Shown here in pieces: positions 1 through 64,000 of a stretch of DNA of 64,000 bases. This stretch comes from Psychrobacillus sp. BL-248-WT-3 (GTDB lineage Bacteria; Bacillota; Bacilli; Bacillales_A; Planococcaceae). The notes below the pieces were generated by a model. It worked only from the letters and a program-made list of their open reading frames with translations, was not told the origin of the DNA and searched no databases. A program made the translations under genes and the position numbers. The stretch spans positions 1 through 64,000 of the forward strand of contig NZ_JABAFC010000002.1 of NCBI RefSeq assembly GCF_012843435.1, read 5' to 3'. Each line of letters opens with the position of its first letter. Within the stretch, counting starts at the first letter, position 1.

Positions 1-266
1 TTCATTCCGGACACGTCCTCTCTATTTATAGGATAGAGACTTAACTAACTTGTGTCCATACATCCATACTAGCATCACCTTGCATTATTTTATTGTTAAA
101 CTCAGTATTAAAATTTTTTACATCATTTATTAACTAACCCTGTAAGAAGAGAGGTGTTTCTCGAAAGATTACCGCATTTTCATTTTAAATGGAGTGGTGT
201 AGGAGAAATGTGAATTATTTTAATAGAAGGTAAATCCCTTGATGGTAGCTTGCCTATCTCCAATAA

Positions 267-1669
<1,403 letters not shown>

Positions 1670-1750
1670 TTAGTTGGAATTTAGGACTCATAAAGTTAGG
1701 GTGAAGTATGTAAAGATAACTTTTCAAAAAGATATTCCTTTTTGGAAAGA

Positions 1751-1822
1751 GCTCGGAACAAAACCCTCCTCTATGAAAAGCCGGTGAATTTTAAAGGAAG
1801 TAAAATTTCACCGCATTTAAAT
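1751..1822. repeat. Degenerate hairpin, possibly a decayed copy of the 34.3-kb repeat element
   Basis: The stretch GGAACAAAACCCTCCTC, then AAAAGCCGGTGAATTTTA and its near inverted copy AAAATTTCACCGC, follows the plan of the left end of the element at 34320-34657 (GGGACAAAACTCTCCTC, then an AAGCCTCGAAAATT hairpin). No terminal inverted repeat is left. The relationship is suggestive only; it could simply be a transcript-ending hairpin. Confidence 0.35.
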
Positions 1823-1875
1823 TTCGTTTATGCTAAGAGATTCTGGAGTATCCAACCATACTATGAATTGATGAA

Positions 1876-1908
1876 CTGAGATACGTACTTAATGTACGAT
1901 GTCTCGGT
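1876..1908. terminator. Stem-loop between the two collagen-like genes
   Basis: GAGATACGTAC, loop TTAAT, then GTACGATGTCTC form an imperfect stem with a small bulge. The T-rich tail is weak (GGTTTATTTG). It could end transcription of the first collagen-like gene. Confidence 0.35.
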
Positions 1909-1998
1909 TTATTTGATATAAATAAAAAATTTTAGGCAGATACCAAGAAGACGTCTTCTTGTTGCTATAGTTTGTCTACCTTTAAACGTAACAGAGGT

Positions 1999-2029
1999 CA
2001 TATTATAAACCATCTGAATAAAAAGGAGG
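1999..2029 (+). promoter_or_regulatory. Sigma-E/K-like -10 box and ribosome site of the second collagen-like gene
   Basis: CATATTATA (1999-2007) matches CATANNNTA. AAAGGAGG follows at 2022-2029, again after exactly 14 bases. The spacing shared with the upstream paralogue is strong evidence that this is the real initiation module. It means that the TTG-initiated reading frame extending back to 1972 begins upstream of its own promoter. Confidence 0.5.
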
Positions 2030-2037
2030 CAATTAAT

Positions 2038-3600
<1,563 letters not shown>

Positions 3601-3798
3601 AAAGAAAGACTCATTTCTTTAGGTCAGTGCCCATTAAGTCAAAGTGTTTTTATAAGAAAAAACAGTATCGTTTTAAAGGAAATATTGGAGTAAAGGTCTA
3701 TATTCTAATTTATATATTAACCTGCCAAAATTGATTGGATTATATAAAAGTAGGTCCTTTGTAAAAGATAAATCCCCTCCTAATTAAATTCTTGTATA

Positions 3799-3836
3799 AA
3801 AAGGTTAATCAGATTTTACTGGTTAACCTTATTTTA
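3799..3836 (+). terminator. Rho-independent terminator after the collagen-like genes
   Basis: AAGGTTAATCAG and CTGGTTAACCTT pair with one mismatch around an ATTTTA loop and are followed by ATTTTA. The rest of 3601-3984 holds nothing else I can support. Confidence 0.65.
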
Positions 3837-3984
3837 ATGAGAATTTTAGTTCTGAAATTTAATTCATCCTATATCTAACATTTTGTTGCCTGCAGGTTAA
3901 TTTTTTTAACTTAAGTTAACAATAAACCGTTTGAGGGTTATTCATGTGATTAGTACAATGAAGGTAAGGATGAAGGAGATGAGT

Positions 3985-5103
3985 ATGATGAGACTTACGA
4001 TTAGTCAAATACTTATAAAAAAAAGAGAAGAAAAAGCAATTACACAAGATGTCCTAGCAAAATTTATAGGTGTTTCCAAAGCCTCTATATCGAAATGGGA
4101 AACGGGTAAAACTTATCCAGATATAACACTTCTGCCGAAGCTTGCATCATTTTATAATATAACGATTGACGAACTGATTGGTTATGCACCGCAGTTAACG
4201 AAGGATGAGATAAAGAAACAATATCACGAGCTTGCTACAAAATTTAGTAAACAGGATTTTGATTTAGTATACGAGGAAAGCCAAAGTATAATTCAAAAGT
4301 ATTATGCATGCTTTCCCTTCTTACTGCAAATGGGTGTTCTTTATTTGAATCATTATATGCTCGCGCCAACGGAGGAAAAACAACAAGCTATTTTAGAAGA
4401 GACAGCTCAACTGTTTGTAAGGATTAAGCAAGAAAGTGATGATGTTTGGCTTAATAAACAGGCAAATTCGTTACAAGCAGTCATTTATTTATTATTAAAG
4501 AAACCTGAAGAAGTACTGTCTTTGTTAGGGGATACGTTACGCCCTGCTGTTGGCGATGAAATTGTACTATCTAATGCCTTTCAAATGATGGGTGATGTAG
4601 AGCAAGCAAAACGCACCTTACAAGTGAATATGTATCAAAGCTTATCAAGTCTAGCAGGAACTGCTCATTCATATATGTTATTAAATATTGACGATCAAGA
4701 GAAATTCGAAGAAACCATTCTGCGCATGGAAGGGATTACTTCTATTTTTGGATTAAAGGAATTGCATCCGAATATCGTGTTGCAGTTTTACTATGCAGCT
4801 GCCCAAGGATACGCAATGCAAGGAAATCGAGAGAAAACGTTGTACTGGTTGGAAAGATATATAGGGGTCTGCACGTCTAACATTTTTCCATTTACATTAC
4901 ATGGAGATAATTTTTTTACATTAATTGATGACTGGCTTGAAAATTTAGATTTAGGTATTAATGCAGTACGGGATGATGAAGTGATTAAAGAAAGTATGCT
5001 GCAAAGCGTATGCGCACAACCGGCGTTTGGTTTTATTCAAGAGGATCCTTTATATAAATTGCTTGTCGAAAATTTAAAATTTTCATTAGGAGGAAAAAAG
5101 TAA
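3985..5103 (+). CDS. XRE-family transcriptional regulator with helical (TPR-like) sensor region
   Basis: Helix-turn-helix of the Xre/Cro type at residues about 5-66 (TQDVLAKFIGVSKASISKWETGK), followed by about 300 residues of helical repeats without a known catalytic motif. Families built this way often sense a peptide or protein through TPR-like repeats. Start: the frame opens at TTG 3931, but AAGGAG at 3973-3978 sits 6 bases before ATG 3985 and 9 before ATG 3988. It runs into the next gene with no gap (TAA then ATG), so it is probably the first gene of the yxlEFG-like operon and its regulator. In Bacillus subtilis the equivalent transporter genes are in the sigY operon instead. Confidence 0.8.
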   Translation: MMRLTISQILIKKREEKAITQDVLAKFIGVSKASISKWETGKTYPDITLLPKLASFYNITIDELIGYAPQLTKDEIKKQYHELATKFSKQDFDLVYEESQSIIQKYYACFPFLLQMGVLYLNHYMLAPTEEKQQAILEETAQLFVRIKQESDDVWLNKQANSLQAVIYLLLKKPEEVLSLLGDTLRPAVGDEIVLSNAFQMMGDVEQAKRTLQVNMYQSLSSLAGTAHSYMLLNIDDQEKFEETILRMEGITSIFGLKELHPNIVLQFYYAAAQGYAMQGNREKTLYWLERYIGVCTSNIFPFTLHGDNFFTLIDDWLENLDLGINAVRDDEVIKESMLQSVCAQPAFGFIQEDPLYKLLVENLKFSLGGKK

Positions 5104-5316
5104 ATGGAGAGCAACATGTCAACATTAATAGAATATTTACCATTTTTATTACCACTGATTATTATTCAGTTTGGATTGGCCATCTTTGCAGTAGTTCATG
5201 TAATAAAGCACCCGACATATCGGTTTGGTAATCAGGTGATGTGGATTATAGTAGTACTCTTCTTTCAATTTATTGGTCCTGTTATTTATTTCGTATTTGG
5301 ACGGGGTGATAAATAA
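5104..5316 (+). CDS. yxlE: Small membrane protein, PLDc_N domain (YxlE-like)
   Basis: 70 residues with two membrane helices: LPFLLPLIIIQFGLAIFAVV, then MWIIVVLFFQFIGPVIYFVF ending in FGRGDK. This is the phospholipase-D-like N-terminal membrane domain on its own. AGGAGG at 5089-5094 gives a 9-base spacing to ATG 5104. It is followed by an ABC ATPase and permease, the same order as yxlE-yxlF-yxlG of B. subtilis, where YxlE is reported to act as a negative regulator of SigY. A role here is inferred from order only. Confidence 0.75.
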   Translation: MESNMSTLIEYLPFLLPLIIIQFGLAIFAVVHVIKHPTYRFGNQVMWIIVVLFFQFIGPVIYFVFGRGDK

Positions 5317-6234
5317 ATGTCCATTGTTGAAGTGAAAGGACTGAAGAAGCAATTCGCAGATAAAAAAGTAATTGATGATATTTCATTTACAGTTGAAGAG
5401 AATCGAGTCTTTGGCTTTCTTGGCAGAAATGGTTCAGGAAAAACGACTACAATGAAAATGTTATTAGGTTTACTACAACCAGATGAAGGTAATTTAAATA
5501 TTTGTGGAGAATTGGTTCGTTTTGGTGAGACGAAAACCAATAAATACGTTGGGTTTTTACCAGATGTTCCAATGTTTTATCCCTTTATGACTGCGAGAGA
5601 ATACCTTCTATTATGTGGTGAAATTACTGGTTTAAAGCAACCATATACGAAGCAGAAAAGCGAGGAATTGTTAGATCTTATTGGATTGGCTAACGAATCT
5701 GGTAGGATTGGTACTTATTCAAGAGGGATGAAGCAACGTCTAGGAATTGCGCAAGCACTTTTAAATGAGCCTAAATTATTAATTTGTGATGAACCAACCT
5801 CAGCATTGGATCCAATTGGTCGAAAACAGATACTAGACATCTTACATGAAGTAAAGCAGAAAACAACGGTTATTTTTTCAACACATGTATTATCTGATGT
5901 GGAACGTATTTGTGACGATATTGCTGTGTTACATGAAGGTAAAATTGTGATGGCGGGAGATCTACAAGCTATAAAAAGGCAGTATCAATCTGATCTATTG
6001 CATATTCAATTTGGAACAGAGGATGATAAAAACAAATTTTGTGGCTTATCAAGTATTCAAAATTTGTTGAATGATAGTAATTTTAAAGAGGAGAAAATGA
6101 ATCTGCAATTTAAACATACCCATTTTACAGAGCAATTAGTTTTGCAAGCATTCCAGGAAGCGCAAGTTTTTCCACAAAAGTTAGAAAAAATGGAGCAATC
6201 ATTAGAAAATATATTTATGGATGTGGTTAAATGA
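5317..6234 (+). CDS. yxlF: ABC transporter ATP-binding protein (YxlF-like)
   Basis: Energises the adjacent permease. Walker A GRNGSGKTT at residues 36-44, signature YSRGMKQRLG at 134-143, Walker B LLICDEP at 154-160, followed by TSALDPIGR and the switch histidine in FSTHVLSD. The C-terminal 90 residues are a typical extension of ABC-2 type export ATPases. Stop and start overlap with the permease gene (ATGA), which suggests translational coupling. The substrate is unknown. Confidence 0.9.
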   Translation: MSIVEVKGLKKQFADKKVIDDISFTVEENRVFGFLGRNGSGKTTTMKMLLGLLQPDEGNLNICGELVRFGETKTNKYVGFLPDVPMFYPFMTAREYLLLCGEITGLKQPYTKQKSEELLDLIGLANESGRIGTYSRGMKQRLGIAQALLNEPKLLICDEPTSALDPIGRKQILDILHEVKQKTTVIFSTHVLSDVERICDDIAVLHEGKIVMAGDLQAIKRQYQSDLLHIQFGTEDDKNKFCGLSSIQNLLNDSNFKEEKMNLQFKHTHFTEQLVLQAFQEAQVFPQKLEKMEQSLENIFMDVVK

Positions 6235-6995
6235 AATCATTTCAAGCATTTATAAAAAAAGAATTAATGGAATCACATCGTACTTATAAATTGTGGATTA
6301 TAGTCACTATTTTTTTAGGTCTTGGCATTATGAGCCCGCTAACTGCAAAATTAATGCCTGTATTATTTGAACAGTTTATGCCAGCAGGAGTAGTAATGGA
6401 TATTCCAGAGCCAACTGCTCTCGACTCTTGGATACAGTTTTATAAAAATATTTCACAAATGGGTATTATTTTGTTCATTATTTTATTTAGCACCACATTA
6501 TCCTCAGAGTTATCAAAAGGTACCCTTATCCTTATGTTAACAAAAGGACTTTCAAGAAAAACAGTTATCTGGTCGAAAGCCACAGCTATATCACTTATAT
6601 GGACACTAAGCTATGCCCTTGCTTTTTGGACGACATTCGCATATACATCTTATTATTGGGATATGAGTACTGTTTCGCATTACTATTTTGCTGCTTTTTG
6701 TCTATGGTTATTTGGCGTTTTAATGATTGCTGTATTTTTGTTTGGAAATATCTTAGCAACATCAACATATATGCCGATGCTTTTTTCTGGAGTTGTATTT
6801 GTCGCATTATTACTACTAAATATGTTTGAGAAAACAGAAGCATACAACCCAATCCGGCTAGCAACGAATAATGTAGAATTATTAACCGGTGCTATGGGAA
6901 CAGAAGATTTTACAATGGTTATTTGGCTAACCGTTGTAAGTATTTTCATAATCCTTTTAAGTTCCATAGCTATTTTCAATAAAAAACAACTATAA
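6231..6995 (+). CDS. yxlG: ABC-2 type permease (YxlG-like)
   Basis: Membrane half of the exporter, with six predicted hydrophobic segments (for example LWIIVTIFLGLGIMSPL, MGIILFIILFSTTLSSEL, VIWLTVVSIFIILLSS). The SSELSKGTLILMLTKGLSR stretch is the conserved cytoplasmic loop of this permease class. ATG overlaps the stop of the ATPase. 254 residues, close to YxlG. No hairpin terminator is obvious directly after it. Confidence 0.85.
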   Translation: MKSFQAFIKKELMESHRTYKLWIIVTIFLGLGIMSPLTAKLMPVLFEQFMPAGVVMDIPEPTALDSWIQFYKNISQMGIILFIILFSTTLSSELSKGTLILMLTKGLSRKTVIWSKATAISLIWTLSYALAFWTTFAYTSYYWDMSTVSHYYFAAFCLWLFGVLMIAVFLFGNILATSTYMPMLFSGVVFVALLLLNMFEKTEAYNPIRLATNNVELLTGAMGTEDFTMVIWLTVVSIFIILLSSIAIFNKKQL

Positions 6996-7111
6996 TAACA
7001 GGTTTATGGGTGCAAGTCCTACACAAACCTCTTTTACCCAGATTCTCTCTTTTCTCCAATAATTATTTTTTGATTATGTAATAAATTACCTTATCCATAA
7101 TTTTTTTCTTA

Positions 7112-7142
7112 CATAATCTATAAGTATCAGGAGGAGAGGAGG
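7112..7142 (+). promoter_or_regulatory. Sigma-E/K-like -10 box and ribosome site of the YjcZ-type gene
   Basis: CATAATCTA (7112-7120) fits CATANNNTA. AGGAGG occurs twice, at 7129-7134 and 7137-7142; the second is 8 bases before the ATG. It is the third such box in the window placed directly before a sporulation-type gene. No clear -35. Confidence 0.45.
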
Positions 7143-7150
7143 AATAGTAA

Positions 7151-7270
7151 ATGTCTGGATATGAAAATCAAGGCGGAGGATCGGGTTACGGCAATAGCGG
7201 ATCAGGTTTCGTACTGCTTGTAGTGTTATTTATCCTACTTATTATTGTGGGAGCATCATTCATTTATTAG
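7151..7270 (+). CDS. YjcZ-family sporulation peptide (39 aa)
   Basis: MSGYENQGGGSGYG leads into one membrane helix (FVLLVVLFILLIIVGASFIY) at the C-terminus. This is the plan of the short YjcZ/YuzJ-type sporulation proteins of Bacillales. Function unknown; they are abundant small membrane peptides associated with sporulation. ATG is 8 bases after AGGAGG. Downstream, AGTTAGT-TAAT-ACTAACT (about 7271-7288) is a short stem. Confidence 0.85.
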   Translation: MSGYENQGGGSGYGNSGSGFVLLVVLFILLIIVGASFIY

Positions 7271-7403
7271 TTAGTTAATACTAACTAAGTTTAAAAAGTA
7301 AATCCCATTCTTAACCTTCTCTAAAAAAAATCGACTTTCTCTTCATTGAGTTAGTTGTTTTTTTTAGATGAAATCAAAAATATTACAAGAAAATAATAAA
7401 CAA

Positions 7404-7442
7404 AAAGCCGATGTCCTTAAATAGCGAGGAACATCGGCTTTT
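7404..7442 (-). terminator. Strong terminator of the Gln/Pro repeat gene
   Basis: AAAAGCCGATGT and ACATCGGCTTTT flank a loop, giving A/T runs on both sides. It works on the minus strand after the gene at 7445-7822 and could also stop transcripts from the left. Confidence 0.8.
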
Positions 7443-7444
7443 AA

Positions 7445-7822
7445 CTACCTAAACAAGCCTATAGCAGATCCTAATTGTCTCATCATGTTATATCCATTTT
7501 GTAAGGTAGTGGCGTGACCCGCAAGTGTGTTGATATGATTGGGCAGTCTTCCTAAAAAGCCTGGGGAAGAATTGTTGGAAGAAGGCTGGTTCCATCTATT
7601 ATCAAAAGGTTGCCCAAATGGTTGTCCCTGATTAGGGGGACCAAACTGTTGCCCCTGATTAGGTGGTCCAAATGGTTGCCCAAATGGTTGTCCTTGGTAA
7701 GGAGGTCCAAAAGGTTGCCCTTGGTAAGGAGGACCGAACTGTTGCCCTTGATAAGGAGGGCCAAACCCTTGTCTATAACCTGGAGGAAAGGATCTTCTTG
7801 GTACTGGTGAAAAAAGTGGCAT
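7445..7822 (-). CDS. Gly/Pro/Gln tandem-repeat protein, probably spore-associated
   Basis: 125 residues. After MPLFSPVPRRSFPPGYRQ come about seven copies of FGPPYQGQ(P/Q) or FGPPNQGQ, then a non-repeat tail (GFLGRLPNHINTLAGHATTLQNGYNMMRQLGSAIGLFR) that looks helical. It has an excellent ribosome site (AAGGAGGTG, 6 bases before ATG). The low-complexity head and helical tail recall Bacillus spore-coat-like proteins (YppG, VrrA/YqfQ types), but I cannot assign a family. The DNA repeat makes length variation likely. Confidence 0.7.
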   Translation of the reverse strand: MPLFSPVPRRSFPPGYRQGFGPPYQGQQFGPPYQGQPFGPPYQGQPFGQPFGPPNQGQQFGPPNQGQPFGQPFDNRWNQPSSNNSSPGFLGRLPNHINTLAGHATTLQNGYNMMRQLGSAIGLFR

Positions 7823-8021
7823 GTACTCACCTCCTTACAGAGTAAACCTATTTATAATATATGACAAAAAGTAATATGAACTTAGACTTTTATTAGAATG
7901 ATAAATGAGTTATTTTCTTAAGTCCCATCTAAAATGAACATGATTCATATTTATTTTTTTATATCTTAAGTGTAATAATTTGTATATAATTAACTCATAT
8001 AACTATATAAGGAAGTGGTTT

Positions 8022-8726
8022 ATGGACATTTTACATTACATCACTATTCTATTAAGTTGGTTAATCATTTTTGTATTTATACTTAAAATAGCTAAGAAGA
8101 AGGAAATCTCATGGAAAAATTGGCGACTGTATGTAGTTTTACTGCTTGGCTTATTTTCCATAGATTATACCTTTTCTTTTTTAGAACGAAAAATTTCTAT
8201 AGCCATTTTTCCGCTAGGCATGTGGATTTTATATATCTTTTTACACAAAAAAGAAGGAGCCTGGTTAAAGTACAGAACCTTTGCTTGGTTGGGTTTTTGG
8301 AGTAATTATTTGTTTTTAATGACGTATCTTTTTTCTTGGCCAATTTATTACTTGCTATATCCATCAGAAGATTTAGCAACCTATCTTAGTAATCCGGAAG
8401 AAGTAAGGGTTATTGCTATCCACCCAACTGCTAAAGAACAAAGTAAGGAAACGGGAGCACTTAAGAAAGAGTTACCTGAATTTAAGCGTGATGAATTTTT
8501 TACAGTGGAATGGTATAACGAAACCTATTTTAATAGTGATTCGACAAAAGCAAAAGAACGTTTTCCATACCTACTTGTAGATCACAAATCTAAGTGGGGA
8601 AGTGGGATAGAGTCAACTATCTATCTAGAAAAGGATGGTAAAGGGGTGCTAGTGTCTACTAGTAAAAACCAATACTATTTCCGTTCTGATCACTCCATTA
8701 TAAAGGGGGGCAGCAATGATGAATAA
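8022..8726 (+). CDS. Membrane protein of unknown function, first of a pair
   Basis: About 234 residues from ATG 8022 (AAGGAA 7 bases upstream); the frame is open from TTG 7980 but without a ribosome site. Four hydrophobic segments occupy the first 120 residues, followed by an outward or cytosolic soluble domain of about 110 residues (PEEVRVIAIHPTAKEQ... FFTVEWYNETYF... STIYLEKDGKGVLVSTSKNQYYF). I do not recognise the family. The next gene overlaps its last codons, so the two products are probably made together. Confidence 0.7.
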   Translation: MDILHYITILLSWLIIFVFILKIAKKKEISWKNWRLYVVLLLGLFSIDYTFSFLERKISIAIFPLGMWILYIFLHKKEGAWLKYRTFAWLGFWSNYLFLMTYLFSWPIYYLLYPSEDLATYLSNPEEVRVIAIHPTAKEQSKETGALKKELPEFKRDEFFTVEWYNETYFNSDSTKAKERFPYLLVDHKSKWGSGIESTIYLEKDGKGVLVSTSKNQYYFRSDHSIIKGGSNDE

Positions 8727-9459
8727 GAAATGGATAGTTATAGTTTCCTTTGCTGTAGTCATTGGAGTGGGTATTCTTTTCTTTGTTAATCGAGAGCCAA
8801 CACCCTTTTTGACCATGGAGGAGGTAACAGAAATACTAAATAGACAGGATATTAATAGTCCTGTGAAGGTATTAGATATAATAGATTTGGAAAAATCGTA
8901 CCGTTTTGTTCCTTTTATAACGGAGAGTGGTCAGAGGGGAATTAGTTATTGGGCTTTTAATCATTTCGAATGGAAGTTAGTCGCCTACGAGTGGAGCGAT
9001 CAATTAAAAGTATGGAAGCTAAGTCCGGATGATCCATCTAGCTATTATTTTGTCTGGCATTTTGAAGCGCAAGACGAAGTAACTCAGATGAATATACATT
9101 TATTACAGAACCGTTCGTATAGAGTGTCTGGAGATATTAGTATTTATACGCCAAGTATTCAGCTTCACAAAAATGTAAGCTTAATGAATAAAACATATGG
9201 AGTAATGCCTCTCCCAGAGGAATGGTATAAAATTATAACTGCTATTTCTTCTATCCAAGAAGATACTGTATTTGATTTTATGTCAAATCCACAGTCAACG
9301 TATTACTTTGGAAGACAGACACTAGATGAGCAGGGGCTTGATGCAAATTTAAAAAGAAATGAACGTAGCGCTAGTCAGTCAGGGCACTGGGTGGAAGAGC
9401 CGGATTATCAAATGGATTATGTAATAAGCATTTACGAAGAACAGCTAGAGCGTCCCTGA
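8716..9459 (+). CDS. Membrane-anchored/secreted protein of unknown function, second of a pair
   Basis: 247 residues. An N-terminal hydrophobic anchor (KKWIVIVSFAVVIGVGILFFV) precedes a soluble extracytoplasmic part rich in Trp and Tyr (SYWAFNHFEWKLVAYEWSDQLKVWKL). No lipobox cysteine. It starts at ATG 8716 inside the end of the upstream frame, behind AAAGGGGGGC. No known motif seen; it may work with the upstream membrane protein. Confidence 0.7.
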   Translation: MMNKKWIVIVSFAVVIGVGILFFVNREPTPFLTMEEVTEILNRQDINSPVKVLDIIDLEKSYRFVPFITESGQRGISYWAFNHFEWKLVAYEWSDQLKVWKLSPDDPSSYYFVWHFEAQDEVTQMNIHLLQNRSYRVSGDISIYTPSIQLHKNVSLMNKTYGVMPLPEEWYKIITAISSIQEDTVFDFMSNPQSTYYFGRQTLDEQGLDANLKRNERSASQSGHWVEEPDYQMDYVISIYEEQLERP

Positions 9460-9519
9460 TGAATAAATGAAATAGATCCACTTAAAGCAAATAAAGTAGC
9501 AAGTGTATAACTAATTAAA

Positions 9520-9562
9520 AGAGAGCTTATCCTGAACATTTTTTTCAGAATAAGCTCTTTTT
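9520..9562 (+). terminator. Terminator after the two-gene membrane operon
   Basis: AGAGCTTATCCTGAA and TTCAGAATAAGCTCT pair with one mismatch and are followed by TTTTTTA. Confidence 0.8.
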
Positions 9563-9683
9563 TATATTTGTCGGGAAGAAAAAAGCTATTCTTAAAATGG
9601 ACAAAGTTATGGAAGATATATCCTCATTCAGATTTTATTGTTTGATTATCTAAAAAGATGGGCTTATACTAACAAAGAATTCA

Positions 9684-9711
9684 AATTAAAGTACTCTAAT
9701 TAAAGTACTTT
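9684..9711 (+). promoter_or_regulatory. Direct-repeat operator candidate before the YhgE-like gene
   Basis: TTAAAGTACT occurs at 9686-9695 and 9700-9709 (period 14); each copy contains the small palindrome AGTACT. It lies about 55 bases before the export gene, whose downstream neighbour is a PadR regulator. The binding protein is a guess. Confidence 0.4.
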
Positions 9712-9764
9712 GTTTGAAGTTTAATTAAAAGTAAATATTATTTGAAAGAAGGAAATTAAAACAC

Positions 9765-10955
9765 ATGAAGTTTACACAATTTTTGAAAACAAAGGGAGCT
9801 ATTGCTTCCATTTTTATGGGGATATTTTATGCAGTTGCTATGCTGGGGATTTTTCTTCCAGGGTATACAGCGATCCCAGGTAACATCGATCAACTTCCAA
9901 TAGCCCTAGTCAATGAGGATGCCGGTGAATATGGCTCGGTGATTGCCGACCAATTAAAAGAAAGTTTACCATTTGAAGAGATTAAAACAGATTTGTCCAA
10001 TAAGAATGCGTTAGAACAGCTAGAGAAAAATGAAGTAACTCTAGTAATTCACATTCCTGAAAATTTCTCGGCAAACATGCAAAACGGAGAAGTATCATCC
10101 AGTATTGACTTCACTGTTAACGAAGTGGGTGCAACAGTTGTTTCTTCCTCCATGACGTCTATTGTCACGGAGATAAACAATCAGTTAAGCGCTCAGTTTT
10201 CTCAGCAGACCGCAAAGGGAGTGTTAATGAACTTTAATGTTCCTGAAGACCAAGCTGCTGCAATGGCAGAAACGATTGAAACATCTTATGTTGGAAACGT
10301 AGTAACGATCAATGACATCCCGGATGGTATGCATAACAACATGCTTCCGATGTTCTTAACAATGGCAGGTTATGTAGGGGCAATGATTGCAGCAATGCAA
10401 TTAGTAGCTTCCTTCAAGGAGAGTCGCGGAAAAGCGAGCAAAACTCGTTTATTCGTTTACGTGCAATTGACTGCATTAATGATTGCCGTACTTGCGGCTC
10501 TTGCAGCAATGGGGATTACCTATCTAGTAAATGAACCTAGTGGAGATTTATTTTTAGGTCTTTTTGGTCAGCAAGTTTTAAACTATATGGTAGCATTTAA
10601 CTTTACGGCAATGTTTATATTCCTTGTTGGGGAGGGTGGTATGATTCTGAACATACCAGTCCTACTAGTACAGACCATTGCAAATGGAGCAACCATTACA
10701 AGAGACATGATGTATGGACCGTACGAGTGGGTAAGCTATATTTCCCCAATGTATTACTCTGTACAAGCATACTGTGCTAATATGTATGGAGGTATTAGCC
10801 CAACACCTTATGTATGGGGCATGATTGCGGTCGGTTTAGGAGCAATGTTAATAAATATGCTGCTTGTAGCCTTTGTCCATAAACCAGTTCCAATAGAAAA
10901 AACTTCAATAAGCGAAACAAAGGAAGTTGTGAATAATACTGAAATTACTGCATGA
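9765..10955 (+). CDS. YhgE/Pip-type ABC-2-like membrane export protein
   Basis: 396 residues: an N-terminal membrane helix, a large external domain of about 180 residues (LPIALVNEDAGEYGSVIADQL is the typical opening of YhgE/Pip and DUF3533 proteins), then five helices in the C-terminal half as in ABC-2 permeases. No ATPase gene is adjacent. Family members move drugs, lipids or secreted proteins (for example Pip, YhgE, EsaA-like). The PadR regulator directly downstream suggests an inducible efflux function. GAAGGAAA precedes the ATG. Confidence 0.8.
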   Translation: MKFTQFLKTKGAIASIFMGIFYAVAMLGIFLPGYTAIPGNIDQLPIALVNEDAGEYGSVIADQLKESLPFEEIKTDLSNKNALEQLEKNEVTLVIHIPENFSANMQNGEVSSSIDFTVNEVGATVVSSSMTSIVTEINNQLSAQFSQQTAKGVLMNFNVPEDQAAAMAETIETSYVGNVVTINDIPDGMHNNMLPMFLTMAGYVGAMIAAMQLVASFKESRGKASKTRLFVYVQLTALMIAVLAALAAMGITYLVNEPSGDLFLGLFGQQVLNYMVAFNFTAMFIFLVGEGGMILNIPVLLVQTIANGATITRDMMYGPYEWVSYISPMYYSVQAYCANMYGGISPTPYVWGMIAVGLGAMLINMLLVAFVHKPVPIEKTSISETKEVVNNTEITA

Positions 10956-10999
10956 TTTTGCTACAATGAATATAATTCTGCCAAAGGAGCGGTACTATA

Positions 11000-11539
11000 A
11001 TGGCAATTCAAATATATATATTGGGCAAATTAATGCAGGATAATAACTATCCATATAAGTTAAAAAAAGAGCTTTCAGAGCCAATTCCCTTAGATCAATT
11101 AGGGGGAGTGACAGAAAGTAAGCTATATTATCATTTTGAATCTTTGGTAAAACAAGGACTGATTGAACCGGTAGAAATTATTAAGGAAGAGCACCGACCC
11201 GATAAACAAGTATTTGCGATAACTAAGAAAGGTAAAGCTGCTTTACCACAAAAAATTTATCAATTATTTGAGAATACAGATACAATTAGCGGGATGGTCA
11301 TCGCTCTAGCAAATATAGAATATGTTGATCGCGAAAAAGTAATTGAGATACTTGAAAAGAAAATAACGCTTCTCAAGGAACGATGGGATAACATAAAAAA
11401 CTTAGAAAACCAAGTGCAGTTAACAGAGAAGAAAGAGCATTTAGTCAATTATCTTGGAGAATATTTTTCAGATAAGAACGATCATACCTCGCATTGGATC
11501 GAGGAGTTAATTAGACGTATTAAAAGCAATGAAATATAA
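11000..11539 (+). CDS. PadR-family transcriptional regulator
   Basis: 179 residues. N-terminal winged helix (IYILGKLMQDNNYPYKLKKEL ... SKLYYHFESLVKQGLIEP...KQVFAITKKGKAAL), followed by a C-terminal helical region with a coiled coil (EKVIEILEKKITLLKERWDNIKNLENQ). PadR proteins repress efflux or stress genes and respond to small molecules; the target is probably the gene upstream. AAAGGAG lies before ATG 11000. The gap to the upstream gene is 44 bases, so one transcript is likely. Confidence 0.85.
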   Translation: MAIQIYILGKLMQDNNYPYKLKKELSEPIPLDQLGGVTESKLYYHFESLVKQGLIEPVEIIKEEHRPDKQVFAITKKGKAALPQKIYQLFENTDTISGMVIALANIEYVDREKVIEILEKKITLLKERWDNIKNLENQVQLTEKKEHLVNYLGEYFSDKNDHTSHWIEELIRRIKSNEI

Positions 11540-11579
11540 GAGGGTTATTCAGCTAATTCGATAGCTGAATGACCCTTTT
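11540..11579 (+). terminator. Terminator after the padR-like gene
   Basis: AGGGTTATTCAGCT and AGCTGAATGACCCT pair around an AATTCGAT loop, followed by TTTTGTATTTTT. Confidence 0.85.
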
Positions 11580-11675
11580 GTATTTTTAGAGTAGAATTCC
11601 ATTTTATAGATTGGTTATAAAATTGAGTAAATATCGTGGGAAATTGTATAATGGGTATAATTGGAGGTGAAGTAT

Positions 11676-12146
11676 TTGAAACTGTTTATTCAAGTGGTCA
11701 TTGGTTTGATGTTGTTAATATTTTCTACAATTGCTTCTTGGTATGAGGGAAGTACATTGACAACGGCTATATGGGAGTGGAAGCATACAGCGGTTTTTTC
11801 AAAGTGGATCAATGGGTCTGTAAACCAAGCAAATGATATTTTAACAATAGATTATTTTATATATGCAGCTAAATTCTCACCTGCCTATCCTTTAACCATG
11901 CTATTAAGTGGAACGTATTTAATTATACTGATCGGCTACATATTATTTAGAGGTAAAACAAAGCTATTTTCTTATTTTCTAACTTCTGTCGGAATTGTAT
12001 TCTTGGTTCTATGTAATTTAGTATCAGGTTCCCCGACGATAGGTCTAACCATATTTTTTTACAGTTCTCTTTTAATAGGAATTTTAGCGATTGGTGTAGC
12101 AATTATCTTACTTGTTACCAACAAAAATAAGGGGATAACAACTTAA
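11676..12146 (+). CDS. DUF4306 membrane protein (YjdJ-like)
   Basis: About 156 residues, four membrane helices. The opening (FSTIASWYEGSTL...WEWKHTAVFSKWING) is the conserved DUF4306 region between helices 1 and 2. Function unknown. The frame is open from TTG 11661, but GGAGGTGA at 11663-11670 places the start at TTG 11676 (MKLFIQVVIG). Single gene between two terminators. Confidence 0.75.
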   Translation: MKLFIQVVIGLMLLIFSTIASWYEGSTLTTAIWEWKHTAVFSKWINGSVNQANDILTIDYFIYAAKFSPAYPLTMLLSGTYLIILIGYILFRGKTKLFSYFLTSVGIVFLVLCNLVSGSPTIGLTIFFYSSLLIGILAIGVAIILLVTNKNKGITT

Positions 12147-12189
12147 ATGTCCTGTTCCATAAATAGTTAAATATTATAAGAGCTAAACC

Positions 12190-12224
12190 AGAAGCCGATA
12201 CTTCACTAGTGTGGGCTTTTTTTC
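12190..12224 (+). terminator. Terminator after the DUF4306 gene
   Basis: AGAAGCC ... GGGCTTTTTTT with an inner CACTAGTG palindrome; an imperfect stem with a clear T run. Confidence 0.55.
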
Positions 12225-12291
12225 ATTCATAATTTAATATGCCTTTAGTGAATCCATCCCGTTTACAAAATAATAAAGAGAGTATATTATG

Positions 12292-12317
12292 TATATATGA
12301 ATATATAATCATATATA
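12292..12317 (+). promoter_or_regulatory. CzrA/SmtB-type operator before czcD
   Basis: TATATATGAATA (12292-12303) and ATCATATATA (12308-12317) form an imperfect dyad like the 12-2-12 operators bound by CzrA/SmtB-type repressors (ATATATGAA...TTCATAT pattern). It sits 38 bases before the czcD start, and a CzrA-like gene follows czcD. This is inferred by similarity to the known consensus. Confidence 0.6.
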
Positions 12318-12355
12318 AGTTTTAGTTTTACTTTAATGGAGGGCAGGGAGTTATT

Positions 12356-13303
12356 ATGTCGGATCATCATAATCACACACACAGTGCCAATAAAATAGTA
12401 TTGCTCGTTTCTTTTTTTATCATTTTTACCTATATGATTGTAGAGGCAATCGGCGGCTATTTGACCAACAGCTTGGCGCTTCTTTCAGATGCAGGACATA
12501 TGCTAAGCGATGCTGTATCTTTGGCCATTGCATTATTGGCGTTTAGCCTTGGAGAAAAAGCTGCAAATAGTAACAAAACATATGGATATAAGCGCTTTGA
12601 AATTTTAGCAGCTGTGCTCAATGGCCTAACGCTTATGGGGATTGCATTCTTTATCTTTTATGAAGCATTTATGCGATTCGCTAATCCACCAGAGGTTGCT
12701 ACAACTGGGATGTTAATCATTAGTTCTATTGGTTTAGCGGTTAATATTTTTGTAGCTTGGTTTATGATGCGAGGTAGTGATACAGAAGACAACCTAAATA
12801 TGCGAGGAGCTTACTTGCATGTTATTAGTGATATGCTAGGCTCAGTCGGAGCAATCATTGCTGCATTACTCATCCTGTTCTTTGGATGGGGATGGGCGGA
12901 TCCATTGGCTAGTGTGATTGTCGCTGCGCTTGTATTAAGAAGTGGATACTTTGTAACAAAGGCATCTCTCCATGTTCTAATGGAAGGTACCCCACAAAAT
13001 GTAGACATAAATAACATTGTACAAACAATCGAACAAAACCCTGAAATCCATAGTGTCCATGATTTGCACATCTGGTCTATAACCAGTGGCTTGAATGCAC
13101 TATCCTGCCATGTGGTTGTGAAAAAGGAAATGACAATTGGTGAGGGTGAAAAACTCCTGCAAAAAGTAGAGCACGATTTAGCTCATCAAAGTATACAGCA
13201 TGTGACTATTCAACTGGAAACAGAATCACATAAACATGATTCATCTATTTTATGTACAACAAAGGCAGAAGACACAGGAGCTCACCACCATCATCACCAC
13301 TAA
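12356..13303 (+). CDS. czcD: CzcD-type cation diffusion facilitator (zinc/cobalt/cadmium efflux)
   Basis: 315 residues, six membrane helices and a cytoplasmic C-terminal domain. The metal site motif on helix 2 reads LLSDAGHMLSD (D45, H48, D52), with its partner HVISDMLGS on helix 5. Both ends are His-rich (MSDHHNHTHS and HHHHHH), as is common in zinc CDF proteins. It exports divalent metal in exchange for protons. Preceded by a CzrA-like operator and followed, after a 417-base gap carrying a hairpin repeat, by the czrA-like regulator. Confidence 0.93.
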   Translation: MSDHHNHTHSANKIVLLVSFFIIFTYMIVEAIGGYLTNSLALLSDAGHMLSDAVSLAIALLAFSLGEKAANSNKTYGYKRFEILAAVLNGLTLMGIAFFIFYEAFMRFANPPEVATTGMLIISSIGLAVNIFVAWFMMRGSDTEDNLNMRGAYLHVISDMLGSVGAIIAALLILFFGWGWADPLASVIVAALVLRSGYFVTKASLHVLMEGTPQNVDINNIVQTIEQNPEIHSVHDLHIWSITSGLNALSCHVVVKKEMTIGEGEKLLQKVEHDLAHQSIQHVTIQLETESHKHDSSILCTTKAEDTGAHHHHHH

Positions 13304-13368
13304 CTAAAAGGCTATGTTAAAGGTTATGGTTGATTTAGGATGCAAAGAAATATTAAATCAGAGAGTAG

Positions 13369-13505
13369 AATTGATTTCCGCCCCAACCGGACGCTTTCCG
13401 TGGGGTGAGCGATAAGCCATCACCCGTCGCTAACGCGCGCGGTTGTGATGTCTTATCTGTCTCACTCATCCCACTGGAGTCGCCGTCTGGCGCTCCAATC
13501 AATAA
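13369..13505. repeat. GC-rich hairpin repeat, copy 1
   Basis: Bounded by ATTGATTTCCG and CTCCAATCAAT, with internal GGACGCTTTCC and GGAGTCGCC blocks and inner inverted segments. The same blocks occur at 34430-34530 and 53642-53768. The GC content is far above the surroundings. It lies in the otherwise empty 13304-13720 gap between czcD and czrA. Such elements are scattered between genes in many Bacillaceae; they have no coding capacity. Confidence 0.75.
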
Positions 13506-13720
13506 ATGGAACAGCTTTATCATCGATAAATCGCTAATAATTTACTCGAATAAATAAAGCTTCAAAATGGTCACCAACCCCAATTTCATCATCTATTTAT
13601 ATTTAACAGACATTTGAAAGTACCTTTGTTTATGTTTACAGTCACTATAAAAAAGAATTGTTAGTCAAAATAAACTCATATCTTTAACAAAGCTAACTAA
13701 AAAAATAAGGAGGGTATAAA

Positions 13721-14026
13721 GTGGAGGAAAAGTTACAGCATGATTTAGACGAAGAAACCCTTTTCGTTGTATCCCAGACGTTCAAAGCACTAAGTGATCC
13801 TACTCGTATACGAATATTAAATTTTTTATGCTGTGAAGAGCACTCTGTCAATGAAATAGCGGAATCATTAAATTTAGGGCAAACAACGGTTTCTCATCAG
13901 CTACGCTTTCTAAAGAACTTGCGCTTAGTAAAGTTTCGCCGTGAAGGAACTACCATGTACTATTCAAGCGATGATGATCATGTGATGAACTTATTGCATC
14001 AGGCTGTGAGTCATGCCAAGCATTAA
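13721..14026 (+). CDS. czrA: CzrA-like ArsR/SmtB-family zinc-sensing repressor
   Basis: 101 residues. Winged helix with [13 protein letters not shown] and the recognition helix [13 protein letters not shown]. The alpha-5 metal site is complete: D85, H87, H98 and H101, with exactly the D-x-H-x10-H-x2-H spacing of staphylococcal CzrA (D84, H86, H97, H100). The cysteine pair of the alpha-3 site type is not placed as in CadC. Predicted to release the czcD operator when zinc or cobalt binds. GTG start 7 bases after AAGGAGG. It does not sit next to czcD but 417 bases away. Confidence 0.92.
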
Positions 14027-14082
14027 CTTAATCTTTTGGCTAGGCATCTACTTGCATTCCAAAGTTGCTTGTAACCAAGAAG

Positions 14083-14125
14083 AAAGCTCCGATATTTACT
14101 TTACGTAAATCTTCGGAGCTTTTTA
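14083..14125. terminator. Bidirectional terminator between czrA and the DHA2 pump
   Basis: AAAGCTCCGA and TCGGAGCTTT with a second inner stem (ATTTAC/GTAAAT). A run before and T run after serve both convergent genes. Confidence 0.85.
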
Positions 14126-14145
14126 TCTGTAGAGATTGCTTGTAA

Positions 14146-15549
14146 TTATCCTTTAAGTTTTACTTCTCCTGGCTTTTTCATAAATAGAGATAGCACAAGA
14201 TTAACGATTGCCAATATTAAACCTAGGGTAAATACGAATGATGAGCCAGAGGCAGTTGCCTCTGCTAAATTATCATTAACCGTTGTTAAATAGCTACTTT
14301 GTTTTGCAGATAACACGGAAACCATGATAGCAATACCCATTGCCCCAGCTACTTGTTGAACTGTTTGAGTTAATGCTATTCCATCTGGATAGTATTCTCT
14401 AGGCAATGAATTTAGTGTGTTTGTTTGCGTAGAAGCAAGTACCATACCGATACCAAGCATCATGATAATATGTGTAACAACTAATAACCATGTAGCTGTG
14501 TCGGTACCAAATGAAGCATAAAGGATATATCCAATAACAACAAAGATAGTACCTGGAGTTATTACAGCTTTTGGACCAAACTTATCAAACATCCGTCCAA
14601 TGGTAGGTGCTAAAATACAATTCAACAAGCTTCCTGGTAGTAATACCAGACCTGTAGTAAAGGCAAGCATTAATAATGCCATTTGCATGTACATAGGTAA
14701 AACAACAAGCAATGATAGCATATTAAAGAATGTGATAAAGCTCATTACAACTCCCAAGACGAATAAAGGATATTTAAAGGCCTTCAAATTCAGCATTGGA
14801 TTCTCCATTTTCGTTTGACGAAGAGAGAACAGAATTAATGCAATCACACCAACAATAATGGATGTTATAACGATTGTACTTGTCCAGCCATGTTCTCCAG
14901 CAACACTTACTCCATAAACAATGCCACCAAATCCAAGCGTTGAAAGAATTACAGATAAAATATCTATAGAAACTTTGCGAATTTCGTTAACATTAGGCAA
15001 GAATACTAAACCGATGATAGCAGAGAGTAGTAAGAACGGAAGGGTTACCCAAAAGATCCATTCCCATGATAGTGTATCTAAAATTAGTCCAGCAATCGTT
15101 GGACCTAATGCTGGTCCTGCTAACATAACTAGTCCCATTACTCCCATTGCAGCCCCACGTTTGTTTGGAGGGAAAATAGTAAAGATGACATTTTGCGTTA
15201 ATGGCAAATTGATCGCTAATCCAGCAGCTTGAATAATACGTCCAACTAGCAAAAGACTAAAAGTCGGTGATACTGCAGCTAAAATAGTTCCGATAATAGA
15301 TAAAGAAATAGAAGTAAGGAACATTTGACGTGTTGTAAATTTTTGCATCAGAATTCCCGTAACCGGTACTAAGATACCTAAAGTTAAAAAGTAACCCGTG
15401 GCTAACCATTGAATGGTTGTAGGTTTAACATCAAATATTAAACTTAAGTCTCCTAAAGCAATATTCAATGCGGTTTCACTAAAAAGTCCGACAAATCCTG
15501 CTACTAAAAGAGCAGCCATTATCGGTCCTGTCTTGATCTGTTTATTCAT
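14146..15549 (-). CDS. MFS drug:proton antiporter, DHA2 family (14 TM)
   Basis: 467 residues with about 14 hydrophobic segments. Motif A variant in loop 2-3 (GILMQKFTTRQMFLTSI); antiporter motif C on helix 5 (VMLAGPALGPTIAGLILD). Close in plan to EmrB/LmrB-type exporters. A C-terminal Lys-rich tail ends the protein. The leader carries an inverted repeat (15580-15610) and a palindrome (15778-15787), so expression is probably controlled, but no regulator gene is adjacent on this side. The ribosome site AGAGGGAG lies rather far (about 14 bases) from the ATG. Confidence 0.88.
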   Translation of the reverse strand: MNKQIKTGPIMAALLVAGFVGLFSETALNIALGDLSLIFDVKPTTIQWLATGYFLTLGILVPVTGILMQKFTTRQMFLTSISLSIIGTILAAVSPTFSLLLVGRIIQAAGLAINLPLTQNVIFTIFPPNKRGAAMGVMGLVMLAGPALGPTIAGLILDTLSWEWIFWVTLPFLLLSAIIGLVFLPNVNEIRKVSIDILSVILSTLGFGGIVYGVSVAGEHGWTSTIVITSIIVGVIALILFSLRQTKMENPMLNLKAFKYPLFVLGVVMSFITFFNMLSLLVVLPMYMQMALLMLAFTTGLVLLPGSLLNCILAPTIGRMFDKFGPKAVITPGTIFVVIGYILYASFGTDTATWLLVVTHIIMMLGIGMVLASTQTNTLNSLPREYYPDGIALTQTVQQVAGAMGIAIMVSVLSAKQSSYLTTVNDNLAEATASGSSFVFTLGLILAIVNLVLSLFMKKPGEVKLKG

Positions 15550-15579
15550 TTATATTTGAAACTCCCTCTATAAAATAGA

Positions 15580-15610
15580 TATTCCCCTAGACTTTGTCTT
15601 AAGGGGAATA
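15580..15610 (-). promoter_or_regulatory. Inverted repeat in the leader of the DHA2 pump gene
   Basis: TATTCCCCT and AGGGGAATA surround AGACTTTGTCTTA. It lies about 30 bases upstream of the start codon. It could be an operator or an mRNA stem-loop that sets expression. Confidence 0.5.
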
Positions 15611-15777
15611 CTTCTTTGTTTAGTATTGTAAACGTTCATGTCTAAATGTTGATATGTTCAAATAATTATTAATGGGTAATCTATTCTTTCTTTCTTTTAT
15701 TTTTAATCAAAATAGTAATCACTGTATGTCGACTATAAGCGATTTAGATATTCCTTTATAACATTTTTCTTTTGTTC

Positions 15778-15787
15778 AGACCGGTCT
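15778..15787 (-). promoter_or_regulatory. Perfect 10-bp palindrome AGACCGGTCT, operator candidate
   Basis: Located 230 bases upstream of the DHA2 pump start in an AT-rich stretch. Palindromes of this form are typical of TetR-family operators that control drug pumps. No TetR gene is in the window. The remainder of the 15611-15955 gap shows nothing coding. Confidence 0.35.
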
Positions 15788-15955
15788 AGTTGTTACTATA
15801 ACAAAATAATTTCATACGATGTAAGTGTTTTTTTTATACTAAATTTTATCTCATTCACATTTTAGACAAAAATAAGGGGGTAAAGAGTTCTTAGTAATAA
15901 GGAGATGAGGAAGGATAGTGTAACTTCTTGTTGCTAGTATAATTTTCGAAAAGTT

Positions 15956-15988
15956 TTAACCCTCCAGCGGTTTAGCATGGAGGGTTAA
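15956..15988 (-). terminator. Terminator of the PadR/HAAS gene pair
   Basis: TTAACCCTCCA and TGGAGGGTTAA form a perfect 11-bp stem just after the stop codon of the minus-strand gene. Confidence 0.75.
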
Positions 15989-15997
15989 GTGACTAGA

Positions 15998-17005
15998 TTA
16001 AATTTTAGCCTTTTTATAGCTTTCTACTATTTCTATAATAAGGGAAATAACGATAGAGGCAGCGATGATTATCCATAATACATCCATTGCATTACTCAAA
16101 ACAACGTTGTTTATTATGATTGTTTTTTCTATATAAGGAAGGGCAGCCTCGTTATATAAATTAGCGTTCCTTGAAATTATGAGAAAAGCAAACGTGCTAA
16201 GTATATGGATAATGCCATTTACTAAAGCTACTTTTTTAGTCCATTGACCTACCACCCACTTATAAAGTACGAGTCCTACCTCTAGGACAATAAACGTAAC
16301 TACTATTGGCCAATAAGATAGTAATACATTTTGTTCAAATATAGGCATGACTAGTTGTAAGCCGTTACCATCTGAAGAACTATAAATACCTAACAGATGG
16401 TCAGCATTCCAGTAAATGATTGCCCAGACAGTAATCCAAAAAATACTAAAAATAATTTCTCCTGTAGATATGATTTTTTTAGCGGGAATGATTTGGACAT
16501 CCTTTAAATCGTCTGGTGACCATGGAGTACCTCTTTTCGTTAAAGGTAGGTCATTTTTAGATAATCCGACTCGTTCAACAATGACAAATACTATAGTGGT
16601 CCATATAAACACCTGAGAGGCGGCATAGATGACGTTGACAATAGTGTCAGTAATTGTATTAATAATAACTGTTAGTATTGATTCCTCTCCATTAAACATT
16701 CCAATGCTAGCAACAATATTTAAGATAACGCAGATAAGGATGACCCAAGGGAAAATTAGCTTCAGCGTTTCTATATAGGCATCGTAAACCTTAGGACCGA
16801 TTAAATACATAGGCTTATCGCGGTAGCTTGCTGCCAAAACAGCTGGATCGTCCATTTTAGCTAGCGCCTCTTTTACTTCCTTCTCTGTATAGCTCTCTGG
16901 AAGCATGTCTTCAATTGAAAATCTTAACTCCATTGCAATATCATCTCGTGATTTTTTAGGAAGTCTTCTTGTTACCTCATACACATAAGCATCAATCAAA
17001 TTCAT
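15998..17005 (-). CDS. HAAS-domain membrane protein
   Basis: 335 residues. The N-terminal 65 residues (IDAYVYEVTRRLPKKSRDDIAMELRFSIEDML...EKEVKEALAKMDDPAVLAASY) match the HAAS signalling domain that partners PadR regulators; about seven membrane helices follow. It overlaps the padR-like gene by 14 bases. HAAS domains are thought to link PadR proteins to a membrane sensor or transporter; the signal is unknown. Confidence 0.8.
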   Translation of the reverse strand: MNLIDAYVYEVTRRLPKKSRDDIAMELRFSIEDMLPESYTEKEVKEALAKMDDPAVLAASYRDKPMYLIGPKVYDAYIETLKLIFPWVILICVILNIVASIGMFNGEESILTVIINTITDTIVNVIYAASQVFIWTTIVFVIVERVGLSKNDLPLTKRGTPWSPDDLKDVQIIPAKKIISTGEIIFSIFWITVWAIIYWNADHLLGIYSSSDGNGLQLVMPIFEQNVLLSYWPIVVTFIVLEVGLVLYKWVVGQWTKKVALVNGIIHILSTFAFLIISRNANLYNEAALPYIEKTIIINNVVLSNAMDVLWIIIAASIVISLIIEIVESYKKAKI

Positions 17006-17339
17006 TCAAATCATCTCCCTCTAAAAGTGACTTCAATTCTAACGTCATTTTCTCCCACTCTCCTTTTAATAGTTCAAAAACCTCTATGCCATAATCACTT
17101 AGTACATAATACTTTCTTGGTCTACTTTCTGTTGTATCCCAGCTACTTGTTAATAAATCTTGTTTCTCTAAACGACGTAGTAAGGGATATAGTGTACTTT
17201 GTTCAATAGAAACCCCAGCACTTTCTAATCCTTGAACTAACGAATAACCGTACTGTGGCTTTCGTAATTGACTTAAAACTGCTAAAGGAAGCGTTCCTCT
17301 TCTAAGTTCAGTCATGTATGAATCCAACAAATTAACCAA
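16992..17339 (-). CDS. PadR-family transcriptional regulator partnered with HAAS protein
   Basis: 115 residues, almost only the winged helix: YGYSLVQGLESAGVSIEQSTLYPLLRRLEKQDLLTSSWDTTESRPRKYYVLSDYG. The short form without a long C-terminal helix is the PadR-s1 type usually encoded with HAAS proteins. TTG start supported by AGAGGTGA six bases upstream. Co-transcribed with the overlapping HAAS gene. Confidence 0.88.
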   Translation of the reverse strand: MVNLLDSYMTELRRGTLPLAVLSQLRKPQYGYSLVQGLESAGVSIEQSTLYPLLRRLEKQDLLTSSWDTTESRPRKYYVLSDYGIEVFELLKGEWEKMTLELKSLLEGDDLNEFD

Positions 17340-17601
17340 TTATTCTCACCTCTTTTTCTATACTGTATATCATACACTATTAGGTGACGAATTATAACGT
17401 ATATAATACTTTATTAGAAAAAAATTATTTTATGTAGGCTTTACTTAAAAAAATTACATAAACGAATATAAAATTCGTTATTATCTCTTTAATATTGTTG
17501 TTTTTCCATGTTGTAGCTAGCGATAGACTTATTTTTTGTATAGTTGAATCTTTTTGTACTAAGATAACAATGAATCTAATACTTTTAAGAGGAGCTTGAA
17601 A

Positions 17602-18363
17602 ATGAACCGTTTAGAAAACAAAACTGCTATAATCACCGGAAGTGGAGCTGGAATTGGTAAGGAAATTGCAATTGCATATGCAAAAGAAGGCGCTAGTGTA
17701 GTAATCGCTGACTTTAACGAGGAAGCTCTGCAATCTACCGTAAAAGAATTAACAGAATCAGGATTTTCTGTTTTTGGTGTTAAAGTGAATGTTGCAAACG
17801 AGAATGATGTGAAAAAAATGGTTTCCTCCACAATTGAGCATTTTGGTCGCATTGATATTTTAGTGAACAATGCAGGTGTAGGTGATAATATGCAAGCAGC
17901 CGCTAATGTCGAGGATGATATATGGAACCGTGTTATGAATATTAATGTAACAGGTGTTATGCGCTGTATACGTCAAGTGCTCCCTCATTTTGAAAAGAAC
18001 GGAAGTGGCACAATTATCAACATGGCATCATTATCAGGTGTAATGGGTGGTCGTGGTGGACTTACTTATACTGCAGCTAAGCATGCTGTTGTTGGTATGA
18101 CTAAAAATGTTGCTTCACATTATGGACCACTTGGTATTCGTTCTAATGCCATTGCACCTGGGCACGTAGAAACAGGATTCGCAGCAGCTATGGACAATGT
18201 TGATCCATTCGGTATGAAGCAAGCTACACGAGGTGTTGGAATGATGACAAGAGCAGGTCAAGTATCAGACATTTCAAATATCGCTCTATTCCTAGCCTCT
18301 GACGAATCTTCACTTATCAATGGCATTGTAGTAACAGCTGATGGAGGCTGGAGTGCTTACTAA
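17602..18363 (+). CDS. Short-chain dehydrogenase/reductase
   Basis: 254 residues, classical SDR: cofactor motif TGSGAGIG at 12-19, NNAG at 89-92, catalytic S143, Y156 and K160 (YTAAK). D37 after the second strand (IADF) suggests NAD(H) preference. The C-terminus (ASDESSLINGIVVTADGGWSAY) is typical of FabG-like and glucose-dehydrogenase-like members. Substrate not predictable; no pathway partner is adjacent. Start at ATG 17602, seven bases after AAGAGGAG. Confidence 0.88.
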   Translation: MNRLENKTAIITGSGAGIGKEIAIAYAKEGASVVIADFNEEALQSTVKELTESGFSVFGVKVNVANENDVKKMVSSTIEHFGRIDILVNNAGVGDNMQAAANVEDDIWNRVMNINVTGVMRCIRQVLPHFEKNGSGTIINMASLSGVMGGRGGLTYTAAKHAVVGMTKNVASHYGPLGIRSNAIAPGHVETGFAAAMDNVDPFGMKQATRGVGMMTRAGQVSDISNIALFLASDESSLINGIVVTADGGWSAY

Positions 18364-18370
18364 TTTATAT

Positions 18371-18399
18371 TGACTCTCTAGATATTCTCTAGGGAGTTT
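18371..18399 (+). terminator. Terminator after the SDR gene
   Basis: ACTCTCTAGA and TCTAGGGAGT pair with one mismatch, followed by TTTTTTA. Confidence 0.75.
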
Positions 18400-18515
18400 T
18401 TTATTTTTAAAGGAAATATTACTTTCAGTATACTTTGTAGCATATAATGGGCAAGTGAAACAAATTCTCTACTTTTACGTCAGTATAAATTATAAATGTT
18501 TTGGTAGGAGGAATA

Positions 18516-19325
18516 ATGGAAGACTTAATATTTACTTTAAAAATGATTATTATTGGACTTGTTCAAGGCTTTACAGAGCCAATTCCGGTTTCATCGAGTG
18601 GGCATGTTATGATTGCTAGTGAGCTACTAGGAGTAGGAGAACAAGGCTTCACCTTTGCGATACTAACAAACACAGCCTCTTTGCTGGCTATCTTGCTCAT
18701 TTATAGACAGGATATTATTAGACTAGCAACAAATTCTATTTCCTATGTGCAGAAGAAAGACACGCGTTACAAAAGTGATTTTCGATTTGTGCTTTTTATA
18801 ATTATTGGGACGATTCCAGCGGGCATATTAGGGGTTCTGTTGAGTGACTGGATAGCTGAAAGCATCAGTCTGACGGTAATTGCAATAATGCTTTTCATCA
18901 CCGGGTTAGCCTTATGGACGATCCGAAATATGAAGGGGACAAAAGGAGAAAAAGACCTGACAGCCAAGGATGCTTGGATTGTTGGTTTAGGACAAGCAGT
19001 TGCTTTAACACCTGGTATCAGTAGATCAGGAGCTACCATTATTTCCTCGATAGCAGTAGGGATGAAACAGGAGACGGCGCTAAGGTTCTCCTTTATGCTT
19101 TATATCCCGATAAGTTTGGGAGGAGTTGTACTTGGTTTGTCTGATTTTATCGATGAACCAAACAAGGCTGAATTAGCCATTCCTTATTTGGCAGCCTTTG
19201 TAAGTACCTTTATCATGTCCTATTTTGCAATGAGATGGTTTATGGGAATCATGAAGAATGGGAAGCTGCATTATTTTACTTATTATTGCTTCGCCGTTGG
19301 TACTCTGTTGTTAATATTCTTTTAA
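18516..19325 (+). CDS. uppP: UppP/BacA-family undecaprenyl-diphosphatase homologue, divergent
   Basis: 269 residues, about eight membrane segments. UppP removes a phosphate from undecaprenyl diphosphate so the lipid carrier can be reused in wall synthesis; it acts at the outer face of the membrane. The first motif reads VQGFTEPIPVSSSGH (residues 16-30): E21, S26, S27 and H30 are kept, but the first glutamate (E17 in E. coli) is Q17 and the usual F/L after E21 is P22. The second motif PGISRSGAT is intact. This may be a subfamily with altered activity. ATG 18516 follows AGGAGG; TTG 18501 is a worse start. Confidence 0.82.
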   Translation: MEDLIFTLKMIIIGLVQGFTEPIPVSSSGHVMIASELLGVGEQGFTFAILTNTASLLAILLIYRQDIIRLATNSISYVQKKDTRYKSDFRFVLFIIIGTIPAGILGVLLSDWIAESISLTVIAIMLFITGLALWTIRNMKGTKGEKDLTAKDAWIVGLGQAVALTPGISRSGATIISSIAVGMKQETALRFSFMLYIPISLGGVVLGLSDFIDEPNKAELAIPYLAAFVSTFIMSYFAMRWFMGIMKNGKLHYFTYYCFAVGTLLLIFF

Positions 19326-19486
19326 AGGTACAACTAGGAAGAGGGTTCTTACCTCTCTTTCTTTTTTTTATGAATAAATAGGTCGCCTAGATGGGTGCAG
19401 CTAAATTGCATATATAAAGGTTAGGAGATGCAAGGTGATGTACAAACCATTTGTACCGCCTTCAAATAAAATGAGGAGGCAAGTCT

Positions 19487-19873
19487 ATGTCATTACTGCC
19501 GTCTGATCCATTTAATCAGCTAACCAATAATATATTTAAAGAAATAGAACGCTTTTTTGGAGAGCTTCCCCTTTTTAAGGAGATGCAACTCGGAAGCTTG
19601 CATATGGATATGAAGGAAACGGATAATGAAATTGTTGCATTATGTAATATTCCTGGCTTGGATAAAAATAGTGATCTCGAAATTGAAGTGGTAAACAACA
19701 TGCTAATGATAAATGGCATGATTAACCACTCCGGAGAGGCAAACAATAGAAATTCACATTACGTAAGTCGATTTCACCGTTCTGTGTCACTCCCGAGCTT
19801 GGTTTCTAAGGAAGACATGATTGTAAACTATAAAAATAACCAGCTAGAGGTTAGAATGCCAAAGCTAAAATAG
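19487..19873 (+). CDS. Hsp20/alpha-crystallin-family small heat-shock protein
   Basis: 128 residues. The alpha-crystallin domain spans about residues 37-128 (HMDMKETDNEIVALCNIPGL ... LEIEVVNNMLMINGMI ... FHRSVSLPSLV ... MIVNYKNNQLEVRMPK). The I-x-I/V C-terminal tail is missing because the protein ends right after MPKLK; such truncated forms resemble the spore-coat protein CotM. Either a chaperone or a coat component. AGGAGG lies before the ATG. Confidence 0.8.
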   Translation: MSLLPSDPFNQLTNNIFKEIERFFGELPLFKEMQLGSLHMDMKETDNEIVALCNIPGLDKNSDLEIEVVNNMLMINGMINHSGEANNRNSHYVSRFHRSVSLPSLVSKEDMIVNYKNNQLEVRMPKLK

Positions 19874-19875
19874 AT

Positions 19876-19913
19876 AAAAAAAGGAGATCTCCAAGTTTGG
19901 GATCTCCTTTTTA
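19876..19913. terminator. Bidirectional terminator between hsp20 and the LLM gene
   Basis: AAAAAGGAGATC and GATCTCCTTTTT around TCCAAGTTTGG; serves the two convergent genes. Confidence 0.85.
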
Positions 19914-19920
19914 ATGTATG

Positions 19921-20976
19921 TTATTTCCTTGTGTATTTCTTAATAGCCGGAAGAATTTCATTGCCTATTAGTTCAAGATTTTTTACTAAACTCTCAAAAG
20001 GCACCCCACCAAAGTCCATTTGTGCAATGTATCGTTGATGACCAAAAACCTCATGCTGATAGAGGATCTTTTCAATAATTTGTTGAGGACTTCCGATATT
20101 CATCACATCATGGGGATCGGCGCCTTGCATAAATTGATGCTTAGGATAACCATGCCCGTTGATTAGGTGGAGACCGTGGTTGAGATAAGGATAAATTTCT
20201 TGTTGGGCTAGTTGGGTTGTTTCTGCAGCGTAGAAAAATCCTGCAGTTGCAACAGGAAGCGCTTCAGGATTAAAACCACTTTCTTTAGCTGCATTTCGAT
20301 AAGCATCTATGGAAACTTTAAAGCTAGTAGCAGGACCTCCTAATGTTGCTATAAACATTGGAACGCCTGCATGTCCTGCTTTGATCGCGCTTTCTGGACG
20401 TCCACCAACAGCTCGCCAAATTGGTAAAGAACCGTTTTGCGGGCGAGGGATAACCTGTGCCTCCCTTAATGGAGCACGAAATTCACCGCTCCAGTTTATG
20501 ATCTCTTCTTTATTAATTTGAAGGAGCAGCTCAAATTTTTCTTCAAAGAGCTCTTCATAATCTCTTACGTTATAGCCCAACAAATCGAAAAGACCAACTC
20601 GGGAAGCCCTGCCAGCAATGATTTCTGTGCGACCTTTGGAGATTAAATCAATTGTAGCAAAATCCTCATAAACCCGTACTGGGTCAGAGGTACTTATAAT
20701 CGTAGAAGAGCTCGCAATTTTAAGTGTGTCCGTGGCTTGTGCTATTGCAGCCAAAACAACGGAATGAGCTTGTGTAGTAAAGTACTCCTGATGACTTTCC
20801 CCTACGCTAAAAAAATCTAGCCCTGCCTGCTCGGCTAATTTGGCTAGCTCTATTATTTCGTTAAGTCGCTGAGCGGAAGAAATACGTTCACCAGTATGGG
20901 GATTAGGAATATGGTCCCCTAGTGTATAAAGGCCAAACTCTAAGCCTTTGCTTTGGTCTATTCTATAGTTTTGCAA
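19921..20976 (-). CDS. LLM-class flavin-dependent oxidoreductase (luciferase-like)
   Basis: 351 residues, TIM-barrel of the bacterial luciferase family. FGLYTLGDHIPNPHTGER opens the protein; SVGESHQEYFTTQAH and RASRVGLFDLLGYN are conserved flavin-pocket segments, and PIWRAVGGRPESA is typical of the CE1758-type subfamily. Reduced flavin is expected to be supplied by a separate reductase. Substrate unknown. Single gene. Confidence 0.88.
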   Translation of the reverse strand: MQNYRIDQSKGLEFGLYTLGDHIPNPHTGERISSAQRLNEIIELAKLAEQAGLDFFSVGESHQEYFTTQAHSVVLAAIAQATDTLKIASSSTIISTSDPVRVYEDFATIDLISKGRTEIIAGRASRVGLFDLLGYNVRDYEELFEEKFELLLQINKEEIINWSGEFRAPLREAQVIPRPQNGSLPIWRAVGGRPESAIKAGHAGVPMFIATLGGPATSFKVSIDAYRNAAKESGFNPEALPVATAGFFYAAETTQLAQQEIYPYLNHGLHLINGHGYPKHQFMQGADPHDVMNIGSPQQIIEKILYQHEVFGHQRYIAQMDFGGVPFESLVKNLELIGNEILPAIKKYTRK

Positions 20977-21177
20977 TTATCGTCACCTCTCCAAGTTTAC
21001 AGTTTAAAAAAGATAACTAGTAAATTAAAGATACTAAAGAAAACTTTAAAATGGAAAGCTTTTGTCTTATCTAAAAGGTGTTCTATCTTAAAAAAAAAAC
21101 AAACTTATAAACAGCTTCTCCCCAAAAGATAAAATGTAGCAGCTCATTATAGTAGAAATTAGACTTTCTCCACAAAG

Positions 21178-21298
21178 TTACACACATATTCAAAAATTTA
21201 TAACATCTTTTTTGAGAGAATGTAGATAATTTCTAAAAAGTTATGCACTTATACACATAGTTATCCCTATTATAAAATGCTTCTGAAAGTTATCCCCA
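21178..21298 (+). promoter_or_regulatory. Cluster of DnaA-box-like 9-mers
   Basis: Against TTATNCACA, same orientation: TTACACACA (21178-21186, one mismatch), TTATGCACT (21241-21249, one), TTATACACA (21249-21257, perfect) and TTATCCCCA (21290-21298, one). They lie in the 435-base AT-rich gap (20977-21411) before the glycine-zipper gene. Clusters like this outside oriC titrate DnaA or let it control a promoter. AT-richness raises the chance of random matches. Confidence 0.45.
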
Positions 21299-21411
21299 TA
21301 TTAAGGATTTCACCAAACGTGTGACAAATTAATGTTGTTATATCTTTTTTACTATACAACTTATGAGTTATATGGTTTCCTTATTTATTAGAAGAAACCA
21401 GTGGAGGCAAG

Positions 21412-22614
21412 ATGAACGTGAAAAACATGGAATACATAAAGAATGAGCACTTTTTACAAAATATTTATTGCTCTTCCGTAGAAGAAACAGTAGAGGCAAG
21501 TTTGTTAGACAATCAGCTATTGTACATGAACCAATTAGGTCCTATCAAACTAGAAGTCGCATCTGACCAGTATGATGATGTGGTTTCACAACTAACAGAC
21601 CGTTTACAAAATGAAGAGCTTGCAAGAGAAACAGTGAAGCAAGGTGCTTTTACATATAAACAAGTTCGCTATATAGCCCAGGCTGGTCTTGTAGACGGAC
21701 TAATCTTAGAGGAGTCAGGTCGAGTTCAGCTTCTAAATGAGTCATTAGGAATGAGTGCAGCTGTTGCTTTTGCGCAAAGTACATGGAACGGAGCCACTCG
21801 TGAGGAAGCGGTAGAAAATGCGGTGTTCACTGGGTTAAATATAGTGGGAGAAGCAGTAGTAGATGAGGTGCTGTCAAATGACATGCAGGATATTGAACTA
21901 GATGACGCTTTTGAGTTAGGGAGTGGCGTCAGGGGGGCTATTCGAAAAAATGGAGCCAAGGTTGTAGCAAAGAAAGCTGCTGGAAAGTTTACTCATAAGG
22001 CTATGATTGGCTCATTAGCAGCTAAAAAAACTATTCTATTACTAAATGCTAACGTGGTTACCGGCGCATTAGTAACTGGTATGCTTTCTACCTTAGACAT
22101 TTCCCGAGCTATAAAAGGTGAGATGTCTAAAACGCAGCTGTTTAAAAACATCACGAAAACAGCTGCAAATGTGGCAGGTAGTATAGGAGGTATGGCAATC
22201 GGTGCAGCCATAGGTGCTCTAATTCCATGGGGGAGTACAAGCACTGGGGCCCTAATAGGCGGTATAGTTGGTTTAATCATTGGTAGTATCGTCACATCTA
22301 AAATTGCAAGTAAGATTTTAAATCGTTATATTGAAGACGATGCAAAAGAGATGCTAGATTTATTCGAGGTGCAGCTCGAGCAACATGTATACAACCATTT
22401 ATTGAACGAAAAAGAACTTCAAAATCTTTTGGATTTATTTAAATCGAAATACAAAATCCCTAAATTATTGCGTCAAATGTTCAAGTCCAATGATCGTGAA
22501 CAGTTTGCGCGAGAGATAATTCAAAAGGAGCTTGTTAGCATTTACAGTAATCGTAAAACCTTAAAGCTACCGACTATAAATGAAATCTATAAGGCTTTAT
22601 TAGAAATGAAATAA
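21412..22614 (+). CDS. Glycine-zipper membrane-associated protein of unknown function
   Basis: 400 residues. Helical N-terminal half (residues 1-160), then Ala/Lys-rich helices, and at about 245-300 a glycine-zipper hairpin (GSIGGMAIGAAIGALIPWG ... GALIGGIVGLIIGSIVTSKIA), a motif of proteins that insert in membranes. The C-terminal 100 residues are charged helices. No signal peptide. I do not recognise the family. It is a single gene behind a cluster of DnaA-box-like sites and before a strong hairpin. ATG 21412 follows GGAGGC closely; ATG 21427 is an alternative. Confidence 0.7.
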   Translation: MNVKNMEYIKNEHFLQNIYCSSVEETVEASLLDNQLLYMNQLGPIKLEVASDQYDDVVSQLTDRLQNEELARETVKQGAFTYKQVRYIAQAGLVDGLILEESGRVQLLNESLGMSAAVAFAQSTWNGATREEAVENAVFTGLNIVGEAVVDEVLSNDMQDIELDDAFELGSGVRGAIRKNGAKVVAKKAAGKFTHKAMIGSLAAKKTILLLNANVVTGALVTGMLSTLDISRAIKGEMSKTQLFKNITKTAANVAGSIGGMAIGAAIGALIPWGSTSTGALIGGIVGLIIGSIVTSKIASKILNRYIEDDAKEMLDLFEVQLEQHVYNHLLNEKELQNLLDLFKSKYKIPKLLRQMFKSNDREQFAREIIQKELVSIYSNRKTLKLPTINEIYKALLEMK

Positions 22615-22616
22615 CA

Positions 22617-22652
22617 AAAGGCCATTGCTGAGAGCTATTCAGTAATGGCCTT
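22617..22652 (+). terminator. Hairpin after the glycine-zipper gene
   Basis: AAGGCCATTGCTGA and TCAGTAATGGCCTT pair with one mismatch around GAGCTAT. Little T run after it. Confidence 0.65.
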
Positions 22653-22707
22653 ACGTTATATATATGGAAAGAGATTGATTGCCGACATATCAATCTAGCC
22701 TCTATTT

Positions 22708-23436
22708 TTAAACTTCTTTGTTTCTCTCCGTAATTTCACAACCGTCATCTGTACAAGTTGCATCTGAATCAGTTTGAATATGCTGAAGAGGCGCGGTTTG
22801 ATTTTCTTCCTCCCAAACTTTCTTCAATGTTTGGACGAAGGCTTCGTGAGGCTGCGCTCCAGAAATGGCATATTTTCTGTTGAAAACGAAGAAAGGCACT
22901 CCTTGAACACCGAGCTGTTGACCTTCTTGCTGATCCATTCGGACTTCATCTAAATAATCAGAGCTTGTTAGAACCTTGCTTGCTTCCTCACGATTTAATC
23001 CTACTTCGGTAGCTAAGTCTAAAAGAGTTTCGTGCTCACCTAGGAATTGAGATTCTAAGAAGTGAGCGCTTAAGAGACGTTCTGTTAATTCGCCACCTTT
23101 TCCTACCGACTCTGCATATTTCACTAAGCGATGCGCATCTAATGTATTGGTTTGTTTCATTTCGTCAAATTGGTATGCCAATCCTACTGTTGCTGCATTA
23201 GCAATGACCTGCTCATTCATTGCCTTTGCCTGCTCAGGGGACATATTCATCTTTTTAGCAAGCATTTCATGAACAGTTACACTTTTATCGCTTGGTAGAT
23301 GAGGCTGTAGCTCAAAACTTTTAAAGCTAACTTCTACCTTGTCTTTTTGATCAAACTCCTCTAAAGCCTGCTCTAAACGACGCTTTCCAATATAACAAAA
23401 TGGACAAACAAAATCCGACCATACTTCAATTTTCAT
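22708..23436 (-). CDS. DsbA-family oxidoreductase (FrnE-like)
   Basis: 242 residues, thioredoxin fold with a helical insert. Active site CPFC at residues 11-14 (WSDFVCPFCYIGKRRLE) and the cis-Pro loop VQGVPFFVF. There is no signal peptide, so it acts in the cytosol. Related to FrnE/polyketide-isomerase-type proteins; a C-terminal Cys pair (DATCTDDGCEITE) could take part in disulfide exchange. Role probably in redox stress. Confidence 0.88.
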   Translation of the reverse strand: MKIEVWSDFVCPFCYIGKRRLEQALEEFDQKDKVEVSFKSFELQPHLPSDKSVTVHEMLAKKMNMSPEQAKAMNEQVIANAATVGLAYQFDEMKQTNTLDAHRLVKYAESVGKGGELTERLLSAHFLESQFLGEHETLLDLATEVGLNREEASKVLTSSDYLDEVRMDQQEGQQLGVQGVPFFVFNRKYAISGAQPHEAFVQTLKKVWEEENQTAPLQHIQTDSDATCTDDGCEITERNKEV

Positions 23437-23515
23437 GACTGTTCCCTACCTTCCTATTGATAGAGTTAATATAGCATAAATCATATAAAGAGCGGTCCTT
23501 GTTTGCTTAGACTAG

Positions 23516-24616
23516 CTACTTCACCGGAGCTTCTCCTAGAAAGAGAGCAATTTGTTGGATAAGGTCCCTCCAATTTAAGGAAGCGCGTGCAATGGATTGT
23601 AGCTCATAGCAAGTGCTTGAGAGTAATTTCTCATCGCTTGTTACTTTTTTTAATGTGTTAGCTATCCCTTCCCAGTCGGATGTGGAGTGTATCTTTCCAT
23701 ATCTTTGGTTGTACGTAATATCGGAGACGCCGTCCACGTCTGTGCAGATCAAATAACAACCATTCTTAGCTGCCTCTGCTAAGACATGAGCATGACATTC
23801 TACTATGGAGGTAAGGGTAAATATTTTCGCAGCTCTATATTCTTGTTCTAGGAGAACTTTATCGTAAATGGGACCTAAGATTTTTACTTGAGAGGCATAA
23901 GTATTTCCCTCTAATAAGGTTAATAATTTGGCTTTGAAATCCTCATTCATTGGTCCAACTAAGCGAAATTCCCAATTCGGAATTCCTGCAGATAAGAAAG
24001 CTATTATAGCTGGAAGGACTTGTTTCTCTGGGGAATCTAATCTACCTACTGTTAAAATTACATTTTTTTTATCTTTAAATAAAACAGGTTCTGTAGGAAA
24101 AAATTCATAAAAACCGTTTGGAATTCTTTTTACATTTAAATTCAGCATTTCGTTAATTTTATTTTGAATTGGCTCGCACTCAGAGGTAACTAAGTCACAG
24201 AGATTCAATAGTTCTTCAAAATAAGGCTCTTGTAATAACCGAGATAACCAGTATCGATTTACATCTAGTTTCATATAAATTTTCCCAAGCGGGTTATACA
24301 TTTTATATGTCTTCAAAATAGATAGATAAGATGGGTAAGGACCAAATGCAACCGCAATATCAATTTCATGCGCATGCTCTATCATGTATAGTTTCATATT
24401 TTCCTCGAAGTTTCCCTCGGAGGAAACACGTGCAAACTTAACATTAGGAAAGGTCTCATGGAGTAATGTCTGGTTAATGTGAGCAGTTACTATGGTTACC
24501 TCGTATCCTAAATATTCACCAAGTAATATTGGAACAAGACATACATCCTTGAATAGATGAGCATCACCGAGCGTATAGGACTCAATACTGCACACAAGAG
24601 CAATTTTTTTGGACAA
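23516..24616 (-). CDS. Glycosyltransferase, GT-B fold (GT4-like)
   Basis: About 366 residues from TTG 24616, which lies 9 bases after AGAGGGG; the frame extends to 24649 without a ribosome site. The N-terminal domain opens SKKIALVCSIESYTLGDAH. The C-terminal nucleotide-sugar half has the GT4 features VGRLDSPEKQ and FTLTSIVECHAHVLAEAAKNGCYLICTDVDG (the E...E region). Acceptor and sugar unknown. No other sugar gene is next to it; it may build a wall or spore glycan. Confidence 0.8.
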   Translation of the reverse strand: MSKKIALVCSIESYTLGDAHLFKDVCLVPILLGEYLGYEVTIVTAHINQTLLHETFPNVKFARVSSEGNFEENMKLYMIEHAHEIDIAVAFGPYPSYLSILKTYKMYNPLGKIYMKLDVNRYWLSRLLQEPYFEELLNLCDLVTSECEPIQNKINEMLNLNVKRIPNGFYEFFPTEPVLFKDKKNVILTVGRLDSPEKQVLPAIIAFLSAGIPNWEFRLVGPMNEDFKAKLLTLLEGNTYASQVKILGPIYDKVLLEQEYRAAKIFTLTSIVECHAHVLAEAAKNGCYLICTDVDGVSDITYNQRYGKIHSTSDWEGIANTLKKVTSDEKLLSSTCYELQSIARASLNWRDLIQQIALFLGEAPVK

Positions 24617-24732
24617 TCTTTCAGCCCCTCTGGCTTTTATCTTTAACATATGTAAGTCAGCAGGAATGTTGAATGGTAAAGCAGAACTAAACGATTATGT
24701 ATCGGTTTAAGAATTATAAGGGGCGATAATGG

Positions 24733-25554
24733 ATGGACATAAATAAAATTATTAATAAATTAGGGATCACATCTTATACAAGTCTTGAAGAGGTACAGGG
24801 GGGAAAAGACTGCTTAGTATATAAAATACGAATACCGGATGGTACTAATCTTGCCCTTCGGATCCAACATGCGGAACGATATGATCAATTTTTATATGAA
24901 AAGAATATAAAGGAACTTGCATTAGAAAGTGGTATTCCGGTACCTATTGTGTATTCAGTTATAGTGGAAGATTCCTATGCTGCTATGCTAATGGAATGGA
25001 TTAAAGGAGTAACTGTACTTCAAATGCTAATAGAAAAACCAACTGTAGCTCATCAGCTAGGAGCAGAATTTGGAAAGACACATGCAAAACTTCATCACAT
25101 AACGGTACCGGAATCTTTAGAAATCAGAACTCCCAATTGGTTAACCCCAATCGGTTCAGAAAAAAAGATAATCGAAGAACTGCCATCAGCTAAAGAATGT
25201 CTTATTCACTTAGATTTTCATCCACTAAATGTTTTAACAGATGGTAGCAAGATTACGGGAGTAATAGATTGGACTAATGTAGCGTTAGGTGACCCAAGAT
25301 TTGATTATGCAAGAACTCTATCTATTTTACAGATAGAGGGATATCGTCATTTTAAAGATAATCTATCTCTTATAAAGGCATTTGAAACAGGTTGGAGAAC
25401 GGGCTATGAAAGTGTTGACGGGTCTTATAATAACCTTCCAGCATTTTTTGTTTGGGCGGGTATCAGAATGCAACGTGATATGGGGAATTCCTTAAGTGTA
25501 GAGCAGGAAAAGGACATAAAAGAATGGATTAACAGCTGGGGAATACATTTTTAA
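24733..25554 (+). CDS. Aminoglycoside phosphotransferase-like kinase
   Basis: 273 residues, APH/choline-kinase fold. Catalytic loop HLDFHPLNVL (H-x-D-x4-N) and metal-binding motif GVIDWTNVALGDPRFDYA are intact, so it should be an active small-molecule kinase. The substrate cannot be told; most such chromosomal proteins are not proven resistance enzymes. GGGGCGATAATGG lies before ATG 24733. Divergent from the glycosyltransferase gene (116-base shared region). Confidence 0.85.
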   Translation: MDINKIINKLGITSYTSLEEVQGGKDCLVYKIRIPDGTNLALRIQHAERYDQFLYEKNIKELALESGIPVPIVYSVIVEDSYAAMLMEWIKGVTVLQMLIEKPTVAHQLGAEFGKTHAKLHHITVPESLEIRTPNWLTPIGSEKKIIEELPSAKECLIHLDFHPLNVLTDGSKITGVIDWTNVALGDPRFDYARTLSILQIEGYRHFKDNLSLIKAFETGWRTGYESVDGSYNNLPAFFVWAGIRMQRDMGNSLSVEQEKDIKEWINSWGIHF

Positions 25555-25644
25555 GAGTAGACCTCTTCTTGAGGTTATTTGTTTAATCCATTTGTATAAG
25601 GGAATTTAACAGGTAACAAACTCTGTTTAAAGGAGAGGATTAAT

Positions 25645-27252
25645 ATGAATAAAAATGTCGCAGAGGTTATATTAGACCAACTATCCCTTTTAGGGGTTAA
25701 GCGAATTTATGGGGTAACTGGTGATACTATTATTGGGCTTTTAGACGCAATGGCCAAACAGGATAAAATCGAATTTATTGCTGTAAAGCATGAGTCTGTG
25801 GCAGCATTCATGGCTTCGGCGGAAGCAAAACTGACTGGTAGACTAGCAGTATGTACTTCTACAATGGGCCCAGGTGCAGCCAATCTTTTAAATGGTCTAG
25901 GTGATGCATATTCAGACAAGGCACCTGTATTAGCGTTAACGGGTCAGGCGGAACAAAAAGAAATGGGGACAGACTTTCAGCAATATGTCGATCAGCAGGA
26001 GCTATTTAAGCCATTTGCAGCATACTCAGCAAACTTAAATAGTGAGAATGCCATCGTTGATTTACTTCAGAAGGCAGCTGAAATTTCTCTACAGCAGAGA
26101 ACAGTGACTCACATATCGGTGCCTAAAAATTTATTTGAAAAAGAGACTACTGCAAAGGCTAGACAGCTCCCGAAAGTATTAGAGGGAACAGGCACCTTTG
26201 AACTAAATGATTTAGAAGAGGTAGCGGGAGTGATGAAACAGGCACGACAACCAATGATTTTAGCTGGTGCAGGAGCAAGAGGAGCAGCAGGAGATATAGC
26301 AGAGCTGGCTACAACTTGGGGAGCAGGAATTTTATTAAGTCTAGGCGGCAAAGGGATTTTTGAGGATGCTACACCTCATCTCATCCAAGGGATTGGTGAG
26401 GGAGGAAATCCCCATGCCCCAAATGTATTTAAAGATGCGGATGTAGTTCTAATAGCAGGAGCAACGTGGTGGCCGGAGGGATATGTGCCAGAGGATGCGA
26501 CTATTATCCATATTGACCTTCATTTAGAGCATGCCAAGAAAAGAGTGGCAGCAGATTACGGGATTAAGGGTAAAACTGAGCAGGTTATTCCTCTTCTATT
26601 AGAAAGCATGAAGGGCAAACAGAAGAATGAAGAGTGGCTTAATCGCATAGACGCAGTAAAAGAGAAATGGGCATATCAAAACGAACAGGAAGGTCAAATA
26701 CAAGGATCTCCCGTTCATCCATCACGAATAGCAAGAGGACTAGAAAATACGGTAGCAGACGATGCAATCATTGCTTTAGACACAGGCGACGTAACAGTGT
26801 GGATGAATAGGAACTTCCGTCAAACTAACCAAAAGGTTCTCTTTTCAGGATATTGGCGTTCCATGGGCTTTGGTCTTCCTGCAGCAATTGCAGCAAAGTT
26901 AGAGCAACCAGAAAAACAAGTGGTAGCCGTGGTGGGAGACGGTGGTATAGAAATGACGTTAGCTGATTTATTGACCGCTACTCGTTATGGTCTGGATATC
27001 ACGGTAGTAATTTTTAATAATGGAGCACTTCAAATGGAAAGCGATAAGATTCAAGCTGCTGGCAATGAAGAGTTAGGGACACAACTGACTAACCCAAATT
27101 TCGTTCAAGTGGCCGAGGCCTGTGGTTGGAAAGGGTTCCGTGTGGAAACAGATGGAAATTTAGAAGAAATACTGAGCAAAGCCCTCCAAACTAAAGGACC
27201 AGTATTAGTCGACGTATGGACCGAGCAAGCATTTTTCCCAGAAACAGAATAA
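25645..27252 (+). CDS. Thiamine-diphosphate enzyme, pyruvate oxidase type (YdaP-like)
   Basis: 535 residues, three-domain ThDP fold. Catalytic glutamate E50 (VKHESVAAFMA), flavin/nucleotide domain in the middle (ILAGAGARGA), ThDP motif GDGGIEMTLADLL ... NN at about 431-460. Closest in plan to pyruvate oxidase (acetyl phosphate or acetate from pyruvate, with FAD); an acetolactate synthase is less likely because the ilvB-specific neighbours are absent. AAAGGAGAGG lies before the ATG. Followed by a terminator. Confidence 0.85.
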   Translation: MNKNVAEVILDQLSLLGVKRIYGVTGDTIIGLLDAMAKQDKIEFIAVKHESVAAFMASAEAKLTGRLAVCTSTMGPGAANLLNGLGDAYSDKAPVLALTGQAEQKEMGTDFQQYVDQQELFKPFAAYSANLNSENAIVDLLQKAAEISLQQRTVTHISVPKNLFEKETTAKARQLPKVLEGTGTFELNDLEEVAGVMKQARQPMILAGAGARGAAGDIAELATTWGAGILLSLGGKGIFEDATPHLIQGIGEGGNPHAPNVFKDADVVLIAGATWWPEGYVPEDATIIHIDLHLEHAKKRVAADYGIKGKTEQVIPLLLESMKGKQKNEEWLNRIDAVKEKWAYQNEQEGQIQGSPVHPSRIARGLENTVADDAIIALDTGDVTVWMNRNFRQTNQKVLFSGYWRSMGFGLPAAIAAKLEQPEKQVVAVVGDGGIEMTLADLLTATRYGLDITVVIFNNGALQMESDKIQAAGNEELGTQLTNPNFVQVAEACGWKGFRVETDGNLEEILSKALQTKGPVLVDVWTEQAFFPETE

Positions 27253-27286
27253 CAAAAAAAGAAGCCCGGAATAGGGCTTCTTTTTA
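27253..27286 (+). terminator. Terminator after the pyruvate oxidase gene
   Basis: AAAAAGAAGCCC and GGGCTTCTTTTT around GGAATA. Confidence 0.88.
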
Positions 27287-27295
27287 AAAAGGGAA

Positions 27296-27327
27296 AATCC
27301 ACGTCTGCATGTGGTCAGACGTGGATT
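27296..27327 (-). terminator. Terminator of the 50-aa membrane protein gene
   Basis: AATCCACGTCTG and CAGACGTGGATT form a perfect 12-bp stem directly after the minus-strand stop. Confidence 0.8.
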
Positions 27328-27337
27328 TAGTCACCAA

Positions 27338-27490
27338 TTAAAACATTGGGAATACGTAAGAGATTAGGAACCAAAGGATACCAAAGAATATTATTAGGTA
27401 AGCAGCATACTTGATGAAGGTTGCTCCTACCATCCCAGAATCAGTGCGTTCTTCACGATGTACTTCTACGCGTTTTTCTTCTTCAGCCAT
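27338..27490 (-). CDS. Small single-helix membrane protein (50 aa), unknown
   Basis: MAEEEKRVEVHREERTDSG followed by one membrane segment (FIKYAAYLIIFFGILWFLIS) and YVFPMF. Excellent ribosome site (GAGGAGGAATAAAC before ATG) and its own terminator make it a real gene. The charged head would face the cytosol. No family recognised. Confidence 0.8.
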   Translation of the reverse strand: MAEEEKRVEVHREERTDSGMVGATFIKYAAYLIIFFGILWFLISYVFPMF

Positions 27491-27647
27491 GTTTATTCCT
27501 CCTCTCACCATATTTTTGAATATATTTTAATTAGGAAGGTTAATAAATGATTACCCACAAAGAAATTTGAATAAACCTATCGGGGGTAGAAATGAGTTGA
27601 AGGGCATAGAGTCCTGTATTAAAATGAGGTAAATTGGAGGTAATAAA

Positions 27648-27992
27648 ATGACGACAGCATTGCCGAAATGCCCAAAATGCAATTCCGAATATACATATGA
27701 AGATGGCTCTCTTTTAGTTTGTCCTGAATGTGCCCATGAATGGTCCTTAACAGAAGAAGTAGGAGATACGGCAGAAGAGTTGGTGGTGAAGGACTCTAAC
27801 GGGAATATCCTCCAGGATGGAGACTCTGTTACAGTTATTAAAGATTTAAAAGTAAAAGGGAGCTCTTCCACGCTAAAAATTGGGACGAAGGTAAAGAGTA
27901 TCCGCCTAGTAGATGGAGATCATAACATTGATTGTAAGATAGATGGCTTTGGGGCCATGAAGTTAAAGTCTGAGTTTGTGAAAAAGAGCTAA
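27648..27992 (+). CDS. PhnA/YjdM-family zinc-ribbon protein
   Basis: 114 residues. N-terminal zinc ribbon [25 protein letters not shown] (two C-x2-C pairs), then the compact SH3-like PhnA domain ([37 protein letters not shown]). Although named for alkylphosphonate use in E. coli, the family's real role is not settled, and no phosphonate genes are nearby. GGAGG lies before the ATG. Confidence 0.92.
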
Positions 27993-28033
27993 TATAGGTC
28001 TCTTCGTTTAGAATGCATCACAAGGCACTAAAG

Positions 28034-28068
28034 AAGCAAGTACATCATTCATGTACTTGTTTTTTTAT
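28034..28068 (+). terminator. Terminator after the phnA-like gene
   Basis: AAGCAAGTACAT and ATGTACTTGTTTTTTT around CATTC. Confidence 0.85.
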
Positions 28069-28127
28069 ATATTGCCAGTTCTTTTTTTTATCCAATCCAA
28101 ATAACTTTTAAAAAAAATATCACTTTA

Positions 28128-28148
28128 TGCAAGCGTTTGCATTATAAT
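28128..28148 (+). promoter_or_regulatory. cre-like site overlapping a sigma-A -10 region
   Basis: TGCAAGCGTTTGCA (28128-28141) is a perfect palindrome matching the CcpA cre consensus, or a LacI-family operator. TATAAT follows at 28143-28148. A site between -35 and -10 should repress the glucosidase gene when preferred sugars are present. Confidence 0.75.
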
Positions 28149-28184
28149 GAATATATCAAATACTTCTGATGGGGGTCGGAGAAC

Positions 28185-29876
28185 ATGAAGACAAATAAGG
28201 AGCCTTGGTGGAAACGAAGTGTAGTTTATCAAATTTATCCACGTAGCTTTATGGATTCAAACGGAGATGGAATTGGGGATATACAGGGGATTATTTCTAA
28301 ATTAGATTATATACAGAAGCTAGGTGTCAACGTTATTTGGTTGAGTCCTGTTTTCGACTCTCCGAACGATGACAATGGCTATGACATAAGAAACTACCGT
28401 ACTATTTTAGATGAGTTTGGAACAATGGAAGATTTGGATCAATTGATAAGGGAAGCAGAAGCGAGGGACTTACGTATAGTAATGGACCTTGTTGTTAACC
28501 ATACCTCAGACGAACATAAGTGGTTTGTCGAGTCCAAATCCTCAAAGGACTCTAAGTATAGAGACTACTATATTTGGAGAGAGGGGAAAGACAATTTGCC
28601 GCCGAATAACTGGGGCTCTGTTTTTTCCGGATCTGCATGGGAGAAGGATGATGCGACAGATTCCTATTACTTACATTTGTTTTCTAAGAAGCAACCAGAC
28701 TTGAATTGGGAAAACGAAATACTTCGTAACGATATATATGAGATGATGACCTATTGGCTAGATAAGGGCATAGGCGGATTTCGAATGGACGTTATTAATT
28801 TTATCTCCAAGGTGGAGGGACTACCGGATGGAAAGGTTGGACAAGGACAGCTATATGGCGATGGAAGTCCCTATTTTATGAATGGTCCTAAAATCCATAC
28901 ATATTTAAAAGAAATGAATGAGCGTGTTCTTCAAAACTATGATGTACTCACAGTAGGTGAAATGCCAGGAGCTTCTCCTAAGGATGCTCAGTTATATACG
29001 AATCCTGCCAATAAAGAAGTGAACATGGTATTCACCTTTGAACATATGGATTTAGACAGTGGTCCTTTTGAAAAATGGGATGCAAAGCCACTGGATTTAG
29101 TTGCGTTAAAACACAATCTTGAGAAATGGCAGCATGCACTTCATGGGGTAGGATGGAATAGCTTATATTGGAACAATCATGACCAGCCTCGTGTGGTTTC
29201 TCGTTTTGGAAATGACCAAGAATATCGAGTTACTTCTGCTAAAATGCTAGCTATTTGTCTTCATATGCTACAAGGAACTCCTTATATTTATCAAGGAGAA
29301 GAACTAGGTATGACTAGCGTTAGATTTGATAGTATTGAAGACTACAAGGATATTGAAACAATTAATATGTATAATAGTAAAATAGAACAAGGTATACCAG
29401 AAGACACTATTATGCGTGGTATTTATGCTAAGGGTAGAGACAATGCACGTACACCTATGCAGTGGACAAGCGATGGGGGATTTACAACTGGTACCCCATG
29501 GATACAGATGAACCCGAATACTACTGAGATTAATGTGGAACAGGCATTAAACGATTCTTCTTCCATCTTTTATACGTATCAAAAGCTTATTGAGATGAGA
29601 AAACAGCACGACATTATAACTTATGGAAGCTTTCATTTGCTATTTCCAAACGATCCAAAGCTTTTTGTATATAAGCGCCAAACGGAGAAGGAAGAATGGC
29701 TTGTCATCTCGAATTTCTCAAATAGTACAGAGAAACTGCAATGGACTAGCTGTGAGGTAGATGGTCTTAGTGGAAAAGTAATAATAGCTAATTATGACTC
29801 TCTAGAAATAGACGAACAAGGGATAAGTGTACGTCCCTATGAAGCAGTAGTATTAGCTTTTGAAAGGAGATTATAA
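28185..29876 (+). CDS. GH13 alpha-glucosidase / oligo-1,6-glucosidase
   Basis: 563 residues, (beta/alpha)8 amylase-type hydrolase of the oligo-1,6-glucosidase/MalL group. Opens WWKRSVVYQIYPRSFMDSNGDGIGDI. Nucleophile D202 (GFRMDVIN), acid/base E259 (VGEMPG) and third acid D333 (NNHDQPR) are present; the D-x-N-x-D calcium-type loop is seen near the start. Cytosolic: no signal peptide. Cleaves alpha-linked glucose from isomaltose- or maltose-type oligosaccharides taken up elsewhere. Followed immediately by a ROK glucokinase gene. Confidence 0.93.
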   Translation: MKTNKEPWWKRSVVYQIYPRSFMDSNGDGIGDIQGIISKLDYIQKLGVNVIWLSPVFDSPNDDNGYDIRNYRTILDEFGTMEDLDQLIREAEARDLRIVMDLVVNHTSDEHKWFVESKSSKDSKYRDYYIWREGKDNLPPNNWGSVFSGSAWEKDDATDSYYLHLFSKKQPDLNWENEILRNDIYEMMTYWLDKGIGGFRMDVINFISKVEGLPDGKVGQGQLYGDGSPYFMNGPKIHTYLKEMNERVLQNYDVLTVGEMPGASPKDAQLYTNPANKEVNMVFTFEHMDLDSGPFEKWDAKPLDLVALKHNLEKWQHALHGVGWNSLYWNNHDQPRVVSRFGNDQEYRVTSAKMLAICLHMLQGTPYIYQGEELGMTSVRFDSIEDYKDIETINMYNSKIEQGIPEDTIMRGIYAKGRDNARTPMQWTSDGGFTTGTPWIQMNPNTTEINVEQALNDSSSIFYTYQKLIEMRKQHDIITYGSFHLLFPNDPKLFVYKRQTEKEEWLVISNFSNSTEKLQWTSCEVDGLSGKVIIANYDSLEIDEQGISVRPYEAVVLAFERRL

Positions 29877-29877
29877 A

Positions 29878-30762
29878 GTGAAGAAGGTACTTGGCATAGA
29901 TATTGGTGGAACCAAAATACGGATGGGCGTTGTGAATGAGACTGGAGAAGTCTTGGCTGATATAACAGTACCTACAGAGCTTCCCCTATACCCATATTTA
30001 GAGGAGCAGGTCTTAAAGATAAAAGATCAGTTCCCTGACATCTCAGGAGTTGGCATTGGGACCAGAGGAATGGTAGATGCTGAAACTGGAACAGTCACCT
30101 TTGAAAAGGAGCTGCCTGGCTGGGAGGGCACGCCAGTAAAACCGCTATTAGAGACAGCTACGGGACTTCGAGTCGAGTTAAATAATGACGCGAACTGTGC
30201 GGCACTTGCAGAGGCACGTATTGGAGCTGGAAGTAACTTTTCAAAAGTAGTTTGTGTAACGGTTGGTACCGGTCTTGGCGGTGGCTTTATATTTGATGGT
30301 CAGGTTATGAATGGTGCGAATGGTGGAGCTGGAGAAATCGGACATCTTATTTTATATCCTAACGGGTTAGTTTGTGGTTGTGGACGACCAGGCTGTAGTG
30401 AACAATACGTATCAGGAACCGCATTAAAGAGATTGATTAAAGAAGAGCATGTGATTGATCCGACTACAGGGGAATTAGCTAAGCCCCATACTTTATTTAA
30501 GCTAGCTTCTCGGGAGATTGAAAGTGCAAAACGTGCAAGAGATCGTTTTATAGCAGACTTTGCAATTGTTCTTTCTACCCTTCAAGCAGTAATTGATATG
30601 GATTGTATAGTTATTGGCGGTGGCGTTTCGGAATCTGCCGATGAATGGTGGGACTTGCTAATCGAAAAAGTAAAACCATTAATGCTTAAACCAGTTGAAA
30701 TTAAACGAGCACAATTTGGTAATGAAGCAGGTATGCTTGGTGCCGCAATGCTTGTTGTGTAA
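29878..30762 (+). CDS. ROK-family kinase, probable glucokinase
   Basis: 294 residues from GTG 29878, 8 bases after AAAGGAGA. Phosphate loop DIGGTKIRMGV at 7-17; ROK signature with the zinc-binding CGCGRPGCSEQYVSG; catalytic D in NNDANCAA. Lacks the DNA-binding N-terminus of ROK repressors, so it is an enzyme. Next to the glucosidase it would turn released glucose into glucose 6-phosphate, which the convergent pgi gene converts on to fructose 6-phosphate. Confidence 0.9.
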   Translation: MKKVLGIDIGGTKIRMGVVNETGEVLADITVPTELPLYPYLEEQVLKIKDQFPDISGVGIGTRGMVDAETGTVTFEKELPGWEGTPVKPLLETATGLRVELNNDANCAALAEARIGAGSNFSKVVCVTVGTGLGGGFIFDGQVMNGANGGAGEIGHLILYPNGLVCGCGRPGCSEQYVSGTALKRLIKEEHVIDPTTGELAKPHTLFKLASREIESAKRARDRFIADFAIVLSTLQAVIDMDCIVIGGGVSESADEWWDLLIEKVKPLMLKPVEIKRAQFGNEAGMLGAAMLVV

Positions 30763-30765
30763 ATA

Positions 30766-30802
30766 AAATGCTTTGTCTCTTCTGGGACAAAGCATTTTTT
30801 TA
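30766..30802 (+). terminator. Terminator after the ROK kinase gene
   Basis: AAATGCTTTGTC and GACAAAGCATTTTTTT around TCTTCTGG. Confidence 0.85.
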
Positions 30803-30814
30803 AGAAAAATGGAG

Positions 30815-30846
30815 AATCGGTCGGTTAAGTCAAATAATCGGTCGGT
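30815..30846. promoter_or_regulatory. Two direct copies of AATCGGTCGGT, period 21
   Basis: Copies at 30815-30825 and 30836-30846 lie between two convergent terminators. The 21-base period equals two helical turns. No nearby start codon, so a role as operator is doubtful; it could be a repeat remnant. Confidence 0.35.
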
Positions 30847-30883
30847 CCCGCATTAAATAGGAAATCTCTACTGAAAAATGAAA

Positions 30884-30915
30884 AACTGTAGCCCCCAACA
30901 GGGGAGGCTACAGTT
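30884..30915 (-). terminator. Terminator of pgi
   Basis: AAACTGTAGCC and GGCTACAGTTT around CCCAACAGGGGA, touching the minus-strand stop codon. Confidence 0.8.
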
Positions 30916-32196
30916 TTAATATCCAGGCTTTTTAAGGATCTTAAAGATGTTTCGTTTATAGTCTTCTACTCCTGGCTGATCAAAAGGATTAATGTCCAGC
31001 AAGTAAGCACTATACGCACAAGTCATCATGTAGAAATATAATAAGTGGCCAATATGCTCTTCATCTAGCTGTTCCATCGTTAATGTGATTTGAGGAACAC
31101 CACCATCTAAATGGGCAGAGGCAGTAGCTTCATGACATGCTTTATTGAAATCATGTAACGTCAGGCCACTTAAGTAATTTAGCTCATCACGATTATCCTC
31201 CGCTTCAAAGACCGTTAGATCATCTGAAACTTGTTCGACCATGAGGAATGTTTCGAATAGCATTCGCTTACCATCTTGGATGTATTGTCCTAATGAATGG
31301 AGGTCCGTTGAGTACAGTACGGAAGCAGGGAAAATACCTTTTCCTTCTTTTCCTTCACTCTCCCCAAATAACTGTTTCCACCATTCTTGGACATACTTCA
31401 GCTTCTCGTCAAAGGTAGCCATTATTTCCACAGGATATCCCTTGCCGTATAAATGATTTCGGATGACAGCGTATTTAATAGCCGCATTCGAATGAACATC
31501 CATGACTTGAAATTCCTCTTCTGCTTGTTTAGCTCCTGCTATTAATTGATCGATATTATGCCCAGCTGCTGCGATTGGTAATAGGCCAACTGCTGTAAAG
31601 ACAGAATAGCGGCCACCGATATCTTCTGGTACTACATAGCGTTTGTAGCCCTTTTCCTTCGCAAGAGACAATAAAGCACCTTTTTCCTCGTCTGTAGTGA
31701 CGATAATGCGAGCTGCAGCCTCTTCACCGTAGCGTGCTTCCATGTACTGGCGTAGGAATCGGAAAGCAATAGCAGGTTCGGTTGTCGTACCCGACTTAGA
31801 AATAACATTTAAAGTTACTTCCTTAGAGTCTAAGTAAGTAATCAATTGCTTTAAATAAGCACCACTAACTAGCTGTCCCGCGAAGATGACTTCTAATTGG
31901 CTGTCCTTTTGGAATGGAGTAGCGAGTGATTCTAGAACTGCTTTGGAGCCAAGGTAAGACCCCCCAATCCCAATGACAACTAATACATCTGAATTAGAGC
32001 GAATATGCTCTGCAGTTTGTTTTATATCTTGTAAAAAAGCTTGCTGAGTGGAGCTTGGCCAATTAACCCATCCTAAAAAGTCAGATCCCAATCCTGTTTT
32101 TGACTGGATAAAATCATGAGTAGCCTCTAGTTTGTTATGTAATTCTTCTGTAAGGAGGCTTTGGTAATCCTCTGAGTAATTAACGGAAATTTTCAT
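30916..32196 (-). CDS. pgi: Glucose-6-phosphate isomerase
   Basis: 426 residues, interconverts glucose 6-phosphate and fructose 6-phosphate in glycolysis. Sugar-phosphate motifs: VIGIGGSYLGSKA, SKSGTTTEPAIAFRF, GRYSVFTAVGLLP, YSTDLHSLGQY, and the C-terminal DQPGVEDYKRNIFKIL. About 24 residues shorter than the common Bacillus form, mostly at the N-terminus and in internal loops, but all active-site blocks are present. Lies convergent to the glucosidase/glucokinase operon. Confidence 0.95.
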   Translation of the reverse strand: MKISVNYSEDYQSLLTEELHNKLEATHDFIQSKTGLGSDFLGWVNWPSSTQQAFLQDIKQTAEHIRSNSDVLVVIGIGGSYLGSKAVLESLATPFQKDSQLEVIFAGQLVSGAYLKQLITYLDSKEVTLNVISKSGTTTEPAIAFRFLRQYMEARYGEEAAARIIVTTDEEKGALLSLAKEKGYKRYVVPEDIGGRYSVFTAVGLLPIAAAGHNIDQLIAGAKQAEEEFQVMDVHSNAAIKYAVIRNHLYGKGYPVEIMATFDEKLKYVQEWWKQLFGESEGKEGKGIFPASVLYSTDLHSLGQYIQDGKRMLFETFLMVEQVSDDLTVFEAEDNRDELNYLSGLTLHDFNKACHEATASAHLDGGVPQITLTMEQLDEEHIGHLLYFYMMTCAYSAYLLDINPFDQPGVEDYKRNIFKILKKPGY

Positions 32197-32359
32197 GAAG
32201 TACCCCTTTATTTTACATATTTTAATGACTTAATTTTACCATACCCCTTGGGAAAAGTTAAAAAAAGCTATCATTATATTTATTCTTCCTGCTATTGGCC
32301 GAGTTGACTCCAATACTACTTGTATATATTGAGAGTAGAAGCTAAAGAGGAGGATAAAA

Positions 32360-33019
32360 ATGAAGATCCAGCAAATTGATTTGTGGGTATCTAACTTAGA
32401 GGAAGTGGTCATCTTCTACCGAGATACATTAGAGTTTCCTTTAACGTTATGGAAAGCTACCGAGGCCACATTTCAAATTGGAAATAGTTTGCTTAGATTT
32501 ATTAAGGACAGTGAAGCCAAGGATACTTTCTATCACTTTGCTTTTAATATACACTCAAATATGTTTTCAAAGGCTAAATTATGGCTGCAAGAACGTGTAA
32601 CGTTATCTATAGAGGAAGGGAAGGATGAGGTAGAATATAGTGGTCTTTTTAAAGCAAGGTCCTGCTATTTTCAGGATCTGGCAGGAAACATAGTGGAGTT
32701 TATTGCAAGAGAAGCAATTACACCAAAGTCGAATGCCATGCACTTCACTTCAAACAATGTTATTGAAATTAGTGAAATTGGATTAACTACCCACAATATC
32801 ATTGAGTTCGCAGACAAAATAATGGAACTAGGGATCCCTTCACAAGATGGAATAATAGTGGACGAACCAGAACATTTAAACTTTATGGGGCATCAGGAGG
32901 ATGGGGTATATATATTGCTTGGGCCTGTAGGTAGGAGATGGTTGTTTTCGGATAAAAGAGCAATAGCCTCGCCAGTGACAATCTACACAGACAAGGGCAT
33001 TATAAGTAACGTTTTATAA
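32360..33019 (+). CDS. VOC-family (glyoxalase/dioxygenase-like) protein
   Basis: 219 residues with two VOC modules: IQQIDLWVSNLEEVVIFYRDTLEFPL opens the first, and DLAGNIVEFIARE closes it; the second (EISEIGLTTHNIIEFADKIMELG) is shortened. Function of this subgroup unknown; VOC proteins include glyoxalases, dioxygenases and resistance proteins. AGAGGAGGAT lies before the ATG. Confidence 0.8.
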   Translation: MKIQQIDLWVSNLEEVVIFYRDTLEFPLTLWKATEATFQIGNSLLRFIKDSEAKDTFYHFAFNIHSNMFSKAKLWLQERVTLSIEEGKDEVEYSGLFKARSCYFQDLAGNIVEFIAREAITPKSNAMHFTSNNVIEISEIGLTTHNIIEFADKIMELGIPSQDGIIVDEPEHLNFMGHQEDGVYILLGPVGRRWLFSDKRAIASPVTIYTDKGIISNVL

Positions 33020-33049
33020 AATTAGAGGCTAGGATAGACCTGCCACATA

Positions 33050-33095
33050 AATGAAGCTCCTTACATCTACTATCTGTAAATGTAAGGAGTTTTAA
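33050..33095. terminator. Bidirectional terminator
   Basis: AAGCTCCTTACAT and ATGTAAGGAGTTTTA around CTACTATCTGTAA; between two convergent genes. Confidence 0.8.
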
Positions 33096-33106
33096 TATGA
33101 CCGTAT

Positions 33107-34132
33107 TTATTGGACTTCCATATGTAAGTCTCCAGTTTTAGCCCATCCTCGTTTTTTAAGCAGGTGATAAGCGGTCATAGAGATAACTGCCGGTGCTATA
33201 ATGCCTAACACGATATACATAAGAAGCACTCCAATACCTTGGTTTGCTAGAACATTTAATGGAGCGATGAATGAATTTAGTCCAAGCCCCGCTAATGTAA
33301 AAGGTACCTCAAAATTAAAAAATGAAATAGCAATCGGAGCACAAATAATTGAGGATAGAAATGGCCCAATTACTAACCGTGGATTTTTCACCAAATTAGG
33401 TACTTGAACTTTAGGTGTCAAGAACGATTGTGCAATGTTCGCACCTAAGTCATTTTCTTTAAAGGACATAGCTGTCCATCCTGCAAATTGTGCTGTACAC
33501 CCGATTAATGCTGCGGCACTAGATACTGGGTCTAGTTGTAACGCAATGGCGATTGCTGCTGAGGAAGCAGGGGACATGAGGAAAATACTCCACACCAGTG
33601 CAATAACAATCGATCCAAGTAAAGGAGATCCAGAAACAGAACCAGCAATAAACTCACTTAATTGCTGTAACAAAGGCGTAGTGACAGCTGCTAACCCAAC
33701 CCCCGCGACACCACCTATAAGGATGGCACAAAAAGGAATCGCAAGCATATCAAGCTTTGTTTTTCCTGCAATACGTTTTCCTACCCAGATAGCAACCACG
33801 GCTGCAAGTACTGCACTAATCGGTTGTCCTGTTGTCAAAACCCATAATCCATCTTGTAGTATGAGAGCATTCGCTCCAATGGTACTACAGGCCATCGCAC
33901 TAAAAATAACTAATGTATTCCCGCCGAGCTGATAAGCGATACCTGCACCAATTGCTGGAGCAAGCATCAATTGAGCGGTTTTCCCAATAGCCATAAACCC
34001 TTCCCAGCCTGTAAACGTACCAATAGTTTCAATAAGTAGTCCAATTCCTAAAGTGACAAGAACGGCGTTTGCTAGTCCTTGAGAACCTCTGTACATTCGG
34101 TCGATTAGGTATGTCTTAGTTGCTTGCTTCAT
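33107..34132 (-). CDS. PTS_EIIC_2-type membrane protein
   Basis: 341 residues, about nine hydrophobic segments rich in Gly/Ala/Ile. Matches the PF13303-type family annotated as PTS system IIC-like (YRGSQGLANAVLVTLGIGLLIET; LAPAIGAGIAYQLGGNTLVIFSAMA; FAGWTAMSFKENDLGAN). No EIIA or EIIB domain or gene is adjacent, so phosphorylating sugar transport is not shown; a transport or sensing role is equally possible. AAGGAGGAAT lies before the ATG. Confidence 0.75.
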   Translation of the reverse strand: MKQATKTYLIDRMYRGSQGLANAVLVTLGIGLLIETIGTFTGWEGFMAIGKTAQLMLAPAIGAGIAYQLGGNTLVIFSAMACSTIGANALILQDGLWVLTTGQPISAVLAAVVAIWVGKRIAGKTKLDMLAIPFCAILIGGVAGVGLAAVTTPLLQQLSEFIAGSVSGSPLLGSIVIALVWSIFLMSPASSAAIAIALQLDPVSSAAALIGCTAQFAGWTAMSFKENDLGANIAQSFLTPKVQVPNLVKNPRLVIGPFLSSIICAPIAISFFNFEVPFTLAGLGLNSFIAPLNVLANQGIGVLLMYIVLGIIAPAVISMTAYHLLKKRGWAKTGDLHMEVQ

Positions 34133-34319
34133 GGTGATTCCTCCTTGTTATATAATATATCGCATAAAATATACCGAACGTATTAAAAATAAATAGTCCT
34201 TATTTGGACTAACGCAATACATTATATGTGAATAATAAAAAAATATTATTCCAACCTTTTAAATTGTTATAATATTAATATAATTTATAATAACAGTCAA
34301 TACTTATTTTTAAATAGAT

Positions 34320-34657
34320 AAAAGAGGCTGGGACAAAACTCTCCTCAAAAATAAAAAGCCTCGAAAATTCTACGACCTTGTAAATTTTCGAGGCTTCTAT
34401 TCAAATATACCTGTAGTTGTTTTCCGTTACAGTGGACGCTTTCCGGGGGCACGGCTTCAATCTCCTCGTCGCTTCGCTCCTGTGGGGCTTTCAGCTCGTG
34501 CTGTTCCCCCAGGAGTCGCCACCTTCACTTCAAACAACTAGATTGAAAGGTAACTTACAAGAAATTGTGCGGACCTTAAAAATGAAGTAAAAACATGAAA
34601 TCGAGTTTCCGTTTCATGTTTTTTAATTTATAGACTAGTTACGTCCCAGCCTCTTTT
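34320..34657. mobile_element. 338-bp inverted-repeat element (MITE-like) containing hairpin repeat copy 2
   Basis: Perfect 15-bp terminal inverted repeats AAAAGAGGCTGGGAC (34320-34334) and GTCCCAGCCTCTTTT (34643-34657). Inside are a 14-bp stem (AAGCCTCGAAAATT/AATTTTCGAGGCTT, 34354-34397), then the GC-rich repeat block (GGACGCTTTCC to GGAGTCGCC, about 34430-34530). No reading frame. The form is that of a non-autonomous transposable element; no target duplication could be made out. It fills most of the 34133-34735 gap. Confidence 0.7.
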
Positions 34658-34735
34658 GAGATTAACTTTTAGATTGTTCCAATTTCATGACACCTACTAC
34701 ATAAGAACATTTTTTAGTATAACGTCAAGAATGAT

Positions 34736-35566
34736 TCAGGTGAATGGATTAAAAAACCTTCCATTGTTAATAAAAATAAATAAAACCATTAATAAAAATA
34801 ATGAAGATGATATTAGAATAGCGATCAAATCTCTTTTTCTGAACTCCTTTAAGCTAAACCAGGAGCGAGTTTTAAATTTACCGAAACCTCGAAGATCCAT
34901 TGTATTGCTGACTGTTTCAATACGTTCCAGACTAGAAAAAATAAGTGGCATTATAATAGAGCCAGCATTTTTTATTCGGGTAAATAGTTTTTCATTATTA
35001 GACATGTCCACCCCGCGAGCCTGCTTAGAACGAGAAATGGTTTTAAAATCCCTTTGTATATCAGGGATATAGCGTAGAGCAATAGAAACCGAGTAGGCAA
35101 GTCGATAGCTTACACCGATGCGGTTTAGAGAAGCTGCAAACTCACTTGGATGTGTGGTGACTAAGAACAAAAGAGCAGGAGGGATTACTGCAAAATATTT
35201 CAATGTAATATTTAACTGGTAAAACAATTGCTCCTGCGTAAGTGTATAGCGCCCCATGGACCCAGTAATAGGGTGGGAGGTACCATAAATAGTTGTCCCA
35301 TGTTGAGGGGCGAACAAAAATATGGCTATATTGTTTAATAATAAAAACACGAGGATAAAACCAAGCACTAAGCTGATATCCTTTAATTTAATATCCGATA
35401 TATAAAATAAAATAAAGCTACCGAGCAACAGCACCATTAAAACTCTTGTGTCATACGTTAACATGGCTGCAGTGGACCAAAGTAGGAAACAGATTAGCTT
35501 GGTTGAACCTGTTAGGCGATGGATAATAGAGTCACGATCAAGATAGCTTAGCAGTTCGTTGCCCAT
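34736..35566 (-). CDS. ecfT: ECF transporter transmembrane subunit EcfT
   Basis: About 276 residues from ATG 35566 (GGGAGGTG 8 bases upstream); the frame reaches 35587. Five to six membrane segments. Coupling helices carry the two Arg-Gly motifs of EcfT (SKQARGVDMSN and MDLRGFGKFKTRS). It connects the ATPase to the S-component. The start lies inside the end of the ATPase gene, so translation is coupled. Confidence 0.9.
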   Translation of the reverse strand: MGNELLSYLDRDSIIHRLTGSTKLICFLLWSTAAMLTYDTRVLMVLLLGSFILFYISDIKLKDISLVLGFILVFLLLNNIAIFLFAPQHGTTIYGTSHPITGSMGRYTLTQEQLFYQLNITLKYFAVIPPALLFLVTTHPSEFAASLNRIGVSYRLAYSVSIALRYIPDIQRDFKTISRSKQARGVDMSNNEKLFTRIKNAGSIIMPLIFSSLERIETVSNTMDLRGFGKFKTRSWFSLKEFRKRDLIAILISSSLFLLMVLFIFINNGRFFNPFT

Positions 35567-37271
35567 TAAATCGCACCTCCCGATCATATTGTATAAATTG
35601 CTCTACAAAATCAGAGGGATGCTCAATTTTAAGCTGCTTAGCAATCTCATATAAGGAAGATTCCTTTAAGTTAGCCTCTAGAATTAAAGAGGGATTCGAT
35701 AGGATATGGGCTGGTGAGTCATCCACTAATATCTTCCCCTCTGTTAACACGATTGCGCGGTCTGTATATTCCGTCATTAGGTGCATATCATGGGTAATTA
35801 ATATAATGGATGTACCCTTCTTCGTTAAATCTTCTAAGAACGTCATTAGTTCTGTAGTATGCTTGTAATCCTGCCCCGCTGTAGGCTCGTCCAATAATAT
35901 AATTGGGGGCTCCATGATGAGGATAGAAGCAATTGATAAACGTTTTTTCTGCCCATAGCTCAAGGCTGCAATCGGCCAGTTTCTGAAAGGGTATAATCCA
36001 CAAGTCTTTAATGTTTCCTCCACTCTTCTGTTAACTTCCCTATCTGATAGTCCAAATTGAATAAGTCCAAAAGCAACTTCATCGAAAACTGTTTGCTTAG
36101 AAAACATATGATTTGGATTTTGGAGGACAAAGCCTACACGATGAGCTCGTTCCTTGATAGAGTCGTTAATCGCATTAAAACCCTCGAAATATATAGTGCC
36201 TTCAGTAGGTCGTTCAAAACCACAGATAAGAGATGAAAGGGTAGATTTACCAGCTCCATTGGCTCCGATAAGGCTAATCATTTCTCCTTTATGTAATTGA
36301 AAAGACACGTTTTTAATAATGTCTAAATGATTCCCGTAGTGGAAGCTGATGTCATCAAGTGTCAGGACAGGCTCATTTTTATACCCAAGCTGAATTGGAG
36401 AGCATCTTGCATCGCTAAATGTTTTTAGCTTCTGCCGGAAGGAGTCATTTACAATGCTGTCAACCTTAGTTAGATTGGGGTGATCATTCAATTCACATCC
36501 AGCATATTTTAAAGCTTTAATGTAAAGTGGTTCTCGTATCCAATTATCCGTTAATAACGATCCTGCCAATAGCTCATTGGGGCTGCCGTCTGCAACTATC
36601 TGACCGTGATTCATTAATATTATGCGATCGATAGGTTCTGACAAAACATCCTCTAATCTGTGTTCTACAATGATAATCGTTTTGTTGCTATCTGCATGAA
36701 GCTGATCAATCAGTCTCATTGCTCCCTTCCCAGAAGCAGGATCAAGGTTAGCAAGAGGTTCATCAAACAATAGAATATTCACATCGTTTACTAAAACGCC
36801 AGCAAGAGCGACTCGTTGTTTTTGACCGCCCGAGAGCTCATGAATCCGAGCATCTAAATGATTGGACATTTTTACTAAAGAGGCTGCTTTTTGAACGCGT
36901 TCATGCATTTTTTGTGTGGGTACAGCATTATTTTCTAGGGAAAAGGCTATATCCTCGCCGACAGTAAGGCCAATAAACTGACCATCCGTATCCTGGAGTA
37001 CCGTACCAACCTCCTGTGAAATGGTAAAGAGATCAAGCTCTCTGGTCTCTCTCCCATGAATGGTAAGGTTTCCTGTCATACTGCCTTTATAAGCAAAAGG
37101 GGCAAGCCCGTTCAGGCAATGAACGAGCGTGCTTTTCCCAGAGCCGGATGGTCCGACAATAGCTACTTTTTCCCCTTCGTAAATCACTAAGTTGATATCG
37201 TGCAAAGTAGGTTCGGATTGACTATTATATTGAAAGCTAAAGTGTTTAAATTCGATGACTGGCTTTTTCAT
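35538..37271 (-). CDS. ECF transporter ATPase with two fused ATP-binding domains
   Basis: 577 residues: two ABC domains in tandem, replacing separate EcfA1 and EcfA2. First: Walker A GPSGSGKSTL, signature LSGGQKQRVAL, Walker B ILLFDEPLANLDP. Second: GANGAGKSTL, LSYGQKKRLSI, IILLDEPTAGQD. The plan matches YkoD-type fused ECF ATPases. Operon order is SAM hydrolase, S-component, ATPase, EcfT. Start ATG 37271 behind AAGGAG. Confidence 0.93.
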   Translation of the reverse strand: MKKPVIEFKHFSFQYNSQSEPTLHDINLVIYEGEKVAIVGPSGSGKSTLVHCLNGLAPFAYKGSMTGNLTIHGRETRELDLFTISQEVGTVLQDTDGQFIGLTVGEDIAFSLENNAVPTQKMHERVQKAASLVKMSNHLDARIHELSGGQKQRVALAGVLVNDVNILLFDEPLANLDPASGKGAMRLIDQLHADSNKTIIIVEHRLEDVLSEPIDRIILMNHGQIVADGSPNELLAGSLLTDNWIREPLYIKALKYAGCELNDHPNLTKVDSIVNDSFRQKLKTFSDARCSPIQLGYKNEPVLTLDDISFHYGNHLDIIKNVSFQLHKGEMISLIGANGAGKSTLSSLICGFERPTEGTIYFEGFNAINDSIKERAHRVGFVLQNPNHMFSKQTVFDEVAFGLIQFGLSDREVNRRVEETLKTCGLYPFRNWPIAALSYGQKKRLSIASILIMEPPIILLDEPTAGQDYKHTTELMTFLEDLTKKGTSIILITHDMHLMTEYTDRAIVLTEGKILVDDSPAHILSNPSLILEANLKESSLYEIAKQLKIEHPSDFVEQFIQYDREVRFNGQRTAKLS

Positions 37272-37289
37272 GTAAATCTCCTTATCTAC

Positions 37290-37847
37290 TTATTCCTCGT
37301 AGCTCAGGCTTCCTTTTTTAGTTCTTGTCTTTGCATACGCAGTAAGCAATAGTGTACCTAGAATTGCAACTGTAATAATATTAGAAGCAGCAGCGACGAT
37401 CCCTTGTGTAAATACTTTATTTGCAGGCTCTGCATAAATAAGAATGTCCAATAATGGAGCTATTAAAGCCCATGCAATAACTTGAACAATGATTTGAATA
37501 ATGTTAAATAATATGATGTGTTTTTTACCAAACTCTCCATCCTCAAAAGAAAACTTCTTAAAATATAATCCGATACCTAATCCAACAAATGCGGATGAAA
37601 TGACCCAGCTCCACCATATAGAACCATAAGAAGTAAGGTCGTTTAAAGCATGACCAAATAATCCAACAAATAAACCCGCTATCGGTCCAAAAATAGCTGA
37701 AATGAGTGCTAAAAAAGCATAGGATGTTTGAATTGTCGTATTAGGTATACCGGTAGGGACTGCAGCAAACTTAGCTAAAATTAGGAACACAGCTGTTCCG
37801 ATACCTATTGCAACAACCGTCCTAGTTGAAAAGATAGATTTTTTCAT
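37290..37847 (-). CDS. ECF transporter S-component (UPF0397/DUF1393 type)
   Basis: About 185 residues from ATG 37847, seven bases after GGGGGAG; the frame reaches 37883. Six helices; [22 protein letters not shown] and [23 protein letters not shown] are the conserved parts of the UPF0397 group. It sets the substrate of the ECF transporter. The family is often labelled riboflavin-like, but its placement behind a methionine-type T-box with a SAM hydrolase points to a methionine- or SAM-related compound. That substrate is an inference. Confidence 0.85.
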
Positions 37848-37887
37848 TTCATTTCTCCCCCTATATATTTTATTGCCAGTCATCCAA

Positions 37888-38745
37888 TTAAGTGATTGTA
37901 ATAACAGCTTTCCGGATCGTTATTGCTGTATTAGCACCTGTTGAAATTTTATAGGTATCAGCAAAGGAGCCTTGATTTAAGGCAATTCCTATATTATCAA
38001 GAGAATTCACATACATGAGTGCATCCCCTAATTCTGCGGCAGCGAAAGAACGACCATACGTAACTACTCCCTCATAGGCTACCTCTCCGTTAATAGAAAG
38101 CGAAACGTCAAATTTATCTCCATATTCTACATTCAGCTGCTTAAACTGTAGACGATGAATATTAGTCCAAAGATTGCCGAATGGTCGATCGATGACATCA
38201 ATGACTCCTGTAATCGAATTATTTTCAATAACTGCCTCCTTTAATGGAAGTTCCACGATAAAGGATGTAGGGATAGAAGGTCCGATGTCCTCCATATGAA
38301 TGTCACCAGAAGCAAGTCGTGCCCCTGTATAAGCAAAAATATCACGTCCATGAAACGTGTGAGATTCTCCAGAATTCGGTAGGCGGTTTTTAGACTCCTC
38401 AATTTCTCTCACTTCTTTAATACCAATAAATCGATTAATGTGGGTTAATGTGCCATTGTCCGGGGTGACGATATATTGATCGTTTACGGTCTTTGCAACT
38501 ACACTTCTCCGATCCGATCCAACACCAGGGTCTACTATGGAAACAAATACTGTATCACTTGGCCAATAGTTGATGGTTTGTAAGAGACGATAGGATGCCT
38601 CCCAAATATTGTACTGAGGAATTTGGTGTGTCAGATCAAATAGCGGAAGTCCACGCTTCACACTATTGGCTACCCCATGCATGGCACTTACTGCACCGTC
38701 GTTGATACCAAAATCTGATTGAAATACTAATAAACCTTCTGTCAT
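37888..38745 (-). CDS. SAM hydroxide adenosyltransferase (DUF62, SAM hydrolase)
   Basis: 285 residues. Family of fluorinase/chlorinase and SAM hydrolases; archaeal and bacterial DUF62 members convert S-adenosylmethionine and water to adenosine and methionine. Motifs: [56 protein letters not shown], and [10 protein letters not shown] in the C-terminal barrel. The first gene after the T-box and transcribed with the ECF genes; 4 bases separate it from the longest S-component frame. Halogenase activity is unlikely given the context. Confidence 0.9.
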
Positions 38746-38784
38746 GTTAAAACACTCTCCTCATTGTTTTTGGAGGAGAGCGAA

Positions 38785-39082
38785 TTAAAAAACTCGCCCT
38801 CCTCAATCATTGGATTGAAAAGGACGAGATACTCGTGTTACCACCTTTATTCACTACTTATTCACATAAGCAGCCTCAGCAAGTACAGAAATTCCGTTAA
38901 TATGAAATTCTAGACTGTGGTGTGGATAACGGGTACCAATCCCGCTAGCATCTCAGGCGCAGGTAACTGCACGTTCAATGTAGTGCTCAGAGGCCATTGT
39001 TCAAATGGTGTTTTCTGCTTCTTTTCAGCTACCGAAGCTCTCTTTGAAGAAAACCACTCATCTTACTTTTTCTCTTCATCGC
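38785..39082 (-). promoter_or_regulatory. T-box leader, predicted methionine specifier (ATG)
   Basis: Minus-strand leader of the SAM hydrolase/ECF operon. The T-box sequence AAAGGTGGTAACACG is at 38848-38834. The terminator is a 15-bp stem allowing G-U pairs (CTCGTCCTTTTCAAT at 38828-38814 with ATTGAGGAGGGCGAG at 38807-38793), then TTTTTT. Stem I elements lie at about 39080-38980: GATGAAGAG, AGTAAGATG, AGAGAGC, then GAACAATGGCCTCTGAG, where ATG (38997-38995) followed by a purine fits the specifier position. Uncharged tRNA-Met would switch the operon on. A TATAAT lies upstream at 39096-39091. The specifier was read by eye, not from a fold. Confidence 0.85.
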
Positions 39083-39135
39083 ATTAACTTATTATAGTGA
39101 ATTTACAATTAATTCTGATAACTGTCAAGCATTTT

Positions 39136-39693
39136 TTATAGTTCCTTTATACTTTCTTCCTGTGCCTTTTCCCATTCTTCTCTTAAAATACCCATTCGAA
39201 TGGAATCATAGTAAACACCATTATATAAGCGGACTTTACGAATTCTTGCCTCCATAGACATTCCAAGCTTTTCTCCGACCCGAATCATCCGTTTATTACC
39301 TGACCAGGTCGTATAGCCTACTCGGACAAGTGGCATTGTAGTAAAAAGGTGGTTCATCCAAAGTCTCATAGCGCGGGTTCCTAGCCCTTTACCCCAGCTT
39401 GGAGCTTCATGAAAGCCTATACCCATCTCAAGCCATTTAGAAGGTTCATGCTCCCAATAATATGAAACGATTCCACGCAATATACCATCTACTTCAATCC
39501 CCCAAAAGCTTTTACTATCCACGTAAGACCCTGCTTTTTCCATAAATACCTCATAGGGAGTTGGCTTATAGTCATAATAAGGAGCATCCCACTTTTTCCA
39601 CTCAGGCTCCTCATCTTTACACATTAATTCCCACAGTCTAGATAAATCATTGTACTGAATTGGTCGTATGATTAATTCTTGATCTTGATACAA
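39136..39693 (-). CDS. GNAT N-acetyltransferase (RimJ/RimL-like)
   Basis: 185 residues. Acetyl-CoA site of GNAT type: GIGFHEAPSWGKGLGTRAMRLWMNHLF. The strand WGIEVDGILRGIVSYYW and the C-terminal KLGMSMEARIRKVRLYNGVYYDSIRMGIL are those of RimJ/RimL-type enzymes that act on protein N-termini or small amines. Substrate unknown. The gene is single, minus strand, upstream of the T-box on its own strand. Confidence 0.85.
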   Translation of the reverse strand: MYQDQELIIRPIQYNDLSRLWELMCKDEEPEWKKWDAPYYDYKPTPYEVFMEKAGSYVDSKSFWGIEVDGILRGIVSYYWEHEPSKWLEMGIGFHEAPSWGKGLGTRAMRLWMNHLFTTMPLVRVGYTTWSGNKRMIRVGEKLGMSMEARIRKVRLYNGVYYDSIRMGILREEWEKAQEESIKEL

Positions 39694-39913
39694 GTTGTTT
39701 TCCTCTTTTCGTATTAGGTCTGTTTTTTTCTGTTTGTATTGAAAAGAGAAATGCTAGAAGTCTACTTTTCAATCACCATTAGTTTGTTTTTCATTCTCTA
39801 TCAGTCCCTTCCATACTAGTAAACTAAGTATATAATAATTTTAGAAAAATGAGAAAATAAAAAATATATCGTGGTATAATTTTACTAACCAAATAAGGAA
39901 AGGGGATAGTTCT

Positions 39914-39955
39914 ATGTTTTGTGCATTAAATTTTGTAGAGGTGAAATATAGCTAA
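39914..39955 (+). CDS. Possible 13-residue leader peptide
   Basis: ATG with GGAAAGGGG 7 bases before it encodes MFCALNFVEVKYS and stops 17 bases before the next gene's ATG. The ribosome site is convincing; coding is not proven. It could be a leader that affects the GNAT gene or chance. Confidence 0.3.
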   Translation: MFCALNFVEVKYS

Positions 39956-39972
39956 ACAAAAGGAGAGTCCAA

Positions 39973-40422
39973 ATGAAATTAGAAACTGAGAGATTAGAAA
40001 TTATCCCTTGTACGGAAGAAACTGCTCAAATGGCGGAAAAGCAAAGCTATGATAATGGGCCACAGATTTCTATGTCTTTAGAGATGCTTAAAGCGGATCC
40101 TTCCTCAATGGGTTGGGGAGCGTGGCTGGTGATAAAGAAAAGTGATGGTCAGGTCATTGGGGATATTGGTTTTAAGGGAAATCCTAATGTAGATAACCAA
40201 GTAGAGGTAGGCTATGGTTTATTAAAGGAGTATTGGAATAAAGGCTATGCAACAGAGGCAGTAGGCGCCATCATTCAATGGGCTTTTGCAACTGGTAAGG
40301 TGGATGCAATTATTGCGGAAACACTTTCCGATAATCTTGGCTCCATGCGTGTATTAGAAAAGCTAAATATGCAACGAGTAGGAACTTCTGAGCAAATGGT
40401 CAATTGGAAATTGGTGAAATAA
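39973..40422 (+). CDS. GNAT N-acetyltransferase
   Basis: 149 residues, RimJ/RimL-like. Strand IGDIGFKGNPN, then the coenzyme A loop YGLLKEYWNKGYATEAVGAIIQWAF, ending with EKLNMQRVGTSEQMVNWKL. Substrate unknown. AAAGGAGAG 7 bases before ATG. Confidence 0.87.
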   Translation: MKLETERLEIIPCTEETAQMAEKQSYDNGPQISMSLEMLKADPSSMGWGAWLVIKKSDGQVIGDIGFKGNPNVDNQVEVGYGLLKEYWNKGYATEAVGAIIQWAFATGKVDAIIAETLSDNLGSMRVLEKLNMQRVGTSEQMVNWKLVK

Positions 40423-40426
40423 AACA

Positions 40427-40465
40427 AAAAATCCTGTGATAAAAAACACAGGATTTTTTATAAAT
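40427..40465. terminator. Bidirectional terminator
   Basis: AAAAAATCCTGTG and CACAGGATTTTTT around ATAAAAAA; between convergent genes. Confidence 0.88.
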
Positions 40466-40472
40466 ATATGTA

Positions 40473-40949
40473 TTAATTTCTCAAGGCTTTTCCTAGCTCC
40501 TCGATCGAGCTAACAATGACGCCGTTTTGCTTGATCAGTCCAATAACAAACAAGTTGCGGTACATAAATTGATTTTCGGTTCCATCTTCAATTAATGCGT
40601 TAATTTTTTTCTTATTTTCCCGACCTTGTTGGCGTGTATCGGTATAGAGTGCATAAATTGGCCGATTTAACATAGAGAATGCACCAATTTCTGCTGCAAC
40701 ACCAGAATCTATTTCAACTCCATCAATTACGGCAACAAGGAAGTCACTCTTCTTCAGGGCATCGATGTCTGCACTAGCGATAAGCAGGCTATCTGCATAG
40801 GCCATTTTATCATTAATTGCTGTATTTTCCTGTGGTACATATAAGTCAACGCCTGGGAGTGAAGCTCGAATCTCCTTTGCTACTAGTTCATTTACTAAAC
40901 GATCTCCTAATCCAAATAATCCATTTGCTAAATAACCTTTTTTCATCAT
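40473..40949 (-). CDS. Nucleoside 2-deoxyribosyltransferase-like protein
   Basis: 158 residues. Flavodoxin-like fold of the NDT family: KGYLANGLFGLGDRLVNE at the start, SDFLVAVIDGVEIDSGVAAEIGAFSMLNRPIYALYTDTR as the catalytic region (Asp of VIDG and Glu of AAEIGA), and NQFMYRNLFVIGLI near the end. Swaps bases on deoxyribonucleosides or hydrolyses them. AAGGAGGATGA lies before the ATG. Confidence 0.85.
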   Translation of the reverse strand: MMKKGYLANGLFGLGDRLVNELVAKEIRASLPGVDLYVPQENTAINDKMAYADSLLIASADIDALKKSDFLVAVIDGVEIDSGVAAEIGAFSMLNRPIYALYTDTRQQGRENKKKINALIEDGTENQFMYRNLFVIGLIKQNGVIVSSIEELGKALRN

Positions 40950-41052
40950 TCATCCTCCTTTTCCATCTTTCATTGTAGGGAATTTTATATGAAATGCATA
41001 GGTAAAAAGGAAATAAGATTATATAAAGAGAATTATCAGAAGGGGAACTTAT

Positions 41053-41607
41053 ATGAAAACCAAAAGCTTATATTTTATTAGACATTGTAAGGCAGGGGGA
41101 CAAGAATCGAATGCTCCTTTAACAAAAGACGGGGAACAAAGTGCCAAAGACCTTGTGCCGTTGTTAGAAAAATTACAGATTGACTATATCATTTCTAGTC
41201 CCTTTAAGCGGGCCGTCCAAACAATCGAGCCTTTTGCTCACCAAGCTGGTTTGAAGATACATATTGATGAAGCGCTAAGTGAGCGTATTTTAAGTAAAGA
41301 GCCTATGGATGATTGGCTAGTGCAATTAAAGAAGACTTTTGAAGATATAGATCTTACCTTTCCCAGTGGAGAATCTAGCCGAGAGGCACTAGACCGTATT
41401 TTGAATGTAGTAAATGAGGTGTCAGGTATAAATAGTGTTAAAAATGTGGGAATAGTGTCTCATGGGAATATCATGTCTCTATTAATCAATCATTTTGATA
41501 GTACATTTGGCTTTGACGAATGGAGTCGCATGAAAAATCCAGACATTTTCTTGCTAGAAGGCTCAAATATTAGTCGTGTAGAAATAGAAAAAATCCTGTC
41601 TAATTAA
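41053..41607 (+). CDS. Histidine phosphatase family protein (RHC variant)
   Basis: 184 residues, phosphoglycerate-mutase-like fold. Catalytic motif is RHC (YFIRHCKAGGQ) rather than the common RHG; the second Arg (SSPFKRAVQT), Glu (ALSERIL) and second His (VSHGNIM) are all present. The RHC form is known in some SixA/PhoE-like proteins. Substrate unknown. AAGGGGAA lies before ATG. Confidence 0.88.
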   Translation: MKTKSLYFIRHCKAGGQESNAPLTKDGEQSAKDLVPLLEKLQIDYIISSPFKRAVQTIEPFAHQAGLKIHIDEALSERILSKEPMDDWLVQLKKTFEDIDLTFPSGESSREALDRILNVVNEVSGINSVKNVGIVSHGNIMSLLINHFDSTFGFDEWSRMKNPDIFLLEGSNISRVEIEKILSN

Positions 41608-41622
41608 AGGCAGGATTTTTGT
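41588..41622. terminator. Terminator overlapping the end of the phosphatase gene
   Basis: AAAAAATCCTG and CAGGATTTTT; the left arm lies inside the last codons of the gene. Serves both convergent genes. Confidence 0.8.
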
Positions 41623-41639
41623 CATAATATAATACGCTT

Positions 41640-41939
41640 TTAAGATTCTTTACTGCTTGAGGAGCTTGAAGGTATACGAATATTGCTCATTTGACGTTCT
41701 TGTTCTTGCTCAGCGATTATATCGTTGTCCTCAGCATTATCACGGGTAACCTTTTGGGTAAGGATTGCCCCTACTGCTACTAAAATCATTACTGCAATAT
41801 AATATCCTTTTTCGTTTAGCTGCAAATTATCTGCATTGTATAGCCCAATACTAAACATGACTACCCCTGCAAAAAAAGTGAAATAAGCTAGCACCGTAAA
41901 AGCCATCGTATTTCTTCGTCTATACCTCTTTGTATTCAT
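41640..41939 (-). CDS. YiaA/YiaB-type two-helix membrane protein
   Basis: 99 residues. Two helices with the YiaAB pattern (FTFFAGVVMFSIGLYNADNL, EKGYYIAVMILVAVGAILTQK, then VTRDNAED). A Ser-rich tail (SSSSSSKES) ends the protein. Function unknown. A shorter start at the internal Met (MAFTVLAY) is possible. Confidence 0.8.
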   Translation of the reverse strand: MNTKRYRRRNTMAFTVLAYFTFFAGVVMFSIGLYNADNLQLNEKGYYIAVMILVAVGAILTQKVTRDNAEDNDIIAEQEQERQMSNIRIPSSSSSSKES

Positions 41940-42145
41940 GACATACGCCCCTTTGTATTGGTTTTAATTGTTATTATATGAATTATATTCTAGCATGAAA
42001 GAATAATAGTGTAAAATATTCTAAAGTATATGATTATTTCTAAAGATTTATAATTAGACATATTTCGTTATTATTCTCTAGCTTTAGAAATATAGTCAGA
42101 TGCTACCTCTTGGCAAGGTATAAATAAAATAATAGGAGATGGAAA

Positions 42146-42934
42146 ATGAAATATAGCATACCGGAATTAGCAGAAATACAAACACTAACATCCAGAATAA
42201 ATACAATTCAATCATTACCAGATAATCCTATGGGAGCAGAACGAGTAGTAAGAGGCAATACCCATGCTTTTGCTGTGAAGGAAATACCGGGACCTGCTTT
42301 TAATACGGTGAGAGGATTAAATAGTTACGATTTAAAATACTTAGATGAAATCCTTTTCTTTTATAAGGAGCTATCTATTTCTTTTCGAATAGAGGTTACT
42401 CCACTGAATAGTTCTGATCAACTGTTTCGCAAGCTATCAGATATGGAATATTATCAATCTGGTTTTCATTCCTCCTTTATAAGGTCTGTCTCTAGTATTA
42501 AAAGTGGAAGTTTGTCGACAACTATCGAAGTTCGTCCACTTAAAAAGGATGAATTTAACTTGTTTTCAGCTATCTATGTAAATGCTTTCGGTCTGCCTAC
42601 TTTTATACAAGACGGGATACAGCAAAACAACCAAATATTATATGACGTGCCGGGCTGGAATTTTTACTTAGCACTTCGACAAAATGTCCCGGTAGGCATT
42701 GGAGTTTTATATGTGGAAGGGGAACTTGCCACCTTGGCAGCTGCCGCAACTCTACCAGCTTATCGGGGAATGGGAGTGCAGCGTGCACTGCTAAATAAGA
42801 GGATAGAGAAAGCGGTGGAGCAGGGTGCAAAGTATATTACTAGTGAGGCTGTTTTCGGAAGTAGTAGTCATCGAAACATGGAACGTCAAGGGATGAAGTT
42901 AGCCTATACGAAAGCTATATGGACAAAGCGCTAA
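42146..42934 (+). CDS. GNAT N-acetyltransferase, two-domain form
   Basis: 262 residues; the N-terminal half is a degenerate GNAT-like region (ERVVRGNTHAFAVKEIPGPAFNTVRGLN), the C-terminal half holds the coenzyme A loop (LAAAATLPAYRGMGVQRALLNKRIEKAVEQGAKY). First of a closely spaced run of five forward genes (to 45430). Substrate unknown. AGGAGATGGAAA lies before the ATG. Confidence 0.85.
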   Translation: MKYSIPELAEIQTLTSRINTIQSLPDNPMGAERVVRGNTHAFAVKEIPGPAFNTVRGLNSYDLKYLDEILFFYKELSISFRIEVTPLNSSDQLFRKLSDMEYYQSGFHSSFIRSVSSIKSGSLSTTIEVRPLKKDEFNLFSAIYVNAFGLPTFIQDGIQQNNQILYDVPGWNFYLALRQNVPVGIGVLYVEGELATLAAAATLPAYRGMGVQRALLNKRIEKAVEQGAKYITSEAVFGSSSHRNMERQGMKLAYTKAIWTKR

Positions 42935-42947
42935 GGGAGTGATGGGC

Positions 42948-43298
42948 ATGTTTTATCGAAGAAAGTATTATCGTGTAAAGGAAGAATTTGTGGAGAGCTT
43001 CAACAAGCTATTCAATGAAATTAATTTGCCGAATCAGTTAAAGCATGGTTCTCGCCTAGTAGGAAGATGGATGACGGCTACAAAAGATGATTTAGTCGAG
43101 ATTTTTGCCATTTGGGAATATAACAGCTACGAGGAATATTTGCAAATAGAGGCTGCAGTAAGAAGGGATCAGTCACATGTTGCAAGCGTTAAAGACTGGT
43201 ATGAACAATATGGTGGCAAGGAGTATGTTCAAGAAAATTTTTTAATAGAAGTAAAAGATGAAGAAATAATATCAACGGTCGAGAAAAATTATGACTAA
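42948..43298 (+). CDS. NIPSNAP-family protein
   Basis: About 116 residues, ferredoxin-like dimeric alpha/beta fold: YYRVKEEFVESFNKLFNEINLPNQLKHGSRLVGRWMTATKDDLVEIFAIWEYNSYEEYLQIE. ATG 42948 has AAGGGAG 8 bases upstream; in-frame GTG 42939 overlaps that site. Its last codons overlap the hydrolase start. Role unknown. Confidence 0.8.
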   Translation: MFYRRKYYRVKEEFVESFNKLFNEINLPNQLKHGSRLVGRWMTATKDDLVEIFAIWEYNSYEEYLQIEAAVRRDQSHVASVKDWYEQYGGKEYVQENFLIEVKDEEIISTVEKNYD

Positions 43299-44214
43299 AA
43301 TGATAGCTACTTTTCTAAGGACGGCTTTAGGAATTGCCTTATTCCCATTAACCTTATGGAATATAACCATGAATCACAGAAATAAAATAAATCCTCCAGG
43401 CAATATTATTAAAACTAAGAAATCTAATATACACGTTATATTGGAAGGTGAGGGGCCAGATGTAGTCATATTAGAATCGGGATTAGGCTCTATCTCTATT
43501 GACTGGTCCGAAATTCAGCCCAAAGTTTCTAAGAGTGCTAAAGTATTGTCCTATGATAGAGGGAATTACGGGTGGAGTAAAACAAGACGACAAGCTCTAA
43601 CTGCACTAGATTATGTAGAGGAGTTAAAGGAGCTGCTGGAAAAAGTAGATCTTCAGCCACCTTACGTTTTAGTAGGGCATTCCTTTGGAGGACTTATCAT
43701 GAGGCTATACGCGAGCTTGTATCCAGAACAGGTGAAGGGTCTACTTCTAGTCGATGCTGTGCATGAGAACCAGTATGCTCCTAGTAACCAAAACAGAGGT
43801 TTTAAATGGTTGGTGACTTTTGGGTATGTGACTTCTCTTATTGGTCTGCCTAGAATAGTTAAGCAAAAGGCAGGAAGAAAGTTTTTGGGTGGAGAGAAAA
43901 ATCATTATTTAAATTATACTGGGTATACACTGGGCGCTTACCAAACGATTTATCAAGAGTATATGGATATTGCCATTTCTGCAGATCAATTAAAGAATGC
44001 AAAGCCCCTTTTAAGTAACTTGCCTGTCACTGTATTAAGTTCTAATAATCCCGAGGAAAGGTGGGTTCAACAGCAGCTTTTGTTATCCAAGTTAACAGCC
44101 AGGACAGAGCATATCCAAACAGATAAAGGTCACTCTATTCATTTAGAGGATCCTTTCGTAGTTACCAATGCTATTATCAAGTTACTAAGCACAGGAGAAT
44201 CCAGAAATGCTTAA
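43291..44214 (+). CDS. Alpha/beta hydrolase, membrane-anchored
   Basis: 307 residues. N-terminal hydrophobic segment (TFLRTALGIALFPLTLWNI), then an alpha/beta hydrolase with nucleophile GHSFGG, oxyanion region LESGLGSISIDW, Asp around VTVLSSNNPEE, and His in DKGHSIHLEDP. Close to small carboxylesterase/epoxide-hydrolase-type enzymes. Overlaps genes on both sides (8 bases each), so part of one operon. Confidence 0.86.
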   Translation: MTKMIATFLRTALGIALFPLTLWNITMNHRNKINPPGNIIKTKKSNIHVILEGEGPDVVILESGLGSISIDWSEIQPKVSKSAKVLSYDRGNYGWSKTRRQALTALDYVEELKELLEKVDLQPPYVLVGHSFGGLIMRLYASLYPEQVKGLLLVDAVHENQYAPSNQNRGFKWLVTFGYVTSLIGLPRIVKQKAGRKFLGGEKNHYLNYTGYTLGAYQTIYQEYMDIAISADQLKNAKPLLSNLPVTVLSSNNPEERWVQQQLLLSKLTARTEHIQTDKGHSIHLEDPFVVTNAIIKLLSTGESRNA

Positions 44215-44842
44215 CGTACAACAAATTTTAACAAAAATAAAAAGCTTAAACCGTCCTTTTGTTTTAGGGGTAGACGGGCTAAGTGGAGCAGGAAAGACTA
44301 CTTTTACTGATCAACTAGCTCAAGAACTGCAGGAAGCGGGTCATAAGATTGTTATTATCCACCTTGATGATTTAATAGAGGTTCGAGAAAAGCGTTATAA
44401 CACCGGGCAACCAGAATGGTATGAATACTATAGCATGCAATGGGATGTTTTATACATTCAGGAAAGATTGTTTAAGTCAATTCATGAGAAGGCAAAGGTT
44501 CTTCAGCTTAAATTTTATAATGCCCAAGAAGATCAGTGCTTATCAAAGGAAGTCCCCCTGAAGGACTGTACAGTTCTATTAATTGAGGGGGTGTTCCTTC
44601 AACGTAAGGAATGGCGTAGTTTTGTTGATTATTTAATCTATTTGGATTGTCCGAGAATGATTCGAAACGGACGGGTGTTGAAGCGAGATTCCTATATAGG
44701 AGAAATGGAAGCAAGGCTAAATAAGTATGAACGAAGGTATTGGAAGGGTGAAGAGTTTTACTTAAGGGAAGAAAGACCATTGGAACAAGCAGATCTAGTT
44801 TTAGATGTAGAAAACGCTTCTATCATAAAAAATGTGCAATAA
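44207..44842 (+). CDS. Uridine kinase-like P-loop kinase
   Basis: 211 residues. Walker A VDGLSGAGKTTF near residue 21-32; IIHLDDLIEVREKRY follows as the substrate site; the lid region carries MIRNGRVLKRD. Resembles the uridine kinase/phosphoribulokinase-like proteins of Bacillus that phosphorylate small metabolites. Last of an overlapping set with the alpha/beta hydrolase. Confidence 0.82.
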   Translation: MLNVQQILTKIKSLNRPFVLGVDGLSGAGKTTFTDQLAQELQEAGHKIVIIHLDDLIEVREKRYNTGQPEWYEYYSMQWDVLYIQERLFKSIHEKAKVLQLKFYNAQEDQCLSKEVPLKDCTVLLIEGVFLQRKEWRSFVDYLIYLDCPRMIRNGRVLKRDSYIGEMEARLNKYERRYWKGEEFYLREERPLEQADLVLDVENASIIKNVQ

Positions 44843-44905
44843 GTTAAATAGAAGGATAAAAAGCTAGTCTTGAAGAATATATCTAATATTTAATTTGACG
44901 GGGGG

Positions 44906-45430
44906 ATGAAAGTGTTTAATGAGGTTAAGGTCGAACAGGTAACATCTACTGTAGAACATATGGAGGAGCTTTCTGAGCTATTAATACAAGTGGTAGAAGA
45001 TGGTGCCTCTATTGGCTTTTTGCCTCCAATGGAGCTAGCGGATGCCATGGATTATTGGGAAGATATCTTAACTCCTGAGGTTATCTTGTTTGTTGCAAAA
45101 AGGAACAATCGTATTATTGGTAGTATCCAGCTCCATCTCTGCAGTAAACAAAATGGTATGCACCGTGCAGAGATCGCTAAACTAATGACTCATCCCCATT
45201 ACCGGAGAAATGGAATAGGACGGCAGTTAATGGAGAAGGCAGAAAATAGAGCTGCAAGAGAGGGTAGATCCTTGATAGTTTTGGACACAAGAGAGGGCGA
45301 TGCTTCCAATAATTTATATACTTCTCTAGGATATATACAGGCTGGCAAGATTCCCGGTTATGCCAAATCTGCTAATGGGGAAATGAGTACGACGATTTTT
45401 TATTACAAAAGAATAGAGGAATCTATTTAA
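44906..45430 (+). CDS. GNAT N-acetyltransferase
   Basis: 174 residues. Coenzyme A loop KLMTHPHYRRNGIGRQLMEKAENRAAREGRSLIVLDTREGD and tail NLYTSLGYIQAGKIPGYA. Close to PAT/tabtoxin-resistance-like acetyltransferases. The ribosome site GGGGGG touches ATG 44906, so the in-frame GTG 44912 may be the true start. Confidence 0.87.
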   Translation: MKVFNEVKVEQVTSTVEHMEELSELLIQVVEDGASIGFLPPMELADAMDYWEDILTPEVILFVAKRNNRIIGSIQLHLCSKQNGMHRAEIAKLMTHPHYRRNGIGRQLMEKAENRAAREGRSLIVLDTREGDASNNLYTSLGYIQAGKIPGYAKSANGEMSTTIFYYKRIEESI

Positions 45431-45465
45431 TACCGATGAGATAGATTACTTCTAACATTATACTT

Positions 45466-45515
45466 CAAAAAAGCATCAGAAATTTTACTGTATGTAAAAT
45501 TTCTGATGCTTTTTG
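45466..45515 (+). terminator. Terminator after the acetyltransferase operon
   Basis: AAAAGCATCAGAAATTTTAC and its exact inverted copy GTAAAATTTCTGATGCTTTT around a TGTAT loop. Confidence 0.9.
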
Positions 45516-45668
45516 TGTTAACGTAAATACATTTTTCAGCAAATATTTAAATTAGATGAAAAAATAACTTTTAGGGAGATATAAGGTTCCATTAACCCGT
45601 CTATTTAAGTCGAAAATAAGAATATTTTGACTATTTTTGTATTATTCTAAGAAGTTTTATCGAATAGA

Positions 45669-45738
45669 TTGAAAAGAACTGAATCAAAAGTATAATAATC
45701 TTAATCTTCTGTTAAAAAGCAAAGAAATTTAACAGAAG
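45669..45738 (+). promoter_or_regulatory. Sigma-A promoter followed by 5' stem-loop, NWF cluster
   Basis: TTGAAA (45669-45674), 16 bases, TATAAT (45691-45696). The transcript should begin near 45703, at once followed by a perfect 11-bp stem: CTTCTGTTAAA (45706-45716) and TTTAACAGAAG (45728-45738) with an 11-base loop. A 5'-terminal stem of this kind usually protects an mRNA or acts as an operator. The region 45516-45668 shows nothing else. Confidence 0.6.
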
Positions 45739-45757
45739 TAGAGGTGGAATAGTCTAT

Positions 45758-45862
45758 ATGCCTATAGAAAAGGAGGGTAATTAAGTAATTAGGTTCATTG
45801 TCTATAATACTTTAGTTCTAAGCGGAGAAAGTGACTGGGGGGAAGTGAAATTCGGAAAATAG
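45758..45862 (+). other. Short overlapping reading frames in the leader of the NWF cluster
   Basis: Frame 1: ATG 45758, behind GAGGTGG, encodes MPIEKEGN and stops at 45782-45784. Its last codons contain AAAAGGAGGG. Frame 2: after that strong ribosome site no ATG/GTG/TTG is in a usable place; the only long frame begins at ATT 45788 and runs 24 codons (IRFIVYNTLVLSGESDWGEV...) to TAG 45860-45862, overlapping the start of the first secreted-protein gene. Coding is not proven; the arrangement suggests translational coupling. Confidence 0.35.
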
Positions 45863-46272
45863 TAGTGGTTATTACATTTATACTACTGGTTTTTGTTGGT
45901 TCTAGCTACATCTCGGCAAGTAGTATTAACTATTTTTCTCTAGGAAATTGGTTTATCAAAGTTCAGGAAGTGAAGGAACAAAAAGAGGTTGACGAGTCTA
46001 TTAGTAATTCGTTAGTAGGATATGAAGTGATTCTTAAAGACTCTTTACAGTATCTAACTGACTCTATTCAAGAAAACCTTTTAGAAAAACAAATCTATCT
46101 TTCTAAAAAAGAGATTACAAAAACACAAAGAGAATTTAAGCGTGAGTTAAGTGAAGTTGTAAGCGATCTTGAAAATATGAATTTGGATGAACCAATTTTT
46201 GAGAAGGAACTGGAAGAACAACTGGAAATTGATATCGAAAATACGTTTAAAAAAGTGCTAGAAGGAACTTAA
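45850..46272 (+). CDS. Secreted/anchored coiled-coil protein, NWF cluster gene A
   Basis: About 140 residues. N-terminal hydrophobic signal (KIVVVITFILLVFVGSSYISA), then the cluster motif LGNWFIK, then charged helices of coiled-coil type (VKEQKEVDESISNSL ... ITKTQREFKRELSEV). Start problem: GTG 45865 has no ribosome site and would lose the positive residues of the signal; ATT 45850 lies 7 bases after GGGGGG and gives MRKIVVVITF. Alternatively GTG 45845 with one base missing in the A run (45856-45859) would give MKFGKIVVV. Family not recognised. Confidence 0.6.
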   Translation: MRKIVVVITFILLVFVGSSYISASSINYFSLGNWFIKVQEVKEQKEVDESISNSLVGYEVILKDSLQYLTDSIQENLLEKQIYLSKKEITKTQREFKRELSEVVSDLENMNLDEPIFEKELEEQLEIDIENTFKKVLEGT

Positions 46273-46314
46273 ATAAACTATTAACTACTACTTACTAAAA
46301 AGGGGATATTGAGG

Positions 46315-47088
46315 ATGATAAAAACAGTTAAAGGGAAAATAATTACAGGAACAGTGGCTGTTACATTACTTGTTGGAGCGGGATCTGCATTTGGGGCATC
46401 TAATGCTGGTGAAATGCTACAAAACTGGTTTAATACTCAATTTGGTGCAGCTACCGAGGAGTTTGATGAAACCGTTGGTGGATATCAAGACGATAAAACA
46501 TTAGTAGCATCAACTCAGTACGGGGCTTTAGAGGCGAAAGCTACCAATAAGATTGGTGAATCTCAAGAAGACTCTACTGCAGGTGCTGCTTCTAAGATTG
46601 ATAAAGACTTGCAGGAGCATAAGGCAGCGTTAGAGGCGAAAAAAGTAGAGCTTACTAATTACACTAATGCAGAGTTCACTAAAATTTATGAGATAGAAAA
46701 AGAGAATATACGTCTTCTCTGGTTAGAGGCAAATCGAAAAGCAGAAAGAGATATGGAGGCACATACGATAGCCGAAGGATCTACTGCTTTAGATGCATTA
46801 AATGCTGAATTAGAAGCTGCAACAACAGCAGCGCTTTCTGAGCTAGAAGCAGCGATAGAAGCTTCCAAGTCAGGTCTTCAGGCTACCATTGACAATCATG
46901 TGGATACTAAAACGGATGATTTGAAAGGAAAAATAGATAAGGAATTAGCAGACTTTACGCTTTGGACACAAATGATGACTAACTTCATGATTCAGACCCA
47001 AACAGATGCAATAGAAGCAGCTGCCAAAGATTTAGAGACAGCAGCGTTAACTTCTATGCAGGACTTAGTAAATGGGATAAATGAATAG
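46315..47088 (+). CDS. Secreted coiled-coil protein, NWF cluster gene B
   Basis: About 257 residues from ATG 46315, 9 bases after AAAGGGG. Cleavable signal peptide (MIKTVKGKIITGTVAVTLLVGAGSAFGA, cleavage near residue 28), then GEMLQNWFNTQFG carrying the shared NWF motif. The rest is a long Ala/Glu/Lys-rich helix (EHKAALEAKKVELTNYTN, LEAATTAALSELEAAIEASK), expected to be a coiled coil. No wall-anchor motif. Function unknown; a fibre, adhesin stalk or wall-associated spacer would fit the composition. Confidence 0.78.
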   Translation: MIKTVKGKIITGTVAVTLLVGAGSAFGASNAGEMLQNWFNTQFGAATEEFDETVGGYQDDKTLVASTQYGALEAKATNKIGESQEDSTAGAASKIDKDLQEHKAALEAKKVELTNYTNAEFTKIYEIEKENIRLLWLEANRKAERDMEAHTIAEGSTALDALNAELEAATTAALSELEAAIEASKSGLQATIDNHVDTKTDDLKGKIDKELADFTLWTQMMTNFMIQTQTDAIEAAAKDLETAALTSMQDLVNGINE

Positions 47089-47145
47089 GAACTCGGTAAG
47101 GTTACCAGTTTAGGGATGATTACACCTTAAGATGGAGGATGTGAA

Positions 47146-48087
47146 ATGAAGAGATATTCTAAATATGTTCAAAAATATAAGGTGGTTCTCCTTGTCTTTC
47201 TTATCCTGTTTGCTATGGCGATAGGGGGGGGTATTAGAACTGCTTTAGCTGATCAAGACATTGCACTTATGATGAGTAATTGGTTTAACAAGAAGAAAGA
47301 AGCTTCCGTAGCAGATATAGAACAAGCGATTACAAAGGAAAAACAAATTCTTTTAGATGACCTTGAAGCTTCTTTATCTAGCGAAATGCAGAAAGCGGCA
47401 GACCAATTAGTGTCGTTTGCTAATCTTGAAAAGCAAAATAGAATAGTATCTCTAAACGAGTATGCTGAGTCCTTAAAGTCTCAGATGAAAATAGACAACT
47501 CTGAACAGGAGAAAGTTATCCGGAATAACCTAGATGCTATTATTGCACACGCAAAGGCTCAAATGAATGGACAAGCTAATGAACTAACATTACTGCCAAT
47601 TCCTCCTGTAACGGAGGAAATAGAGAAAGAAGCTCCTAACGTTCCATTAGAGAATGAAGAAGAGCAAGGAAAAGGGGAACCAGAAGAGCGTCCTAATAAT
47701 ACAGATCAGGAAGGAGAAAAGAAAACAACCCCTAAAGATGATAAGGAGAATACAGTCGATCCGGTAGTAGGAGCTGATCAACCAAAGGTAGTTGATATCT
47801 ATTCCATTACAGACTGGTTTAACCCACCTAATATACAAGGTGTTCTTGTGGAAGAGGTTGAAATCCCAAATGGCGTATTTTCAATTAATAATTCATTTTC
47901 CGATATATTAATGAATCCTCAAGCCGCAGATTCTATGAGAAGTATACTTCGGGGAATTGAAAAGCACCCACAATTCGCTGAAATCCAATATAAGTCAATA
48001 GATGAAATGTCTCGAATATGCCCTGCTTTGTTTAACGAAACCATTTTATATATGCTTAACAAATCGCTTGTTCAAATAAAAATATAA
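47146..48087 (+). CDS. Secreted coiled-coil protein with C-terminal helical domain, NWF cluster gene C
   Basis: 313 residues. Basic head and signal/anchor helix (YKVVLLVFLILFAMAIGGGI), cleavage perhaps after TALA; then DIALMMSNWFNKKKE with the NWF motif, a coiled coil (residues 55-140), a Pro/Glu/Lys/Asn-rich linker (PLENEEEQGKGEPEERPNN) and a C-terminal domain of about 95 residues that opens with a related ITDWFNPP motif and ends with short helices (SFSDILMNPQAADSMRSILRG). AGGATGTGAA lies before ATG. It is the most complete member and could be the anchoring or binding partner of A and B. Confidence 0.78.
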   Translation: MKRYSKYVQKYKVVLLVFLILFAMAIGGGIRTALADQDIALMMSNWFNKKKEASVADIEQAITKEKQILLDDLEASLSSEMQKAADQLVSFANLEKQNRIVSLNEYAESLKSQMKIDNSEQEKVIRNNLDAIIAHAKAQMNGQANELTLLPIPPVTEEIEKEAPNVPLENEEEQGKGEPEERPNNTDQEGEKKTTPKDDKENTVDPVVGADQPKVVDIYSITDWFNPPNIQGVLVEEVEIPNGVFSINNSFSDILMNPQAADSMRSILRGIEKHPQFAEIQYKSIDEMSRICPALFNETILYMLNKSLVQIKI

Positions 48088-48095
48088 TAAAAAAA

Positions 48096-48155
48096 TTACG
48101 AGTGTTAGGTTAATCAGCAATTAGAATTGTTGATTAACCTGGCACTCGTTTCTTT
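48096..48155 (+). terminator. Terminator of the NWF cluster
   Basis: ACGAGTGTTAGGTTAATCA and TGATTAACCTGGCACTCGT pair with one bulge and are followed by TTTCTTT. Confidence 0.85.
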
Positions 48156-48244
48156 ATAGCGTAAATTAATTTACCCTATAAAAATATAATATTGCTTTTT
48201 AAAGTAATTTAAATTACTATTAAAAGTAATTGAGGGGGGATAAT

Positions 48245-49282
48245 GTGGAAGAAATAAGATTAAATGTTGCTTTACTTCGAAGAAAGGTGCCAAACCTAAC
48301 GACTGCAGCTAAATCTATTGGAATACGTCCTGCTACAGTTTCTAACTTATGCACTGGGAAAATCGATTTAGGAAAAGCAGAGGTAAAGACTCTTGTTGGT
48401 TTAGCTTCCTTGGCAAATTGCACGGTAGATGAATTAATCATTAGGGGGGAGAAAAAAGACATGATTGAAACTCAAATTAAAGCATTGGACTTTTTTGCGC
48501 CATTAGTAAAAGGAGGCACAACGGGCTTGGTTGCTAGACCTGGAATGGGACAGCTAGTAATACTAGCCGAGCTCATGCATCGTTTTAAAGAAAGTGGTTT
48601 TACTTCCGTGTTTTTATTGCCAAAAGAAGAGCATAGTGAATTAGAGGGGACCACGGAGTTAGCTGATATTGTAACTACTTCTATAGAGGAAGCCTATCAA
48701 AAGCTCGCACACATATCTGGGGAAGCAGTTTTTATTACTGATAGAAGCTATATTATTTCGGGGGAACTATTAGATTTGCAGGAAAAAATTCTTTCGGACA
48801 ATATAGAGGGTATTACAACTATTTTAGTCGACTTATCAGGAGATGTAGTGGATGAAGAAATGCCATTTGGACCATTAGAAACGGTTTGGCAGTTAGATGC
48901 AGACCTTGCAACTCGTCATATGTATCCAGCTATTCATCCCATTTATTCGACGTCATCGATAATGGAGGGAACGGATGTGGACCAACGTCATTTTGGTTTA
49001 AGACAACGCGCCCAAAAGCTACTACGACGTTATAGAGAATTACGTTCTATTGTAATGGTACATGGGATTCAAAAGCTTCCGGAAGGGGAGCAAACAACCT
49101 ATGATCGTGGAGAGAGGTTAGAGGCATATTTGACGCAGCCATTCTATGTTGCGGAAAAATTCACTGGTCCAGGAGAAGTTGTTTCTATAGAACAAACGTT
49201 GAATGATGTGGAAGCAATTCTAGAAGGAAAACAAGATCAGGAAAGTGTAGAGAAGTTAAAGTTTATTGGGTGCTTGAGCTAA
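48245..49282 (+). CDS. XRE helix-turn-helix protein fused to a degenerate F1-ATPase beta-like domain
   Basis: 345 residues from GTG 48245, 5 bases after AGGGGGG. Residues 1-68 are an Xre-type HTH (TTAAKSIGIRPATVSNLCTGKI). Residues 75-345 follow the nucleotide and C-terminal domains of F1-ATPase subunit beta: ETQIKALDFFAPLVKGG aligns with ETGIKVIDLLAPY.KGG; GLVARPGMGQLV replaces GLFGGAGVGKTV; then MYPAIHPIYSTSSIM, LLRRYRELRSIVMVHGIQKL and [14 protein letters not shown]-like AYLTQPFYVAEKFTGPGEVVS. The P-loop Lys and Thr and the GERTREG catalytic loop are gone, so ATP hydrolysis is unlikely; the adenine-side tyrosine (Y227) is kept. The beta-barrel domain is replaced by the HTH. Probably a DNA-binding sensor; the function is unknown. 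Confidence 0.8.
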   Translation: MEEIRLNVALLRRKVPNLTTAAKSIGIRPATVSNLCTGKIDLGKAEVKTLVGLASLANCTVDELIIRGEKKDMIETQIKALDFFAPLVKGGTTGLVARPGMGQLVILAELMHRFKESGFTSVFLLPKEEHSELEGTTELADIVTTSIEEAYQKLAHISGEAVFITDRSYIISGELLDLQEKILSDNIEGITTILVDLSGDVVDEEMPFGPLETVWQLDADLATRHMYPAIHPIYSTSSIMEGTDVDQRHFGLRQRAQKLLRRYRELRSIVMVHGIQKLPEGEQTTYDRGERLEAYLTQPFYVAEKFTGPGEVVSIEQTLNDVEAILEGKQDQESVEKLKFIGCLS

Positions 49283-49298
49283 ATAAAAATAGGTGAGA

Positions 49299-49333
49299 GA
49301 TGTAAATGATATAGTCATTTGCATCTTTTTTTA
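49299..49333 (+). terminator. Terminator after the HTH/F1-beta fusion gene
   Basis: GATGTAAATGA and TCATTTGCATC with a TATAG loop, followed by TTTTTTTA. Confidence 0.85.
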
Positions 49334-49448
49334 TTTGGGTGGTTAATCGTCGGTCTAAACCAAGCGTTAGCTTATTTGTTTAAGAACAGGAATTCAGGGA
49401 AAAACTACAAATAAAAAAATATATTTGTTCAAGGGAAAGGAGGACGCC

Positions 49449-49934
49449 ATGACTACTTTAAAAAGTAATGCACCTACCAAAGAAAATCAAAAACGTTATT
49501 CCAAAAAGAATATGTGGACTGGAATACTGTTTGGATTAGGAGTCGTTGCCTTTATAGATGAAGTGGTTTTCCATCAAATCTTACATTGGCATCATTTCTA
49601 TGATAAATCCACAACAGATATTGGCTTAGTTTCCGATGGATTATTCCATGCATTTAGCTTCTTTGCTACTGTGGGCTCGGCTTTTTTAATGGCAGATCTT
49701 CATCGACGCCAGGCTTTTTGGCCAAAAAGATGGCTAGGAGGCATCTTTTTAGGAGCCGGAGTTTTTCAGCTATATGATGGTACGATCCAGCATAAGCTAA
49801 TGGGTTTACATCAAATTCGTTATAATGTCGATATTCTCCCGTATGACTTAGTTTGGAACATAACTGCAATTTTAATGATTATCGTTGGTTTAGTTCTATT
49901 AAAACAAACGAGTACTAAGAGTGGAGGTGATTAG
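49449..49934 (+). CDS. DUF2243 membrane protein
   Basis: 161 residues, four helices. GILFGLGVVAFIDEVVFHQILHWHHFYD carries the conserved Asp/Glu/His set of DUF2243, with further histidines in SDGLFHAFSF and QLYDGTIQHKLMGLHQIR, which suggests metal or heme binding in the membrane. AAAGGAGG 5 bases before ATG 49449. It lies two bases before the ctaG-like gene; the two families are often neighbours. Confidence 0.85.
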   Translation: MTTLKSNAPTKENQKRYSKKNMWTGILFGLGVVAFIDEVVFHQILHWHHFYDKSTTDIGLVSDGLFHAFSFFATVGSAFLMADLHRRQAFWPKRWLGGIFLGAGVFQLYDGTIQHKLMGLHQIRYNVDILPYDLVWNITAILMIIVGLVLLKQTSTKSGGD

Positions 49935-49936
49935 GA

Positions 49937-50755
49937 TTGCATCATCACCAACAAGAAAGTGGTTTAAATATCGATATTGCTCAAATACTACTAGGTGCTC
50001 CATTTATAATCATGCTTTTTTTATATTTACTAGCCGTATATATGTCTAATAAAAGTAAACGAAAGTGGCCAAAATATAGAACGCTATTATGGGGAGTAGG
50101 AATTGTTTTAGCAATTATATCTGTATCGGGTCCCCTCGCACAGCAAGCACATACAGACTTTGTAGCTCACATGGTTGGTCATTTGTTTTTAGGGATGCTA
50201 GCACCGTTGCTTTTAGCTTTAGCGGCACCAATGACACTATTTCTTAGGGCTTTGCCGGTCAAAACTTCGCGAAGTATTACTAGAATACTTCGAACTAGAT
50301 TTATTCACTTTTTTCAAAACCCAATCGTTGCATCTATATTAAATGTCGGTGGACTTTGGTTGTTATATACCACACCTTTATTTGAAATGATGCATGAGAA
50401 TAGTTTGATTTATATCTTCATTCATATACACATTTTTCTAGCCGGCTACCTTTTTACAATCTCCATTATATATATTGACCCAACACCTCATAGAAAGAGT
50501 TATATATATAGATCAGTGGTTTTTTTATTTGCTCTAGCGGGTCATGCCATCCTTTCCAAATATATTTATGCAAACCCTCCAATTGGTATTTCGAAAACAG
50601 AAGCAGAAATGGGAGGGATGATTATGTATTACGGTGGGGACGCTATTGAGATAGGATTAATTATTATTCTTTTTTACCAATGGTTCAAACAAACCGGTCC
50701 TAAAGCTGAGATTATTAATCCTACACCTATCAATAGAAAAGAGGAGCTTATATGA
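49937..50755 (+). CDS. ctaG: Cytochrome c oxidase assembly factor CtaG (caa3 type)
   Basis: 272 residues, seven helices. Needed for forming active caa3-type cytochrome oxidase in B. subtilis, probably for copper delivery. Conserved histidine-rich segments: SGPLAQQAHTDFVAHMVGHLFLGMLAPLLLAL, IHIHIFLAGYLFTISI and ALAGHAILSKYIY. TTG start behind GGAGGTGATTAGGA. No oxidase subunit genes are in the window. The stop overlaps the next small gene (ATGA). Confidence 0.9.
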   Translation: MHHHQQESGLNIDIAQILLGAPFIIMLFLYLLAVYMSNKSKRKWPKYRTLLWGVGIVLAIISVSGPLAQQAHTDFVAHMVGHLFLGMLAPLLLALAAPMTLFLRALPVKTSRSITRILRTRFIHFFQNPIVASILNVGGLWLLYTTPLFEMMHENSLIYIFIHIHIFLAGYLFTISIIYIDPTPHRKSYIYRSVVFLFALAGHAILSKYIYANPPIGISKTEAEMGGMIMYYGGDAIEIGLIIILFYQWFKQTGPKAEIINPTPINRKEELI

Positions 50756-50907
50756 AGGAGAATAATGCAAAATATACGGTTGCAGGCACTAATATTGAGG
50801 AAGTTAAAAGGCAAAATGCTAATTCTGGGTTAACTTATAATGAGTTAAACGAATTGATAGCTAAACAGTTAAAGGATGAGGAAATAAATAGTCAAAAATC
50901 AACTTAA
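50752..50907 (+). CDS. Probable gamma-type small acid-soluble spore protein (51 aa)
   Basis: MKENNAKYTVAGTNIEEVKRQNANSG carries the gamma-SASP core (TN-x3-V-x2-QN-x2-S), then NELNELIAKQLKDEEINSQKST. Gamma SASPs store amino acids in the spore and are degraded at germination. Here only one core copy is present, where SspE has two. It overlaps the ctaG-like stop and has GAGGAG about six bases before the ATG. The assignment rests on the short motif. Confidence 0.6.
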   Translation: MKENNAKYTVAGTNIEEVKRQNANSGLTYNELNELIAKQLKDEEINSQKST

Positions 50908-50929
50908 AAGAAAGGACTGTGGTTTTGAA

Positions 50930-51370
50930 ATGTATTTCAAAGCATTTCTCATTAAGTTTATTATGACAACAGCCGTCATTTGGATCGTACTAGGTTATTA
51001 TGGGGTAGAATTATTAAATATTTTTATTACAAGTATTGCTTTAACTGTTTTAGGCTTTGTAGGTGATATCTTTTTAATGCCAAAGATCGGTAATATGCTT
51101 GCAACCTTTGGTGATTTCATACTGGCACTTGCAGTAGTTTGGCTAATAGGTATTTACTTATTCGACCCTTCCGTTCCTGCAGGAAGAGCAGCATTTATTA
51201 TTTCTCTTATATTGATAATCGGAGAAATGTACTTGCATCAATATATAAAATTGCATATTTTCGAACCAAGAGTAACAAATCCAAGCGATAAAGCAGGTTA
51301 TTATCAAAGAACGGATACACAATTGGAATTTGCAAAAGCATTTAGTAAAGAGGATTTTAAGAAAAAATAA
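50930..51370 (+). CDS. DUF2512 membrane protein (YndM-like)
   Basis: 146 residues, four helices (LIKFIMTTAVIWIVLGYYG, ITSIALTVLGFVGDIFLMPKIGN, FILALAVVWLIGIYLF, IISLILIIGEMYLHQYI). The FVGDIFLMPKIGNMLATFGDF stretch is characteristic of DUF2512. Function unknown; common in spore formers. AAAGGACTG lies before ATG. Confidence 0.87.
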   Translation: MYFKAFLIKFIMTTAVIWIVLGYYGVELLNIFITSIALTVLGFVGDIFLMPKIGNMLATFGDFILALAVVWLIGIYLFDPSVPAGRAAFIISLILIIGEMYLHQYIKLHIFEPRVTNPSDKAGYYQRTDTQLEFAKAFSKEDFKKK

Positions 51371-51430
51371 AAAATGTATATTTTATCGTTTATAGCCCAT
51401 TCTAATACGGTAGAAGGGGGGTAAAACAAA

Positions 51431-51640
51431 ATGTCAAACAACAACAACAACCGTAATAACATCAACCGCAACAACAACAACAATAATAACAACAACGAAT
51501 TCGGTGAAGAGTTCAACTTTGAAAACCTAAACAACAACAATAACAACAACAATGACAGAAATAACCGTAACAACAACCGCAATAACAATAATAACAACAA
51601 TAACAATAACAACAACAACGATAATAACAATAACCTGTAG
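51431..51640 (+). CDS. Poly-asparagine protein (69 aa)
   Basis: About 65% Asn with Arg and Asp, broken once by EFGEEFNFENL. Real gene: GGGGGGT about 8 bases before ATG, and a strong terminator right after. Encoded by AAC/AAT mixtures, so it is not a simple base repeat but is open to slippage. Low-complexity Asn-rich proteins occur among Bacillus spore-coat and exosporium proteins; a spore role is a guess. Confidence 0.75.
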   Translation: MSNNNNNRNNINRNNNNNNNNNEFGEEFNFENLNNNNNNNNDRNNRNNNRNNNNNNNNNNNNNDNNNNL

Positions 51641-51651
51641 TTTTTAGGTTA

Positions 51652-51690
51652 AAAAGGCAACTTTACCTTCCTGGTAAAGTTGCCTTTTGT
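51652..51690 (+). terminator. Terminator after the poly-Asn gene
   Basis: AAAAGGCAACTTTACC and GGTAAAGTTGCCTTTT around TTCCT; perfect 16-bp stem. Confidence 0.92.
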
Positions 51691-51742
51691 TTAAAAAACA
51701 AAATAAGTGGTACCTATAGGTTAAGAAACGGGGGAATGGAAT

Positions 51743-53182
51743 GTGGTAAACAAGTTAAAGGAGTTAGAAGTAGAAAAAGCATATGTTACTTTTATGTTCC
51801 CATTCGCCTTTCATGAAAATCAGAGACAAAAAATGATGGAAACGCTAGAAAGGCATCATTTTAAATTTTTTAATTTAAAAAACAAAGCACTTCAAGCTGG
51901 TTATTATGGAAAAGGAGTAAAAGTTCGACATGAACAACTAAGTCAATTTTTTTTACCTTATATAGAAGATAAACTATTCCCCCAAACCACCAAAAATAGG
52001 GGGTTTTTAAGATATTCAAAAGAAATAAATGAGGAATTCACATGGGAACTTAAAGAACAAAAAAGTAATTTTCTTATTAATAGCGTAGACATCACGCTAT
52101 GCCCCTTTGGAATTGGGGTTATAACAATCCGTACGTTAAAGGAAGGGCAAGAAAATTTGTCAGAGTTCCTGCACTTTATTTCTCACTTTAGAGTATTAGA
52201 ACCTAAGCTGGAAGAGGAACAGGGAGTTAGTATATATAATGATTCCTATAAGTTTGAAACAACAAACCAACTAGTCTTAGATTACTTATGCCCGTCAGTT
52301 AAGCCATTTATTATAAGGAATGAACATTTAGAAGGATATTATGGTAGTCTTCCTTTTTTTGAAGATGCAAGAATGCTTTCTTCCGTTTTTCTCGTAGTAA
52401 AGGAAGATCAAGAAATTTTATCGGAACATCTGTATCGGGTTGCACAGGTTGATGGTAAAATGGACGGAAATCCATATATATCTAGCACTAACCCTGAGTA
52501 CATCGAGCAATTTGTAGAGAAACGATTACATAATCGATGGGCTCCATTTACATATACTATTACCTCTGAGAATGTTCAGGCAACTGTTACAAAAATAGAC
52601 GAGAAAGCTTCACCAAATAGCATCTCTGATTTTATGGGAACGATGTATTATAACTTATTGTTGCATTACTACTATAAGATAATGCTATTAAAACTCTCAT
52701 TTGAGCATAGTGAGGTAAGCTGGTCCAAGGACAAAGAGTACGTGAGAGAGCTTATGGAGCTTATTTCTAAATTTTATTCAAGATACTACTTTGGTCAGGT
52801 TTCTCCAAGGCAAGAAGGGAAGGAGCTTACCCATTTACTTCGAGAGGCATTTAATCTAAACCATCTCTTTATTGAAGTAAAAAAGACATTGGATGATTTG
52901 TATCGTGCTCAAGATAACCAAACAAGCACTCGTCATAACATGCTTTTGTTTATGCTGACAGTCTATACGACCATTTCCGGTATCTATGGGATGAACTTGG
53001 TAATAGAGGATTGGAAGGGATTCACGGACTGGTCTAAGGTACCTGGATACTCATTCTTTGAATGGATATCCCTTGTTACTGCACTAAGTGGAATTGGATT
53101 GGCTATTGCGCTACTTGTAAGTACAGGCGGCAAAGGGTTGGCGAATAGATATAGAAAGTGGAAAAGAGAACGTACAGATTGA
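51743..53182 (+). CDS. CorA-like membrane protein with YGMN motif and divergent N-terminal domain
   Basis: 479 residues. The C-terminal two helices with ISGIYGMNLVIEDW between them (about residue 415) match the pore signature of CorA Mg2+ channels (YGMNF). The 400-residue cytosolic part is larger than and unlike normal CorA and lacks recognisable motifs. The tail KWKRERTD is basic, as in CorA. Probably an ion channel subfamily. GTG start behind GGGGGAATGG. Its TGA overlaps the left inverted repeat of the IS remnant, so the true end may once have lain further on. Confidence 0.65.
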   Translation: MVNKLKELEVEKAYVTFMFPFAFHENQRQKMMETLERHHFKFFNLKNKALQAGYYGKGVKVRHEQLSQFFLPYIEDKLFPQTTKNRGFLRYSKEINEEFTWELKEQKSNFLINSVDITLCPFGIGVITIRTLKEGQENLSEFLHFISHFRVLEPKLEEEQGVSIYNDSYKFETTNQLVLDYLCPSVKPFIIRNEHLEGYYGSLPFFEDARMLSSVFLVVKEDQEILSEHLYRVAQVDGKMDGNPYISSTNPEYIEQFVEKRLHNRWAPFTYTITSENVQATVTKIDEKASPNSISDFMGTMYYNLLLHYYYKIMLLKLSFEHSEVSWSKDKEYVRELMELISKFYSRYYFGQVSPRQEGKELTHLLREAFNLNHLFIEVKKTLDDLYRAQDNQTSTRHNMLLFMLTVYTTISGIYGMNLVIEDWKGFTDWSKVPGYSFFEWISLVTALSGIGLAIALLVSTGGKGLANRYRKWKRERTD

Positions 53183-53308
53183 TCCCCTATTAGGGGATTT
53201 CAGAGTGTAGACAAAAGGGTTGGAAATCGAAACGATTTCCAACCCTTTTGCTATTATCACAGTTTACAATCTGGAAAAGAGCAAATTCAGCTCTCGATTT
53301 TGTTTATT

Positions 53309-53513
53309 TTACGCCATTTTTGGCGTTTTCCAGGTCCAACTGGCCAACTTCTTAAAATTTAAGGCAGCAAAAGTTAGCAACGCCTGCATGGACAAATTTT
53401 TTAAGACCCTTTAAGGTTGTCCATCGCATACCATGCTTTTCTTTGGCATCGACAAAGCCACGCTCGATCGTCTCTTTACGCTTCCCGTAAATTTCTTTCA
53501 TTTCATAGTTATG
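53309..53513 (-). pseudogene. IS1182-family transposase, C-terminal fragment (frameshifted)
   Basis: Minus strand: HNYEMKEIYGKRKETIERGF, VDAKEKHGMRWTTLKGLKK, then after a one-base shift in the A/T run near 53398, LSMQALLTFAALNFKKLASW and TWKTPKMA. IERxFxDAKEKHGMR and the NxKKLAxW-W end are hallmarks of IS1182 transposases. The rest is missing or moved. Confidence 0.8.
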
Positions 53514-53543
53514 ACTTCATTGGTTTGATTTTTCGTCATCATA

Positions 53544-53633
53544 TCGCAGAGTAAGAATAAACAAAAGATGATTCAACGTCATATCTGGCAAGACTATTTG
53601 GATGTAGCTGAGGACTTATCATTCATTTTATAG
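53544..53633 (+). pseudogene. IS1182-family transposase, inner fragment in opposite orientation
   Basis: Plus strand: SQSKNKQKMIQRHIWQDYLDVAEDLSF. In intact IS1182 transposases this block (SKN-x-K...RHIW) comes directly before the EIYGKRKETIER block, which is here on the other strand. The segment between the left repeat and about 53540 has therefore been inverted. Confidence 0.7.
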
Positions 53634-53641
53634 AAGGCACC

Positions 53642-53768
53642 GTTGATTGGAGCGAAGAACGGCGACTCCTGCGGGAACAGCGCGAGCTGAAGACCCTGGA
53701 CTGAGCGCAGCGAGGGAAGCGGCTGAAGCCGTGCCCGCGGAAAGCGTCCGTTCGTAGCGGAAATCAAC
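53642..53768. repeat. GC-rich hairpin repeat, copy 3
   Basis: GTTGATTGGAGCG at the left and GCGGAAATCAAC at the right, with GGCGACTCC and GGAAAGCGTCC inside, the reverse complement of the blocks in copies 1 and 2. Located inside the IS remnant. A minor reading frame of 64 codons crossing it is not credible. Confidence 0.8.
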
Positions 53769-53973
53769 TCTCCCTCGCGTTATTTCTATTTTAAAAGAAA
53801 AAAGACTGTAGGCAAACTCCATATTTTTTGGAGTTTGTCTACAGTCTGTAATCCCCTAGTAGGGGATTTTTTTGTATAAGAAGATAATGTTACATTGTCT
53901 ACTTTATGTTGATAAAGTGCTAGATTATAGGATAATAATAGTTACAAGATAAAAGAAAAAATGGGGTAACGTT

Positions 53974-54879
53974 GTGAATTCTGAAAAAACATCTAAATCA
54001 ATTGTATTACCGTTAATAGTTTCTATTGTTGCGATTTCGTTTGCAGCTATTTTTGTGAAATGGTCCAATGCACCAGCAACTATTTTAAGTATGTATCGAA
54101 TGATCCTAGCTAGCTTATTGCTTTTGCCAGTTGTCTGGATAAAAAGGAACGAATTTAAAAGAATTTCAAAAAGTGAATGGTACCTTTTGTTCTTCTCTGG
54201 AATGTTCTTAGCTTTGCATTTTGCTCTCTGGTTTGGCTCGTTGAAGCTAACTACTGTAGCAAGCTCAACGATAATACTAGCGCTCCAACCAATTATTGCT
54301 TTAATCGGTGGAATGATTTTGTTTAAAGAAAGAACTACTGCTAGTGCCCTGCTTACTATGGGAATTGCTGTTGTAGGTGCTGTTATGGTGGGCTGGGGAG
54401 ATTTTGGCCTTAGTAAAAGTGCCATATTAGGAGACATTCTTTCATTTTTAAGTGTCATTGCAGTAGTGGGGTATTTACTAATTGGTCAAAGTGCTGTAAA
54501 GAAAGTATCTCATTGGATTTATAGTTTCTGTGTATTTGGATTTGCTGCAGTCGCTTTAATTCTTTATAATGTTGTCACTTCGGTTCAATTAACAGGCTAT
54601 GATGCAAAGGAATGGGGGATTTTTGTTTTATTGGCTGTTGTTCCTACTATTTCACATCTTATAAATAACTGGCTTCTTAATTATGTAAATGCTACGACCA
54701 TTTCTATGAGTATTCTTGGAGAGCCTGTCGGAGCAACAATATTAGCTGTTATTATTCTAGGTGAACGTATAGTTGCTTGGCAGATAATCGGTGGCCTGAT
54801 AGTTTTAGTTGGAGTCTTCTTTTTCCTTATGCAACAAATCAGTGGATATAAGAAAATAAGTAAAGCAAAGGTGGGGTGA
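53974..54879 (+). CDS. EamA/DMT-family transporter
   Basis: 301 residues, ten helices in two EamA halves (IVSIVAISFAAIFVKWSNAPATILSMYRMILA; ISMSILGEPVGATILAVIILGERIVAWQIIGG with the P-x-E loop). Exports or imports small metabolites such as amino acids; substrate unknown. GTG start behind GGGG. Six bases before a second DMT gene; the two may form a heteromer or be a duplicated pair. Confidence 0.9.
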   Translation: MNSEKTSKSIVLPLIVSIVAISFAAIFVKWSNAPATILSMYRMILASLLLLPVVWIKRNEFKRISKSEWYLLFFSGMFLALHFALWFGSLKLTTVASSTIILALQPIIALIGGMILFKERTTASALLTMGIAVVGAVMVGWGDFGLSKSAILGDILSFLSVIAVVGYLLIGQSAVKKVSHWIYSFCVFGFAAVALILYNVVTSVQLTGYDAKEWGIFVLLAVVPTISHLINNWLLNYVNATTISMSILGEPVGATILAVIILGERIVAWQIIGGLIVLVGVFFFLMQQISGYKKISKAKVG

Positions 54880-54885
54880 GTTTAC

Positions 54886-55767
54886 ATGAATAACGCGGCG
54901 ATGCTAAAAATGACATTGTCCATGGCTATTTTTGGTTCAATCGGTTTTTTTACAGTAAAAACCGGTATTCCTGCTATAGAGCTAGTGTTTGTTCGCTGTA
55001 TTTGTGCAACCCTTTTCCTTGGTGCATTATGGTTAATCACTGGTCAGCATAAGACAGAAAAGTGGGGAAGAAGAGAAGTGGGCCAAACTCTTCTATGTGG
55101 CATCTTCTTAGTTTTCAATTGGGTATTCCTTTTCAAGGCTTTTGAGGTTACTTCTATTACGGTTGCTATAACCATATATAATTTGGCTCCGATATTTGTA
55201 TTGTTACTTGGAACCTTATTTTTGAAGGAGAGGATGACATGGACTTCTCTCATTGCAGTCCTAGTCTGCTTTCTTGGGAGTGTTATGATTGTCGGTATTA
55301 ACACTACTCAGTCATTCTCAGAATTTATGGGCTCGGGTTTTCTTTGGGCGCTTCTTGCTGCTCTTTGTTATGCAATGACTATGCTTCTTGGAAAAGGTGT
55401 TAACCAGTTAAGTGCATATGCAATGACTTTTTTGCAGACTTCAGTTGGAATAGTAATTCTGTTACCGTTCCTGCGGTTCCATGTATTTGAAGGATTAACT
55501 ACGGAAAACTGGATTTACATACTTGGTACGGGCTTGATACATACAGGTTTTGTTTATTATCTGTTTTTTGATAGTCTTAGAAAGCTAACCGCTGTAGTAA
55601 TTTCTGCTTTAGTATTTGTAGACCCGGTGGTAGCTATATTACTCGATACACTCATCTTAGATTTCCGTCCAACACTTGTCCAAGCTTTAGGGATATTCAT
55701 GATTTTCGGAGGAATTATTTATACACTTATTGAATCGAGTAAGAGGGATTCCACAGGATCGCATTAG
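54886..55767 (+). CDS. EamA/DMT-family transporter, second of a tandem pair
   Basis: 293 residues, ten helices. First half VKTGIPAIELVFVRCICATLFLGALWL and YNLAPIFVLLLGTLFLKERMTW; second half ISALVFVDPVVAILLDTLILDF. Diverged strongly from its upstream neighbour. GGGGTGAG lies before the ATG, within a 6-base gap, so co-transcribed. Confidence 0.9.
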   Translation: MNNAAMLKMTLSMAIFGSIGFFTVKTGIPAIELVFVRCICATLFLGALWLITGQHKTEKWGRREVGQTLLCGIFLVFNWVFLFKAFEVTSITVAITIYNLAPIFVLLLGTLFLKERMTWTSLIAVLVCFLGSVMIVGINTTQSFSEFMGSGFLWALLAALCYAMTMLLGKGVNQLSAYAMTFLQTSVGIVILLPFLRFHVFEGLTTENWIYILGTGLIHTGFVYYLFFDSLRKLTAVVISALVFVDPVVAILLDTLILDFRPTLVQALGIFMIFGGIIYTLIESSKRDSTGSH

Positions 55768-55778
55768 CCGAATATGCT

Positions 55779-55822
55779 AAAAGGTAGCTATGACTATGAA
55801 AAAGTCATTACTACCTTTTTTA
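55779..55822. terminator. Terminator between the EamA pair and the DHA2 pump
   Basis: AAAGGTAGCTATGACT and AGTCATTACTACCTTT pair with a small bulge; T run on the plus strand. Serves convergent genes. Confidence 0.82.
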
Positions 55823-55823
55823 T

Positions 55824-57440
55824 TTACCTTTGTAAGCTTCGTTTTCGGACAGGAGACAATATAAGGGTGGATATGATTATCAAAGCAGCTATAACAACCG
55901 CCGAATAGAATAGCCCTCCGTAGCCATCTTGTGCAGCTATTGTAGTCACTTGATTGATACTTTTTAAAAGAGTCTGTAGTAATGTTGGATCTTGTATTTG
56001 GTCTAACAATGGTGACATAGTTTCCTGGGAAATAATTTCCCCGTTTTTCAGCACTTGTTGTGAAAGGTTCTGAAACTCCTGGAGTCCTGCTTCACTAAGG
56101 TTTGCTTCTTGGATGTTTTCCTGTAATATTCTTGGGAAATCATTTTGAAAGATGGTTGGCATTTCGGTAAATCCTCTCGTAATAAATCCTGCATAAATAG
56201 TTGGAGCAATAGTCATTCCAATTTGTCTGCTTAAAGAGAGGGTTGCTAAGGCTGTGCCCTTGTCAGTATTTAGTTTTTCGGTTGCCAATATATTTAAAGG
56301 TGCTCCCAAAATTATACCCATTCCAAATCCAGCTACTGAAGACGCGATGATGAAATGCCACTTAGCTTCAATCCAAGTAGGGAACAATAGAAAACCAATG
56401 GCAGAAATAATACCAGATAAAAATACAGCTACAATCGGTCCTTTTTTATCGACTAACATACCACCCATCGCTGCGCCTAACCCAGCTGCTAATGCAAGAG
56501 GTGTCATCCAATACCCAGCGTTTTCTTGGGCTATCCCAAGCACTTGCTCAGAAAAGGCAGGGATAAAAATCATACCTGCTAATAGAGCTCCTGAAAACAT
56601 ACCGATTAACAAGGTTAATAAGTATGACGATTCGGATAGCAGACGAAACGGAAGGATGGGATCACCCCCACGTTTTTCTAATCTACTTTCATGGAATAAT
56701 AATAGAAGTAAAAGAACAATCCCTGCTAAGATATATCCATATACCTCTAACTCCAGCAAGCTCGTAAAGAAGTTGACTCCTTCAATATTAGTCAACCCAT
56801 ACATAATTCCGAGAATAGACAAGGAAAGTAAAGTAATTCCTAGTAAATCGAGTTTTCCAACTGCTGCATCCTTTGTTTCTTCTAGTTTTAAAAAACCAAG
56901 TATAACAAGAGCGATTGCAATAGGTATATTAATGAGAAACAAGAAATGCCAACTTCCTGTAAGGTCTAACAATACACTACCAAGATTGGGTCCTAATACT
57001 GCAGCAATACCATTCATCCCCCCTAGCATACCTAAAGCCTTACCTTGTTTTTCTACCGGCAGAGTGCTTAAAATATGAGAGCTTCCGATAATGAATATAC
57101 CGCCTCCACCTAAAGCTTGGATGAAACGGGCGATTAAATAAAAAGTGAAGTTAGGACTTAAGGCAACTAGCAAGGAACCAATCCCAAAAATGGCAATCTC
57201 CACAATGAAAAGCCGCTTGCGACCATAACGATCAGAGAGCTTTCCTACTATTGGTACGCTGATTGCAAGACCGAGAGTGTAGAGTGTTATTCCCCACGCC
57301 CCCCAGTTTGCATTAACCTCAAAAGAACTATTGATGGTTGTAAGAGCAGCACTGATAATCCCGTTATCAAGAGCAGCCATAAAAACACCAATAGAAAATA
57401 ATACGATTGCCCATGTTTGAGAAGTATTTTTTTCTGTCAT
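55824..57440 (-). CDS. MFS multidrug exporter, DHA2 family (EmrB/QacA-like)
   Basis: 538 residues, 14 helices. Motif A GKLSDRYGRKRLF; helix 5 motif C IAAVLGPNLGSVLLD; motif D1-like ALDNGIISAALTTI on helix 1. An external loop of about 100 residues rich in Gln lies near the end (LQENIQEANLSEAG...), as in QacA-type pumps. AGGAGGAAT lies before the ATG. The gene is divergent from the tubby-like gene; no adjacent regulator. Confidence 0.92.
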   Translation of the reverse strand: MTEKNTSQTWAIVLFSIGVFMAALDNGIISAALTTINSSFEVNANWGAWGITLYTLGLAISVPIVGKLSDRYGRKRLFIVEIAIFGIGSLLVALSPNFTFYLIARFIQALGGGGIFIIGSSHILSTLPVEKQGKALGMLGGMNGIAAVLGPNLGSVLLDLTGSWHFLFLINIPIAIALVILGFLKLEETKDAAVGKLDLLGITLLSLSILGIMYGLTNIEGVNFFTSLLELEVYGYILAGIVLLLLLLFHESRLEKRGGDPILPFRLLSESSYLLTLLIGMFSGALLAGMIFIPAFSEQVLGIAQENAGYWMTPLALAAGLGAAMGGMLVDKKGPIVAVFLSGIISAIGFLLFPTWIEAKWHFIIASSVAGFGMGIILGAPLNILATEKLNTDKGTALATLSLSRQIGMTIAPTIYAGFITRGFTEMPTIFQNDFPRILQENIQEANLSEAGLQEFQNLSQQVLKNGEIISQETMSPLLDQIQDPTLLQTLLKSINQVTTIAAQDGYGGLFYSAVVIAALIIISTLILSPVRKRSLQR

Positions 57441-57585
57441 ACCATTCCTCCTCTCTTTCTATTTGATATCTAACTTATTTATACAATATTTTACATTAGC
57501 GTTATATCTTTTGATAGCCTAAATAATATAGATATACGTATAAAAATGATATTATTAGAGCAACCATTCAAAGGAGAAAATAAAA

Positions 57586-58107
57586 ATGCCAACATATCAT
57601 TATACGCAGCCGTTAGAGATAGAAATTACCCCTAAAACCACAGTATACAAGGAAGATGGAAAGGAAATTTGCACTTTTCAACGGTATTACTCAAATAAAC
57701 TAAAGTGGTTCTTGGATAGAGCCATGGAATACCGTTACTTCCTTCGATATGACATATATGATTTAAATGATCAAGTTATTTTCACGTGTAAAAAGGTATC
57801 AAAGAAGGGAAGGGTATTTTTTCAAGCGTTTGATTATGAAACAAAAGAACACTTCACTATAACCTATGATAAATGGAAGGAACTAGTGGCGGACCTCTTA
57901 ATTCTTGGTAAGGATTTAAATATAGTAATTGAAAAGGAGCTTGAAGATTGGACGAGCTATGTTTGGGAAGGTAAAGAAATTGCTAGATGGAGAGCAAGGG
58001 TAGAGGGGGAGTTCTTGATAGAACTCGAAATTCATGAAGAATCTCCTATTCAAAATCCTGCTTTTTTTGTGGCTATTAGTCAATGTGCATTATATATCGG
58101 TAGTTAA
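57586..58107 (+). CDS. Tubby C-terminal/LURP-one-like domain protein
   Basis: 173 residues of alternating beta strands: TYHYTQPLEIEITPKTTVYKEDGKEICTFQRYY, FLRYDIYDLNDQVIFTCKKV, IARWRARVEGEFLIELEIHE. This is the pattern of bacterial tubby C-terminal-like (LURP-one) barrel proteins, thought to bind lipids at the membrane. Function unknown. AAAGGAGAAAAT lies before ATG. Confidence 0.7.
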   Translation: MPTYHYTQPLEIEITPKTTVYKEDGKEICTFQRYYSNKLKWFLDRAMEYRYFLRYDIYDLNDQVIFTCKKVSKKGRVFFQAFDYETKEHFTITYDKWKELVADLLILGKDLNIVIEKELEDWTSYVWEGKEIARWRARVEGEFLIELEIHEESPIQNPAFFVAISQCALYIGS

Positions 58108-58211
58108 TTTGTGTAGCTTTGCAGGTGTTTTTAGTAACCTCTGTAAAGCTTTTTTATATGTCTTAAGAAAAGTTATATTCTTTTACTTTTTCTACAAAAT
58201 GGGATATTCTA

Positions 58212-58237
58212 TAAATGTATCGTGCACGATGTATTTA
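58212..58237 (+). promoter_or_regulatory. Putative OhrR operator
   Basis: Imperfect 26-bp palindrome: TAAATGTATCGTG and CACGATGTATTTA (11 of 13 pairs match; the centre ATCGTGCACGAT is perfect). It lies 17 bases before the OhrR-like start and overlaps a likely -10 (TATAAA), so it should be an autoregulatory site. Confidence 0.55.
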
Positions 58238-58254
58238 TGCAAGGAGCGTTTGAC

Positions 58255-58698
58255 ATGAAGAAAGAGAAACCCTCTAAATTAGAGCAACAGCTATGTTTTG
58301 AGGTGTATAAGGCTTCCAGCAACTTTGCTAAGCTGTATGCAAAAACCTTAGAGTCTTATCATTTAACCTTTCCACAATATTTGGTTTTGTTAGCATTATG
58401 GGAAGAAGATCATTTGCTAACGAGGGATATTGGAAAACGATTGGAGTTAGGCATTGGTACATTAAACCCGATTATTAACCGAATGATTGATCGGGGATGG
58501 CTCGAAAAGAATCAATCTAATGAGGATAAAAGAGCTTATATTATTTCTTTAACTGACAGAGCTAAAAATGCAGAAAATGAAATTGAACAATCTATTTTAC
58601 AGAAAATTACTAGCTGTAACTTCCTAGACATGAATGCTATTACACTCATGTCCCAATTAAAAGAACTGAATACTTTTTTATCGAAAATGGAGGAATGA
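58255..58698 (+). CDS. ohrR: OhrR-like MarR-family organic-peroxide sensor
   Basis: 147 residues from ATG 58255 (AAGGAG 9 bases upstream); upstream in-frame ATGs lie within the operator. The winged helix is MarR type (LTRDIGKRLELGIGTLNPIINRMIDRGWLEKNQSNEDKRAYIISLTDRA). LEQQLCFEVYKAS places a cysteine at position 14, matching the redox-active C15 of B. subtilis OhrR. Oxidation by organic peroxides should release the repressor. It is followed by a glutathione peroxidase homologue rather than ohrA. Confidence 0.85.
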   Translation: MKKEKPSKLEQQLCFEVYKASSNFAKLYAKTLESYHLTFPQYLVLLALWEEDHLLTRDIGKRLELGIGTLNPIINRMIDRGWLEKNQSNEDKRAYIISLTDRAKNAENEIEQSILQKITSCNFLDMNAITLMSQLKELNTFLSKMEE

Positions 58699-58703
58699 TG
58701 AAA

Positions 58704-59180
58704 ATGAGTATTTATGACATTAAAGTACAAAAATCGGACGGAACGGAATATGACTTAAGTATGTACAAAGGAAAGCCAATGTTAATCGTTAACACGGCAA
58801 CTAAGTGTGGGCTTAGTAATCAGTTTGACAGCCTCGAAAATCTATATAAAAAGTATCAGGATGAGGGACTAGTAGTACTTGGTTTTCCATCCAATCAGTT
58901 TTTTCAAGAGCCTGGAAATGGAGCGGAAGCAGAACAGGCTTGTCGTATGAGCTACGGAGTAACCTTTCCCATGCATGAAATGGTAAAACTAAATGGCAGT
59001 GAGGCACATCCGTTATTTAAATACTTGACGACGCATACCAAAGGATTGCTTTCAAGCAAGATAAAATGGAACTTCACAAAATTTTTAATCGACAAAGACG
59101 GAAATATAGTTAAAAGATACGCACCAACTGACAATCCTAATGATTTTGAAGAAGACATAAAAAATATAATAAATGAATAA
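58704..59180 (+). CDS. Glutathione peroxidase-family thiol peroxidase (BsaA/Gpx)
   Basis: 158 residues from ATG 58704 (58695 and 58698 are in-frame alternatives). Peroxidatic C35 in NTATKCGLSNQ, then VLGFPSNQFFQEPG (the usual second Cys of FPCNQF is Ser) and KWNFTKFLID with the Trp/Asn of the catalytic tetrad. Reduces hydroperoxides, probably with thioredoxin-type donors. Directly behind the ohrR-like gene and so likely induced by organic peroxides. Confidence 0.92.
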   Translation: MSIYDIKVQKSDGTEYDLSMYKGKPMLIVNTATKCGLSNQFDSLENLYKKYQDEGLVVLGFPSNQFFQEPGNGAEAEQACRMSYGVTFPMHEMVKLNGSEAHPLFKYLTTHTKGLLSSKIKWNFTKFLIDKDGNIVKRYAPTDNPNDFEEDIKNIINE

Positions 59181-59182
59181 AG

Positions 59183-59218
59183 TAAAGGACCTGGATTGCC
59201 AAAGATCTAGGTCCTTTA
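59183..59218 (+). terminator. Terminator of the ohrR-gpx operon
   Basis: AAAGGACCTGGAT and ATCTAGGTCCTTT around TGCCAAAG. Confidence 0.85.
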
Positions 59219-59277
59219 TGTTTAAGTTTTAGGAAAAAAAGGAATAAAGAGAAAAAGAGACGAAATGGGGAAATAGC

Positions 59278-59637
59278 ATGGAGAGACTAACTGTAAAAGA
59301 ACAAACACTACTTGCCTATTACGTGTGCAATTTTCTGGAAAAGGGATCAGAAGGTAGCTTATCAAAAGCTTTGAAGGAAGGGTTAGGTGACCGACTCTCT
59401 ACCATTCAGGAGGAACTTACAAAAAAAGGTCTGTTGAGTAAAGAGGATAAAATGATAACAAATGAAGGAATTTTATACATGGATAACACTTTACACATCC
59501 AATCATATGCAACAGAAGGAAATAAACTAGCATACGTCAAAGATAGCTTACAAATAAATGAAATCGAGCTTTCGGAGCCCGCGTTAAAGCATTACATTCA
59601 TCAAAATATTGGAATTGAACAACCATCTATTCATTAA
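59278..59637 (+). CDS. Small helical protein of unknown function
   Basis: 119 residues, soluble and charged. The middle (KALKEGLGDRLSTIQEELTKKGLLSKEDKMITNEGILYMDN) looks like a winged-helix fold (helix, helix, GLL wing), so it may bind DNA or a partner, but no family is recognised. Single gene between two terminators; the ribosome site (GGGGAAATAGC) is modest. Confidence 0.6.
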   Translation: MERLTVKEQTLLAYYVCNFLEKGSEGSLSKALKEGLGDRLSTIQEELTKKGLLSKEDKMITNEGILYMDNTLHIQSYATEGNKLAYVKDSLQINEIELSEPALKHYIHQNIGIEQPSIH

Positions 59638-59641
59638 CCAT

Positions 59642-59679
59642 AAAATACGTCTGACTCTTTAGAGTCAGACGTATTTTAT
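59642..59679. terminator. Bidirectional terminator
   Basis: AAAATACGTCTGACTCT and AGAGTCAGACGTATTTT around TT; perfect 17-bp stem between convergent genes. Confidence 0.92.
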
Positions 59680-59684
59680 GTCCA

Positions 59685-60083
59685 CTATTGTCCAAAATGC
59701 TCAATATTACTTGCACTTAAATTATTCCCATCGGGATCTTTAAATCCAAAACCTCCTAGACCCTCCTCATTTACATTCAGTGGCCCAACCTCAACTTTAT
59801 TTTTCTTCAACCATTGATAAAAATCTTTTAACAAAGGCGTATAAAAGTCGATGATACTATGGATCACATTAGAGTGAGTGTTAGTAAAAAATAAAGGTCG
59901 AACTTCTTTTGTTTCTACTAAAAAAATAGTAGGAACTCCTTTCGTATGAAAGGAAAGCATGGCAGTCTTGTCTCCTTTAGATTCAACATGAACCCCGAGA
60001 ACAGTCATATAAAAATCCATGGAGCTCTCTAAATTACTGACGGGTATTTCTACAGTGGCGATACGAGAGATAAAGTGAGACAT
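59685..60083 (-). CDS. VOC-family (glyoxalase-like) protein
   Basis: 132 residues, one VOC module pair: RIATVEIPVSNLESSMDFYMTVLGVHVESKGDKTAML and GGFGFKDPDGNNLSASNIEHFGQ. Substrate unknown. The normal C-terminal metal Glu (DP-G-x-x-E) is replaced (DPDGNNLSAS), so enzymatic activity is doubtful. Confidence 0.82.
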   Translation of the reverse strand: MSHFISRIATVEIPVSNLESSMDFYMTVLGVHVESKGDKTAMLSFHTKGVPTIFLVETKEVRPLFFTNTHSNVIHSIIDFYTPLLKDFYQWLKKNKVEVGPLNVNEEGLGGFGFKDPDGNNLSASNIEHFGQ

Positions 60084-60334
60084 CTGCGTTAGACCTCCTA
60101 TAAAGAATATACGTACTAATATATTCTATTTTTACCCTTATTTTCCCTCTATAAATCTAATAAATTTTAGCATAATTTAAATAAAATATAATAAAAATGT
60201 AATAGTAAACTGTCCACTTTTAACTTGAAGCTTAATTTTAAATTAAATGAAAAGTATAAAATATTATTAGTAGATTGAAGGATTCTATGGTAAGATTTTT
60301 CCTGTGAAAAAATGAAAGTAAAGAAGGAATAAAC

Positions 60335-61726
60335 TTGGCAATTAGACAAAAGAAGGATTTAGGAGAAAAGCTAAGCTTATTTCATTTAACTTGGCCAATC
60401 TTTTTAGAAGTATTTTTGTTTATGTTAATGGGAATAGCAGACACTTTTATGTTAAGTGCAGTATCCGATAATGCTGTTTCAGGAGTTGGGGCAGCCAACC
60501 AATATATCCATATTGCGATATTAATCTTAGAGGTAGTAGGTAATGGTGCTGCTATCGTAGTTTCACAATATTTAGGTTCTAGAAGATATATAGAGGCCTC
60601 AAAGATTTCCGGTCTTGCCGTAACTTTAAATCTTGGTGTAGGAATTATTCTTAGTATTGGATTTGTCATATTTTCTAAAAGTATTATGGCTGGTATGAAC
60701 CTAGAGGGAGAGGTCCTTGAGTTTGCCAATCAATATTTGATGATTGTTGGCGGTGGTATTTTTCTTCAAGCATTGATTAATGCTTTGGCTGCCATTATCC
60801 GTGTACATGGTTATACAAAGCAAACCATGTTTGTTTCGCTAGGGATGAATATAATTCATGTCGTGGGTAACTATGCCTTAATCTTCGGTAAATTTGGCTT
60901 TCCTGAGCTAGGTGTACAAGGTGCTGCCATATCATCTGTAGTGAGTCGATTTATAGCGCTTCTTGTGTTCTTTTGGCTTCTATATCAAGTAATGGAGTAC
61001 CGTGTGCAAGTAAGCTACTATTTCACCATCTCTAAAGAGTATGTGGGAAAAATACTTAAAATAGGTTTACCTTCAGCTTTTGAACAAATTTTATATCAAG
61101 GCTGTCAAATCGTATTTTTATATTATGCGACTTATTTAGGAGCAGAAGCATTGGCTGCTAGGCAGTATGCTGTCAATATATCGATGTTTACGTATTTGTT
61201 TGCAGTCGCAATAGGTATGGGAACTGCAATAATTGTCGGGAGGTTTGTAGGGGCCAATGAAAAAGAGGAGGCCTATAAATCTGTTTGGTATAGTGTAAAA
61301 AGGGCATTTGTATTTACATTAGCAATGGTTGCTGTTGTAATCACGTTCCGTCATCCTTTGATGAGTTTATTCACCGATAACGAGGAAATTATTAAAATTG
61401 GAGCTTCTGTACTTGTCTTAAGCATCATACTTGAAACTGGTCGTACGTTGAATATAGTAATTATCAATTCGTTGCGTGCCGCCGGGGATGCAACCTTCCC
61501 GGTAATAATGGGCGCCTTATCTATGGTGATGATGAGCGTGCCGTTAGGATATTTATTTGTTTTTGTTCTTGATATGGGACTACCAGGAATTTGGTTAGCT
61601 ATAGCAGCAGATGAGTGGCTACGTGGAATTATCATGTTCTTTAGATGGAAGAGTAAAAAATGGGAAAAGTATGCGCTTGTTCATGAAAAAGAAGAGAACT
61701 CTGATTTAGACAGTCAGACAGTCTAA
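60335..61726 (+). CDS. MATE-family efflux transporter
   Basis: 463 residues, twelve helices in two bundles. WPIFLEVFLFMLMGIADTFMLSAVSDNAVSGVGAANQY opens the first; GLPSAFEQILYQGCQIVFLYYATYLGAEALAARQYAVN opens the second. Sodium- or proton-driven export of cationic compounds; substrate unknown. TTG start behind AAGAAGGAAT. Single gene. Confidence 0.92.
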   Translation: MAIRQKKDLGEKLSLFHLTWPIFLEVFLFMLMGIADTFMLSAVSDNAVSGVGAANQYIHIAILILEVVGNGAAIVVSQYLGSRRYIEASKISGLAVTLNLGVGIILSIGFVIFSKSIMAGMNLEGEVLEFANQYLMIVGGGIFLQALINALAAIIRVHGYTKQTMFVSLGMNIIHVVGNYALIFGKFGFPELGVQGAAISSVVSRFIALLVFFWLLYQVMEYRVQVSYYFTISKEYVGKILKIGLPSAFEQILYQGCQIVFLYYATYLGAEALAARQYAVNISMFTYLFAVAIGMGTAIIVGRFVGANEKEEAYKSVWYSVKRAFVFTLAMVAVVITFRHPLMSLFTDNEEIIKIGASVLVLSIILETGRTLNIVIINSLRAAGDATFPVIMGALSMVMMSVPLGYLFVFVLDMGLPGIWLAIAADEWLRGIIMFFRWKSKKWEKYALVHEKEENSDLDSQTV

Positions 61727-61743
61727 TGTTTAGCTGTCAGATT

Positions 61744-61778
61744 AAAAACCATCGACAGCTAAATGTCGATGGTTTTTC
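61744..61778. terminator. Terminator after the MATE gene
   Basis: AAAAACCATCGACA and TGTCGATGGTTTTT around GCTAAA; an alternative stem uses the upstream AGCTGTC. Serves both convergent genes. Confidence 0.85.
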
Positions 61779-61795
61779 TGTTACTTAGAAGATAA

Positions 61796-62974
61796 TTATA
61801 GAACGAAGGAATTAAACTTTAGCTTCTTTAATTGTTCGATGGCTCTTTTTAGTATTTCTACATTTTGAACCAATGCAATTCGTACATAGTCAGCTCCTGC
61901 TGAACCAAAGACAGTACCTGGAACCATCACCACACCAGTTTGATCGATTGCCTCGAAGACAAATTCCTTATCTGAGATTTCATAAGGGTACTTAGCCCAA
62001 ACGAACATGCCACCATTAGAGGGTGCTACATTCCATCCAAGTTCTCTTAATCCATCCATAACTACTCTGTGTCTTTCAGAGAAGGTTTTGCGTAGTGATT
62101 CCGTAATTTCCTCAGCGTGATTAAGAGCAACAATTCCTGCCTCTTGAATTGGACCGTAAATGCCAAAGTCTAAATTAGATTTTAATTGTTTCATAATACC
62201 GATCATTTCCGAATTTCCAGCGATATAAGCTATCCGGGTTCCTGCCAAACTAAAGCTCTTAGATAAGGAGTTAATCTCCATGCCTACTTCAAGAGCACCA
62301 GGTGTTGAAAGAAAGCTACAAGGAGAGTCTCCAGTAAAGTAAAATTCAGAGTATGCTGCATCGTGTAGAATAATGACATTATATGTATTAGCAAAAGCAA
62401 CTACCTGTTGGAAAAACTCCTCGCTTGGCATAGCAGGTACCGGGTTTCCAGGTAAATTTAATATCATTAGTTTGGCTTTTTGAGCTATTTCTGTTGGAAT
62501 TGCACCTAGATCAGGTAAGTAGTCATTCTCTTCTAGAAGGTCCATATAGTAAGGCTCTGCTCCTGCTAATTTTATACCGGCATCATACGCAACATATCCA
62601 GGGTTGGTCGTTAGAATGATATCCCCCTCATCACAAAAGGCTAGAGGTAAATGGACTAGTCCCTCCTGAGAGCCCATCGTTTGGACAATTTCAGTCTCGG
62701 GATTTAGTGAAACATTACAGCGTCGCTGATAGTAATTAGCCACTGCCTCATAAAAACGCTTCGTTCCACTTAATGTATAGCCATAAGAATCTGCTGAAAA
62801 GCTCAAATCAGATAGTACTTTCCTAGCCGCCTCACTTGGCGGGATGTCAGGACTGCCTAGGCTAAGGTCATATAGCTCGAATCCGGATTCTTTTTTTCTG
62901 GCTGCCGCTGCTTTTAAGTCACCAAAGATTGCTGGCTCAAATAAGGACATTTTAGTAGAAGGTTGAATGATCAA
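61796..62974 (-). CDS. PLP-dependent aminotransferase, class I/II
   Basis: About 392 residues from TTG 62974 (AAGGGAG 8 bases upstream; GTG 62983 overlaps that site). Fold type I: SLGSPDIPPSEAARKVL, tyrosine in NPGYVAYDAG, NLPGNPVPAMPS, HDAAYSEFYF, and the PLP lysine in EINSLSKSFSLAGTRIAY. The C-terminal Arg (DYVRIALVQN) binds the substrate carboxylate. Close in plan to LL-diaminopimelate or alanine-type aminotransferases of Bacillus; the substrate is not clear. Confidence 0.88.
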   Translation of the reverse strand: MIIQPSTKMSLFEPAIFGDLKAAAARKKESGFELYDLSLGSPDIPPSEAARKVLSDLSFSADSYGYTLSGTKRFYEAVANYYQRRCNVSLNPETEIVQTMGSQEGLVHLPLAFCDEGDIILTTNPGYVAYDAGIKLAGAEPYYMDLLEENDYLPDLGAIPTEIAQKAKLMILNLPGNPVPAMPSEEFFQQVVAFANTYNVIILHDAAYSEFYFTGDSPCSFLSTPGALEVGMEINSLSKSFSLAGTRIAYIAGNSEMIGIMKQLKSNLDFGIYGPIQEAGIVALNHAEEITESLRKTFSERHRVVMDGLRELGWNVAPSNGGMFVWAKYPYEISDKEFVFEAIDQTGVVMVPGTVFGSAGADYVRIALVQNVEILKRAIEQLKKLKFNSFVL

Positions 62975-63143
62975 TGAAAGCACTCCCTTGCAAACAATTA
63001 ATAAATTTTATGTATCATCATAACACAAATTATATTAATATTGAGAAAAATATAAGATATTGTTTTGTAATGGGGAGTAAAAGCCATAAACAGAGCTTTA
63101 TTTAATCATCAAATATTTTTACGTAGTACATTTTATAAAAAAA

Positions 63144-63162
63144 GAAGGCTGTTGCCAGCCCC
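63144..63162 (-). terminator. Terminator of the ABC exporter operon
   Basis: On the minus strand GGCTGGCAACAGCC is followed by TTCTTTTTTT. It ends the operon that enters from the right edge. Confidence 0.75.
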
Positions 63163-63175
63163 CTAAAAGTAGTAT

Positions 63176-63883
63176 TTAGTGAGATAGTGGATCAGTTTGC
63201 TCCACTTCCTTTTTGCTTTTTTCTTCTAATATTCCATCCGTCATGACATACACTTTATCGCAGTATTCAATTAAACGAGTATCATGAGTTACCACAATCG
63301 TAGTAGTTTCATTATTTTCTGTTTCTTTCTTCAATAGCTTCATCACTTCGTATGCACGATCAGAGTCTAAAGAAGCGGTTGGTTCATCAGCTAACAGAAT
63401 AGAAGGCTTACTATATAATGCCTTGGCAATTGCGACACGCTGTCTTTCACCACCAGATAAATCAGAAGGATACTTTTTACGCAACTCAGTAATACCGAGG
63501 TTTTCGTACAACGTATCGAGCTCTTCTTTTGTCATATTGTCTTTTTTTACATTATCGAGTAATTTCATCTGTTTATCTACTGTTAGAAAAGGTACCAAGT
63601 TGGAGGCCTGCAATATAAAGCCTATTTCCTTAAGTCGAATTTTAGACCGTTTTTTTTCATTTAAATTGGTGAGATTTTGATTGTTTACAATAATCTCTCC
63701 GCTAGAAGGGGATTGCAGCCCTCCGGCAATGGTCAGGAAAGTACTCTTTCCTGAACCTGAAGGACCAATCACTGCAATAAGTTCCCCTTTATCGGCTACA
63801 AAATCAGTTTCCTTTAAAGCATCAACCTGCTTATGACCTGAACCGAATGTTTTCTTTACCTTATCTAACTTTAAAATTGCCAT
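63176..63883 (-). CDS. ABC transporter ATP-binding protein (MacB/LolD type)
   Basis: 235 residues. Walker A GPSGSGKSTF, Q-loop ILQASNLVPFL, signature LSGGERQRVAI, Walker B ILLADEPTASLD, H-loop VVTHDTRLIEYCDKVY. Type VII (MacB/FtsX-partner) ATPase. GGAGGATAAGTAA lies before ATG, four bases after the stop of an FtsX-like permease. Such pairs handle antimicrobial peptides, cell-wall signals or lipoproteins. Confidence 0.92.
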   Translation of the reverse strand: MAILKLDKVKKTFGSGHKQVDALKETDFVADKGELIAVIGPSGSGKSTFLTIAGGLQSPSSGEIIVNNQNLTNLNEKKRSKIRLKEIGFILQASNLVPFLTVDKQMKLLDNVKKDNMTKEELDTLYENLGITELRKKYPSDLSGGERQRVAIAKALYSKPSILLADEPTASLDSDRAYEVMKLLKKETENNETTTIVVTHDTRLIEYCDKVYVMTDGILEEKSKKEVEQTDPLSH

Positions 63884-63887
63884 TTAC

Positions 63888-64000
63888 TTATCCTCCAATC
63901 GCCTTTAACGGGTCTATTTTCACAATGGTAAATACAGAGAAAACTGCTCCTAGAATAGCAACAACCACTAATACAGCCCCATAGATTAACATTGTCGTTA
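63888..64000 (-). CDS. FtsX-like ABC permease, C-terminal end only (cut by the window)
   Basis: The visible 36 codons read TTMLIYGAVLVVVAILGAVF, then SVFTIVKIDPLKAIGG and stop. A last membrane helix followed by (V/I)DP-x-KA(I/L) is the standard end of FtsX/MacB-type permeases. Pairs with the ATPase downstream. The rest lies outside the window. Confidence 0.82.
   Translation of the reverse strand, partial: TTMLIYGAVLVVVAILGAVFSVFTIVKIDPLKAIGG

Follow-up and report, generated by a model that had tools for sequence, protein, structure and literature searches.

The gene at 48245-49282 on the forward strand of the window, the whole stretch of 64,000 nucleotides of Psychrobacillus sp. BL-248-WT-3 DNA analyzed here, encodes a helix-turn-helix (HTH) domain fused to a core of the F1-ATPase beta subunit (F1-beta) whose P-loop is dead. 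A conserved array of short half-sites precedes the gene, is linked to it across genomes, and stands before additional genes in other species. The protein is probably an autoregulated one-component transcriptional repressor, in which a catalytically dead F1-beta would serve as the effector-binding and/or oligomerization module.

The fusion protein and its remodelled P-loop

The gene and its parts, all on the forward strand, are as follows:

48245-49282, forward: HTH/F1-beta fusion gene of 345 codons for amino acids, GTG start, TAA stop (ORF translation, profile matches).
48245-48448, forward: Cro/XRE-like HTH, residues 1-68 (HTH_26 match, helices of the AlphaFold2 model).
48452-48646, forward: start of the F1-beta nucleotide-binding domain, residues 70-134 (PF00006 at residues 78-134; phmmer alignments from residue 70).
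48524-48559, forward: remodelled P-loop GLVARPGMGQLV, residues 94-105 (comparison of 82 sequences).
48755-49279, forward: second half of the F1-beta nucleotide domain and C-terminal helical domain, residues 171-345 (phmmer and hmmsearch against PDB F1-beta chains; PF22919 at residues 244-304).

Homology to F1-beta covers the nucleotide-binding and the C-terminal domains and is seen with Pfam, with phmmer and on comparison of the family profile with PDB chains. PF00006 (residues 78-134, 3.6e-8) and PF22919 (residues 244-304, 5.3e-7) match the window protein above their curated Pfam cut-offs; the best PDB chain, an F1-beta, is found by phmmer at 1.7e-33, and the family profile matches F1-beta among PDB chains at E 3.5e-39, so that the profile comparison proposed in the initial annotation gave a significant result. 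The NCBIfam model for AtpD itself (TIGR01039) matches at 8e-37 with 127 bits, short of its curated cut-off of 463, and the next-scoring NCBIfam models are those for the alternate F1F0 beta (TIGR03305) and for the mycoplasma proteins MSC_0618 and MMOB1670. An ordinary AtpD is encoded at G000:C2 of the window's genome; the fusion gene lies elsewhere, not at the atpD locus.

Relatives come from a named scan seeded with two HTH peptides, which gave 80 loci among the 256 relatives reported (hereafter, the named loci); because of these seeds, some of the conservation seen in the HTH peptides is built in by the search. The family alignment has 58 rows, the window protein and 57 of the 80 named loci, and the Pfam ATP-synt_ab domain is present in all 58. 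A Cro/C1-type HTH is recognizable at the level of the family, with HTH_26 detected at E<=0.01 in 49 of the 58 members (best 3.9e-6); the match in the window protein alone (residues 5-66, E 0.0035, 18 bits) is below the Pfam cut-off of 22. An AlphaFold2 model based on the 58 rows, of moderate quality only (mean pLDDT 74.9, pTM 0.66), has a helical N-terminus (helices at residues 8-14, 18-24, 29-37, 47-56 and 61-64 of the HTH part), alternating strands and helices in the middle and long C-terminal helices; residues 201-242 have a pLDDT under 50 and are not modelled with confidence. The HTH and F1-beta parts share a single frame in 81 of 81 clustered loci (the 80 named loci and the window), which rules out two genes joined by error, and both parts are covered in 28 of the 31 matches from genomes of the taxonomic family, the other three (G049, G032 and G121) being truncated. 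With the two Pfam domains above cut-off and HTH_26 in 49 of 58 members, the description of the protein as an HTH on an F1-beta scaffold is confirmed, and the motif blocks quoted in support of it are present in the 345-residue translation. PADLOC models gave 0 families at E<=1, that is, no match to anti-phage defence, and PHROGs gave weak matches alone, the best of which (E 0.0013) is to a phage transcriptional-regulator family.

Alignment to the AtpD of the same genome bears out the loss of the beta-barrel and of the GERTREG loop; both are absent from the window protein, together with much of the F1-beta catalytic segment. The reported loss of the P-loop Lys and Thr extends to every homologue compared: in 82 of 82 sequences (the 80 loci, the window and one plasmid relative) the Lys is replaced by Gln and the Thr position is Leu or Val, the window protein having GLVARPGMGQLV in place of the Walker A GxxGxGKT. 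The positions G94, A97, R98, M101, G102, Q103 and V105 are invariant in the same 82 sequences and, on this comparison, the altered P-loop is a conserved new motif rather than decay. The adenine pocket, which we take to be Y345, F418, A421 and F424 in the bovine numbering to which the family positions were aligned, is largely kept: in our alignment the equivalent of Y345 is Tyr or Phe in 82 of 82 sequences, that of F418 is Phe in 78, that of A421 is Ala in 79 and that of F424 is Phe or Tyr in 78.

A predicted operator array and the genes that carry it

The words AGTAA and TTACT recur upstream of the fusion genes. They form what appears to be a new array, in which half-sites of the GTAA type, as many as seven, alternate at 11-bp intervals across the promoter of the gene itself. 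The features around the window gene are:

48100-48147, forward: terminator-like hairpin upstream of the fusion gene.
48160-48229, forward: putative operator array, scoring 30 of 35 with the seven-half-site model of the family pattern; half-sites start with CGTAA at 48160, TTACC at 48171, a degenerate AAATA at 48182, TTGCT at 48192, AGTAA at 48203, TTACT at 48214 and AGTAA at 48225.
48192-48220, forward: likely sigma-A promoter TTGCTT-N17-TACTAT within the array, read from the sequence and similar in many relatives.
49295-49329, forward: terminator-like hairpin directly 3' of the fusion gene.

The steps of the window array are of 11 bp, with one of 10, and from such steps the half-sites would lie on roughly one face of the helix. 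A generic promoter scan of the window did not have TTGCTT-N17-TACTAT among its results. In the 80 named loci, TTACK-N6-MGTAA occurs 98 times in 9,522 promoter bases, as compared with 13 times in 1,507,174 other bases, and MGTAA-N6-TTACK occurs 66 times in promoters against 10 in the other bases; half-site pairs with gaps of 5 and 7 occur at most twice in the promoters. The full layout, in which F is MGTAA and R is TTACK, is F-6-R-6-F, a gap, and R-6-F-6-R-6-F; the central gap is 6 or 7 in 62 of 79 promoters, and the fourth half-site also serves as the TTG of the -35 element. When scored with the seven-half-site model, 74 of the 79 promoters (of 80; that of L105 was cut too short) exceed the maximum of 25 reached by 1,537 A+T-matched control windows from the same loci, and the window promoter, scored separately, would at 30 also beat all of the controls. 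Five promoters do not exceed the control maximum. For L088, L102 and L059 the array is found farther upstream, 5' of the leading gene of a likely operon whose last gene is the fusion; L086 and L089 have no convincing array.

The array follows the gene. Within the genus (19 genomes), 15 of 16 carriers have a match to the pattern, with at most one mismatch, at the promoter of the fusion gene itself, the miss being in G151 (G511 is counted as a carrier by L166). The 26 matches obtained comprise these 15, four at M3-family peptidase genes, one second match at an own promoter and six strays, three of which fall in the three non-carrier genomes taken together; the reversed control gave five matches, about the level of the strays. 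Across the class, a strict promoter pattern was present in 8 of the 19 genomes that have the gene versus 4 of the 379 that lack it, and in all eight it sits at the fusion gene or its operon, the reversed pattern being found in 4 of 398 genomes. The initial proposal of a one-gene DNA-binding regulator fits this predicted promoter footprint, as judged from the half-site counts, the 74 of 79 promoters and the 15 of 16 carriers.

The only perfect triple in the window's genome is that at the fusion gene's own promoter. A wider regulon there was considered and rejected, since triples with up to two mismatches gave 45 rows and the reversed control gave 46, and simple palindromes were not enriched either (15 sites versus 21 in the control; of the 15, 13 lie within ORFs, one is at the own promoter and one in another intergenic region). 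Because there is no second perfect triple and palindromes are not enriched, no target other than the regulator's own gene is apparent in this species. The single other intergenic palindrome, TTACT-N6-AGTAA at 1501-1516 of L273 (G000:C17:3610-3625), lies between two divergent ORFs and may be a weak target or a chance occurrence.

Other species have the array before additional genes. A triple array is found just 5' of an M3-family peptidase gene in four genomes of the genus (PF01432 at 1.7e-27 in the one array-linked peptidase scanned). In Paenisporosarcina sp. TG20 (L059/G106) the order is array, M3 gene (split into two ORFs) and fusion gene, and in G121 it is array, intact M3 gene and a fusion gene ended by the contig end. 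M3 matches of more than 50% identity were found, among 151 genomes of the taxonomic family, only in G008, G151, G121 and G106, all of which are carriers. The array-linked M3 loci L194-L196 have quartet scores of 17-18 of 20, and L197, the second of the two split-gene pieces, has 12; none of 25 ordinary M3 paralogues scored (L198-L223 less L206, which was skipped, of 30 loci returned) reaches 15 of 20, and these have no array. An acetamidase/formamidase-like gene (PF03069; four scanned) adjoins the fusion gene in L088, L102, L106, G458 and G232. It lies between array and fusion gene in L088 and L102, follows the fusion gene by about 30 bp in L106, and in G232 also comes after it, with the two matches 10 bp apart; in G458 the order is array, amidase, alpha/beta hydrolase and fusion gene. 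Relatives of this amidase at E<=1e-90 are present in 27 of 398 class genomes, of which only the two closest (71 and 73%) adjoin a fusion gene and array; the loci of the remaining 25 genomes have no quartet of 16 or more, and a five-letter peptide match in one locus, L288, proved to be an unrelated protein. The M3 and amidase links are few in number. Judged by family, the predicted products of both kinds of gene are hydrolases that act on peptide or amide bonds, so that a toxin or metabolite containing bonds of this type would be a sensible, if unproven, signal.

Neighbourhood, distribution and selection

Apart from the M3 and amidase genes no recurring partner was seen, and no neighbour is conserved: the fusion family itself is present in 81 of 81 loci, and the next most widespread ORF cluster in 21. 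In 51 of the 80 loci a terminator-like hairpin lies no more than 200 bp past the fusion gene, and the window has hairpins on both sides. Three genes that come next in several loci were considered as targets and rejected. A toxoflavin-type/beta-lactamase gene is next in six Planococcus loci, with a hairpin between in five of the six (L074 was not scored). A nucleotidyltransferase-like gene is next in four Sporosarcina loci, with a hairpin in all four, that of L094 touching the first possible start of the ORF. A DUF2243 gene is next in eight named loci of the Psychrobacillus group, with a hairpin in six of the eight and in the window.

Several features of these neighbourhoods are recorded in their own right. 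Within the window, 49425-50755 encodes the DUF2243 membrane protein followed by Caa3_CtaG; in Bacillus sinesaloumensis (L057) a CtaG-family gene adjoins the fusion gene in convergent orientation, and neighbours of the same cluster are found in eight other loci. A 69-residue ORF at 51431-51640 of the window consists nearly entirely of Asn with some Arg. Two adjoining proteins encoded at 46309-48087, with N-terminal hydrophobic segments and a common short NWFN motif, are possibly tandem relatives and have no Pfam match. In L051, positions 11073-12755 encode a Planococcus protein of 561 residues with glyoxalase, toxoflavin-degrading-type and beta-lactamase domains, just downstream of the fusion gene and with a hairpin between the two.

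The fusion family is present in 10 of 12 sampled genomes of the same genus, in 31 of 151 genomes and 7 of 19 genera of the taxonomic family and, in a patchy manner, in 19 of 398 genomes and 16 of 145 genera of the class; in two of these 19 (G049 and G032) the match lacks the HTH part. All 80 named loci carry Bacillota labels, and their genera include Psychrobacillus, Planococcus, Sporosarcina, Paenisporosarcina, Neobacillus and Mesobacillus, as well as Sutcliffiella, Fredinandcohnia, Halobacillus and Paenibacillus. Although the family extends to many genera, the one annotated relative examined, a 52% relative encoded on a plasmid record of Paenibacillus cellulositrophicus with a half-site triple at its promoter, is labelled a "hypothetical protein". 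In six pairs dN/dS is about 0.06-0.15 (dS 0.02-1.01, dN 0.003-0.063) and by this measure the fusion gene is under purifying selection. A quick tree contains a fully supported clade of nine in which Oceanobacillus, Lysinibacillus, Ureibacillus, Robertmurraya, Paucisalibacillus, Bacillus sp. and Bhargavaea are mixed, and this suggests some transfer of the gene between lineages. In G406, a second, truncated copy of the fusion gene (L178) has one TAG within the match and an adjoining triple array; the same genome has a full-length copy elsewhere.

Proposed role, alternatives and known systems

From these observations we infer direct binding of the array, repression rather than activation, oligomerization and the existence of a ligand. 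The N-terminal HTH would read the GTAA-type half-sites, and the F1-beta core, made up of part of the nucleotide domain and the C-terminal domain, would have been recruited for effector binding and/or oligomerization. Several protomers could sit side by side on one face of the DNA, one per half-site and about every 11 bp, an arrangement that the half-site array fits; they would span the spacer, the -10 element and the start region and bar RNA polymerase until freed by a signal. Oligomerization like that of F1, suggested in the initial annotation, might conceivably take the form of rings; the array fits an oligomer as such. The own gene, the only target found in the window's genome, would be controlled in this way, and in other species the same array may place an M3-family peptidase, or an operon with the acetamidase/formamidase-like gene, under the same control.

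What the F1-beta part responds to can be read in several ways. Adenine-nucleotide sensing, raised in the initial annotation, would make of the protein an energy-state sensor in which an adenine nucleotide or related compound binds in the old pocket and the level of ATP, ADP or AMP is reported to the HTH. The retention of the adenine-pocket equivalents in 78-82 of 82 sequences speaks for such a role, which is nonetheless unlikely: all 82 have lost the P-loop Lys and Thr, the missing GERTREG loop and catalytic segment make tight triphosphate binding improbable, and the other array-bearing genes are peptidase and amidase operons, not energy genes. Nucleotide sensing thus finds no support, though the pocket positions are largely kept. 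Alternatively, as a mimic of F1-beta the protein might bind an F1 partner (e.g., free alpha), or else some protein or toxin directed at F1-beta; it would then be a protein-protein sensor or decoy that is itself the effector and represses its own gene only. This seems doubtful; the hairpins that flank the window gene, the sole perfect-triple target in its genome, would agree with it, and the patchy distribution and the mixed-family clade of the quick tree resemble those of an accessory, transferable gene, but a pure decoy has no need of the enzyme genes found under the same array in some species, and a PADLOC match is absent. In the boldest proposal, which is likewise unlikely, the dead beta copy would be a target-mimic sensor, the receptor for natural F1-ATPase inhibitors such as peptide or amide toxins. 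If so, binding of the inhibitor would free the polymeric repressor from the array and lead to more of the mimic, soaking up the inhibitor, and the M3 peptidase, the acetamidase/formamidase-like enzyme and the alpha/beta hydrolase could destroy it where they are under the array.

Two further readings deny the protein the role of a regulator of its own gene. Another regulator could in principle occupy the array, whose binding by the fusion protein is predicted from sequence, and leave the fusion protein with a different job; this is very improbable, because the array tracks the gene (15/16 carriers; 8/19 against 4/379 genomes) and recurs with it in loci without common neighbours, and because the protein has its own HTH. 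That the gene is a decaying, functionless copy of atpD fused by chance to an HTH would account for the loss of the motor-specific motifs and is hardly credible, given an intact frame in 81/81 loci, dN/dS of 0.06-0.15 in the six pairs and a conserved altered P-loop. The autoregulated repressor, with a dead F1-beta as its effector-binding and/or oligomerization module, is the reading we favour. The enzyme genes under the predicted operator give handles on its signal, and seven half-sites on about one helical face offer a clean system for asking if an F1-like fold polymerizes on DNA.

Among the matches listed from the open-licence PMC literature, none describes a fusion of an HTH with ATP-synthase beta, a regulator resembling AtpD or one that mimics a target, in keeping with the initial annotation, whose author knew of no described family with this fusion. 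Residues 70-134 and 171-345 are homologous to AtpD, including YPA..P..STS and QPFYVAEKFTG, and RRYRELR stands for the QRYKELQ of AtpD; the fusion differs from AtpD in lacking the beta-barrel, the P-loop Lys and Thr and the GERTREG loop, in having an added HTH and in a score far below the AtpD cut-off. The alternate F1F0 beta (TIGR03305), MSC_0618 and MMOB1670 are relatives of F1-beta outside the standard ATP synthase, and all match the fusion by profile, but with scores far below the curated cut-offs. In the excerpted text of three papers, F1-like proteins of mycoplasmas belong to ATPase complexes, and the term DNA-binding is applied to none of them there (PMC3369863, PMC8406192, PMC11864180). 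With Cro/XRE repressors (HTH_26, HTH_31, HTH_3) the fusion shares an N-terminal helical HTH and palindromic predicted sites over its own promoter; it differs in that its effector part is F1-beta and in having up to seven half-sites, whereas Cro/XRE repressors usually have one to three operators. Regulators with enzyme-derived sensor parts include MocR/GabR (aminotransferase), ROK (kinase) and BirA (ligase), and the penicillin-sensing domain of BlaR1 is a target-like sensor; we know of no enzyme-derived one-component regulator that uses the F1-ATPase fold. The fusion protein may work like these, by analogy, in that an HTH or signal output is joined to a repurposed enzyme fold, and it would then be a case in which a gene regulator has taken over a subunit of a rotary motor for sensing or assembly.
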